Shown: positions 1 to 22,794 of the stretch, piece after piece | Layout of the letters: every line of letters begins with the position of its first letter | How positions within the stretch are numbered: the stretch's first letter is position 1 | Virus record (IMG/VR): IMGVR_UViG_3300047300_001079 | Span: 1-22,794 of that record | DNA from: a virus | Strand: one strand, 5' to 3' | Length of the DNA: 22,794 nucleotides | Position numbers and translations under genes: made by a program | The notes under the pieces: generated by a model | What the model saw: the letters and a program-made list of their open reading frames with translations, nothing else | What the model was told of the DNA's origin: nothing | Database searches by the model: none

Positions 1-19
1 CCTGTAATACCTCCACAGG
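1..19. repeat. Short inverted repeat at window edge
   Basis: CCTGT and ACAGG arms of 5 bp enclose a 9-nt loop, and a TATAAT-like hexamer follows at 20-25. It could be the end of a terminator or an operator of a region that lies outside the window. The stem is short, so the call is weak. Confidence 0.3.
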
Positions 20-35
20 TATAATAAAAATACGC

Positions 36-64
36 TTGATTATATAATTTAAATAAAGTATAAT
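36..64 (+). promoter_or_regulatory. Sigma-70-like promoter upstream of the carbamoyltransferase
   Basis: TTGATT at 36-41 and a perfect TATAAT at 59-64 are separated by exactly 17 bp. The predicted start is near 71, which leaves a leader of about 80 nt before the first gene at 154. A strong hairpin (87-116) lies in that leader. The region is very AT-rich, so chance matches are possible, but the spacing is ideal. Confidence 0.55.
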
Positions 65-86
65 GTAGCAATAGTAAAATTTTTTA

Positions 87-116
87 TATAGGGTTGGACA
101 ATAGCCCAACCCTATA
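87..116 (+). terminator. 11-bp hairpin, terminator or leader attenuator
   Basis: TATAGGGTTGG (87-97) pairs perfectly with CCAACCCTATA (106-116) around an 8-nt loop. The downstream side is T-rich (ATTTTATATT) and the upstream side holds TTTTTT. It may end transcription of a gene left of the window, or act on the leader made from the promoter at 36-64, since it lies between that promoter and the ATG at 154. Confidence 0.6.
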
Positions 117-153
117 ATTTTATATTGTAACATATGTACACGGAGATAACTTA

Positions 154-1911
154 ATGACACAATGGATTGCCGGGATTACACGGGGCCATAACGGAGCAGT
201 TTGCCTTTTAAAAGATGGTGAACTAGTTTTTTATGTAGAAGAAGAGCGATTATCAAGAAAAAAATATGATGGCGGACCTTTTGCAGGTATGATGAAAATC
301 AAAGAGTATACAGATAAATTAGATTATCTTGTAGTTGCACATACGCAACCTCTTGAACATGCAGGTAAAATTGATTTTACTGGCGATGATATGTATACAG
401 GATTAGCCAGAAAACTCGGATTAATTGATCAAAAGTATAATGGACGTGACCATCCGCAAGTAATTGACTTAGGCGGTATTCACCATGAATTGCATGCTGC
501 GTGTACTTTTTATAATAGTGGATTTGAAGAAGCTGCTGTTTTAATTGTGGACGGAGCAGGAACATTTATTCCGCTTGGGGATACTACAGGCTGGGAATTA
601 GAGACAATCTTTAGCGCGCAATATCCTGCTAAGTTTACTACTAAATTTAAGCATATTGGAGTTCGCGGACCACAAACAGCCTATGAAAAGCTTCAAGTAC
701 CTCACGCACATAGAGGACATGAAGAACTACACGATGTAATTTTCACAGATCACCCAGGCATTACAAAATGCTATGAGGCTATGACAGACTATTGTGGGTT
801 TGGATTTATCGAAGCTGGAAAAGCTATGGGATTAGCACCATATGGCAAACCCAACCCAGATATTCCAGAGATCTTTTTAGGACCAAAAAGTCGTAACTTA
901 AGTAATCGTAACTTATTTGTTCCAAACTACCCCAACGGGGCTCATATCGATAAAGTAGCTAATCCAGTATTGGATACTGATAGTTTAGATATGAAAAAAG
1001 ATTTAGCATATGCTGTACAAGAAGCTACACAAATGCAAATGGTACGCTTAATCAAAGATGCTATTGAACGTACCGGTATTAAAAATGTATGTATTGCTGG
1101 CGGTTTTGGATTAAACTGCGTAGCAAATTACGAATATTTAAAACACTTGCCAGAAGGTACTAAACTGTATTGCGAGCCAATTGCTCATGATGGCGGTACT
1201 TGTATTGGAGCGGCTAAACTTGTTTATCACGAATTTAGTGGCGATAAGACTATTCGCAAACAAACTACTATTTACCACGGCCCAAACTACTTTGAACGAG
1301 ATGGTGGCTATAATATTGAGCTACACCACGACGAGCAAATTAGTACAGTAACCAAAGATGAGGTTATTGAACTAATTACTAGTGGTAATATTGTTTGTTT
1401 ATATCAGGGCGGAAGCGAAGCAGGTCCACGAGCACTAGGAAATCGTAGTATTTTATTCGATCCACGAGTTCCTAATGGCAAAGATATTGTTAATGAAGTC
1501 AAGCATCGTGAGTGGTTTAGACCTTTCGCAGGATCTATGTTAGCTGAACATGTTCACGATTGGTTTGATTTACGTGGCATGGAAGATAGTCCCGTTATGA
1601 TGTATGCAGTAGACTGCAAACCCGGAGTAGCAGAGAAAGTTCCAAGTATCATTCATGTGGATGGAAGTTGCCGAATTCAAACTGTAACACCCGAGCAAAA
1701 TAAGCATTATTATGAGCTTATTGAAAAGTTCTATGAAAAAACTGGTGTACCTATTTTGTTTAATACTAGTTTTAATTTAGGTGGTGACCCACTAGTAGAA
1801 ACTATTGGGGATGCATTAAACACACTGCGCAATAGTGATTTGCAGTATTTATACTTGCCAGAAACAAATCAGCTTATTCACGTTCCATATAATCTACAAG
1901 CAGAAGAATAA
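154..1911 (+). CDS. NodU/CmcH-family O-carbamoyltransferase
   Basis: Predicted enzyme that uses carbamoyl phosphate and ATP to O-carbamoylate an acceptor, usually a sugar hydroxyl. The 585-aa length is normal for the family. The N-terminal YrdC/Kae1-like ASKHA part shows GHNGA near residue 11, EEERLSRKK near 29-37 and the metal-binding HHELHAA at 110-116, then DGAG near 133. The C-terminal domain shows GSEAGPRALGNRS near 419-431, the basic KHREWFRPFAG segment and FNTSFNLGGDP near 536-546. GGAG at 142-145 is a good ribosome site for this ATG. It is followed after 2 bp by an oxygenase-like gene and then by heptose genes, so a heptose or other glycan acceptor is inferred. In Pseudomonas aeruginosa LPS the inner-core heptose II is 7-O-carbamoylated, which gives a precedent. 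DNA hypermodification is an alternative. Family call sure; substrate unknown. Confidence 0.93.
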   Translation: MTQWIAGITRGHNGAVCLLKDGELVFYVEEERLSRKKYDGGPFAGMMKIKEYTDKLDYLVVAHTQPLEHAGKIDFTGDDMYTGLARKLGLIDQKYNGRDHPQVIDLGGIHHELHAACTFYNSGFEEAAVLIVDGAGTFIPLGDTTGWELETIFSAQYPAKFTTKFKHIGVRGPQTAYEKLQVPHAHRGHEELHDVIFTDHPGITKCYEAMTDYCGFGFIEAGKAMGLAPYGKPNPDIPEIFLGPKSRNLSNRNLFVPNYPNGAHIDKVANPVLDTDSLDMKKDLAYAVQEATQMQMVRLIKDAIERTGIKNVCIAGGFGLNCVANYEYLKHLPEGTKLYCEPIAHDGGTCIGAAKLVYHEFSGDKTIRKQTTIYHGPNYFERDGGYNIELHHDEQISTVTKDEVIELITSGNIVCLYQGGSEAGPRALGNRSILFDPRVPNGKDIVNEVKHREWFRPFAGSMLAEHVHDWFDLRGMEDSPVMMYAVDCKPGVAEKVPSIIHVDGSCRIQTVTPEQNKHYYELIEKFYEKTGVPILFNTSFNLGGDPLVETIGDALNTLRNSDLQYLYLPETNQLIHVPYNLQAEE

Positions 1912-1913
1912 GA

Positions 1914-2639
1914 ATGGGTACAGAATTTTTAGAAGGTCCAGTACCTAATACTAAATTTGGAAAGCGATTTAAAGTACCTATTTATACTGCAAAAGACGGA
2001 AGTAAAGAGTTTATTAAAACTCTTTACGACTACGTTGTACACCTAGAAGATACTATTATAAGCAAAGAAGAGCTTGTAAGTAGCGTACCTAAAGCGTCCA
2101 CAGACCCTTATCAGTACACACAGCAGTGGAAACAACATAATTTATTTGATGATGTTGTTGGTTTAGGTGGCGAACATCTACAACGATTTGAAAAGATACC
2201 TGAAATAGATCAGCTGCTTAAATTAGTAAGAGAGCATTATTTAGTTAATCTAGCTAATTTAAGATATCCTCGCGTTAAAGCCTACATACATGGATGGGCA
2301 AATATACTAAGGCCAGGAGAGTGGATTAGTCCACACTGTCATATTGATGGTGAAGAAGCATATCTTGCAGCTACTTATTATTTAACAACTAATAATACTA
2401 GCTTATACATGCACGATGCTTCTTATCCTAAAACGTGCGGTGCAGTCACAACAGAAGCAGGAAAAATAGTTATATTTCCTAGCTGGATGCATCATTGGAG
2501 TGATAAGTGTGAAGATGAATCTTTGCGGGTATCATTAGCCTTTGATATAGTTACAGAAAATACTGTACAGGGTAACCCTTGGAGACCCCATGTACTACTA
2601 GATGATCCTGCTACTATGCCAGGACTTGATTATAAATGA
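1914..2639 (+). CDS. Putative 2-oxoglutarate/Fe(II) oxygenase
   Basis: A 241-aa protein with the facial-triad pattern of 2OG-Fe(II) dioxygenases: H143-x-D145 in SPHCHIDGEE, a distal His in WMHHW (193/194) and R205 in RVSLAFDI, which would bind 2-oxoglutarate. The sequence around PGEWISPHCH and IFPSWMHHW resembles the putative phage/bacterial 2OG-Fe(II) oxygenase family TIGR02466 from memory. The first 100 residues are not recognisable. It starts 2 bp after the carbamoyltransferase stop and its TGA overlaps the ATG of the next gene, so it is in the same operon. The substrate could be a sugar, protein or nucleobase; the position within a glycan module favours a sugar or surface target. It is not visibly a TET/JBP-type DNA oxygenase. 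Confidence 0.72.
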   Translation: MGTEFLEGPVPNTKFGKRFKVPIYTAKDGSKEFIKTLYDYVVHLEDTIISKEELVSSVPKASTDPYQYTQQWKQHNLFDDVVGLGGEHLQRFEKIPEIDQLLKLVREHYLVNLANLRYPRVKAYIHGWANILRPGEWISPHCHIDGEEAYLAATYYLTTNNTSLYMHDASYPKTCGAVTTEAGKIVIFPSWMHHWSDKCEDESLRVSLAFDIVTENTVQGNPWRPHVLLDDPATMPGLDYK

Positions 2640-3619
2640 AAAAAGCATTTTTTATTAATGGCGGAATAGGTCGTGTATTATGCGCCATCCCAGCCTTAGA
2701 GCACTATGTACAAAATGTAGATGCTGACGCAGTAATAGTTGTGGAGGCATGGTTAGATTTATTCTTACTTAGTCCTATCTTAAAAGATAATGTTTATCCA
2801 GTAAACCATAAAGGCTTATTTAAAGATAAATTACGAGATAAAAATCTGATTAGTTTAGAACCTTATCGATTAAATGCTTATTTCAATCAAAAAGCTAACT
2901 TAATTCAAGCTTTTGATATGCTAGTAAATGATTTAACAGAAGTGCCGGAGACTAAACCACTGTCTATTTCTGTTGGTAAATCTGATGAAATTGTTGGGTT
3001 TAACTTGCTTAACCAAATTCGTGCTGAACTTGGAAAAGAGAAAGTAATAGTATTTCAACCTTTTGGCAGCGGTGCTAAATTAGATGGAAATATTATTATT
3101 GACGAAAGTGGTCGTAGTTTTGAACTAAAAGACACAGTAGAAATTATTGAAGAACTCAGCAAAGATTACTGCGTTGTAGTTATGTCAAGTATTAAAATAC
3201 CTTATACTTTTAGTACAAGAGTAGCACATCCTGAAAATGTTAGTTTGTTACAGTGGACAGGTATTATTGATGCTTGCGATTATTTCTTAGGGTGTGATAG
3301 TGTTGGACAACACTATGCCAATGCCTTGGGTAAAAAAGCCACAGTTGTAATTGGAGCCACCTTTCCCGAAAATATCAGTTATCCCGATAACGAGAACTTT
3401 ACTATTATCGATAATGGTTTAGGATTACGAGAATATTCACCTATTCGTATTACTCAGGATATATTTACAGATCGCGCAAATGAATCACTTATGTTACTTA
3501 GCCAAGAAACCAAAGACTTAATTGTAGATACTGTTAAATCAGGAGCAGGACCCAGTAAGAAATTTACTCCTGTAACACAACAACAAACTCAGCAACAAAA
3601 TGCTTGTTGCGTTAAATAA
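2636..3619 (+). CDS. GT9 heptosyltransferase-like glycosyltransferase
   Basis: Resembles ADP-heptose:LPS heptosyltransferases (GT9, GT-B fold) in overall layout. The N-terminal glycine-rich GGIGRVLCAIPALE (residues 9-22) is the usual acceptor-side loop. A central FQPFGSGAK sits where GT9 enzymes have their nucleotide-domain entry, and the C-terminal CDSVGQHYANALGKKATVVIGATFPE matches the DSG-x-HxAxA-LG-P-x-VxLFG pattern of the donor site. The 327 aa are close to typical GT9 size. The last 15 residues are Gln-rich with CC near the end, an odd tail. Its ATG overlaps the upstream stop by 4 bp and its last base is shared with the next start. Adjacent ADP-heptose synthesis genes strongly suggest ADP-heptose as donor. 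The acceptor, host LPS or another molecule, is not known. Confidence 0.75.
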   Translation: MKKAFFINGGIGRVLCAIPALEHYVQNVDADAVIVVEAWLDLFLLSPILKDNVYPVNHKGLFKDKLRDKNLISLEPYRLNAYFNQKANLIQAFDMLVNDLTEVPETKPLSISVGKSDEIVGFNLLNQIRAELGKEKVIVFQPFGSGAKLDGNIIIDESGRSFELKDTVEIIEELSKDYCVVVMSSIKIPYTFSTRVAHPENVSLLQWTGIIDACDYFLGCDSVGQHYANALGKKATVVIGATFPENISYPDNENFTIIDNGLGLREYSPIRITQDIFTDRANESLMLLSQETKDLIVDTVKSGAGPSKKFTPVTQQQTQQQNACCVK

Positions 3620-4029
3620 TGAAAATATTTGTAAACGGCACTTTTGACGTCTTACATCCAGGCCACCTAGACTTGCTGAATTATGCAAAAAGTCTAGGTG
3701 ACTTTTTACTGGTGGCGATAGATTCGGACAGCCGAGTCGCCAGCAAAAAGGGAATGGATAGACCTTTTAATCCACAATATAACCGAATGAAGTTACTTGA
3801 AAACTTAAAAGCAGTTGATGAAGTAGTAATTTTTGATACGGATCAAGAACTAACACAAACAGTAAAAATACTTAGGCCTGACATAATGATTGTTGGGTCA
3901 GATTATAAAGATAAAACCGTAATTGGTTCGGAATATGCACGAGAACTTAGATTTTATAGCAGAACAACACCTCACTCAAGTACCCAAATACTGGAACATT
4001 TTATTGATCGGAGACGAATGTACGGATGA
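3619..4029 (+). CDS. rfaE2: Heptose-1-phosphate adenylyltransferase (HldE C-domain type)
   Basis: A 136-aa cytidylyltransferase-fold protein. It carries the nucleotide-binding GTFDVLHPGH at 7-16, the NRMKLLENL helix, and GSDYKDKTVIGSE, matching the KGGDYK...VxGxE signature of D-glycero-beta-D-manno-heptose 1-phosphate adenylyltransferase; the PHSSTQIL end matches the CSTT.II end of Escherichia coli HldE. In E. coli this is the C-terminal half of bifunctional HldE; here it is a separate gene placed before the kinase, as in organisms with split RfaE. The final 95 bp overlap the kinase gene in another frame. Predicted to form ADP-D-glycero-beta-D-manno-heptose in the cytoplasm. Confidence 0.88.
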   Translation: MKIFVNGTFDVLHPGHLDLLNYAKSLGDFLLVAIDSDSRVASKKGMDRPFNPQYNRMKLLENLKAVDEVVIFDTDQELTQTVKILRPDIMIVGSDYKDKTVIGSEYARELRFYSRTTPHSSTQILEHFIDRRRMYG

Positions 4030-4720
4030 GTACATTTATGGAACTATTGACCGACTAAGTCCAGAAGCACCTGTACCAGTATTTGTTCCACATAATAAAG
4101 AAACCAAGCGTGGAATGGCGGGTAATGTAGAAGAAAATTTACTTGCACTGGGTTGCAATGTTGCTACATTAAGTGGTGAAAAAAGTACAAAAACAAGATT
4201 TATTGATGCCAGGTCTAAACAACACATAATGCGGTTAGACCAAGATAAGCCTGCACAACCACTAATTTTAGAAACATTAATACCTCCAGTATACGATGCA
4301 GTAGTAGTCAGCGACTATAATAAAGGGCTAGTAACCTACGAGTTAGTAGAAACTATACTTAAACAATTTAACGGCCCAGTTTTTATTGATACAAAGAAAA
4401 CTGACTTGGCTAGGTTTAATGGAGCTTTTGTAAAAATCAATAGCCTAGAATACTCACTGGCTAAAACACTATCAGATAATCTAATTGTTACATTGGGTAA
4501 AGACGGTACCCGCTACAAGGATACGACATATCCTGCACCTCAAGTAGAGGTTGCCGATGTGTGTGGTGCCGGAGATACTTTTTTATCTGCACTGGTATAC
4601 GAGTATTTAAATACCAACAGTATTCCACAAGCAATTGAATTTGCCAATCGTGCAGCTTCTGTAACTGTAAAACACACAGGTGTTTATGCACCTAAACTGA
4701 AAGAAATAAATGCGGCTTGA
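3935..4720 (+). CDS. rfaE1: Minimal heptose-7-phosphate kinase (HldE N-domain type, PfkB)
   Basis: PfkB-family sugar kinase close to the N-terminal half of HldE. Visible landmarks are ILLIGDECTDEY, the RLSPEAPVPVF segment nearly identical to HldE's RISPEAPVPV, MAGNVEENLLALG, VVSDYNKG, IDTKKTD and the ATP-site GAGDTF near residue 212. It should phosphorylate D-glycero-D-manno-heptose 7-phosphate at C1. At 261 aa it is clearly shorter than the roughly 318-residue E. coli domain: between the LALG helix and TRFIDAR about 30 residues are missing, so the kinase is compacted. I prefer the ATG at 3935; a TTG four codons earlier (3923) is possible. Neither has a clear ribosome site, and translation may couple to the 95-bp overlapping adenylyltransferase gene. 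Confidence 0.85.
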   Translation: MHENLDFIAEQHLTQVPKYWNILLIGDECTDEYIYGTIDRLSPEAPVPVFVPHNKETKRGMAGNVEENLLALGCNVATLSGEKSTKTRFIDARSKQHIMRLDQDKPAQPLILETLIPPVYDAVVVSDYNKGLVTYELVETILKQFNGPVFIDTKKTDLARFNGAFVKINSLEYSLAKTLSDNLIVTLGKDGTRYKDTTYPAPQVEVADVCGAGDTFLSALVYEYLNTNSIPQAIEFANRAASVTVKHTGVYAPKLKEINAA

Positions 4721-5066
4721 AGGCTTTGTAGAAAAGGGCTGGGGTTCAGAAAACATTTGGGCAACCAATGACAAGTACTGCGGTAAACTATTGCAGTTTA
4801 ATACTGGTGCTCGTTTTTCAATGCACTTTCACGCACAAAAAGATGAAACTTGGTATGTGCTTAGCGGAAAGTTTAAGGTAGTAGTTATCAATACAGCTAA
4901 TGCTAGTCAAGTAGTGCATGAACTTAATTCGGGTAGTGTTTGGCATAATCCACCACTACTACCACATCAATTAATCTGCTTAGAAGCAGGCACTATCATT
5001 GAAGTATCAACACCAGATTCGGTAGAAGATAACTATCGTGTAGGCAAAGGCGATAGTCAACAATGA
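4710..5066 (+). CDS. Small cupin-domain protein (sugar-phosphate isomerase-like)
   Basis: A 118-aa single-domain cupin. Cupin motif 1 is visible as MHFHAQKDETWYVLSGK (metal ligands H, H, E), and motif 2 as HNPPLLPHQLICLEAG. The opening VEKGWGSENIW resembles the entry of mannose-6-phosphate isomerase-type cupins (WG.E..W). It overlaps the kinase gene by 11 bp and its stop overlaps the next ATG. In a sugar-nucleotide operon it might isomerise or epimerise a sugar or bind one; the exact reaction cannot be told from the sequence. It is a candidate, though not a homologue, for the missing isomerase step of the heptose route. Confidence 0.75.
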   Translation: MRLEGFVEKGWGSENIWATNDKYCGKLLQFNTGARFSMHFHAQKDETWYVLSGKFKVVVINTANASQVVHELNSGSVWHNPPLLPHQLICLEAGTIIEVSTPDSVEDNYRVGKGDSQQ

Positions 5067-5356
5067 AATACATTATAGACATTGATGGTACTATATGTAC
5101 CTTAACCAATGGCAATTATACCGATGCAGAACCCTACCTATATCGTATAAAACATTTTAATAATCTTTACAATGCTGGCAATGAGATTCACTACTGGACT
5201 GCTCGTGGTAGCAATAGTGGTAAAGATTGGCTAGAACTTACGCTCCAACAATTAAATGACTGGGGTGTTAAGTATACCACAGCGCAAACAGGTAAACCAG
5301 CCTACGACGTTTGGATTGATGACAAAGCCTTTAATGTAGGCACATATTTTAAATGA
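5063..5356 (+). CDS. Small HAD-superfamily phosphatase of sugar clusters
   Basis: A 97-aa HAD hydrolase without a cap domain. Motif I is DIDGT at 6-10 (nucleophile and acid/base Asp), motif II is the Thr in YWTARG, and the acidic end IDDKAFN gives motif IV. Similar 100-aa proteins occur in capsule/LPS loci and phages, and I recall some being labelled phosphoheptose-related because of their neighbours. It lacks the Cys/His zinc loop of true GmhB, so it is not a GmhB orthologue, but a phosphatase is exactly the activity needed between the kinase and adenylyltransferase steps (heptose-1,7-bisphosphate 7-phosphatase). Start and stop both show ATGA overlaps with neighbours. Confidence 0.78.
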   Translation: MKYIIDIDGTICTLTNGNYTDAEPYLYRIKHFNNLYNAGNEIHYWTARGSNSGKDWLELTLQQLNDWGVKYTTAQTGKPAYDVWIDDKAFNVGTYFK

Positions 5357-6135
5357 AAATTTTACTAACAGGACACTGTGGCTTTATTGGGCAAAATATG
5401 TTACAAGCCTTGCAGAATACTGACCATGAGATTAACACTTTTGAGTGGTCGGATGGAAATATGCCTAGCATTATGGAACAAGACTGGGTTATTCATATTG
5501 GAGCTATTAGTTCTACTACTGAACGTGACGTTGACAAAGTACTGCGTCAAAACTATGATTTTAGTAGGCAACTATTTATAGCTTGTAAAACCTATGGAGT
5601 AAATTTACAGTATTCTAGTTCAGCTAGTGTATACGGTCTTGGAACTGATTTTTGCGAAACAGCACCACCAGACCCACGTAATGCATATGCCTGGTCAAAG
5701 TACTTATTTGAACGCTATCACCAACAACATCAAGGCGGTAACATAGTACAAGGATTTCGATACTTTAATGTTTACGGTCCACACGAAGATCACAAAGGCT
5801 CACAAGCTAGCCCTTACCATCAGTTTGGTAAACAAGCCCGTGAAACTGGTAAGATAAAAGTATTTGAAAACAGCGATAAGTATCGCAGAGATTTTGTACC
5901 AGTTGAGCAGGTCATTGCTACTCATCTGGCTTTTTTAAACAGCAAAGAATCAGGAATATTTAACATTGGTACTGGTACTGCAAAAAGCTTCTTAGAAGTA
6001 GCCGAAACTTTTAGTGTACCCGTTGAAACTATACCAATGCCTGAGCAGTTGGCAGCAAGCTATCAAAAGTATACTTGTGCTGATATGACAAAAACCAATA
6101 AAATTTATGACTACTCTAAAAGAACTAACACATGA
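5353..6135 (+). CDS. hldD: ADP-heptose 6-epimerase-like SDR (HldD type)
   Basis: Extended short-chain dehydrogenase/reductase. The Rossmann loop is G7-x-x-G10-x-x-G13 (TGHCGFIG), the catalytic pair is Y112-x3-K116 in YAWSKYLFE with the SSSASVYG serine before it. Several stretches follow HldD rather than generic epimerases: ISSTTE, GFRYFNVYGP, HKGS.AS, KYRRDFV and GIFNIGTG. It would convert ADP-D-glycero- to ADP-L-glycero-beta-D-manno-heptose. At 260 aa it is about 50 residues shorter than E. coli HldD, with the loss at the C-terminus (last helices) where the gene overlaps the heme oxygenase start by 29 bp. Whether the shortened tail still allows oligomerisation is unknown. Confidence 0.88.
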   Translation: MKILLTGHCGFIGQNMLQALQNTDHEINTFEWSDGNMPSIMEQDWVIHIGAISSTTERDVDKVLRQNYDFSRQLFIACKTYGVNLQYSSSASVYGLGTDFCETAPPDPRNAYAWSKYLFERYHQQHQGGNIVQGFRYFNVYGPHEDHKGSQASPYHQFGKQARETGKIKVFENSDKYRRDFVPVEQVIATHLAFLNSKESGIFNIGTGTAKSFLEVAETFSVPVETIPMPEQLAASYQKYTCADMTKTNKIYDYSKRTNT

Positions 6136-6643
6136 ATCGCATGAGCGTGCAGAAGTTCACCCATTCACAAAATTAGTTTTATCAAAAAACATCAGCCCAG
6201 TAGTATACGCTGATTTTTTGTACAATCAACACGCTGTATACCACACACTTGAAAGTGTAGCTAATATTCGTGGATTGCTAGACGATTTACCAGGATTACG
6301 ACGCGCGCCACTAATTTGGCAGGACTTTGAGGAGTTACAGATTAGTGGGTGTAAACTGTATACAAGTACACACAAGTATATTCACTATCTTGTGTGTAAC
6401 TTATCTGACGAACAGATACTAGCACACTTGTATGTACGACATATGGGCGATATGTATGGTGGTCAGATGATTAAGCGCTGTGTTCCTGGCAGTGGTAGTA
6501 TGTACGAGTTTAAAAATCGTAAAGAGTTGATTGAAACTCTACGAAGTAAACTAGATACTTCTATGGCTTCGGAAGCAAACTATTGCTTTGATTGTGCTAT
6601 TCAATTATTTACGGAACTAGCCAATGAGCACAATATTCAATAA
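6107..6643 (+). CDS. ho1: Heme oxygenase (HO-1 type)
   Basis: Predicted to open heme to biliverdin IXalpha, releasing CO and iron, using reduced ferredoxin. The proximal heme ligand is H12 in THESHERAE, matching the T..SH..AE motif of cyanobacterial and mammalian HO. The flexible distal helix is G114-DMYGGQ-120, preceded by YVRH, matching Y.RY.GD.SGGQ. At 178 aa it is shorter than the roughly 240-aa cyanobacterial enzymes, mainly at the C-terminus. It overlaps the epimerase by 29 bp and the bilin reductase by 20 bp, so the three genes are co-transcribed. The adjacent reductase indicates a bilin-making rather than an iron-scavenging role. Phage heme oxygenases are known from cyanophages and uncultured marine phages. 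Confidence 0.93.
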   Translation: MTTLKELTHESHERAEVHPFTKLVLSKNISPVVYADFLYNQHAVYHTLESVANIRGLLDDLPGLRRAPLIWQDFEELQISGCKLYTSTHKYIHYLVCNLSDEQILAHLYVRHMGDMYGGQMIKRCVPGSGSMYEFKNRKELIETLRSKLDTSMASEANYCFDCAIQLFTELANEHNIQ

Positions 6644-7325
6644 ACTAAAAGCTCATGCAGCAGAATTGGAAGCAATTTTAGCTGCGCGGGCTTTTTCTTC
6701 GCCTTCAGAAATCACCTCAGAATGGTACACCCGAAACTTTAGTAACTGTTGGTTCCGACGTGGTAACTTAGATGTTATTGACGTATCGGAATCTAAAAAG
6801 TTGTATATGATGCACCTGTGTGTATTTCCACATACATATGATGCAGCACCTATTTATGGGTTTGATATTGTAGCCGGCACAAATAAAATCACAGGGGCTT
6901 TTTTAGATTTTAGTCCTGTAGGTGATCCAGAGCATCCAATGTGCAAGTGGTTTCAAGAATTAGTAGAACCCACCGAATGGGCTAAACCACGTGAACTACC
7001 TGAATGGGCTCGTAATATATTTTCTAACCGCATGGTTGCTGCAGGTAATATTAACACAGACTTTGAACTAAGTGTTATCTTAGAAATAAGCAAGAAGTCA
7101 CTTATTTATTACTTGGACAACTTAAAACACCATCGTCCAGCATTAAAGTACGAAGATATGGTAGCACAACATAATTTTACTGAAAAGCAAAATTATTACT
7201 GTCAGCAACAAAAATGTAACCCACATACTCCCAGAGTATTAAAATCACTAGGATTCAATGATGATCAAGTCCATGAGTACATACATAAAGAACTGTTTCC
7301 TGAAATACGAACAACAGTGGATTGA
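6624..7325 (+). CDS. pcyX: Ferredoxin-dependent bilin reductase (PcyX/PcyA lineage)
   Basis: Reduces biliverdin to a phycobilin. The core PIYGFDIVAG followed by ITGAFLDFSP is the family signature. By hand alignment D81 equals the essential Asp105 of PcyA/PebS and H64 equals PcyA His88 (both 17 residues apart). The C-terminal YYCQQQKCNPHTPRVL matches the YxxQQ..N..T.RVL helix of PcyA, with N199 at the position of PebS Asp206. No Glu aligns without gaps to PcyA Glu76 (I52 there; D50 and D53 are near), which would fit a phage PcyX making phycoerythrobilin rather than a classical PcyA making phycocyanobilin, but this is inference. The 233 aa are typical for phage enzymes. The start overlaps the heme oxygenase end; no strong ribosome site, so coupling is likely. 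Confidence 0.92.
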   Translation: MSTIFNKLKAHAAELEAILAARAFSSPSEITSEWYTRNFSNCWFRRGNLDVIDVSESKKLYMMHLCVFPHTYDAAPIYGFDIVAGTNKITGAFLDFSPVGDPEHPMCKWFQELVEPTEWAKPRELPEWARNIFSNRMVAAGNINTDFELSVILEISKKSLIYYLDNLKHHRPALKYEDMVAQHNFTEKQNYYCQQQKCNPHTPRVLKSLGFNDDQVHEYIHKELFPEIRTTVD

Positions 7326-7355
7326 TTATTGGTATCACTATGGAGGACCAAAGTA

Positions 7356-7775
7356 ATGTGGATACTACAATTTTTACCCAATTGGTTATTTTATATAATT
7401 CTGTTCGGTGGTGTAATAGGATTTTTAGTTACACACTTTATTAAAGTAATACCTCAAGCAGAATTAATTCAAGTTGCAAGTGCTGTAGCAATTATTGCTA
7501 GCGTTTACATGATAGGTGCTATAAGCAACAATGATGCTTGGTTGTTACGAGTCAAAGAATTAGAAACAAAAGTTGCACAAGCAGAAGCACAAAGTGCTGA
7601 ACTCAATACTAAGATTGTTGAAGTTAGTGCTGCAAAAACTCAAGTAGTTCGTGAGCGTGGTCGTGATATAGTCAAATATGTGGATCGTGAAGTAGTCAAG
7701 TTTGATACTACTTGTGTGATACCCAAAGAATTTGTAACCGCACATAATCGTGCAGCAGAGGCACCAAAGAAATGA
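7356..7775 (+). CDS. Probable inner-membrane spanin (Rz-like)
   Basis: Start set at ATG 7356 because GGAGG lies at 7342-7346; an in-frame TTG at 7329 lacks such a site. The 139-aa product has two N-terminal hydrophobic segments (about 8-28 and 37-56), a charged coiled-coil-like stretch at about 62-100 and a periplasmic tail with CVIPKEFV.AHN, an ending seen in many phage Rz-like proteins. The next gene is a small lipoprotein overlapping by 4 bp and then an endolysin, the standard order of i-spanin, o-spanin and lysin. Two membrane segments rather than one are unusual for an i-spanin, so a holin-spanin fusion or holin role is possible. Confidence 0.72.
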   Translation: MWILQFLPNWLFYIILFGGVIGFLVTHFIKVIPQAELIQVASAVAIIASVYMIGAISNNDAWLLRVKELETKVAQAEAQSAELNTKIVEVSAAKTQVVRERGRDIVKYVDREVVKFDTTCVIPKEFVTAHNRAAEAPKK

Positions 7776-8038
7776 AACTGTTAGCATTAACATTAACTTT
7801 AGCGTTAACGGGTTGCTCAACAACTGTTCCAGTTACAGCAAAATTTCCACAAGCACCAGGTACACTAGTACAAGAGTCTTGTCCTAACTTACAAAAACTG
7901 GAAGAGTCTACTAAACTGTCGGATGTGGCAAAAACCGTAACTGTTAATTATTCAGAATATTACTTGTGTGCAGTTAAGTTAGAAGCCTGGCAACGCTGGT
8001 ATCGTGAACAAAAAACCATCTATGAAAGCGTAAAATAA
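7772..8038 (+). CDS. Outer-membrane spanin lipoprotein (Rz1-like)
   Basis: An 88-aa lipoprotein: a short hydrophobic signal ending in lipobox LTGC with lipidated Cys15, giving a mature protein of 74 residues. The C-terminal WYREQKTIYESVK is typical of small phage lysis lipoproteins as I remember them. It overlaps the putative i-spanin by an ATGA junction and the endolysin start by one base, supporting a spanin pair that would fuse inner and outer membranes at lysis. The presence of a lipoprotein spanin argues for a Gram-negative host. Confidence 0.78.
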   Translation: MKLLALTLTLALTGCSTTVPVTAKFPQAPGTLVQESCPNLQKLEESTKLSDVAKTVTVNYSEYYLCAVKLEAWQRWYREQKTIYESVK

Positions 8039-8652
8039 TGGAACTAAAAATCGAGCAACTAAAACAAATTGTCGATAAAAATCCTTATATTGAACACTGG
8101 CATCATGCGCTGGTGCAGCTACTACCAGACTATGAGATTAATACCCCCGCACGTATGGCGGCTTTTTTAGCGCAATGTGCACATGAGTCAGGTGGATTTC
8201 GTGCAATCAAAGAAAACTTAAATTATCGTGCAGCTAGCCTACGCAAAACATTTGGCAAATATTTTCCTACTGATGAAATTGCACAGCAATATGCAAATAA
8301 ACCAGAAAAGATTGCAAACCGAGTTTACGCTAACCGCATGGGTAATGGTGACGAAGCATCAGGCGATGGGTATCGATACTGTGGGCGTGGATTGATTCAA
8401 CTAACTGGCAAAGACAATTATTTTTGGTTTGCTGCTAGTTTGAACTTAACACCAGAACAAGCTTCAGACTATATGGAAACATTTGAAGGTGCGGCACAGT
8501 CGGCGTGCTGGTTTTGGGAAACAAACAATTTAAATCAATGGGCAGATAAAGGCGATATCTTGACCCTAACCAAACGTATCAATGGTGGTACAATTGGACT
8601 AGAAGATCGTAAAAAGCATTATGAACATGCTTTACACATTTTTGGCGGCTAA
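8038..8652 (+). CDS. GH19 chitinase-like endolysin
   Basis: A 204-aa peptidoglycan hydrolase of the lysozyme/GH19 class. The catalytic Glu candidates are E50 in AQCAHESGGF and E59 in IKENLNY. The substrate-groove signature is YANRMGN followed by GYRYCGRGLIQLTG, ending about residue 124, and a late RINGGTIGL motif follows. No signal peptide or membrane anchor is visible, so export should depend on a holin. The start codon overlaps the upstream TAA by one base. Downstream, and in the same frame after the stop, is a 43-aa ORF. Confidence 0.93.
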   Translation: MELKIEQLKQIVDKNPYIEHWHHALVQLLPDYEINTPARMAAFLAQCAHESGGFRAIKENLNYRAASLRKTFGKYFPTDEIAQQYANKPEKIANRVYANRMGNGDEASGDGYRYCGRGLIQLTGKDNYFWFAASLNLTPEQASDYMETFEGAAQSACWFWETNNLNQWADKGDILTLTKRINGGTIGLEDRKKHYEHALHIFGG

Positions 8653-8655
8653 GCC

Positions 8656-8787
8656 TTGATCACAGCTTGGTTAATTTCAATAACATTAGGTTATGTACCA
8701 CCTGAACGCGAGTGTGTTCGGTGGACATGGTCTGGAGACGTATATAATAGAAAAGTAATATGTTTAAAGTGGCGTAAGCGCCCATAG
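8656..8787 (+). CDS. Small conserved-looking phage protein, 43 aa, TTG start
   Basis: An ORF from TTG 8656 to TAG 8787 fills the gap between endolysin and the next gene. There is no in-frame ATG, so TTG (or a neighbouring ATC) is the only plausible start; it follows the endolysin stop by 3 bp. The product has a short hydrophobic N-terminus (ITAWLISITLGYV), then PPERECVRWTWSGDVYNRKV and CLKWRKRP, rich in Trp, Cys and Arg. I recall closely similar tiny proteins in aquatic phages, but I know no function. The two cysteines may matter if it is exported. Confidence 0.6.
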   Translation: MITAWLISITLGYVPPERECVRWTWSGDVYNRKVICLKWRKRP

Positions 8788-8796
8788 GAGGTAAGT

Positions 8797-9288
8797 ATGA
8801 TAGATCCGATGACCGCTCTAGCGGGGATACAGTCGGCCATTAGTATGGTCAAGAAGGCTTCGAAAGTTGCTAACGATTTAGGGTCATTAGCCCCTATGAT
8901 TGGTAAGATGTTTGATGCTAAAAGCACTGCGACTAAGGCTTTAATTGAAGCCAAACGTAGTGGCGGGGGCAACAACATGGGCACTGCTCTTCAAATTGAA
9001 ATGGCACTAGAACAAGCGCGTGCATTTGAAGAAGAACTAAAAATGCTGTTTATGCAAACAGGCAAGATTGATGTGTGGAACAAAATCAAAGCACGTCAAG
9101 CGGAAATGGATCGTGACGATGCCATTGCACTTCGTAAATTAAAAGACGCTGAAAAAGCCGCAAAAGAAAAAGAACAGTTTTACACAGATATAGCTATAGG
9201 TGTTGGAGTTGTCTTTTTTGTACTATTCTTAATCTTTGTTGGTATCAACGAATTAGGCGACTTGTGTGCTAAAGGATGTGGTCGATGA
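8797..9288 (+). CDS. Coiled-coil protein with C-terminal membrane segment
   Basis: A 163-aa protein with a textbook ribosome site (AGGAGG directly upstream, 8786-8791). Residues 1-60 are Ala/Ser/Lys-rich with a GGGNN turn at 57-60; 65-130 form a charged helix likely to be coiled coil; 133-150 is a strongly hydrophobic single membrane segment; a short tail with two Cys follows. It lies among small membrane genes after the lysis module. No family recognised with confidence; similar proteins occur in marine phages. A structural/internal virion or lysis-regulating role are both possible. The strong ribosome site suggests high expression. Confidence 0.8.
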   Translation: MIDPMTALAGIQSAISMVKKASKVANDLGSLAPMIGKMFDAKSTATKALIEAKRSGGGNNMGTALQIEMALEQARAFEEELKMLFMQTGKIDVWNKIKARQAEMDRDDAIALRKLKDAEKAAKEKEQFYTDIAIGVGVVFFVLFLIFVGINELGDLCAKGCGR

Positions 9289-9434
9289 ATGAGTATCAAA
9301 AAACTTTTGATTTAGCTTTAAGAATATGTGTGTATGGTATGGTTGCCATGTATTTTCTTGGATTTCTAAAATTCTTACCAAACGATCTATCAGACAAAAT
9401 CGTTAACTTATTACTAGGAAAAATAGGCCTATAA
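9285..9434 (+). CDS. Small membrane protein, 49 aa
   Basis: ATG at 9285 overlaps the upstream TGA (ATGA junction) and the frame runs to TAA at 9432-9434, three bases before the next ATG. The product begins MNEYQKTFDLALR, has a hydrophobic stretch (ICVYGMVAMYFLGFLKFL, residues 14-31) and a short amphipathic end IVNLLLGKIGL. One membrane segment is likely. No function recognised; size and place would allow a small holin-type or accessory lysis protein. Confidence 0.65.
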   Translation: MNEYQKTFDLALRICVYGMVAMYFLGFLKFLPNDLSDKIVNLLLGKIGL

Positions 9435-9436
9435 CA

Positions 9437-9721
9437 ATGCACAATGATTTAAAGCTGTTTAAATGGGCAGCAATATTATTAGTATTACCATTAGCATTAG
9501 GATTTTGTGGCAAAGAAAGCTTTCGCTATCCTTGTCAAGATCCTGCAAATTGGGACAAAGACTTCTGTAAACCACCTATATGCGATGTTACAAGAACTTG
9601 CCCAGAACATATATTTAAAGGCCAGCGAGATCCAAGACTTGGCCCTCCAGCAACCAGAACAGAACCTATGGTAACGCCGCAATGTACAACACCAACACAA
9701 GGAGCTAATTGTGGAAAGTAA
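9437..9721 (+). CDS. Small exported cysteine-rich protein
   Basis: A 94-aa product with a hydrophobic N-terminus (about 9-23) ending in LGFC, which resembles but does not satisfy a lipobox because the residue before Cys is Phe. The mature part holds six Cys, with PCQDPANWDKDFCKPPIC and TRTCPEHIF motifs, and a Pro/Thr-rich end. Likely periplasmic or membrane-anchored with disulfides. I recall similar proteins in cyanophage and other marine phage genomes but no function. It overlaps the next gene by 11 bp. Confidence 0.72.
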   Translation: MHNDLKLFKWAAILLVLPLALGFCGKESFRYPCQDPANWDKDFCKPPICDVTRTCPEHIFKGQRDPRLGPPATRTEPMVTPQCTTPTQGANCGK

Positions 9722-10172
9722 CACAATTATTTATACTGAAGATCAGCTAATGGCGCGCCTGAAATTTTTTATTGGCATTTGTCTTGCGCTTACCTTAACT
9801 GGAATCGTATTCGTAGTATTATATTCAATTATTTTTATTACACAGCCATTAAACGCTATTAGCCCAATCGATCAAAAGTTTTTTGAAATGATTATTCCAA
9901 TTGCTACCTTTTTAACAGGTACGCTAAGCGGAATTATGTTAGCAGGCGGTAGCAAAGAAGAAATGGAAATGAAGCGCGATATGATTAAACAAGCGCAAGA
10001 AAATTCAAATACTTATGCCAAAGCTAATCCTGTTAAAATAGAGCCACAGTTTACAAGCCCAATTCAGACAACTGCTGGATTTAATGGAACTAGTGCAGCG
10101 CCTAGTACTCCTGGAATTACTTATATTAACGGCAAACCTGCTCCAGTACAAGCACCACATCCGGAGATCTAA
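9711..10172 (+). CDS. Two-segment membrane protein, GTG start
   Basis: A 153-aa protein starting at GTG 9711, chosen because AAGGAG sits at 9699-9704. Two hydrophobic segments at about 18-43 and 61-80 are joined by a short loop containing SPIDQKFFE; then comes a charged KEEMEMKRD helix and a Pro/Thr/Gly-rich C-terminal tail of about 60 residues. The loop motif IDQK-x-F-[DE] recurs in the next gene. A holin-like or membrane-organising role is possible; no named family recognised. Confidence 0.75.
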   Translation: MESNTIIYTEDQLMARLKFFIGICLALTLTGIVFVVLYSIIFITQPLNAISPIDQKFFEMIIPIATFLTGTLSGIMLAGGSKEEMEMKRDMIKQAQENSNTYAKANPVKIEPQFTSPIQTTAGFNGTSAAPSTPGITYINGKPAPVQAPHPEI

Positions 10173-10391
10173 ATGAGTCGGTTAAAGACTATGTTATCAG
10201 AAGATCCAACAGTTAGTAGTAAACGAGTAATTACTTTTTTAGCATTTTTACTATGTGCTGCGGCTTTTGTGGCAATGATACTTGGGCATCAAATAGATCA
10301 AAAATTATTTGATTCTATGATGTATATTGTAATTGCAGGCTTAGGATTTACAGCAAGCGAAAAGTTTGCACCAACCAAGGAAATTAAATGA
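10173..10391 (+). CDS. Small two-segment membrane protein (holin-like)
   Basis: A 72-aa protein with GGAG 8 bp before the ATG. It has hydrophobic segments at about 19-38 and 47-60 separated by GHQIDQKLFDS, and a charged end (EKFAPTKEIK). Size and topology are those of small class II holins, and it is near an endolysin and spanins, but it is separated from them by several genes. The IDQKLFD turn resembles IDQKFFE in the upstream protein, suggesting shared origin. Ends in an ATGA overlap with the next gene. Confidence 0.72.
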   Translation: MSRLKTMLSEDPTVSSKRVITFLAFLLCAAAFVAMILGHQIDQKLFDSMMYIVIAGLGFTASEKFAPTKEIK

Positions 10392-10597
10392 AAAAAGTTA
10401 TTTTAGCAATTGTAACCAGTTTAGCACTGGTTTCAGCATTTGCCGAAGCAGAGACCAAACAAGTCTGTAAAGACAAAATGGACAAATCAGGTAAACCAGT
10501 TAAAAAGGCAGACGGTAGTACTGCACAAGAGTGCAAAACTATCAAGGTGCACCAAAAACTTGAAGGTAATAAAGTCGAAGACGCTAAGAAGAAATAA
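10388..10597 (+). CDS. Small secreted basic protein
   Basis: A 69-aa product with a clear Sec signal peptide: KK, a hydrophobic core to about residue 17 and AFAEA as the likely cleavage region. The mature part of about 50 residues is Lys-rich with two Cys (KQVCKDKMDKSGK and AQECKTIK), probably one disulfide. Function unknown; a periplasmic protein. It is the last gene before the promoter/hairpin region at 10606-10649. Confidence 0.7.
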   Translation: MKKVILAIVTSLALVSAFAEAETKQVCKDKMDKSGKPVKKADGSTAQECKTIKVHQKLEGNKVEDAKKK

Positions 10598-10605
10598 ATT
10601 TATAT

Positions 10606-10634
10606 TTGACAGACATATGCAGGTCTGCTATAAT
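10606..10634 (+). promoter_or_regulatory. Perfect consensus sigma-70 promoter for phoH
   Basis: TTGACA (10606-10611) and TATAAT (10629-10634) are exact consensus hexamers with exactly 17 bp between them. The predicted start is about 10641, giving a leader of some 35 nt with AAGGA before the phoH ATG at 10677. The -10 box lies between the arms of an inverted repeat (10622-10649). Confidence 0.9.
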
Positions 10635-10649
10635 ATAACTTAGCAGACC
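10622..10649. repeat. 9-bp inverted repeat around the -10 box (operator or hairpin)
   Basis: GGTCTGCTA (10622-10630) and TAGCAGACC (10641-10649) are perfect inverted copies with a 10-bp centre that contains most of the TATAAT box. A third partial copy, CAGAC at 10610-10614, could pair with GTCTG at 10623-10627. As DNA this looks like a repressor operator. As RNA from upstream genes it would be a hairpin followed by GATTTTATC, a weak terminator. Confidence 0.8.
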
Positions 10650-10676
10650 GATTTTATCAACCTTACAAGGAAGTTT

Positions 10677-11363
10677 ATGGCAAGTGGTAAAAGAGCAAGA
10701 CGTGACAACGTAGTACAGTTGGAACGCAACCCTATAGAGTACGGATTTACAGATGTAAAACCCTTAAACTTTATACAAGCGGAGTATCTTAGAGCAATTC
10801 AGTCTAATCAAATAGTATTTGGTGTAGGTAGTGCAGGAACAGGTAAAACGTATGTAGCAGCAACGTATGCTGCGGGAGAACTCTTTCATAGACGTATTCA
10901 GAAAATTATTCTGACTAGACCCAACGTTGAAACAGGACGTGGGCTAGGATTCTTACCAGGTACACTAGAGGAGAAATATGCTCCATATCTAGAACCTTTT
11001 GATAGCGTGTTTACTCGTAGCCTTGGAAAAGGTTTCTATGAGTACGCATTAAAAGCAAAAACAATTGAGCCTAAACCACTGGGTTTCATGCGTGGTGCAA
11101 CTTTTGACAATTGCATTGTTCTACTTGATGAGGCACAAAATGCCACAAAAGAAGAAATGAAGATGCTGCTATCGCGTATTGGTAAAAACTGTAAAATGAT
11201 TATTTCAGGAGATGTAGATCAATCGGACATTCCAGATAGTGGACTAAGTGACGCTATCAATCGATTAGATAGAATCCCAGATATTGAAGTAGTCCGATTC
11301 ATGGATGACGATATCGTCCGATCCAAGATGTGTAAACAAATTATTTTAGCTTATAGAGATTAA
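10677..11363 (+). CDS. phoH: PhoH-like P-loop ATPase
   Basis: A 228-aa ATPase of the PhoH family, common in marine and T4-like phages. Walker A is GSAGTGKT at 51-58; Walker B is IVLLDEAQN at 147-155. Other PhoH landmarks are RPNVETGRGLGFLPG at 81-95, MRGATFDN and a late SGDVDQSD sensor-like stretch. In bacteria PhoH is phosphate-regulated in some species and has been linked to RNA metabolism; its phage role is not settled. It has its own perfect promoter at 10606-10634 and ribosome site AAGGA, and is followed after 3 bp by another gene. Confidence 0.95.
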   Translation: MASGKRARRDNVVQLERNPIEYGFTDVKPLNFIQAEYLRAIQSNQIVFGVGSAGTGKTYVAATYAAGELFHRRIQKIILTRPNVETGRGLGFLPGTLEEKYAPYLEPFDSVFTRSLGKGFYEYALKAKTIEPKPLGFMRGATFDNCIVLLDEAQNATKEEMKMLLSRIGKNCKMIISGDVDQSDIPDSGLSDAINRLDRIPDIEVVRFMDDDIVRSKMCKQIILAYRD

Positions 11364-11366
11364 ATT

Positions 11367-11729
11367 ATGGCAGAAATGTTTAAACCTACAGAAGGTATGG
11401 CTAGTGCAGCCAAACGTGCACTAAAATGGCACGAAGAGGGTAAACCTGGAGGTACACTAGTTGGTTTAGCACGAGCCAATCAATTAAAAGACCGTGAAGA
11501 GTTATCTGCTTCAACTGTGTTACGAATGTTTTCATTCTTTAGCCGTCATGAAGTAGATAAAAAAGCAACTGGTTTCAATAGTGGAGAAGAAGGTTTTCCA
11601 TCAAAAGGACGAGTAGCTTGGGATATGTGGGGCGGCGATGGTGGCTTTAGTTGGAGTCGTGAAAAACGAGACCATATTATGGCACAACGCGCATTAGTTG
11701 TACACGAAATCTTAAAACTTCAAAAATAA
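11367..11729 (+). CDS. Conserved-looking phage protein of unknown function
   Basis: A 120-aa soluble, basic protein following phoH by 3 bp. Visible segments are AAKRALKWHEEG near the start, ASTVLRMFSFFSRHEVDK in the middle, and a glycine/tryptophan-rich RVAWDMWGGDGGFSWSREKRDHI towards the end. I recall similar KGRVAWDMWGGD-type segments in other phage proteins, some attached to head maturation proteins, but cannot assign a role. It is the last gene of the plus block; the terminator starts 8 bp after the stop. Confidence 0.78.
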   Translation: MAEMFKPTEGMASAAKRALKWHEEGKPGGTLVGLARANQLKDREELSASTVLRMFSFFSRHEVDKKATGFNSGEEGFPSKGRVAWDMWGGDGGFSWSREKRDHIMAQRALVVHEILKLQK

Positions 11730-11736
11730 AAGAAAA

Positions 11737-11760
11737 GCCCGCTATAGCAATATAGCGGGC
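11737..11760. terminator. Strong bidirectional intrinsic terminator
   Basis: GCCCGCTATA (11737-11746) pairs perfectly with TATAGCGGGC (11751-11760) around a GCAA loop. T6 follows on the plus side and an A-rich run (AAAAGAAAA) precedes it, so it should work in both directions. It separates the two convergent gene blocks. Confidence 0.95.
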
Positions 11761-11769
11761 TTTTTTGTT

Positions 11770-12177
11770 TTATACTACATTCCAGTTTGTTCCACTAAAT
11801 ATTAGTGTAACTGCACCATCTGTTGCAGCTAAGATAGTATAACTTCCTGCTACATTTTCAATAGTTTCTGCACCGTTAGGTGTAATTGTAATATCGCTAG
11901 TTTGTCCAGCTTCTGATTTAATTACAAGTACACGGCCTTCTATACCTGCCGTTAGATTAACTGTAACACCAGCTCCTGCTCCGTCTACCCCTATATAGTA
12001 GTTAGGCGTTGCACCCGCACTATCAATAGTATATGGGCTTGCAGCATCGTTAATTGCATGAGTATTAACTATACCGTTGCCAATAACAGAAATAACACCA
12101 TTGGTTACGTTTACACCGCTTCCAACTTTAACCACACCGTAGCCAGTGGTCGAGGCTAATGGACTATTAAATGCCAT
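11770..12177 (-). CDS. Appendage-like protein built from two shared modules
   Basis: A 135-aa Gly/Thr/Val-rich protein with the look of a virion decoration or fibre tip. The N-terminal module (LASTTGYGVVKVGSGVNV, residues 7-24) matches that of the neighbouring 184-aa protein (LASTSDYGVMKVGSGLTA). The C-terminal module (from YYIGVDG near 61 to GTNWNVV at the end) matches the C-terminus of the collagen-like protein (YYLGV ... GIEWNVV). It therefore combines parts of both neighbours. The start follows an AGGGGGA ribosome site. Probable beta-structured, likely trimeric, surface-exposed; binding target unknown. Confidence 0.75.
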   Translation of the reverse strand: MAFNSPLASTTGYGVVKVGSGVNVTNGVISVIGNGIVNTHAINDAASPYTIDSAGATPNYYIGVDGAGAGVTVNLTAGIEGRVLVIKSEAGQTSDITITPNGAETIENVAGSYTILAATDGAVTLIFSGTNWNVV

Positions 12178-12192
12178 GATTTTTTCCCCCTT

Positions 12193-12747
12193 TTAACTAA
12201 TTTTAGTCATTGTAACTTTTAAACTACTGCCTGTGGGTCTTGTAGGGTTTACGCCAGCAGGCAATGCACTGAGATTGACTGTTGTATCAGCACTAGACCA
12301 ACAGAATTGTAAATTGCTATTAGCAGCCATATTTAGAGTAAAATTGCCGCTTGTAAATATTATTGATAAGGTATTTATTAGTTCTAGGTCCTGCCTAGAT
12401 CCCGGCACGTCTACACCATTGTACCGTAACCAAATACTCATTGAACTAGTACCGCCACTAGTTTTTGCCATTGTGGTAGTAAATAGCACCGTGTATACAC
12501 CAGCATTAGTTACTCTAAGAGTATTACCGCCTACTAAACTAACGCCATTATTTGGTCCTATAGTACTAAATGTACCTATATTGACTTGATTTGCAACTGG
12601 ATTTGTTTGTGTACCATTACTATAAAAACCATAGTTTAAAACTAATCCTGACGAAGCACTAACTACGCCGTCTACAGCAGTTAAACCACTACCAACTTTC
12701 ATTACACCATAATCTGAAGTTGAGGCTAAAGGTTGATTGTAGCTCAT
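12193..12747 (-). CDS. C1q/TNF-like jelly-roll appendage protein
   Basis: Start placed at ATG 12747, in an ATGA overlap with the upstream stop; an in-frame ATG at 12759 would add four residues, but alignment of MSYNQPLAST with the paralogue's MAFNSPLAST favours 12747. The 184-aa product has the shared YGVMKVGSG N-terminal module and then a C1q/TNF-like beta-sandwich: the GVYTVLFTTTMAKTSGGTSSMS and IWLRYNG stretches resemble the F-x-x-G-x-Y-x-F core of C1q domains, and a late NSNLQFCW strand follows. In phages and spores such domains trimerise at fibre tips, often after collagen-like stalks; here the collagen stalk is in the adjacent gene. Confidence 0.65.
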   Translation of the reverse strand: MSYNQPLASTSDYGVMKVGSGLTAVDGVVSASSGLVLNYGFYSNGTQTNPVANQVNIGTFSTIGPNNGVSLVGGNTLRVTNAGVYTVLFTTTMAKTSGGTSSMSIWLRYNGVDVPGSRQDLELINTLSIIFTSGNFTLNMAANSNLQFCWSSADTTVNLSALPAGVNPTRPTGSSLKVTMTKIS

Positions 12748-13235
12748 ACCACATTCCATTCTATACCATTGTAAATTAAACTAATTGAGCCCCAATCTGT
12801 GTTTAATATATAACTTGTCTGCCCATCAATAGTTGATCCAGTAGTTACCACAGTAATCGGATTCGTGTTAGCATCTCCAACAGCATCCTTGACAACATAA
12901 ACTTTGCCGACAGTACCCGCAGGTAAAGTAATCGTAACTGAGCCATCATAAATAACGCCTAAATAATATTCTGTTGCTCCAGGACTATAAGTTGCTTCAT
13001 CTATTAGTGTAACAGGTACATCTGCCAAACTACCTGGCTCACCTTGTGGCCCTTGTGGTCCTGGTGGTCCTGATGGTCCTGGTGGTCCTGGTGGTCCAAT
13101 TACATTGCTATTTATAAATAAGTCTCGATCATCTACTATAGGAGGACATCCTCCGGGTACATAAGGTGAAGGCAGTGCCGGAGGTATAAATGGAGCCATA
13201 GGCCAACCAAATGGCAAGCTTTGCCGTTGATCCAT
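12744..13235 (-). CDS. Collagen-like appendage protein
   Basis: A 163-aa protein in three parts: a Pro-rich N-terminus (residues 7-33), seven uninterrupted Gly-X-Y triplets at 47-67, rich in GPP and GPQ, and a C-terminal beta module (from YYLGVIYDG to GIEWNVV) shared with the 135-aa protein at 11770-12177. Collagen-like triplets form trimeric stalks in many phage fibres. Start at 13235 has AAGGA upstream (AAGGAATAAAT then ATG). It is followed by the C1q-like gene with an ATGA overlap. Confidence 0.82.
   Translation of the reverse strand: MDQRQSLPFGWPMAPFIPPALPSPYVPGGCPPIVDDRDLFINSNVIGPPGPPGPSGPPGPQGPQGEPGSLADVPVTLIDEATYSPGATEYYLGVIYDGSVTITLPAGTVGKVYVVKDAVGDANTNPITVVTTGSTIDGQTSYILNTDWGSISLIYNGIEWNVV
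13035..13097 (-). repeat. Gly-X-Y collagen-like triplet repeat, 7 units
   Basis: Seven in-frame triplets (three GPP, then GPS, two GPQ and GEP types) encoded by near-repeated 9-bp GGTCCTGGT-type units on the plus strand. Such DNA is prone to gain or loss of units, which would vary stalk length. Confidence 0.9.
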
Positions 13236-13254
13236 ATTTATTCCTTATAAAAAA

Positions 13255-13281
13255 GCCTCCACAACTTGTGGCTGCGGAGGC
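13255..13281 (-). terminator. Intrinsic terminator after the Gly/Gln-rich protein gene
   Basis: On the minus strand GCCTCC pairs with GGAGGC, with further inner pairs (GCAG with TTGT, including G-T wobbles), followed by TTTTTT (plus-strand A run 13249-13254). It lies just downstream of the gene ending at 13291 and upstream of the collagen-like gene, so it would lower readthrough into the appendage genes. Confidence 0.88.
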
Positions 13282-13290
13282 TTAAACTAA

Positions 13291-14211
13291 TTAACGAATG
13301 TTAGTATTAGTTGGTGTGTTGGTTGAGGTTTGTGTACCGCTTCCAACATTGATTGCGCTATTGTTATCACGAATAGACTGGCTCAAGCCCCAGATAGCAC
13401 GGTACAATTCACCGTACTGAGCTTGCTGTTGTTGTTGTTGTTGCATTTGGTTGATGTTGTTTGTGGTAGTAACTTCGATACCACGTGTACGCTCAGCCAA
13501 GCGGCCGTCGTGACGCAACTCAATAATTTCAGCATTAGCATCAGCCAATTGACGTTGCAAGTTCAATTCGTACTGTGAAGTGATCAATGCGCGTGTCTTT
13601 TCACCATCAGCTGAAATGTCTTTAGACAATTCATAACGATTTTCCATTGTGGTTTGATTTAATGCATTCAATTGTTGCATTAAGGCAACCATATTAGTGT
13701 TAACAACATCTTTAACCCCTTCAACACGGGTAGCTAAACTCCCTGTTGTAGCATTGAATTGATTTGTTAAACCAATGGTTTGATTAGCTTGTGAGGCTTC
13801 CATTGCTGCAGTACTAACAGCTACTGCTTTATCAACTGCACCAATAGATTGCATTAATTGCATATTAGCTGTTGATTGCTCAGGAGGAATACGTGCACCA
13901 CCTAAAGCTGCTGCAGCTGCTCCGTCACCATTGTTAAAGAGGCCTCCGTTGTTGCGCAATAAGCTGCCTAAAATTAATCCACCGATTAATCCACCACCAC
14001 TGCCGAACCCCAGTCCGCCGTCACCACCACTCATCATCATACCACTTGGTTGAAGAATTTCTGCCATACCTTTATCCTTTAATTTTGTGATCTCACTCAT
14101 AACTTTATCATAGTAGTTATTAGCTTGATCTATTTTATCTTGAAGCGCACCCATATTATATGCAACATCACCTGTTGAATCTAATCCTGGTACGCCAGTT
14201 TCATCTGCCAT
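13291..14211 (-). CDS. Gly- and Gln-rich probable virion protein
   Basis: Start set at ATG 14211, where AAGGAAG lies just upstream; a longer frame to 14250 would begin inside the leader. The 306-aa product has a soluble helical N-terminus, a Gly-rich hydrophobic stretch (GLGFGSGGGLIGGLILGSLL, about 66-85), an Ala-rich stretch (GAAAAALGG), then a long charged helical region and a poly-Gln tract (QMQQQQQQQAQ) before a Thr/Asn-rich tail. Low-complexity composition, a strong own promoter and a structured leader suggest abundant late expression and a structural role. No family recognised. Confidence 0.78.
   Translation of the reverse strand: MADETGVPGLDSTGDVAYNMGALQDKIDQANNYYDKVMSEITKLKDKGMAEILQPSGMMMSGGDGGLGFGSGGGLIGGLILGSLLRNNGGLFNNGDGAAAAALGGARIPPEQSTANMQLMQSIGAVDKAVAVSTAAMEASQANQTIGLTNQFNATTGSLATRVEGVKDVVNTNMVALMQQLNALNQTTMENRYELSKDISADGEKTRALITSQYELNLQRQLADANAEIIELRHDGRLAERTRGIEVTTTNNINQMQQQQQQQAQYGELYRAIWGLSQSIRDNNSAINVGSGTQTSTNTPTNTNIR
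13422..13444 (-). repeat. CAA trinucleotide tract encoding poly-Gln
   Basis: A run of GTT units on the plus strand (CAA codons on the minus) encodes seven consecutive Gln flanked by more Gln. A simple-sequence tract that could slip during replication and change length in frame. Confidence 0.85.
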
Positions 14212-14234
14212 ATAACTTCCTTTTAAAGCAGAAA

Positions 14235-14277
14235 TGATACTGCGTATCACGCGCAGTTACCAAAACCTTGGCAACTG
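14235..14277 (-). other. Two hairpins in the 5' leader of the virion protein gene
   Basis: On the minus strand, CAGTTGCCAAGG pairs with TTTTGGTAACTG (14254-14277, with a few G-T wobbles), and TGATAC-GCA-GTATCA (14235-14249) follows. The first hairpin begins at or within one base of the predicted transcript start. Such 5'-terminal stems can protect mRNA from RNase E-type decay; this is inference. Confidence 0.6.
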
Positions 14278-14282
14278 AGATA

Positions 14283-14311
14283 ATTATAGCATGATTGATA
14301 TGTGAGCACAA
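14283..14311 (-). promoter_or_regulatory. Extended -10 sigma-70 promoter for the virion protein gene
   Basis: On the minus strand TTGTGC (14306-14311), 17 bp, then TATAAT (14283-14288) preceded by TGC, an extended -10 (TGnTATAAT). Predicted start about 14276 gives a leader of about 65 nt to the ATG at 14211. Confidence 0.82.
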
Positions 14312-14374
14312 CCTTAGTTTTACGGTTACTGGAGTAGAAATGCACGTTACTACAAAATTATGTTCCGCAAATAG

Positions 14375-14412
14375 AAAAGCCCCCAAGCTGTAAACTTGAA
14401 GGCTTCTTTTTT
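14375..14412. terminator. Intrinsic terminator downstream of the 55-aa gene
   Basis: AAGCC..CAAG and CTTG..GGCTT arms pair around CTGTAAA with two internal mismatches. The minus-strand exit is TTTTCTATTT; the plus-strand exit is CTTTTTT. It ends the exonuclease-dUTPase-RNR operon before the next minus-strand promoter. Confidence 0.8.
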
Positions 14413-14414
14413 GC

Positions 14415-14582
14415 TTACTCTTCTGGAGTTGGCTCTTGTGGGAGCTGTTCCTGAGCTTGTTTTACTAACTTGTTAGTTAGTGGGTTTGATACTTTTGCAG
14501 GTAATTCTTGTAAACCTGCTAAAATAGTATTGGCTTCCTCAATTGTAAGCTTTAAATTAATAATAACGTCTTTTTGTTCCAT
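14415..14582 (-). CDS. Small helical phage protein, 55 aa
   Basis: ATG at 14582, two bases after the RNR stop, with an AGG ribosome site; TAA at 14415-14417. The product has KLTIEEANTILAGLQELPAK in its first half, then VSNPLTNKLVKQAQEQL and an acidic Pro-rich end. Short proteins with the EEANTILAGLQELP.....N.L..KL..Q pattern recur in many unrelated phages as I recall, with no known function. It ends just before the terminator, so it is the last gene of the nucleotide operon. Confidence 0.82.
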   Translation of the reverse strand: MEQKDVIINLKLTIEEANTILAGLQELPAKVSNPLTNKLVKQAQEQLPQEPTPEE

Positions 14583-14584
14583 AA

Positions 14585-16549
14585 TTACCTAATTGGACAA
14601 GCGCCAGTAGCACATTCTTCGCCCATAATTTCATCAAAACTATTTGCGTTTTCTAGGCTAACTGGTGTTAACTGTTGTACATAGTTGCGGAAAGTTTGTT
14701 CATCTACTACTTCTTGTGGAAGATAGAGATATCCAAGGTCTTTAGCAGTTTTAGTTGGGTCTGTGCGATAGATGAAACTAACACCTACATAGCAATCCCA
14801 GTTATCTAACAACCAATCAATAATTTCAGGTACTTCTGAAGGATCATAACTAATTGTTACTGAAGTATTTTGCTGAGTCCAGCTGGTCTGAATCAGTTTG
14901 TATTTTTCGAGCTGTTCGACTGCTGTGTCAAGGTTGACTTCTTTTCCACTAACCTTATGGAAAGGAACATCAGCCCACTCAACAGGGAATGTAATAAGTA
15001 CACCGCTATCATCAGTGGGATGATTAACAACGTTGTAATTAGCAGCACGTAATACCTCAACAATAGGATCAAATTTTGAAAACTGTACATTGTTGAAAAT
15101 ATACTTTCCTAAAGGTTTGTGAATACCTTCTGTGGTATCCATGATTTTACTCAATGTTCCGCTAGGCTTTACACAAGTAATATTTTTAGGGCTAGGCAAT
15201 CCTAATTCCTGAGCCATACCAATTGCAGCACCAGTAGCAGTACGCTTCAAATACTCATAGTCGTAACCAGTCATATCAGGGCGCTTAGCAATACCTGTTA
15301 AACCCACTCCGCACAAGCGCATAAAGTAGTTGTTTAAATGCCACGATTCTTGTAGGATACCATCTTGCAAGTTTACACAAGTTTGACGATAGTTTGCTCG
15401 GGCCGCAAGTCGAATCGCGTTGTGTAACCCTGCCGTATCACCTTTGAATTTAGCAATATCGGTTTCTGTGAGATTACAAAACGATTTATTCCCAAGTAAG
15501 ATTTCCACACAGGGATTTGCTCCTTTAAACCAAGGTGCACGACGTAAGGCTTCAACTTCATTGATAAATCCTGGCTCTGAACCGCCCGCTTCTAGCATCA
15601 GATCAAAAATCTTCTGCAAGTCAGCCTTTAGTGGCTTTTCTTTGAATACTAAACTGTTATTAGACTGTTGGCGGTGACTATTGTTATACAACCACCAATC
15701 TTTTTTAGCTACGGCAAATTCTTCCCATTCGGGTTGTCCGTAGTCGAACAAAGCAATTTCCGCACTCCTGCGGCTACTAAGAATGGTACCAAGATGATTA
15801 ACAATGTCGAGAATATCCATCCGAGTAAGTAAACTATCAGCACGGCCATTGAGGATATTTGCAATAGCCACATATGCAGTGGATATAGCGCTGTCGCCAC
15901 TAGAAATCCATCCATAACCTTTTAGCCTTTCACCAGCAGGTCGTAATTGAGAGAAGTCAAGTACGAGGGTATCAGCAGGATACTTGCCTGCAATAAGTTT
16001 ACCAATAGACTTGGCCCATGCTTCCGCCGAATCACCGACTTGAATTGTCCAAGTCTTAGTTTCTTGATCGAATGTTTCAACATTGTGCTCTAATCCGCCC
16101 TTGGCTGTACGTGTTGAGCGTACTACTCGGATATTTTTAATAGGCTTTGAAAAGCCATTTAGTGTGCCAACAATTGGTTTAAATCCAACTCCGCACCCTT
16201 GTAGTAAAAGCCATAAGCAATCTACTACATCATATACAGTCTCTACGTGTGTAAAACTGCAATTAAATTGTGAAGCCTCACGAGTTTTAGCTACATCTGT
16301 ACCGCCTAACCACAGTGTACGACCACTCATGGCAACTTTACGATCCAGCATTAGCTGTTCAAGGTCGTAAAGTTCCGAATACTCTTCGTCTGTTAGATCA
16401 CGACCAGCGGCGCGTTGCCACAACCATTCTTGGTGATCAATAACTCGGGCTACTGTTTCTTGCCATGTTTCAAATTGTTTTCCGTCGTCTGAGACTGGTC
16501 TATTATACGTACGACGTGTTATTACTTGTGCTCTTGTGCTTACTGCCAT
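14585..16549 (-). CDS. nrdJ: Adenosylcobalamin-dependent ribonucleotide reductase, class II monomeric
   Basis: Start at ATG 16549, with AAGGA upstream; the frame is open further back but lacks a better site. The 654-aa protein follows Lactobacillus leichmannii RTPR: a first active-site Cys C97 in QFNCSF, then C347 (thiyl radical Cys) in NPCVEI with E349, then C358 exactly 11 residues later as in C408/C419 of RTPR, and C-terminal shuttle pair C646-x4-C651 in ECATGACPIR. Reduces ribonucleoside triphosphates using the B12 cofactor without oxygen. The smaller length than the 739-aa reference fits phage versions. Needs host or environmental cobalamin and a thioredoxin-type reductant; a glutaredoxin-like gene lies at 20822. 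Operon partner of dUTPase. Confidence 0.95.
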   Translation of the reverse strand: MAVSTRAQVITRRTYNRPVSDDGKQFETWQETVARVIDHQEWLWQRAAGRDLTDEEYSELYDLEQLMLDRKVAMSGRTLWLGGTDVAKTREASQFNCSFTHVETVYDVVDCLWLLLQGCGVGFKPIVGTLNGFSKPIKNIRVVRSTRTAKGGLEHNVETFDQETKTWTIQVGDSAEAWAKSIGKLIAGKYPADTLVLDFSQLRPAGERLKGYGWISSGDSAISTAYVAIANILNGRADSLLTRMDILDIVNHLGTILSSRRSAEIALFDYGQPEWEEFAVAKKDWWLYNNSHRQQSNNSLVFKEKPLKADLQKIFDLMLEAGGSEPGFINEVEALRRAPWFKGANPCVEILLGNKSFCNLTETDIAKFKGDTAGLHNAIRLAARANYRQTCVNLQDGILQESWHLNNYFMRLCGVGLTGIAKRPDMTGYDYEYLKRTATGAAIGMAQELGLPSPKNITCVKPSGTLSKIMDTTEGIHKPLGKYIFNNVQFSKFDPIVEVLRAANYNVVNHPTDDSGVLITFPVEWADVPFHKVSGKEVNLDTAVEQLEKYKLIQTSWTQQNTSVTISYDPSEVPEIIDWLLDNWDCYVGVSFIYRTDPTKTAKDLGYLYLPQEVVDEQTFRNYVQQLTPVSLENANSFDEIMGEECATGACPIR

Positions 16550-16557
16550 GATATCCT

Positions 16558-17025
16558 TTATGTTCCGGTTGATCCGAAGCCTCCTGTGCCTCGGGAAGAA
16601 TCGTTCCAAATATCTTTAAAGCCAACTAGTTCAACCTTCTGTATAACCAACTGGGCAATTCTATCTCCAGCTGTAATTTTATAAGGGTCATCACCGATAT
16701 TTTTTAACAAAACTTTTATTGTGTCGCGGTAGCCACTATCAATCACGCCTACGCTGTGAGGGATAGTAATTCCCTTTTTTCCTTGAGAGCTTCTATTATA
16801 TACAAAGCCTGCGTAGCCTTGTGGAATTTTAACTGCTATACCCGTATCAACAAGTTTTTGCTCGCCTGGATAAATCTCCAAGTTTTCATAGCTAAACAAG
16901 TCTGCTCCAGCATCACTGTAGTGTGCACGCTGTGGGAGTTGCGCTCCTGGTTTTAATTGGCAGTCTATGGTAAAATTTGCGGCAGTAGTATAAATACTAC
17001 TTCCAATTGTTACTTGTCCGTTCAT
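16558..17025 (-). CDS. dut: dUTPase (trimeric type)
   Basis: A 155-aa trimeric dUTP diphosphatase that makes dUMP and keeps uracil out of DNA. All five motifs are present: SDAGADL at 37-43, NRSSQGKKGI at 77-86, GVIDSGYRD at 93-101, GDRIAQLVI at 120-128 and RGTGGFGSTG at 145-154. Motif 2 reads NRSS-QGKKG rather than the usual PRSG-LA.K.G, a modest deviation. The first 15 residues are extra relative to minimal dUTPases. It overlaps the exonuclease end by 4 bp and precedes the RNR start by 8 bp, a dNTP-supply pair. Confidence 0.96.
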   Translation of the reverse strand: MNGQVTIGSSIYTTAANFTIDCQLKPGAQLPQRAHYSDAGADLFSYENLEIYPGEQKLVDTGIAVKIPQGYAGFVYNRSSQGKKGITIPHSVGVIDSGYRDTIKVLLKNIGDDPYKITAGDRIAQLVIQKVELVGFKDIWNDSSRGTGGFGSTGT

Positions 17026-17867
17026 TTTAAATATAACTCTAAGGTTTCATCAATTTGTTTACAATTTTCAGTACCAATTGCTTCTTCGCAAAAGGTAACT
17101 AAATCCATTAATTTATAGTTCAATTCTAGTGTATCTTTACACTCATTTAGTGCTTGGATGTATTTATACTTGCCACTAAGAGGAATGTTTGCAATAATAT
17201 CATATGTGGAGCCATACTCATTAACCAAACTAACTGCTCGTTTAGGCCCAATACCAGGCACACCAAAAACGTTATCACCAGAGTCACCTGTAAGACACTT
17301 AATACTAATGTAATCTTCGGGCTGAAACTCATAGTGGTCATTCCAGTTATCGACTGTAACTTCTTTGCGTGTGACATAGCTGAATCTTGATACGTTAGGT
17401 TGAACTAATAAATCCCAGTCTTTATCTGAGCTAACAAGCCAGATGTCATCGACAGGGAGTTTTGATTTCTTTGATACAATATATGCTGCAATATCATCAG
17501 CCTCAACGCCTTGAAAGCGCAAGACGGGATAATCTGTTGACTCAGCAATATGTTCTAGTGTACGTGTAAAGTCTTCAAAGAACAATTCAAATGCCGCTTT
17601 TTCAGCATCTGTTTGATTCTCGAACTTATCTTTACGATTTTGTTTATACTCAGGATAAATAGCTTTGCGATAGCTGCTAGAGCCTTGGTCGCCTGCAATA
17701 ATCACATGAGATGCTTTATATGATTTTTTAAGACTTTGAACTGTGCGTAAGTAGTCTTCAGCAAAATCTGTAGCACCGCTATGTTTATAGCGAAAAGCAA
17801 GATTAAGGGAGTCTACAATTAGCAGAGTACGATCTGATTCTGTGATTTTTGAAAATGTTTTTGACAT
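17022..17867 (-). CDS. FEN-family 5'-3' exonuclease / RNase H
   Basis: A 281-aa structure-specific nuclease like T4 RNase H and the Pol I 5'-nuclease domain, for primer removal. Metal ligands are visible in order: D19 (VDSLNLAFR), D60 (AGDQ), the helical-gateway YPEYKQNRKD at 71-80, E122-A-D124-D125, D148-x-D150 and D195/D198 in TGDSGDNVFG, then helix-hairpin-helix VPGIGPKRA. First gene after the perfect promoter at 17890-17918; the leader is only about 16 nt and shows no Shine-Dalgarno sequence. No polymerase domain is attached. Confidence 0.94.
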   Translation of the reverse strand: MSKTFSKITESDRTLLIVDSLNLAFRYKHSGATDFAEDYLRTVQSLKKSYKASHVIIAGDQGSSSYRKAIYPEYKQNRKDKFENQTDAEKAAFELFFEDFTRTLEHIAESTDYPVLRFQGVEADDIAAYIVSKKSKLPVDDIWLVSSDKDWDLLVQPNVSRFSYVTRKEVTVDNWNDHYEFQPEDYISIKCLTGDSGDNVFGVPGIGPKRAVSLVNEYGSTYDIIANIPLSGKYKYIQALNECKDTLELNYKLMDLVTFCEEAIGTENCKQIDETLELYLK

Positions 17868-17889
17868 ATTATTTGTGTGTTAATCTGAT

Positions 17890-17918
17890 ATTATACTACT
17901 GCTAAGCTGTTTTGTCAA
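17890..17918 (-). promoter_or_regulatory. Perfect consensus sigma-70 promoter for the nucleotide operon
   Basis: On the minus strand TTGACA (17913-17918), 17 bp, TATAAT (17890-17895), both exact. It overlaps the last codons of the upstream nuclease gene and starts transcription about 16 nt before the exonuclease ATG. Confidence 0.9.
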
Positions 17919-18373
17919 GTTACAAATTGTGGTTGCTCCCACTTAAGCCAGTCTTCTAGTAATGCAACATAGAATTCGTGCTTTTCGTGGTTATAATAAA
18001 TACATCGGTAGTTTTGTGAGTTAGGCATTTCGTCAAATGCGACAAATACCTTGCTTCGATCAAATTTAAATATTAGTAGTGGTTTTTTAGAAACTTGCGT
18101 ACCTTGTCGAGTAGTTTGTTCCCAAAACTCTACTAATTGCGGAGTTTTTGATGTTAATAAGTGTGAAGTAAGGTGATCTTCCGCATAGCCTTTTACTTCT
18201 ACACACCAAAGGTTAGTTCGCCCAGGAACGTATAAATCGCCCTTAAGCTGATGTTTAGGGTCAAGAGCACCCGATCCAGGTACCCTTTCCCAAGCTAAAC
18301 CAGTATGCTTTTTTAACAGATCACGTACTGTGGTCTCTGTTCTAGCACCTTTGGCCCTAGCGTCTACAACCAT
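17915..18373 (-). CDS. PDDEXK nuclease, Holliday-junction-resolvase-like
   Basis: A 152-aa protein with the restriction-endonuclease-like core: E13 in ARTETTVRD, D46 in LKGDLYV, and E59-V-K61 in CVEVKGY, preceded by the conserved RVPGSGA. This is the spacing of archaeal Hjc-type resolvases and related phage nucleases. Likely resolves branched DNA before packaging, or acts in recombination with the gp46/47 pair in the same block. No fused domain. It overlaps the next upstream gene by one base. Resolvase versus other PDDEXK activity cannot be decided from sequence. Confidence 0.8.
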   Translation of the reverse strand: MVVDARAKGARTETTVRDLLKKHTGLAWERVPGSGALDPKHQLKGDLYVPGRTNLWCVEVKGYAEDHLTSHLLTSKTPQLVEFWEQTTRQGTQVSKKPLLIFKFDRSKVFVAFDEMPNSQNYRCIYYNHEKHEFYVALLEDWLKWEQPQFVT

Positions 18374-18699
18374 TACTCAGTAGTCCAAGGCAACGGAGTT
18401 GGTTGCAGCTGACCTTTAGAAATTTGTGAGTTTAACATAAACTCAACGTGTGCTTTAATAGCTTCAAGATTAGGATAGTTAGTGGTCACCCAGTTAACTA
18501 CATCTGCTTCGGAAACAGTATTCAAAGCTTTAAAACTTTCTGGTACAGGATCTGATAAATCTGTACTTTCAGCTATTTCGTAGACATGATTTTCTTTTGT
18601 ACCACGAACAACAAAGTCAACTCGTTTAATAACTCCAGGCATAGTATTTACTGTACTAGTAGCAATGCCTGTGATTTTAATTTCAAAATCTGCTGGCAT
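18373..18699 (-). CDS. Unknown phage protein, 108 aa
   Basis: A soluble protein with an N-terminal beta-rich part (FEIKITGIATSTV, VIKRVDFVVRGTKENHVYEI) and a C-terminal helical part (SEADVVNWVTTNYPNLEAIKAHVEFML) ending in Pro/Trp. I recall similar small proteins in phage structural or replication regions but no function. It is two bases after the upstream gene and shares one base with the nuclease start, so it is translated in the same operon. Confidence 0.7.
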   Translation of the reverse strand: MPADFEIKITGIATSTVNTMPGVIKRVDFVVRGTKENHVYEIAESTDLSDPVPESFKALNTVSEADVVNWVTTNYPNLEAIKAHVEFMLNSQISKGQLQPTPLPWTTE

Positions 18700-18701
18700 G
18701 T

Positions 18702-19013
18702 TTATGCCTCTGGAGTTTCTTTAGCGGGTTCAATAACTTCTTCTTTAGCAACTTCAACAGGTTTTACAACTTTTGCTGGTTTAGCAGCTGGAGCAGGGAC
18801 TTCTTCTACTGCTACTTCTTCTACTACTTGTGTGCAACGAATTTCAATAGTACAGTTTGGATCAATACGAATTTCGAGTTTACCAGTACCAGTTGTTTCT
18901 AACGTTGAACGCTCATGTTCGCTGAAATAGTCGCCTACTTTTAAAGTTGCTTTTTCACCGCTCTCACGAATAATAGTGGCAACTACGTCACCAATAATTT
19001 GTTCTAGAATCAT
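18702..19013 (-). CDS. Unknown protein with Ala/Pro/Glu/Lys-rich tail
   Basis: A 103-aa product. Residues 1-65 look folded and beta-rich (ILEQIIGDVVATIIRESG, ATLKVGDYF, KLEIRIDPNCTIEIRCTQ). Residues 66-103 are a low-complexity extension of Ala, Pro, Val, Glu and Lys, probably disordered. It starts two bases after the gp46-like gene stop. Function unknown; the tail may be a flexible interaction arm. Confidence 0.7.
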   Translation of the reverse strand: MILEQIIGDVVATIIRESGEKATLKVGDYFSEHERSTLETTGTGKLEIRIDPNCTIEIRCTQVVEEVAVEEVPAPAAKPAKVVKPVEVAKEEVIEPAKETPEA

Positions 19014-19014
19014 A

Positions 19015-20853
19015 TTATACCTCTATTTGGGATATATTGTTACGTTTAATTACATTAACTTTTTCTAGTAATGGATGACTAAAGCCATGACTTACCAAGA
19101 AAGTGTTTAAATGTTCTTCGCGTAGTAACACTTCAACTAATTTTTCTTTACCATCAGTATCAAGTGTTTCTACAGTTTCATCTAGTATCAATAAGTTAAT
19201 TCTTGAACTAGAAAGAGTTTGCATTAGCTTTCTGATAGCTAACAATGTAGCCACATTAACTCTTGCTTTTTCACCGCCACTTAGTGCTAGTATTTCGATA
19301 TCTTTTCCATTATCAGTAATAACAACATTGAGTTTGTCGCTTGCACTAATTTTAAAACTAATTTGAAATCTGCCATCACTTAGATCCACCAAATATTTAT
19401 TTGTAATGTCTTCCAAGTCTTTTACTAAGCATTCGATTTTGTATGCTACTAAACCTGTTGTACTAAATGTTTTTGTTAAAACATTTAAAATACTCATTCG
19501 TTCGCTTAATTCATGTAACTTGCCACTATACGTTTCCAGTTCTTGGTTCATTTCCACTAACTGTTTAGATACGAGGTCTACTTTAGTATTGTGTGCGGTT
19601 ACTTCTTTATTATACTGCTCTGCCTCAACAATTTTACGTTTGGTAGCAGCAATTGAATTTTGCAATTCTGTAAATTGTTGCTGAAGAGTTTGTTTATCTA
19701 GTAAGGCTTCTGGTAACTCTGTATCAATTAAGTTATGATACTTTTCCCAATCTTCTTGAGACTTCTGCGCATTTTGCCAGGCCAACAAACTATCCCAGTA
19801 TTTACTAGATTCTTGGTTAATATCGTTTAACTCGATATGAAGTCTGTTCATATCAGCTTCAGCTTTATTTCTAATCTGGTCTTGCTCGTCAACTATTTCA
19901 GAAATTTTATGGGTATCAATAGGTTGTAAACAAGTAGGGCAAACGCCTTCTAGTTTAGTCATTTTTTGTACAAACGCTTTACTGTCTTTTACAGTTTTTT
20001 GCAACTCAACTACCTGATTACTAAGAGCTTTTTCTTCAGCTTTGATACTTTCAATATCTGCTACTGGCCTGTCAGGAATAGGCAACAATTTAATTTTAGA
20101 CTGCAGTTGTTTATAAGTATTGTTTTGTGAAATCTTTTTATTGGTAGACTCAATACTGTTAATGCTGGACTCTACCTTACTGGCTTCTGTTAGTACTTCT
20201 GCATCTAGTTCAACTACACTAACAAACTCTCGCAGAGTTAAATCTGTGTCTTTGTACTTGTTCAGCCAACTAACAACTGTGTTAACTTGAGACTGCGTTG
20301 TAGCAATATCTTTTGACAGTTGTGTTGAAATTTCTTTAAAAACTTCGGCAGCACGAGTATACTTGCCTAAATTTAAAATTTCAATAAGAAACTTTTTACG
20401 AGCAGTGTCAGGAGCAGTTAAAAACTCAAGACTTGATGCATTTGACTGATAAACAATCTGTGCAAAACTCTTGTGATCAAAGCCTAATATATCTTCGATC
20501 ATTTTGTAAGTAGCTGTTGCAGTGTGTGCGCTAATATCTACACCCGACTTAAATAGCTTTACTGTTTGAGCAGTTCCACGACTAGACTTAATTGTGTAGT
20601 CTACTCCGTCTCGATCAAAGTCCAGTTCAATTGTATACGACTTATCTTTTACATAGCGATTAAGAATATCTGCTTTCTTAATGCCTTTAGAATTTTTATT
20701 AAATAATACTTCTTCTAGGATAAGTGCAATAGAACTTTTACCGTGACCATTACGGCCCACAAGTTGTGTTAATGGGGCAGCAACAAAATCAATTTTATTA
20801 TCTTTTCCGTAGCTAAAGGCGTTAGCCCATCGTAGTTGTTTTATAGTTATCAT
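19015..20853 (-). CDS. 46: SbcC/Rad50-like recombination ATPase (T4 gp46 type)
   Basis: A 612-aa SMC-like ATPase. Walker A is GRNGHGKS at 33-40; a long coiled coil is split by a zinc hook CPTC near residue 304-307; the ABC signature is LSGGEKARV near 522-530; Walker B is NLLILDET near 550-557, with a D-loop (ETLD) and a late SHG His switch. It partners with the gp47-like nuclease encoded upstream to process DNA ends for recombination-dependent replication. The start overlaps the glutaredoxin-like gene by 32 bp. Confidence 0.95.
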   Translation of the reverse strand: MITIKQLRWANAFSYGKDNKIDFVAAPLTQLVGRNGHGKSSIALILEEVLFNKNSKGIKKADILNRYVKDKSYTIELDFDRDGVDYTIKSSRGTAQTVKLFKSGVDISAHTATATYKMIEDILGFDHKSFAQIVYQSNASSLEFLTAPDTARKKFLIEILNLGKYTRAAEVFKEISTQLSKDIATTQSQVNTVVSWLNKYKDTDLTLREFVSVVELDAEVLTEASKVESSINSIESTNKKISQNNTYKQLQSKIKLLPIPDRPVADIESIKAEEKALSNQVVELQKTVKDSKAFVQKMTKLEGVCPTCLQPIDTHKISEIVDEQDQIRNKAEADMNRLHIELNDINQESSKYWDSLLAWQNAQKSQEDWEKYHNLIDTELPEALLDKQTLQQQFTELQNSIAATKRKIVEAEQYNKEVTAHNTKVDLVSKQLVEMNQELETYSGKLHELSERMSILNVLTKTFSTTGLVAYKIECLVKDLEDITNKYLVDLSDGRFQISFKISASDKLNVVITDNGKDIEILALSGGEKARVNVATLLAIRKLMQTLSSSRINLLILDETVETLDTDGKEKLVEVLLREEHLNTFLVSHGFSHPLLEKVNVIKRNNISQIEV

Positions 20854-21097
20854 TTATGGCTAGTCTCTTTTTTAATTCTGGTAAGCCGCCAACGTATTCA
20901 CCATCAAGGAAAATCTGTGGAACGCTGCGAGCGTTAGGCACTTTTTCAATTAAATCTTTTTTAGTATATTTTTCGCCTAACATACGCTCATCATATTCAA
21001 TGCCGTAGCTGGATAATAAACGTTTAGCTTCTTGACAGGCTGGACAGTTAGTTTGTGACCATACTTCTGCTTTATTCAGATTCGATTTTGTCTGCAT
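20822..21097 (-). CDS. Glutaredoxin-like protein
   Basis: A 91-aa thioredoxin-fold protein with active site C18-P-A-C21 (SQTNCPACQ), the cis-Pro region RSVPQIFLDGEYVGG and a final helix PELKKRL, all as in glutaredoxins. Probable cytoplasmic dithiol reductant. It sits between gp47- and gp46-like genes, overlapping both (26 and 32 bp). It may support the class II RNR in the next operon, though monomeric class II enzymes usually take electrons from thioredoxin. Confidence 0.92.
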   Translation of the reverse strand: MQTKSNLNKAEVWSQTNCPACQEAKRLLSSYGIEYDERMLGEKYTKKDLIEKVPNARSVPQIFLDGEYVGGLPELKKRLAINDNYKTTTMG

Positions 21098-22028
21098 AAT
21101 TTTGAAACTCTTTCAATACTTGTTCAATTGTATCTTGCGGTAATTCTAAAATATATGTAAGATACTCTTTTACTTCTTCTGACATAGACATTTCTGAGTC
21201 TAAGATCAGGGCACTATCAGTGTCGCGTTTAATTACCTTACGATCAATTAGATCTGAATCTTCTAGTTCTCCAAGTTCTTGCATATCGCCTTCGACTTGG
21301 TAAATAGTGTGATCGTAATCAGTTGGCGGTTTAGGATCACTTACACCAACAGTTTTGCGAATAAGTTGCGGAAGCTTTAGTTTTCGCCACTCATGTTCTA
21401 GAGTGATGGAATCCAATATAACCACGCCAGTGTCCACATTATGACGATGAAAGCTAGTAGTAACGGGACTTCCAGGATATACAATATTTTTCTGACAGTT
21501 TTCATAACTATGTAAATCTCCTGCTAGAACAACGTCCCAGCGAGCAAATAATTCTAAGTCAATTTCAGGTTTAACGTGTGGAGGAATTTCTCCCCGAACG
21601 TGTGTAAAACAAATATTACCGTGCGTTAAATGCGGAGCTTTTTCAAATTCTTTTAATTTGTTGTATGGAATAAAGTCCATATTTTCTAGCTTGTAAAAAT
21701 CATCAATAATTTCTACTTGCGGATTGAGTCGATTAGTAACTTGTTTTAGGTTTGTTAAAAAAGTTGTATCTTTCTTAACTGCTTCATGGTTTCCAGCATA
21801 AATAATTGTGGGAATTTTGCAATGATTAACTAAATCAAAGTATGTTTCTAATTCTTCCATGTTGGGTAGTTTGTCAAAAACATCCCCACCAATAACAAAA
21901 AGATCACACTCTGATTGCAACTCTTCTAGTTGTTGCCATAGCATATCGAACCTATTTTTAGCCCACTGAATAGGTACGTTCTTCTGACCCAATTTAATAT
22001 GGACGTCAGCTGTAAATAATATTTTCAT
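21072..22028 (-). CDS. 47: SbcD/Mre11-like nuclease (T4 gp47 type)
   Basis: Start at ATG 22028 (MKILFTADVH), with AAAGG upstream; a frame open to 22061 would begin inside the terminator hairpin. The 318-aa phosphoesterase has the metal-binding motifs D8-x-H10, GGD49, GNH81E, H143 in FTHVRGE and GD171-L-H173S. It forms the nuclease half of the gp46/gp47 complex. Transcribed after the SSB gene by readthrough of the terminator at 22049-22075, since no promoter is visible between them. Confidence 0.95.
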   Translation of the reverse strand: MKILFTADVHIKLGQKNVPIQWAKNRFDMLWQQLEELQSECDLFVIGGDVFDKLPNMEELETYFDLVNHCKIPTIIYAGNHEAVKKDTTFLTNLKQVTNRLNPQVEIIDDFYKLENMDFIPYNKLKEFEKAPHLTHGNICFTHVRGEIPPHVKPEIDLELFARWDVVLAGDLHSYENCQKNIVYPGSPVTTSFHRHNVDTGVVILDSITLEHEWRKLKLPQLIRKTVGVSDPKPPTDYDHTIYQVEGDMQELGELEDSDLIDRKVIKRDTDSALILDSEMSMSEEVKEYLTYILELPQDTIEQVLKEFQNYADKIESE

Positions 22029-22048
22029 ATTGCCTTTGAGACAGAAAA

Positions 22049-22075
22049 GCCCGCTAAGCATTTCGTTTAGCGGGC
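22049..22075 (-). terminator. Intrinsic terminator after the SSB gene
   Basis: On the minus strand GCCCGCTAA pairs with TTAGCGGGC around a 9-nt loop, followed by TTTTCTGT. It separates the highly needed SSB from the gp47 gene and shares the GCCCGCTA/TAGCGGGC stem with the terminator at 11737-11760. Confidence 0.9.
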
Positions 22076-22082
22076 TTAAGTT

Positions 22083-22724
22083 TTAACCTAGTTCTTTGAC
22101 TGCTTCTTGCTCAGAAGATTCGCCTTCAGCATCATCTTCCTGATTGGTAGTAATTTTCTCCAACAAGGCTTTTACATCTGCTTCTGTAGGACGAGGAAAT
22201 TTCTCATCAATAGATTTAGCGGCATCTGCCAAAGCGCGCTCTTCGTCAGTAAGTGGACGAGCTTTGCAACGCAAAACTTGCAGGGTATACTCAACGTTAA
22301 AAGGCAGTGGGCCTGTCTTTACACGTTTGAATACAACATCCCAACCTGTATCATAGTCAGTAGGGTCTCCCAAATCTTCGGCCGCTGTAACGATTTGCTC
22401 AAATAACTTCTTTTTCAAGTTAAGAGCCACAACTTTTTGCGACTTAGGGTCAATACAATTTACAGAATAACTCCAAGAGCATTTTGCTTCTGGAAAATAC
22501 TCAGTAACATGATCTTTTTCAATGTTATCGAACTTCTCCTTTTCACGACTAAACGCCAAACATTCAACTGGAATATCTTTGTTATTAGTGCCTTTCAGCC
22601 AATAAATGTATCGTGGAAGAACTCCGCCAATTAAGCGGACCGTATTTTCGCCATCTTTGTATTCGTAAGATTCGACTTTGTTTGATTGTGCTTTACCTTT
22701 GGTATTTTTAAAGCTAAGTGCCAT
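22083..22724 (-). CDS. 32: Single-stranded DNA-binding protein (T4 gp32-like)
   Basis: A 213-aa protein resembling gp32-type SSBs of T4-like marine phages: basic N-terminus (FKNTKGKAQSNKVESY), an OB-fold-like core with VRLIGGVLPRYIYWLKGTN and a long acidic C-terminus (EDDAEGESSEQE) that would recruit replication partners. The Cys residues (about 54, 82, 90) do not form a clear T4-type zinc motif. Ribosome site GAGGA lies upstream. The gene is followed by a strong terminator and then gp47/gp46 genes, in line with its replication-recombination role. Confidence 0.85.
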   Translation of the reverse strand: MALSFKNTKGKAQSNKVESYEYKDGENTVRLIGGVLPRYIYWLKGTNNKDIPVECLAFSREKEKFDNIEKDHVTEYFPEAKCSWSYSVNCIDPKSQKVVALNLKKKLFEQIVTAAEDLGDPTDYDTGWDVVFKRVKTGPLPFNVEYTLQVLRCKARPLTDEERALADAAKSIDEKFPRPTEADVKALLEKITTNQEDDAEGESSEQEAVKELG

Positions 22725-22794
22725 TTTTATTTTTCCTCGTATTTGAAGTGAATTTTGTTTTCTGTTATTTTTAGTAGCGGATTTGATTTTATTG

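Follow-up and report, generated by a model that had tools for sequence, protein, structure and literature searches.

The window, the whole 22,794-nucleotide stretch of viral DNA analyzed here, carries on its plus strand a series of genes that abut or overlap from position 154 to 7325, as in one operon. The gene at positions 154 to 1911 encodes a NodU/TobZ-type O-carbamoyltransferase (CTase), which matched Carbam_trans_N (5.5e-26) and Carbam_trans_C (5.6e-58) in Pfam and PHROG 1601 (2.2e-167). Its profile matched a solved carbamoyltransferase at 9.4e-76 and TobZ at 1.1e-60, and the alignment showed the invariant residues H110, H111, and H114 and the sequence GPRALGNR. Like the TobZ/NodU-type enzymes, it has both the N- and the C-terminal catalytic domains; unlike them, it falls in a separate clade with other CTases linked to glycosyltransferases (SH-aLRT 96, in a tree made by a quick method with SH-aLRT as its only support). 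The gene at 1914 to 2639 encodes a 2OG-Fe(II) oxygenase of the PF13759 type (2OG-FeII_Oxy_5 match, 2e-10), in which H141, H143, H194, and R205 were invariant across the nine sequences aligned. The gene at 2636 to 3619 encodes a putative protein heptosyltransferase of the GT9 fold (GT).

Five genes, known or candidate ones for ADP-heptose synthesis, follow on the same strand. They encode an HldC-type heptose-1-phosphate nucleotidyltransferase (3619 to 4029; TIGR02199, an HldE adenylyltransferase-type profile, 2.2e-32), an HldA-type PfkB heptose-7-phosphate kinase (3923 to 4720, with an uncertain true start that is probably past 3923; TIGR02198, 6.2e-41), a small cupin (4710 to 5066), a short HAD-type phosphatase-like protein that is a candidate for the GmhB step (5063 to 5356; PHROG 1238; TIGR01689, 3e-4), and an HldD-type ADP-heptose 6-epimerase (5353 to 6135; TIGR02197, 1.6e-64). 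The kinase, adenylyltransferase, and epimerase of the pathway are all present by profile match, each match being under the NCBI strict equivalog cut-off. The GmhA isomerase profile TIGR00441 found no match in 15 phage records (of which ten are fragments), and the E. coli control was positive. The cupin occurred in 37 of 38 loci having both the kinase and the epimerase, and this co-occurrence suggests that it may be the aldose-ketose isomerase that replaces GmhA. In 45 of 80 related loci, heptose genes were absent from the examined stretch; the donor at these loci must be ADP-heptose from the host, or else a different sugar.

The three genes had been named in a preliminary description made from the sequence alone, and the profile and fold evidence confirmed them at these positions, just as the matches to TIGR02199, TIGR02198, and TIGR02197 confirmed the adjoining heptose operon. 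The same description held that the CTase and the oxygenase lead the operon. The genes do run as one operon, but the CTase appears first only because the contig ends there: nucleotides 1 to 24 still encode the end of an upstream tail-fiber assembly-type protein (PVIPPQV and a stop, plus strand). In the nearest relative, L010, the same ending (..APTPPQV and a stop) stands ahead of the CTase, with three Cys-rich tip genes upstream. Since the contig starts within this chaperone gene, the tip genes of the window phage lie off the contig, and Cys-rich fiber-tip genes are expected further upstream of position 1.

Fold and catalytic residues of the glycosyltransferase

The open reading frame at 2636 to 3619 matched no Pfam family, Glyco_transf_9 at its curated cut-off included, and a PDB sequence search using the GT profile gave nothing useful. 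It matched a PHROG of unknown function (5e-129) and, weakly, a heptosyltransferase profile (TIGR02201, E = 0.001); an archaeal homologue scored 18.1 bits against PF01075, for which the cut-off is 22. The AlphaFold2 model (pLDDT 88.7), however, has the GT9 heptosyltransferase fold (GT-B of the GT9 type), with 3tov (Z 21.6), WaaF (20.6), TibC (18.7), and WaaC (17.7) as its structural matches before a fall to 11.9.

In fold, GT resembles WaaC and WaaF, and it retains the equivalent of Asp261 as the invariant Asp221, aligned to the DSG of WaaF within GCDSxGQH. It differs from them in its marginal sequence similarity, in its linkage to virion genes, and in having Arg at the position of Asp13, the catalytic base of WaaC (PMC5713226). 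With the register between the two residues set by eye from the sequences, Arg13 was invariant in 38 of 38 aligned GTs and was seen in every GT covering that position. With the WaaC catalytic base missing, GT must either work by another route or be inactive. The TibC-type (BAHT) protein heptosyltransferases, which heptosylate adhesins, share the GT9-like fold (rmsd 3.1 over 263 residues for TibC). GT is without the N-terminal beta-barrel of TibC (the first residue of the model pairs with TibC residue 97) and without the four-Cys CxxC iron finger, it has Arg for the catalytic Asp110 of TibC, and, unlike TibC, it has Cys-rich acceptor candidates and a CTase partner. It is the neighboring heptose genes that suggest ADP-heptose as the donor.

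Linkage to cysteine-rich fiber-tip genes

Counted raw, with kinship among relatives ignored, the CTase adjoined GT in 76 of 80 related loci, and tail-fiber, fiber-chaperone, or Cys-rich tip genes lay no more than three genes upstream of GT in 78 of 79. Conversely, of 69 loci that have a Cys-rich tip and 2.5 kb or more of downstream sequence, 68 carried GT and CTase (40 of 41 in previously unseen stretches). Of the 1,045 genes of at least 150 amino acids in 89 loci, 154 were Cys-rich, and every one of these lay one to eight genes upstream of GT. At one locus, L249, GT and CTase are on the opposite strand and the examined stretch has no Cys-rich gene. The model of a tip protein is fiber-like, matching the Pam3 fiber (Z 13.4 over 186 residues) and the Bxb1 tail tip (Z 12.1); Gly_rich_2 matched 8 of 29 tip proteins, and one neighboring chaperone is a Phage_tail_APC protein.

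In S-SSM7, the GT neighbors are the three Cys-densest of 198 open reading frames. Divergent GT relatives in Vibrio and Aeromonas phages likewise adjoin Cys-rich proteins; for example, the GT neighbor was the most Cys-dense of 52 open reading frames examined in Vibrio SBP1 and of 81 in Aeromonas HJ05. A Woesearchaeota chromosome contig carries a Cys-rich protein, GT, and CTase together. In marine, Vibrio, and Aeromonas phages and in archaea, GTs bearing the GGxGR motif are partnered by Cys-rich, putatively surface-located proteins whose folds are unrelated. As a D-type control, cellular GT9 loci with the GD motif showed no Cys-dense neighbor in 45 of 46 cases, the other (L325) being borderline; this set also had nine loci without a motif call and three without a GT call. 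The full GGxGR motif was found at two cellular loci, each with a Cys-dense neighbor, but these are the previously known archaeal copies. A further six GR matches were loose ones (IHVGRII in long fusion proteins, MRLGRLF); no Cys-dense neighbor accompanied them, and we do not count them as the motif. Scans of viral sequences with the HJ05 and D505 GTs found no relatives, and a scan with the archaeal-bin GT gave one partial match, L315, of different architecture, so that a blind check of the linkage was small in scale. A 7.2% Cys open reading frame two kilobases off at L315 looks zinc-binding and not like a fiber.

Heme oxygenase (HO) and PcyX stand at the end of the same fiber module. Among 42 bilin-gene loci for which the fiber-to-HO interval was available, used as a gene-swap control, 11 had both a Cys-rich tip and GT plus CTase in that interval, 30 had neither, and 1 had GT plus CTase with a Cys-rich domain fused to the fiber. 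Bilins bind cysteine. Bilin-bearing tips were nevertheless rejected, given those 30 PcyX loci and the lack of PcyX at most Cys-rich loci. The CTase was also rejected as the driver of Cys-richness: the S-CAM8 CTase (43% identical) lies beside tail fibers with no GT or Cys-rich protein among the genes read, and Vibrio phages have GT and a Cys-rich tail protein with no CTase in the examined stretch.

Probable target of the modification

The explanation that we consider probable, judging from sequence and modeled structure, is that the cassette glycosylates the virion, with heptose put on the Cys-rich fiber tips and then carbamoylated. Going beyond the gene identities, GT fold, gene linkage, Arg13 invariance, and fiber-like tip fold seen directly, we infer the donor, acceptor, step order, timing, and function as follows. 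ADP-heptose would be made late in infection by HldC, the HldA-like kinase, the HAD phosphatase, the HldD epimerase, and the cupin, the last standing in for GmhA. In the cytoplasm, GT would move heptose onto the Cys-rich, Gly-rich tail-fiber tip proteins, the CTase would next carbamoylate the tip-bound sugar, and the oxygenase would add further hydroxylation, on protein or sugar. The result may be a stable, receptor-tuning, or protective coat at the fiber tip. Genes adjoining tail fibers can also be receptor-modifying genes, which counts against a virion target.

As acceptor, the Cys thiol is favored because Cys-richness, and not fold, is common to the GT neighbors. Tentatively, the GGxGR-motif GTs may be a family of cysteine S-heptosyltransferases, leaving the tips densely coated in carbamoylated S-linked heptose; the loss of Asp and gain of Arg would suit a thiolate acceptor. 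It is also possible, if somewhat doubtful, that the same fiber target is O-linked, with Ser/Thr glycosylated in the manner of TibC and the cysteines serving as disulfide or metal cross-links of the tip. TibC is described as modifying Ser of adhesins (PMC4358343), and its score falls short of the best structural match of GT by about 3 Z units. Ser plus Thr make up 16% of the tips, but this content is ordinary (20% in c6 fibers), whereas Cys marks the GT neighbors across folds. Moreover, only 28% of tip Cys are in conserved columns and 50 of 109 tips have an odd number of Cys, a pattern that does not resemble a set framework of disulfides, and the Asp base is lost in GT.

The preliminary description had proposed a phage-made carbamoylated heptose on host LPS. 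The carbamoylated heptose still appears sound, but the target is probably another. That GT heptosylates the LPS core and the CTase carbamoylates it, excluding later phages, is unlikely, even though GT has the fold of the LPS heptosyltransferases, the window phage comes without an assigned host, and "LPS gene clusters" have been described in the cyanophages P-SSM2, S-SSM7, and S-SM2 (Sullivan 2010, PMC3037559). T4-GC 304, 305, 307, and 308 of those clusters correspond to the nucleotidyltransferase, kinase, cupin, and epimerase of the cassette; there they are presented as LPS genes of unknown use, and here GT and CTase tie them to fiber tips. An LPS target does not fit the relatives, in which GT and CTase are tightly paired with fiber-tip genes and an archaeal chromosomal copy, that of Woesearchaeota, comes with a Cys-rich protein. 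The pair also occurs in Synechococcus phages, one relative (Sf-FS3) having been grown on WH8102, though heptose and Kdo are both absent from the LPS of WH8102 and CC9311, the two marine Synechococcus strains reviewed. In addition, Asp13 of the LPS heptosyltransferases is replaced in GT. Stuffer DNA or a decayed gene set, raised and left open for cyanophages in 2010 (PMC3037559), would accommodate the missing catalytic Asp but is very improbable given the intact reading frames, the deep conservation, the invariant GT and CTase residues, and the repeated co-inheritance. Least probable is carbamoyl or glycosyl transfer onto DNA bases, the alternative in the preliminary description. A phage 5-hydroxymethylcytosine (5hmC) carbamoyltransferase, from MetaGPA, exists (PMC8670742) and shares its family and its occurrence in phages with the window CTase. 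This proven enzyme, however, does not cluster with the window CTase but is remote from the GT-linked clade in the CTase tree (branch 6.5), and it is described as traveling with thymidylate-synthase homologues (PMC8670742), whereas the window cassette travels with tail fibers and has no thymidylate synthase neighbor. The cassette holds no base-hydroxymethylating gene, and the Tet_JBP profile matched 0 of 45 related records, with no control genome matched either.

In the literature on Cys-rich cyanophage fibers, cyanophage heptose carbamoyltransferases, and S-linked phage heptose, in which coverage of subscription journals was thin, we recognized no description of such a system. Virion glycosylation at the fiber tip would offer a testable answer to the question raised in 2010 of why cyanophages carry "LPS" heptose genes, and host recognition by widespread marine phages would gain a step in which a glycan is made. 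An S-linked sugar would amount to a new kind of protein modification, made by a dedicated enzyme family that archaea also have, and it would explain a striking class of Cys-rich fiber tips.

Operon context and the Asp-to-Arg change

In the window (an IMG/VR virus record of 22,794 bases), a gapless gene run contains the O-carbamoyltransferase (CTase; 154-1911), a 2OG-Fe(II) oxygenase (1914-2639), the putative heptosyltransferase (GT; 2636-3619), and heptose genes, followed by heme oxygenase and a PcyX-type bilin reductase (6107-7325), which form the end of the fibre operon; spanin- and lysin-like genes lie beyond 7325. The preliminary description had the CTase and oxygenase leading the heptose operon. 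However, bases 1-24 are the C-terminal codons of a different protein (PVIPPQV), and the gene at the matching place in L010, which is the nearest relative (its GT is 79% identical), ends in APTPPQV and seems to encode a fibre assembly protein. The contig therefore opens inside the preceding gene, and the true operon start lies beyond it. Between this gene and CTase, a promoter-like site (TTGATT-17-TATAAT) and then a terminator-like hairpin occupy 36-116; their number is not above chance.

The modeled fold of the GT is that of the GT9 heptosyltransferases. The closest matches were 3tov (Z 21.6), WaaF (20.6), TibC (18.7), and WaaC (17.7), with further GT-B enzymes at Z 11.9 and lower. A GT9-like fold is also seen in subunits of the plant NDH-photosystem I supercomplex (7wff, 9grx, and 7f9o; Z 18.4 to 18.8 to the GT model). 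The catalytic Asp13 of WaaC is reported to occur in all heptosyltransferases, the D13A mutation costing 4,688-fold activity (PMC5713226), and Asp110 of TibC is described as having the equivalent role (PMC4358343). In the GT, in contrast, the counterpart is Arg13, which is invariant (38/38). This register was aligned by eye (MxxxxxxxxxxGD versus MxxxxxxxxxxGR) and agrees with structural alignments in which both proteins are matched from residue 1. A motif search of 185 GTs of at least 250 residues, many of them near-duplicates, found Arg in 179; among the remaining six, Arg was seen by eye in five and the N terminus was missing in one.

Linkage of the GT to Cys-rich fibre tips

A search of viral contigs with the GT gave 159 relatives. 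In the best 80 of these, chosen by similarity and many of them mutually related, the GT adjoins CTase in 76 loci and is at most two genes away in 79. Genes of the Cys-rich fibre-tip group (c0) or the fibre-chaperone-like group (c4) lie within three genes upstream of the pair in 78 of the 79 loci having any upstream gene, preceded by a long tail-fibre gene in most loci extending that far. The same block adjoins tail-fibre genes in five annotated cyanophages, in four just ahead of neck genes gp13-15. Several 2OG-Fe(II) oxygenases cluster around the pair in many loci (e.g., L064, L068, and L080), with fibre residues or the sugar as candidate substrates.

The c0 proteins contain 8.8% Cys and 16.5% Gly (Cys in all genes, 1.65%), and 8 of 29 match Pfam Gly_rich_2. 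When one of them was modeled (pLDDT 82.3), the result resembled the fibre of cyanophage Pam3 (Z 13.4; rmsd 2.8 over 186 residues). Lower-scoring resemblances were to the tail tip of Bxb1 (Z 12.1) and the glycine-rich domain of ALK (Z 8.7). One of the two c4 proteins scanned matches Phage_tail_APC. The linkage also holds in reverse: a c0 profile found 78 loci, 69 of which extend 2.5 kb or more downstream, and GT and CTase follow in 68 of these; for stretches absent from the first set, the figure is 40 of 41. The single exception, L104, has an odd inverted arrangement, two CTase/tip blocks standing head to head, possibly a duplication or an invertible fibre cassette. Among 1,045 genes of at least 150 residues in the first 89 loci, 154 encode proteins with 5% Cys or more; every one of these is placed one to eight genes upstream of the GT. 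Only 28% of Cys fall in conserved columns and 50 of 109 tips have odd Cys counts; this makes a fixed disulfide scaffold less likely, although it is no proof of modification.

The bilin genes allowed a comparison within one setting. Heme oxygenase with a PcyX-type reductase is described as a known phage cassette (PMC11480375), and in related loci it keeps the fibre-module end both with and without the glycan cassette. Of 61 bilin-gene loci, 42 have the complete fibre-to-heme-oxygenase interval; within it, Cys-rich tips and GT plus CTase are both present in 11 and both absent in 30, and in one (L251) GT and CTase accompany a Cys-rich domain fused to the fibre end (Fisher p = 2.8e-9, ignoring relatedness among loci). 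L249, among the 30, carries GT and CTase on the opposite strand ahead of the fibre, with no Cys-rich gene in the stretch examined, and on present data is a true exception.

Divergent GTs and cellular relatives

Divergent GTs outside the marine phages retain the Arg and again adjoin Cys-rich proteins, which by sequence are of other folds. In Vibrio phages D505, K479, and SBP1, a tail protein with 8 to 9 Cys within one 100-residue block immediately follows the GT; in Aeromonas phage HJ05, a Cys-rich protein immediately precedes it. The GT neighbor is the most Cys-dense of 81 open reading frames (ORFs) in HJ05 and of 52 in SBP1 (15 kb of that genome lies outside the count), several next-densest ORFs in both probably being spurious antisense ones. 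In S-SSM7, the three tips before the GT are the three most Cys-dense of 198 ORFs. Locus L178 likewise has a divergent, Arg-keeping GT beside a Cys-rich protein, and on a 5.3-kb virus-like contig in an archaeal bin (L293:2288-4304), a 372-residue protein with 12.4% Cys directly precedes a GGxGR GT.

L177, labeled a Woesearchaeota MAG, is an archaeal chromosome contig; Pfam matches identify genes of the Cbf5 and L10e ribosomal-protein types, and one more gene was read by eye as enolase-like. There (5129-10406), a 593-residue Cys/Gly-rich protein with an N-terminal Tat-like signal is found with GT, CTase, and a HAD phosphatase, possibly a cellular use of the same chemistry. Only one strong and one clear divergent GT match occurred among 378 genomes of its class; the archaeal form is therefore rare. 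Other MAG loci arranged as in phages (L169-L173, L175, L176, and L179), named as Rhodobacteraceae, Euryarchaeota, Actinomycetota, Neomarinimicrobiota, and Flavobacteriales, are probably phage contigs misbinned with cells. For L174, a CTase locus in an Alphaproteobacteria MAG, no GT was found in its genome.

Target and proposed pathway

Carbamoylated heptose on host LPS, the target first proposed, now appears unlikely. Phage Sf-FS3 was grown on Synechococcus WH8102, and the LPS of WH8102 and CC9311 is reported to hold neither heptose nor Kdo (PMC4515613). Sullivan and co-workers, in the text consulted, left undecided whether such "LPS genes" are functional or stuffer (PMC3037559); their T4-GC 304, 305, 307, and 308 are genes of this cassette, from annotated cyanophages. 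Hypermodification of phage DNA by carbamoyl or glycosyl transfer is highly improbable: the proven phage DNA carbamoyltransferase, whose kin are described as accompanying thymidylate synthase homologues (PMC8670742), falls far from CTase in a quick tree, and Tet_JBP matched 0 of 45 related records in a search run without a positive control.

For the fibre tip, ADP-heptose would be supplied by the heptose genes; where these are absent (45 of 80 loci, within at most 10 kb on either side), it could be host made. GmhA was found in none of 15 phage records (5 complete genomes and 10 fragments) by a search positive in E. coli, and a cupin, whose profile reaches sugar isomerases and also oxalate decarboxylases, accompanies the kinase and epimerase in 37 of the 38 loci that have both. 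Together these make it reasonable to suggest that the cupin may be the isomerase in GmhA's place. A 97-residue HAD-like protein (5063-5356), labeled "phosphoheptose isomerase" by PHROG 1238, looks like a phosphatase, the adjoining cupin being the likelier isomerase. The favored acceptor would be Cys sulphur, because Cys-richness tracks the GT and not CTase (S-CAM8), persists across folds, and accompanies loss of the Asp base. On evidence that is comparative throughout, fibre-tip glycosylation is the probable function: the GT would modify the tip ahead of assembly, and CTase would then cap the sugar.

Follow-up and report, generated by a model that had tools for sequence, protein, structure and literature searches.

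The window, that is, the whole stretch of 22,794 bp that was analysed, is a fragment of a T4-like phage for which no near DNA match was found among phage isolates. Between 3619 and 6135, HldC, an HldA-type PfkB kinase, a HAD protein and HldD are encoded in overlapping frames (Table 1), which confirms the operon of split HldE (HldC plus the kinase), small HAD and HldD-like epimerase proposed in an earlier note on this DNA, and the GT9 enzyme that the note placed beside it was recovered directly upstream as a GT9-fold protein. The kinase begins with an ATG at 3935 and overlaps HldC by about 95 bp. The note left out the cupin gene located between the kinase and the HAD, as well as the carbamoyltransferase and the 2OG-Fe oxygenase genes further upstream, the latter of which is seldom conserved alongside the cassette in the viral loci compared. 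Since the cassette genes were encountered again in well over 100 viral loci, their association is not a matter of chance.

Table 1. Genes of the heptose cassette and its upstream neighbours in the window.
Feature	Position	Strand	Evidence
NodU/Nol-type carbamoyltransferase, both domains	154..1911	+	PF02543 92 bits, PF16861 196 bits, phrog_1601 2e-167
2OG-Fe(II) oxygenase-like protein, optional neighbour	1914..2639	+	PF13759 2e-10
GT9-fold (heptosyltransferase-like) protein	2636..3619	+	AlphaFold2 model, structure comparison
HldC, heptose 1-phosphate adenylyltransferase, split RfaE domain II, 136 aa	3619..4029	+	TIGR02199, HxGH
HldA-type PfkB kinase, heptose 7-phosphate 1-kinase, split RfaE domain I	3935..4720	+	TIGR02198, motifs
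Cupin, 118 aa, proposed sedoheptulose-7-phosphate isomerase	4710..5066	+	PF01050, residues, linkage, GmhA exclusion
Minimal capless HAD phosphatase, BcbF-like, 97 aa, optional, candidate for GmhB step	5063..5356	+	TIGR01689, phrog_1238
HldD, ADP-glyceromanno-heptose 6-epimerase, short form, 260 aa	5353..6135	+	TIGR02197, catalytic residues

The best NCBIfam models were rfaE_dom_II (TIGR02199, 2e-32) for HldC, rfaE_dom_I (TIGR02198, 5e-41) for the kinase and heptose_epim (TIGR02197, 2e-64) for HldD, with scores of 111.9, 140.9 and 218.1 bits that lie below the respective curated equivalog cut-offs of 181.5, 345 and 274.6. The catalytic residues of these three proteins and of the HAD are present and at least 97% conserved (23-83 relatives). 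The HxGH motif of HldC, found as HPGH at 13-16, is conserved in 71 sequences, and the kinase retains both GAGD214, with the catalytic Asp of GAGDT, and the signature RxxPEAPVP, at least 97% conserved in 71 sequences. In HldD, S90, Y112, K116 and K148 align to S116, Y140, K144 and K178 of the E. coli enzyme, the last of which is the second base. The best PDB matches were the HldA-type heptose kinase 4e84 for the kinase and E. coli HldD (1eq2, 1e-43) for the epimerase. Neither a placement in unrelated sugar families nor a loss of catalytic residues, either of which the earlier note would have read as contrary to its proposal, was observed for HldC, HldA and HldD. Comparison of sequences, residues and structure models supports the assignment of their families and active sites to the ADP-heptose enzymes, while their substrates could have drifted, given the scores below the equivalog cut-offs.

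The HAD protein gave weak matches to TIGR01689 (BcbF-type, 3e-4) and phrog_1238 (3e-26) and none to the GmhB-type HAD models, and its 97 aa compare with approximately 190 aa expected for GmhB. Its DxD...T...K...DD motifs are intact and conserved among relatives. It is present in 45 of 142 cassettes, i.e., missing from about two thirds, and is a candidate for the GmhB step, with a putative substrate. The name “phosphoheptose isomerase”, carried by phrog_1238 and T4-GC 306, was rejected, since these are HAD proteins of about 97-114 aa with DxDGT and without a SIS domain.

Cupins are functionally diverse. The cupin of the window scores 26.4 bits against PF01050 (gathering cut-off 23.6), a family matched in 12 of the 25 members of its own group, in which the metal-site residues H39, H41, E46 and H86 are invariant, and it has K26, H41, E46, H86, E98, D107 and R110 in common with the phosphomannose isomerase (PMI) domain of E. 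coli CpsB. The fold search returned an archaeal PMI (Z 14.4) and D-lyxose isomerase (Z 14.2), together with CapF (Z 16.0) and, at similar scores, KdgF, oxalate decarboxylase and cysteine dioxygenase-like folds, so that isomerases were not separated from other cupins. The name “cysteine dioxygenase” was rejected on the basis of the motif-1 Glu46, invariant in the phage cupin and not known in true cysteine dioxygenases, the fold comparison alone being indecisive.

The viral loci in which the genomic context of the cupin was compared share ancestry and were selected for the presence of a query gene, which means that the following counts are not independent trials. HldC, HldA, the cupin and HldD lie at most 5 kb apart in 142 loci, which show 16 different gene orders, and the cupin-centred loci with at least 3 kb on both sides (n=51) contain HldC in 48 cases, the kinase in 46 and HldD in 35. 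A pooled Fisher test mixed loci drawn by GmhA with loci drawn by the cupin, so that its p-value is no true probability, and the fair comparison is provided by the kinase-centred viral loci, in which the cupin is found in 52/56 and GmhA in 0/56. Around GmhA, the cupin occurs in only one of 53 viral loci, and this exception harbours two modules. A few viral loci have HldA, HldC and HldD with neither cupin nor GmhA, and two phages that lack a local cupin have it at another genomic position (E 3e-50 and 2e-51).

No GmhA (SIS-domain homologue, TIGR00441) was found in the window, and, given that the window is the whole record, with no sequence upstream of base 1, the search for gmhA was carried out in relatives. 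As tblastn with E. coli GmhA overlooks divergent phage proteins (it missed the copy of SynMITS9220M01, to which the HMM gives 47 bits), the search was extended to queries with phage GmhA and to HMMs. By HMM, GmhA was found in none of 31 and 23 related viral records, some of them exceeding 300 kb, nor was it found in P-SSM2, S-SSM7, Bellamy, S-SM2 or P-TIM68; among the cassette-bearing viral records searched whole, gmhA was found solely in one that carries it in a separate module.

The cupin is also found in a second enzymatic context. SynMITS9220M01 has the order HddA(GHMP)-cupin-HddC-like, the annotated order in Bellamy (kinase-cupin-nucleotidyltransferase) is the same, and in these two cyanophages the cupin occupies the place that GmhA has in the Caulobacter phage Cr30 (HddA-GmhA), beside HddA, a kinase unrelated to HldA; other viral loci present GmhA-HldA-HldC. 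Heptose 7-phosphate is the reactant common to HldA and HddA, the two partners of the cupin. In cellular genomes, a Bacteroidetes MAG combines hldA-hldC-hldD with gmhB-cupin, and gmhA was not detected, although the cupin lies on a 5.7-kb contig of this MAG and gmhA could thus be unassembled; an order-wide search found no second genome of this type (1/393), and the scan of cellular contigs for the cupin gave only 3 loci, two of which are probably phage contigs that ended up in a MAG bin. From linkage, the exclusion of GmhA and residues, we infer that the cupin probably performs the GmhA step in place of the bacterial enzyme. Given this, the statement of the earlier note that all steps except the first have a candidate here is probably wrong, since a near-constant partner of the cassette is a candidate isomerase where gmhA is missing.

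The GT9-like protein has no Pfam match. Its AlphaFold2 model (pLDDT 90) matched GT9-type structures with Z 17.9-21.6 (3tov 21.6, WaaF 20.8, TibC 19.0, WaaC 18.2), the first other fold class being found at 11.9, which supports a GT9 fold. In the aligned N-terminal loop, Arg13, invariant in 30 members, stands where WaaC and WaaF carry the catalytic Asp13, and the C-terminal D221 and H226 are kept. The carbamoyltransferase shares the locus in 79 of 80 GT9-centred viral loci, and all marine isolates with a close GT9 (at least 35% identity) have cassette genes. This linkage suggests a carbamoylated heptose product, with both product and acceptor assigned by inference; WapO carbamoylates HepII of Pseudomonas LPS (PMC8005017).

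Taken together, these data make it likely that the module produces ADP-L-glycero-D-manno-heptose from the sedoheptulose-7-phosphate of the host, with the cupin replacing GmhA. The cupin would convert sedoheptulose-7-phosphate to D-glycero-D-manno-heptose 7-phosphate, in a ketose-aldose reaction as in type II phosphomannose isomerase, after which HldA would add the 1-phosphate, the 7-phosphate would be removed by the small HAD or, in cassettes lacking it, by a host GmhB, HldC would add AMP, and HldD would invert C6. Transfer of the heptose to an acceptor on the surface or the virion, and its carbamoylation in the manner of WapO, would then probably fall to the GT9-fold protein and the carbamoyltransferase.

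An unlikely alternative is that ADP-heptose is made from the heptose 7-phosphate of the host GmhA, the cupin having another task, such as that of a sugar or nucleotide-sugar ketoisomerase or epimerase leading to an unusual heptose. The reaction cannot be read from the cupin fold, given that CapF, KdgF and other cupins score alike, and the frequent absence of the HAD implies that some steps may depend on the host. However, this account fits poorly with the finding that GmhA is almost completely excluded from these viral loci, the adjacency of the cupin to both HldA and the unrelated HddA, its PMI-type residues, and the heptose-free LPS of Synechococcus WH8102 (PMC4515613), host of the cassette phages Sf-CH5, Sf-CH8 and Sf-FS3, an observation that concerns LPS composition rather than gmhA gene content.

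It is improbable that the descendants of HldE and HldD make some other nucleotide sugar (a hexose, a pentose or a different heptose), with the cupin as the corresponding phosphomannose- or lyxose-type isomerase. All three HMM scores below the equivalog cut-offs, the resemblance of the cupin to phosphomannose isomerase (PF01050), and the type II mannose-6-phosphate isomerases of some cyanophages (PMC9602691) would be in line with it, but no other model for sugar kinases, nucleotidyltransferases or epimerases scores as high as the heptose-specific ones, PEAPVP (the signature of HldE) and Lys148 of HldD are kept, the alternative partner HddA belongs to a heptose-7-phosphate kinase family, and the linked GT9 fold is of the heptosyltransferase type. 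That the cassette is functionless filler DNA, a view raised for the cyanophage LPS genes in a 2010 genome comparison that left function versus filler open (PMC3037559), is hardly credible, given that the catalytic residues are conserved across divergent relatives, the gene set is kept through 16 gene orders, and the reading frames are open and overlapping.

With the cupin taken as the missing isomerase, the cassette would become a near-complete pathway, amenable to reconstitution in vitro. The 2010 comparison had noted that families 304, 305, 307 and 308 travel together (PMC3037559), and the isomerase assignment appears to be new for a cassette that had been described in cyanophages, under the name of “LPS genes”, without an explanation. 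If correct, it would mean that the committed step of ADP-heptose synthesis has been solved twice, by unrelated enzymes, would put right two phage annotations that have been copied widely (the cupin as “cysteine dioxygenase” and the HAD as “phosphoheptose isomerase”), and would predict that hosts not known to produce heptose contain it once their cells are infected. The remodelling of host LPS, already proposed for cyanophage LPS clusters (PMC3037559, PMC7824862, PMC9602691), is a plausible candidate role. More tentatively, the cupin may found a new class among the sedoheptulose-7-phosphate isomerases, not homologous to GmhA, within a self-contained module by which phages would decorate their hosts with carbamoylated heptose, marine picocyanobacteria with heptose-free LPS among them, the sugar marking infected cells or virions.

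Among known systems, the LPS clusters of P-SSM2, S-SSM7 and S-SM2 (T4-GC 303-308) contain the same gene families, annotated with “cysteine dioxygenase” and “phosphoheptose isomerase” and without a pathway (PMC3037559). The counterparts are 302 for the GT9-like protein, 303 for the carbamoyltransferase, 304 for HldC, 305 for the kinase, 306 for the HAD, 307 for the cupin and 308 for HldD, and most are 35-56% identical to the window proteins. The type II phosphomannose isomerases (the cupin domain of CpsB/AlgA and archaeal PMI) are likewise small cupins with the K, H, E, H, E, D and R positions, whereas the phage protein has H39 where CpsB has Gln, and its context is heptose synthesis rather than that of GDP-mannose. 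In Pseudomonas, too, a carbamoyltransferase (WapO) goes together with transferases of the GT9 type (WaaC/WaaF) and with heptose (PMC8005017), the phage GT9 differing in the Arg13 described above. Phage Cr30 and the GmhA-carrying viral modules share a phage-borne heptose-7-phosphate kinase module, which in their case includes GmhA (SIS fold) and mostly an HddA-type kinase in the absence of the cupin that characterises the window. Finally, the Gram-negative ADP-L-glycero-D-manno-heptose pathway (GmhA, HldE, GmhB, HldD) resembles the phage set in its HldA, HldC and HldD homologues, their catalytic residues and the proposed order of reactions, while the phage version has a split kinase and adenylyltransferase, shortened enzymes, a cupin for GmhA and a minimal, optional HAD for GmhB.

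The left part of the window (the entire IMG/VR record of 22,794 bp, a virus fragment) is a run of plus-strand genes, mostly overlapping, while the right part carries T4-type genes for SSB, SbcC/D-like proteins, ribonucleotide reductase, dUTPase, PhoH and endolysin. The earlier note had placed an ADP-heptose pathway lacking its first step at 3619-6135, and its five genes (HldC, kinase, HAD, HldD and GT9-like) were correctly described, but a cupin gene within that interval was omitted. The pathway reading is largely right, and the absence of the first step is probably wrong, given the cupin as a likely replacement for GmhA, the usual sedoheptulose-7-phosphate isomerase.

Gene run in the left part of the window
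Feature	Position	Strand	Remark
Carbamoyltransferase	154-1911	+	
2OG-Fe(II) oxygenase	1914-2639	+	
GT9-like	2636-3619	+	
HldC	3619-4029	+	
HldA-type kinase	3935-4720	+	
Cupin	4710-5066	+	
HAD	5063-5356	+	
HldD	5353-6135	+	
Heme oxygenase, then ferredoxin-dependent bilin reductase (PcyA/PcyX type)	6107-7325	+	directly 3' of hldD

The heme oxygenase and bilin reductase pair is retained behind hldD in the closest relatives (L001-L009), and similar pairs are known from freshwater phages (PMC11480375). On the minus strand, at 11770-14250, ORFs of 135, 188, 163 and 319 aa with no or marginal PHROG matches adjoin the ribonucleotide reductase gene.

The heptose families proposed for HldC, the kinase and HldD were borne out, as the ADP-heptose models were the top-scoring ones for each among all NCBIfam models, with scores below the curated cut-offs, and the catalytic residues are conserved across the 71-83 sequences read. 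These comprise S90, Y112, K116 and K148 of HldD (E. coli S116, Y140, K144 and K178), D214 of GAGD and the HldE signature R40/P43-E-A-P-V-P48 of the kinase, and HxGH of HldC. Among solved structures, HldD is nearest to its E. coli counterpart (1e-43), the kinase to the heptose kinase 4e84 (3e-18) and HldC to the putative cytidylyltransferase 5x9q. The 97 residues of the HAD hold all four HAD motifs; its membership in the GmhB family was rejected, and it groups with BcbF-like phosphatases instead. Given that the HAD is present in 45 of 142 cassettes and that no DxDGT reading frame was found near 98 of the 142, the phosphatase step would often be left to the host; a 200-aa GmhB-type protein takes its place near the cassette in a few loci.

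The heptose set is common in viral contigs and T4-like cyanophage isolates, and is not peculiar to the window phage. The cupin was found in 68 of 80 HldD-centred viral loci, mostly at 65-90% identity to the window copy; HldC and the kinase typically show lower identity. In the cupin-centred scan, loci with good flanks held HldC in 48/51 cases and the kinase in 46/51. HldC, HldA, cupin and HldD lie within 5 kb in orders and strands that differ in 16 ways, which favours a functional link over frozen synteny, and in two cassette phages with no local cupin it is located elsewhere in the genome. A probably phage-derived contig binned into a Neomarinimicrobiota MAG (L084, 6745-10979) presents a fused HldA-HldC (379 aa), HldD, cupin and GmhB-type HAD consecutively, which would be a complete set with the cupin standing in for GmhA.

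The cupin and GmhA are mutually exclusive in viral loci: the kinase-centred scan found the cupin in 52/56 loci and GmhA in 0/56, and the GmhA-centred scan, many of whose matches are HddA- or HldA-type heptose modules, found the cupin in 1/53, these being strong counts rather than independent trials, as the loci were sampled by query gene and are related by descent. The sole exception (L349) has two modules side by side. HMM searches that covered 31 and 23 viral records in full, several of them longer than 300 kb, found no GmhA, nor was any found in P-SSM2, S-SSM7, Bellamy, S-SM2 or P-TIM68. A single cellular case, one of 393 genomes of its order, is an uncultured Bacteroidetes MAG (G033) with hldA-hldC-hldD inside a polysaccharide locus and, on a separate contig of otherwise bacterial context (L086, 127-1203), a GmhB-type HAD followed directly by a cupin that shares 56% identity with the phage protein; no GmhA was found in this MAG, the lone TIGR00441 match being of 26 bits within a 617-aa reading frame.

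The partners of the cupin also vary. In SynMITS9220M01 and Bellamy, it is flanked by genes annotated as a kinase and a nucleotidyltransferase, the gene ends overlapping, and in SynMITS9220M01 these neighbours score as HddA (287 bits) and an HddC-like nucleotidyltransferase. In Caulobacter phage Cr30, HddA adjoins GmhA, and in other viral loci GmhA precedes HldA-HldC. HddA is the GHMP-type D-glycero-D-manno-heptose 7-phosphate kinase and HldA belongs to a different superfamily (PfkB), their common substrate being heptose 7-phosphate, the product of GmhA, so this swapping suggests the reaction of GmhA for the cupin. SynMITS9220M01 has two heptose modules (L248, 6943-9755 and 13556-16324), one with cupin and HddA; in the second, a GmhA of divergent sequence (47 bits) accompanies an HddA-like kinase and an HAD-HldC fusion. 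This is consistent with one isomerase per module.

The conversions of fructose-6-phosphate to mannose-6-phosphate and of sedoheptulose-7-phosphate to D-glycero-D-manno-heptose 7-phosphate are of equal reaction type and yield an equal C2 configuration. Residues K26, H41, E46, H86, E98, D107 and R110 of the cupin align with the phosphomannose isomerase (PMI) domain of E. coli CpsB, which has Gln where the cupin has His39. By fold, the cupin model resembles archaeal PMI and D-lyxose isomerase (Z about 14), and several cupins of other functions score level, so the assignment is based on context and residues, not fold. On this basis, the cupin, the new element of the set, is probably the GmhA replacement. 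Two copied annotations look wrong, both seen, for instance, in L081 (9803-10484): 'phosphoheptose isomerase' (phrog_1238/T4-GC 306) for the small HAD, and 'cysteine dioxygenase' (phrog_7851/T4-GC 307) for the cupin. A transketolase-like/E1-dehydrogenase-like gene just upstream of the heptose kinase in P-TIM68 (L249, 1911-3056), similar to an annotated gene in S-SM2, could influence the supply of sedoheptulose-7-phosphate.

LPS clusters of cyanophages that contain these families have been known since 2010, when T4-GC 304, 305, 307 and 308, which co-occur in three phages, were read as functionally linked or as filler DNA (PMC3037559). A 2021 survey reported cupin sugar isomerases and PfkB kinases in surface-sugar clusters of cyanophages, and suggested that a cluster in S-SSM6a may be a system for secondary metabolites (PMC7824862), and heptose-related LPS genes were reported in SynMITS9220M01 (PMC7378029). 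A literature search of partial coverage found no assignment of a cupin to the GmhA step.

Finally, the GT9-like protein is modelled with a heptosyltransferase fold (Z 17.9-21.6 to a Veillonella GT9 protein, WaaF, TibC and WaaC; next fold class 11.9). Arg13, invariant in the phage GT9 family (phrog_8954), occupies the position of the catalytic Asp13 of WaaC/WaaF, which possibly reflects altered catalysis or a non-catalytic form. The records of all marine isolates with a close GT9 copy (at least 35% identity) also contain cassette genes; these isolates are P-SSM2, P-SSM5, S-SSM7, S-SSM6a, S-CAM1, S-CAM3 and Sf-FS3, together with four single-cell viruses, of which one is a 4-kb fragment. Vibrio and Aeromonas phages, which are absent from the cupin and kinase matches, have distant copies at 27-29% identity. 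The LPS of Synechococcus WH8102 is without heptose (PMC4515613), and the cassette is present in phages that infect this strain. Of 80 GT9-centred viral loci, 79 also hold the carbamoyltransferase and, by analogy with Pseudomonas WapO, which carbamoylates HepII in the LPS core (PMC8005017), a carbamoylated heptose, carried perhaps by host LPS, a capsule, a protein or the virion, would be a reasonable guess for the product.

Follow-up and report, generated by a model that had tools for sequence, protein, structure and literature searches.

A heme oxygenase and PcyX-type bilin reductase gene pair beside the lysis genes of a phage assigned to a T5-like lineage

The window, i.e. the whole stretch of DNA analysed here, is a complete virus record of 22,794 bases that is itself a genome fragment. 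At 6107–7325, two overlapping genes are predicted to encode a heme oxygenase (HO) and a ferredoxin-dependent bilin reductase (FDBR). A preliminary description had placed this pair between heptose genes and a lysis module, and this arrangement was borne out: both ORFs were recovered with family and fold matches, ADP-heptose genes lie upstream, and spanins and an endolysin lie downstream. The features of the plus-strand block holding the pair are as follows:

3619–4029, plus strand: heptose 1-phosphate adenylyltransferase-like gene (HldE domain II; TIGR02199, phrog_7878)
3923–4720, plus strand: shortened heptose 7-phosphate kinase-like gene (HldE domain I; TIGR02198, 140.9 bits in three pieces; PF00294)
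5353–6135, plus strand: ADP-glyceromanno-heptose 6-epimerase-like gene (HldD; TIGR02197, 218 bits, below the model's strict cut-off of 274.6; PF01370)
6107–6643, plus strand: HO, 178 aa (PF01126, 58.7 bits, cut-off 23)
6624–6643, plus strand: 20-bp overlap of the HO and FDBR reading frames, near the HO exchange point of loci L002 and L019
6624–7325, plus strand: PcyX-type FDBR, 233 aa (PF05996, 73.6 bits, cut-off 31)
7329–8038, plus strand: spanin pair (Rz/Rz1-like; phrog_2536, phrog_456), 4 bp past the stop codon of FDBR, assuming the listed TTG as start
8038–8652, plus strand: endolysin (phrog_181, 260.9 bits)
11731–11766, unstranded: bidirectional terminator-like hairpin (16-pair stem, T tails on both strands), closing the plus-strand block

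The ADP-heptose pathway upstream of the pair also shows a PHROG match to a phosphoheptose isomerase, and the upstream genes include a cupin, a carbamoyltransferase, a 2OG-Fe(II) oxygenase and a phosphatase-like gene. Between 3619 and 4720, HldE is split over two genes with its domain order reversed and a kinase part of about 244–265 aa, an arrangement that looks like a compact phage version of the enzyme. A PhoH gene follows the spanins and endolysin. Just upstream of phoH lies a perfect sigma-70 consensus (10606–10634; TTGACA, 17 nt, TATAAT, the second hexamer being preceded by TG), the sole 12/12 match in the first 12 kb; promoter-like sites as a whole were no more numerous than expected by chance. 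Terminator-like sites were likewise near chance overall, and the call at 11731–11766 is based on stem length and position. Past this hairpin, the minus-strand block encodes tail-like proteins, a class II ribonucleotide reductase, a dUTPase, an exonuclease, gp46/gp47-like genes and ssb. A protein with a collagen-like Gly-Pro-Pro run (12744–13235) sits beside two related-looking minus-strand proteins and is probably tail-associated.

The HO is shorter than its solved homologues, and its gene shares 29 bp with the upstream epimerase gene (stop at 6135). Its AlphaFold2 model is confident (pLDDT 96.2), with HmuO and HO-1/2 as the best structural matches in Foldseek. The protein has the all-helical fold, proximal His (His12) and distal-helix Asp and Gly residues (Asp115, Gly118-Gly119) of a canonical HO of the HO-1/HmuO type; His12 is kept in 136/136 HO relatives and Asp115 in 141/141. 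A distant HO, 26 % identical, is encoded at 96743–97348 of MH319754.1, the single-cell-amplified marine virus AG-345-L05.

For the reductase, a sequence search of the PDB returned PcyX 5owg as the best solved relative (E value 6.9e-53, 182.8 bits, residues 33–228), with matches to PcyA at an E value of about 1e-12 (1.5e-12). The AlphaFold model (pLDDT 88.3) matched the structures of PcyA, PcyX 5owg, PebA, PebB and PebS. Asp50 corresponds to PcyX Asp55, His64 to PcyX His69/PcyA His88 and Asp81 to PcyX Asp86/PcyA Asp105, and Asn199 was also located; Asp55 and Asp86 were mapped on 5owg by counting residues and assuming that a tag shifts the numbering by 8, an offset that agrees with both positions. 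Asp55 has been named the PcyX-specific catalytic Asp (PMC11480375). The equivalent residue is Asp in 143/143 viral or metagenome-assembled genome (MAG) sequences, PcyA from cyanobacteria or cyanophages has Glu in 11/11 cases, and this site lies outside the patterns used in our scans. The Asp86 equivalent is kept in 142/142 relatives and the His69 equivalent in 143/143; as the scan patterns covered the catalytic His and the C-terminal Asn-Pro-His motif, conservation at those positions is partly a product of selection by the scan. The window differs from characterised PcyX and PcyA at the position of PcyA His74, where it encodes Asn48. Asn is found here in 53 rows of the alignment (the window and 52 others) and His in 105, including 5owg and Synechocystis PcyA (2d1e). 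His74 and His88 of PcyA are bridged by a water molecule (PMC9800206), and the replacement of this bridging residue means that the rate or product of the reaction could differ.

In a 69-row FDBR tree, the viral FDBRs and 5owg split from cyanobacterial and cyanophage PcyA at 100/100. Within the viral group, 5owg groups with the pelagimyophage Mosig, and the window belongs to a different subclade, that of the T5-like phages. These T5-like rows cluster as a single clade (100/100) nested in a larger, supported group, in which the remaining labelled rows have T4 neck genes. The tree was rooted on cyanobacterial PcyA, has a long root branch, was built from rows other than the bacterial AX-clade PcyA and leaves the deepest branching unsettled. 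Under this root, one transfer of the HO–FDBR pair into the T5-like lineage is the simplest reading, and probably the correct one. The reductase therefore sits with characterised PcyX and apart from cyanobacterial and cyanophage PcyA, PebS being only a remote relative with different catalytic residues, and the equivalents of Asp55, Asp86 and His69 are all present. The PcyX-type assignment made in the preliminary description is thus supported by sequence match, phylogeny and active-site residues alike.

An initial scan of IMG/VR yielded 61 loci and a profile-based scan at least 568 viral stretches encoding relatives. HO lies beside FDBR on the same strand in 140/140 assessable loci, as in the window, where the adjacent, co-directional genes constitute a two-gene hemO-pcyX viral cassette; the three FDBR loci without HO are all cut at a contig end. 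HO and FDBR are also the only genes common to all 59 neighbourhood representatives. Median dN/dS values of 0.080 and 0.098 for the two genes (pairs with HO >70 % identity) indicate purifying selection, with synonymous sites near saturation in many pairs. An initial dN/dS comparison suggested much stronger constraint on the reductase than on HO; this claim was dropped because the HO tree revealed that some HO genes had been replaced and the restricted medians were similar. As both genes are under purifying selection and co-occur in every relative that shows both, a chance origin of the pair is excluded.

In the HO tree (a quick method with midpoint rooting), 26 of the 28 T5-like rows fall together, with Mosig and two MAG rows beside them on long branches. 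The two relatives L002 and L019 have a different HO. The HO of L002 is 68 % identical to that of L038 and 55 % to that of the window, whereas its FDBR is 54 % identical to that of L038 and 89 % to that of the window. The HO genes of both loci (9490–10020 in each) have thus been replaced, with an exchange point near the HO/FDBR overlap, which shows that HO can be exchanged while the reductase stays in place.

Two longer genomes, G002 and G005, match the window collinearly and at high identity (NrdJ 97 % and 86 %, respectively). G002, at about 99.6–99.7 kb, carries a 105-bp direct terminal repeat and hence reads as a circularly closed assembly. In the 128-kb G005, the terminase, portal and capsid genes find their nearest named relatives in Vibrio phages of about 113–128 kb (terminase up to 49.7 %, capsid 35.7 %), which we take to be T5-like. 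A G005-type capsid was detected in 11 of 48 IMG/VR records, G005 included, and a T4 gp23 capsid in one of the 48, as well as in Mosig. We assign the window, which has no capsid gene of its own, to the T5-like lineage by way of these collinear genomes. A T4-like identity, considered on account of the gp46/gp47/ssb-like genes, was rejected, as the nearest gp46 sequences belong to Vibrio phages of the T5-like size class and the structural genes of the collinear genomes are T5-like. In many other carriers, FDBR is immediately followed by T4-type neck genes, as in Mosig. In locus L168 (1116–5131), genes for Hsp70, Hsp20 and ClpS directly precede HO-PcyX, and similar genes are present in L140 and L160, which puts the pair beside proteostasis genes in this context. 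Across relatives, HO, FDBR and the lysis genes keep their order, whereas the heptose and other glycan genes vary. Beyond the preliminary description, therefore, the T5-like lineage is added and the heptose genes emerge as a variable neighbour of a constant HO–FDBR pair. No description of a T5-like carrier clade was found in the literature searched (subscription papers and preprints lay outside it), and we do not claim priority.

The pair was also sought in bacteria. A profile scan of 84,980 bacterial and archaeal species genomes returned no relative, and a second scan of these genomes with broader patterns returned ten cyanobacterial PcyA genes and three PcyX-like genes; both scans depend on short conserved patterns, such that divergent genes could be missed. 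The three PcyX-like genes (L166, L167 and L168) lie on contigs of 3.3, 6.9 and 7.7 kb from MAGs of Bacteroidota, Planctomycetota and Bacillota. L167 and L168 carry phage-family genes, and two neighbours in L166 have no phage-family match. Given these phage-family genes, the three contigs, from MAGs of unrelated phyla, are probably misbinned phage. This agrees with the literature, in which pcyX is not known from bacteria (PMC11480375).

We then considered what else the phages encode for bilin metabolism. Fer2 ferredoxins, a search suggested in the preliminary description, were absent from the window and 29 relatives and were recovered from Mosig and cyanophage P-SSM2. ALA synthase was not detected in the window or the 29 first relatives, G002 among them, and the three-gene hemO-pcyA/X-alaS cassette was not encountered there; the enzyme is present in 5 of 26 other PcyX records. 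An ALA synthase match in G048:C1:33178-34365 (L179) contains one in-frame TAA, which may reflect sequencing error, decay or recoding. Pfam scans of 51 G002 ORFs outside the shared region likewise gave no candidate for an electron donor, a chromophore-binding protein or an ALA synthase, and no such phage-encoded component was found in the lineage.

We consider it likely that the pair forms a two-step heme-catabolic unit. In the first step, judging from its fold and conserved catalytic residues, HO would open host heme to give biliverdin, Fe2+ and CO; since the closed relative lacks a plant-type ferredoxin, the electrons would come from host redox proteins. In the second, the PcyX-type reductase would take biliverdin four electrons down to a phycobilin, most likely phycoerythrobilin, as suggested by homology to PcyX and by Asp50, His64 and Asp81, with host ferredoxin as the assumed donor. 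The location of the pair directly upstream of the lysis cassette (here) or of the neck genes (T4-like carriers) points to late expression during infection; with promoter-like sites no more frequent than chance, it is gene order that suggests this timing.

As to the benefit, we tentatively favour late turnover of host heme, which would release iron and reshape the redox state of the dying cell, over a chromophore or signalling role. In general, removal of biliverdin is linked to HO turnover. By drawing off biliverdin, the reductase would keep HO from stalling and biliverdin from accumulating. A reductase would not be required for an iron role alone, however, and Asn48 replaces the His of characterised PcyX and PcyA, so that rate or product could differ from those assumed here. 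Iron-using 2OG-Fe(II) oxygenases recur near the HO–FDBR pair, but they are common in large aquatic phages and add little weight to an iron role. As for HxH iron-binding motifs in tail proteins, one G005 protein has five, but none of the proteins of the window or G002 reaches three.

Somewhat less probable, in our assessment, is that the phycobilin itself is the useful product, acting as a chromophore or ligand of a host phytochrome or bilin-binding globin and thereby changing host light or redox signalling. This would account for a reductase that accompanies HO in all assessable relatives and is under constraint no weaker than that on HO. The HO and PcyA of phage CB_2 can load a phytochrome in vivo (PMC11480375), and related pre-PcyA genes occur in non-photosynthetic bacteria (PMC10151467). 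However, no phytochrome PHY domain was detected in 48 related records or in Mosig, no receptor-like neighbour recurred among the neighbourhood representatives, and phages appear to make either phycoerythrobilin (PcyX) or phycocyanobilin (CB_2), which fits a loose product requirement. Phycobiliproteins were also absent from the 30 records searched, although the cyanophage controls lack them too, so this search does not discriminate.

It is also conceivable, if rather unlikely, that the reductase of the T5-like subclade makes another product owing to Asn48, either phycocyanobilin or a stalled two-electron 15,16-dihydrobiliverdin. The split between Asn and His rows and the place of His74 beside the PcyA water favour such a change, and CB_2 is an example of a viral relative with a different product (PMC11480375). 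Set against this, neither the PcyX-specific Asp nor the catalytic His and Asp have changed, and our literature search brought up no test of this substitution in PcyX. In a broader form, which we would regard as equally unlikely, the T5-like PcyX subclade is functionally shifted (a different bilin or rate) and the pair acts late during infection of Gram-negative hosts that are not photosynthetic, where it might strip heme for iron and redox control and possibly supply iron for virion proteins. If so, viral bilin synthesis in these phages would be unrelated to light harvesting. What phages of non-photosynthetic bacteria gain from making phycobilins is acknowledged as an open question in the literature (PMC11480375).

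That this is an ordinary cyanophage pair sustaining phycobilisomes during infection, like PebS/PcyA of marine cyanophages, is very improbable, even though the chemistry is the same as that of PebS and cyanophages carry FDBR genes. The preliminary description had noted no photosynthesis genes in the window, and none of the window proteins scanned matched any photosynthesis family. The absence extends further: PF00124 (psbA/psbD, pufL/M) was found in both cyanophage controls, P-SSM2 and P-SSM4, but in 0/55 related records and not in Mosig. Most of these records are fragments, and the strongest negative is G002, which is closed and collinear with the window. The FDBR shares only 25–30 % identity with cyanophage PcyA, a 100/100 branch divides the two, and the structural genes of the carriers are T5-like and nearest to those of Vibrio phages. 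The ADP-heptose genes would suit a host with heptose-containing LPS, which, to our knowledge, cyanobacteria generally lack. A cyanophage origin was rejected on the reaction-centre genes and the FDBR tree, and the absence of photosynthesis genes from the T5-like lineage makes light harvesting an unlikely purpose. The earlier suggestion of a phage that does not infect cyanobacteria is strengthened by the T5-like carriers and by the same pair in Mosig, a cultured SAR11 phage.

Finally, although phages in general can replicate without the pair, it is scarcely credible that it represents decaying cargo or an artefact of assembly or annotation; such readings are already contradicted by the intact frames across many independent contigs, the dN/dS of about 0.08–0.10, the invariant catalytic residues and the confident folds.

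The T5-like phages represent a second phage type carrying the pair, probably following one transfer after which it was kept; such a clade argues for a general benefit, one that depends neither on a particular host nor on photosynthesis. The conserved late-gene position, the exchangeable HO and the invariant reductase residues lead to predictions on timing, product and iron dependence, which could be tested in the cultured pelagiphage Mosig.

Among known systems, the closest characterised enzyme is PcyX (5owg, PcyX_EBK42635), reportedly described by Ledermann and colleagues as a phycoerythrobilin synthase from marine viral metagenomes. It shares the FDBR fold and the Asp55/His69/Asp86 equivalents with the window but has His at the PcyA His74 position, where the window has Asn48. 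Pelagibacter phage Mosig EXVC030M (host SAR11 HTCC1062) encodes an HO and an FDBR that are 39 % and 45 % identical to those of the window, in the same order, with an overlap and directly before late genes. Unlike the window lineage, Mosig is T4-like (gp23 capsid), has the pair upstream of neck genes and encodes a 2Fe-2S ferredoxin. A gene near its HO-PcyX pair (L063:8243-9013) is annotated as a putative ferrochelatase; it has no Pfam match, which makes the annotation doubtful.

Cyanophages P-SSM4 (PcyA) and P-SSM2 (PebS) also carry members of the FDBR superfamily. In contrast to the window lineage, both have photosystem genes; the window FDBR shares 25–30 % identity with cyanophage PcyA and is only remotely related to P-SSM2 PebS, which has Asn in place of the catalytic His. 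The PcyA found with hemO in Alphaproteobacteria (Bradyrhizobium ORS278) is sister to PcyX in the AX clade (PMC10151467); it is bacterial and linked to a phytochrome gene. Neither of the two genome scans retrieved an AX-clade bacterial sequence.

The hemO-pcyA/X-alaS cassettes of aquatic myophages and CB_2 (Nat Commun 2024, PMC11480375), known from marine and freshwater phages, share their first two genes with the window and differ from it in having alaS as a third. The CB_2 reductase lacks the PcyX Asp and makes phycocyanobilin, and the published carrier set was placed by gp13, a myovirus gene (PMC11480375). Earlier publications thus already cover PcyX itself, the pairing of PcyX with HO, its occurrence in phages from marine and fresh waters and the pelagiphage link (PMC11480375; PMC10151467). 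What our comparison appears to add is the T5-like carrier clade, the late-gene positions in both lineages, the replacement of HO alone and the change from His to Asn at the PcyA His74 position in the T5-like subclade.
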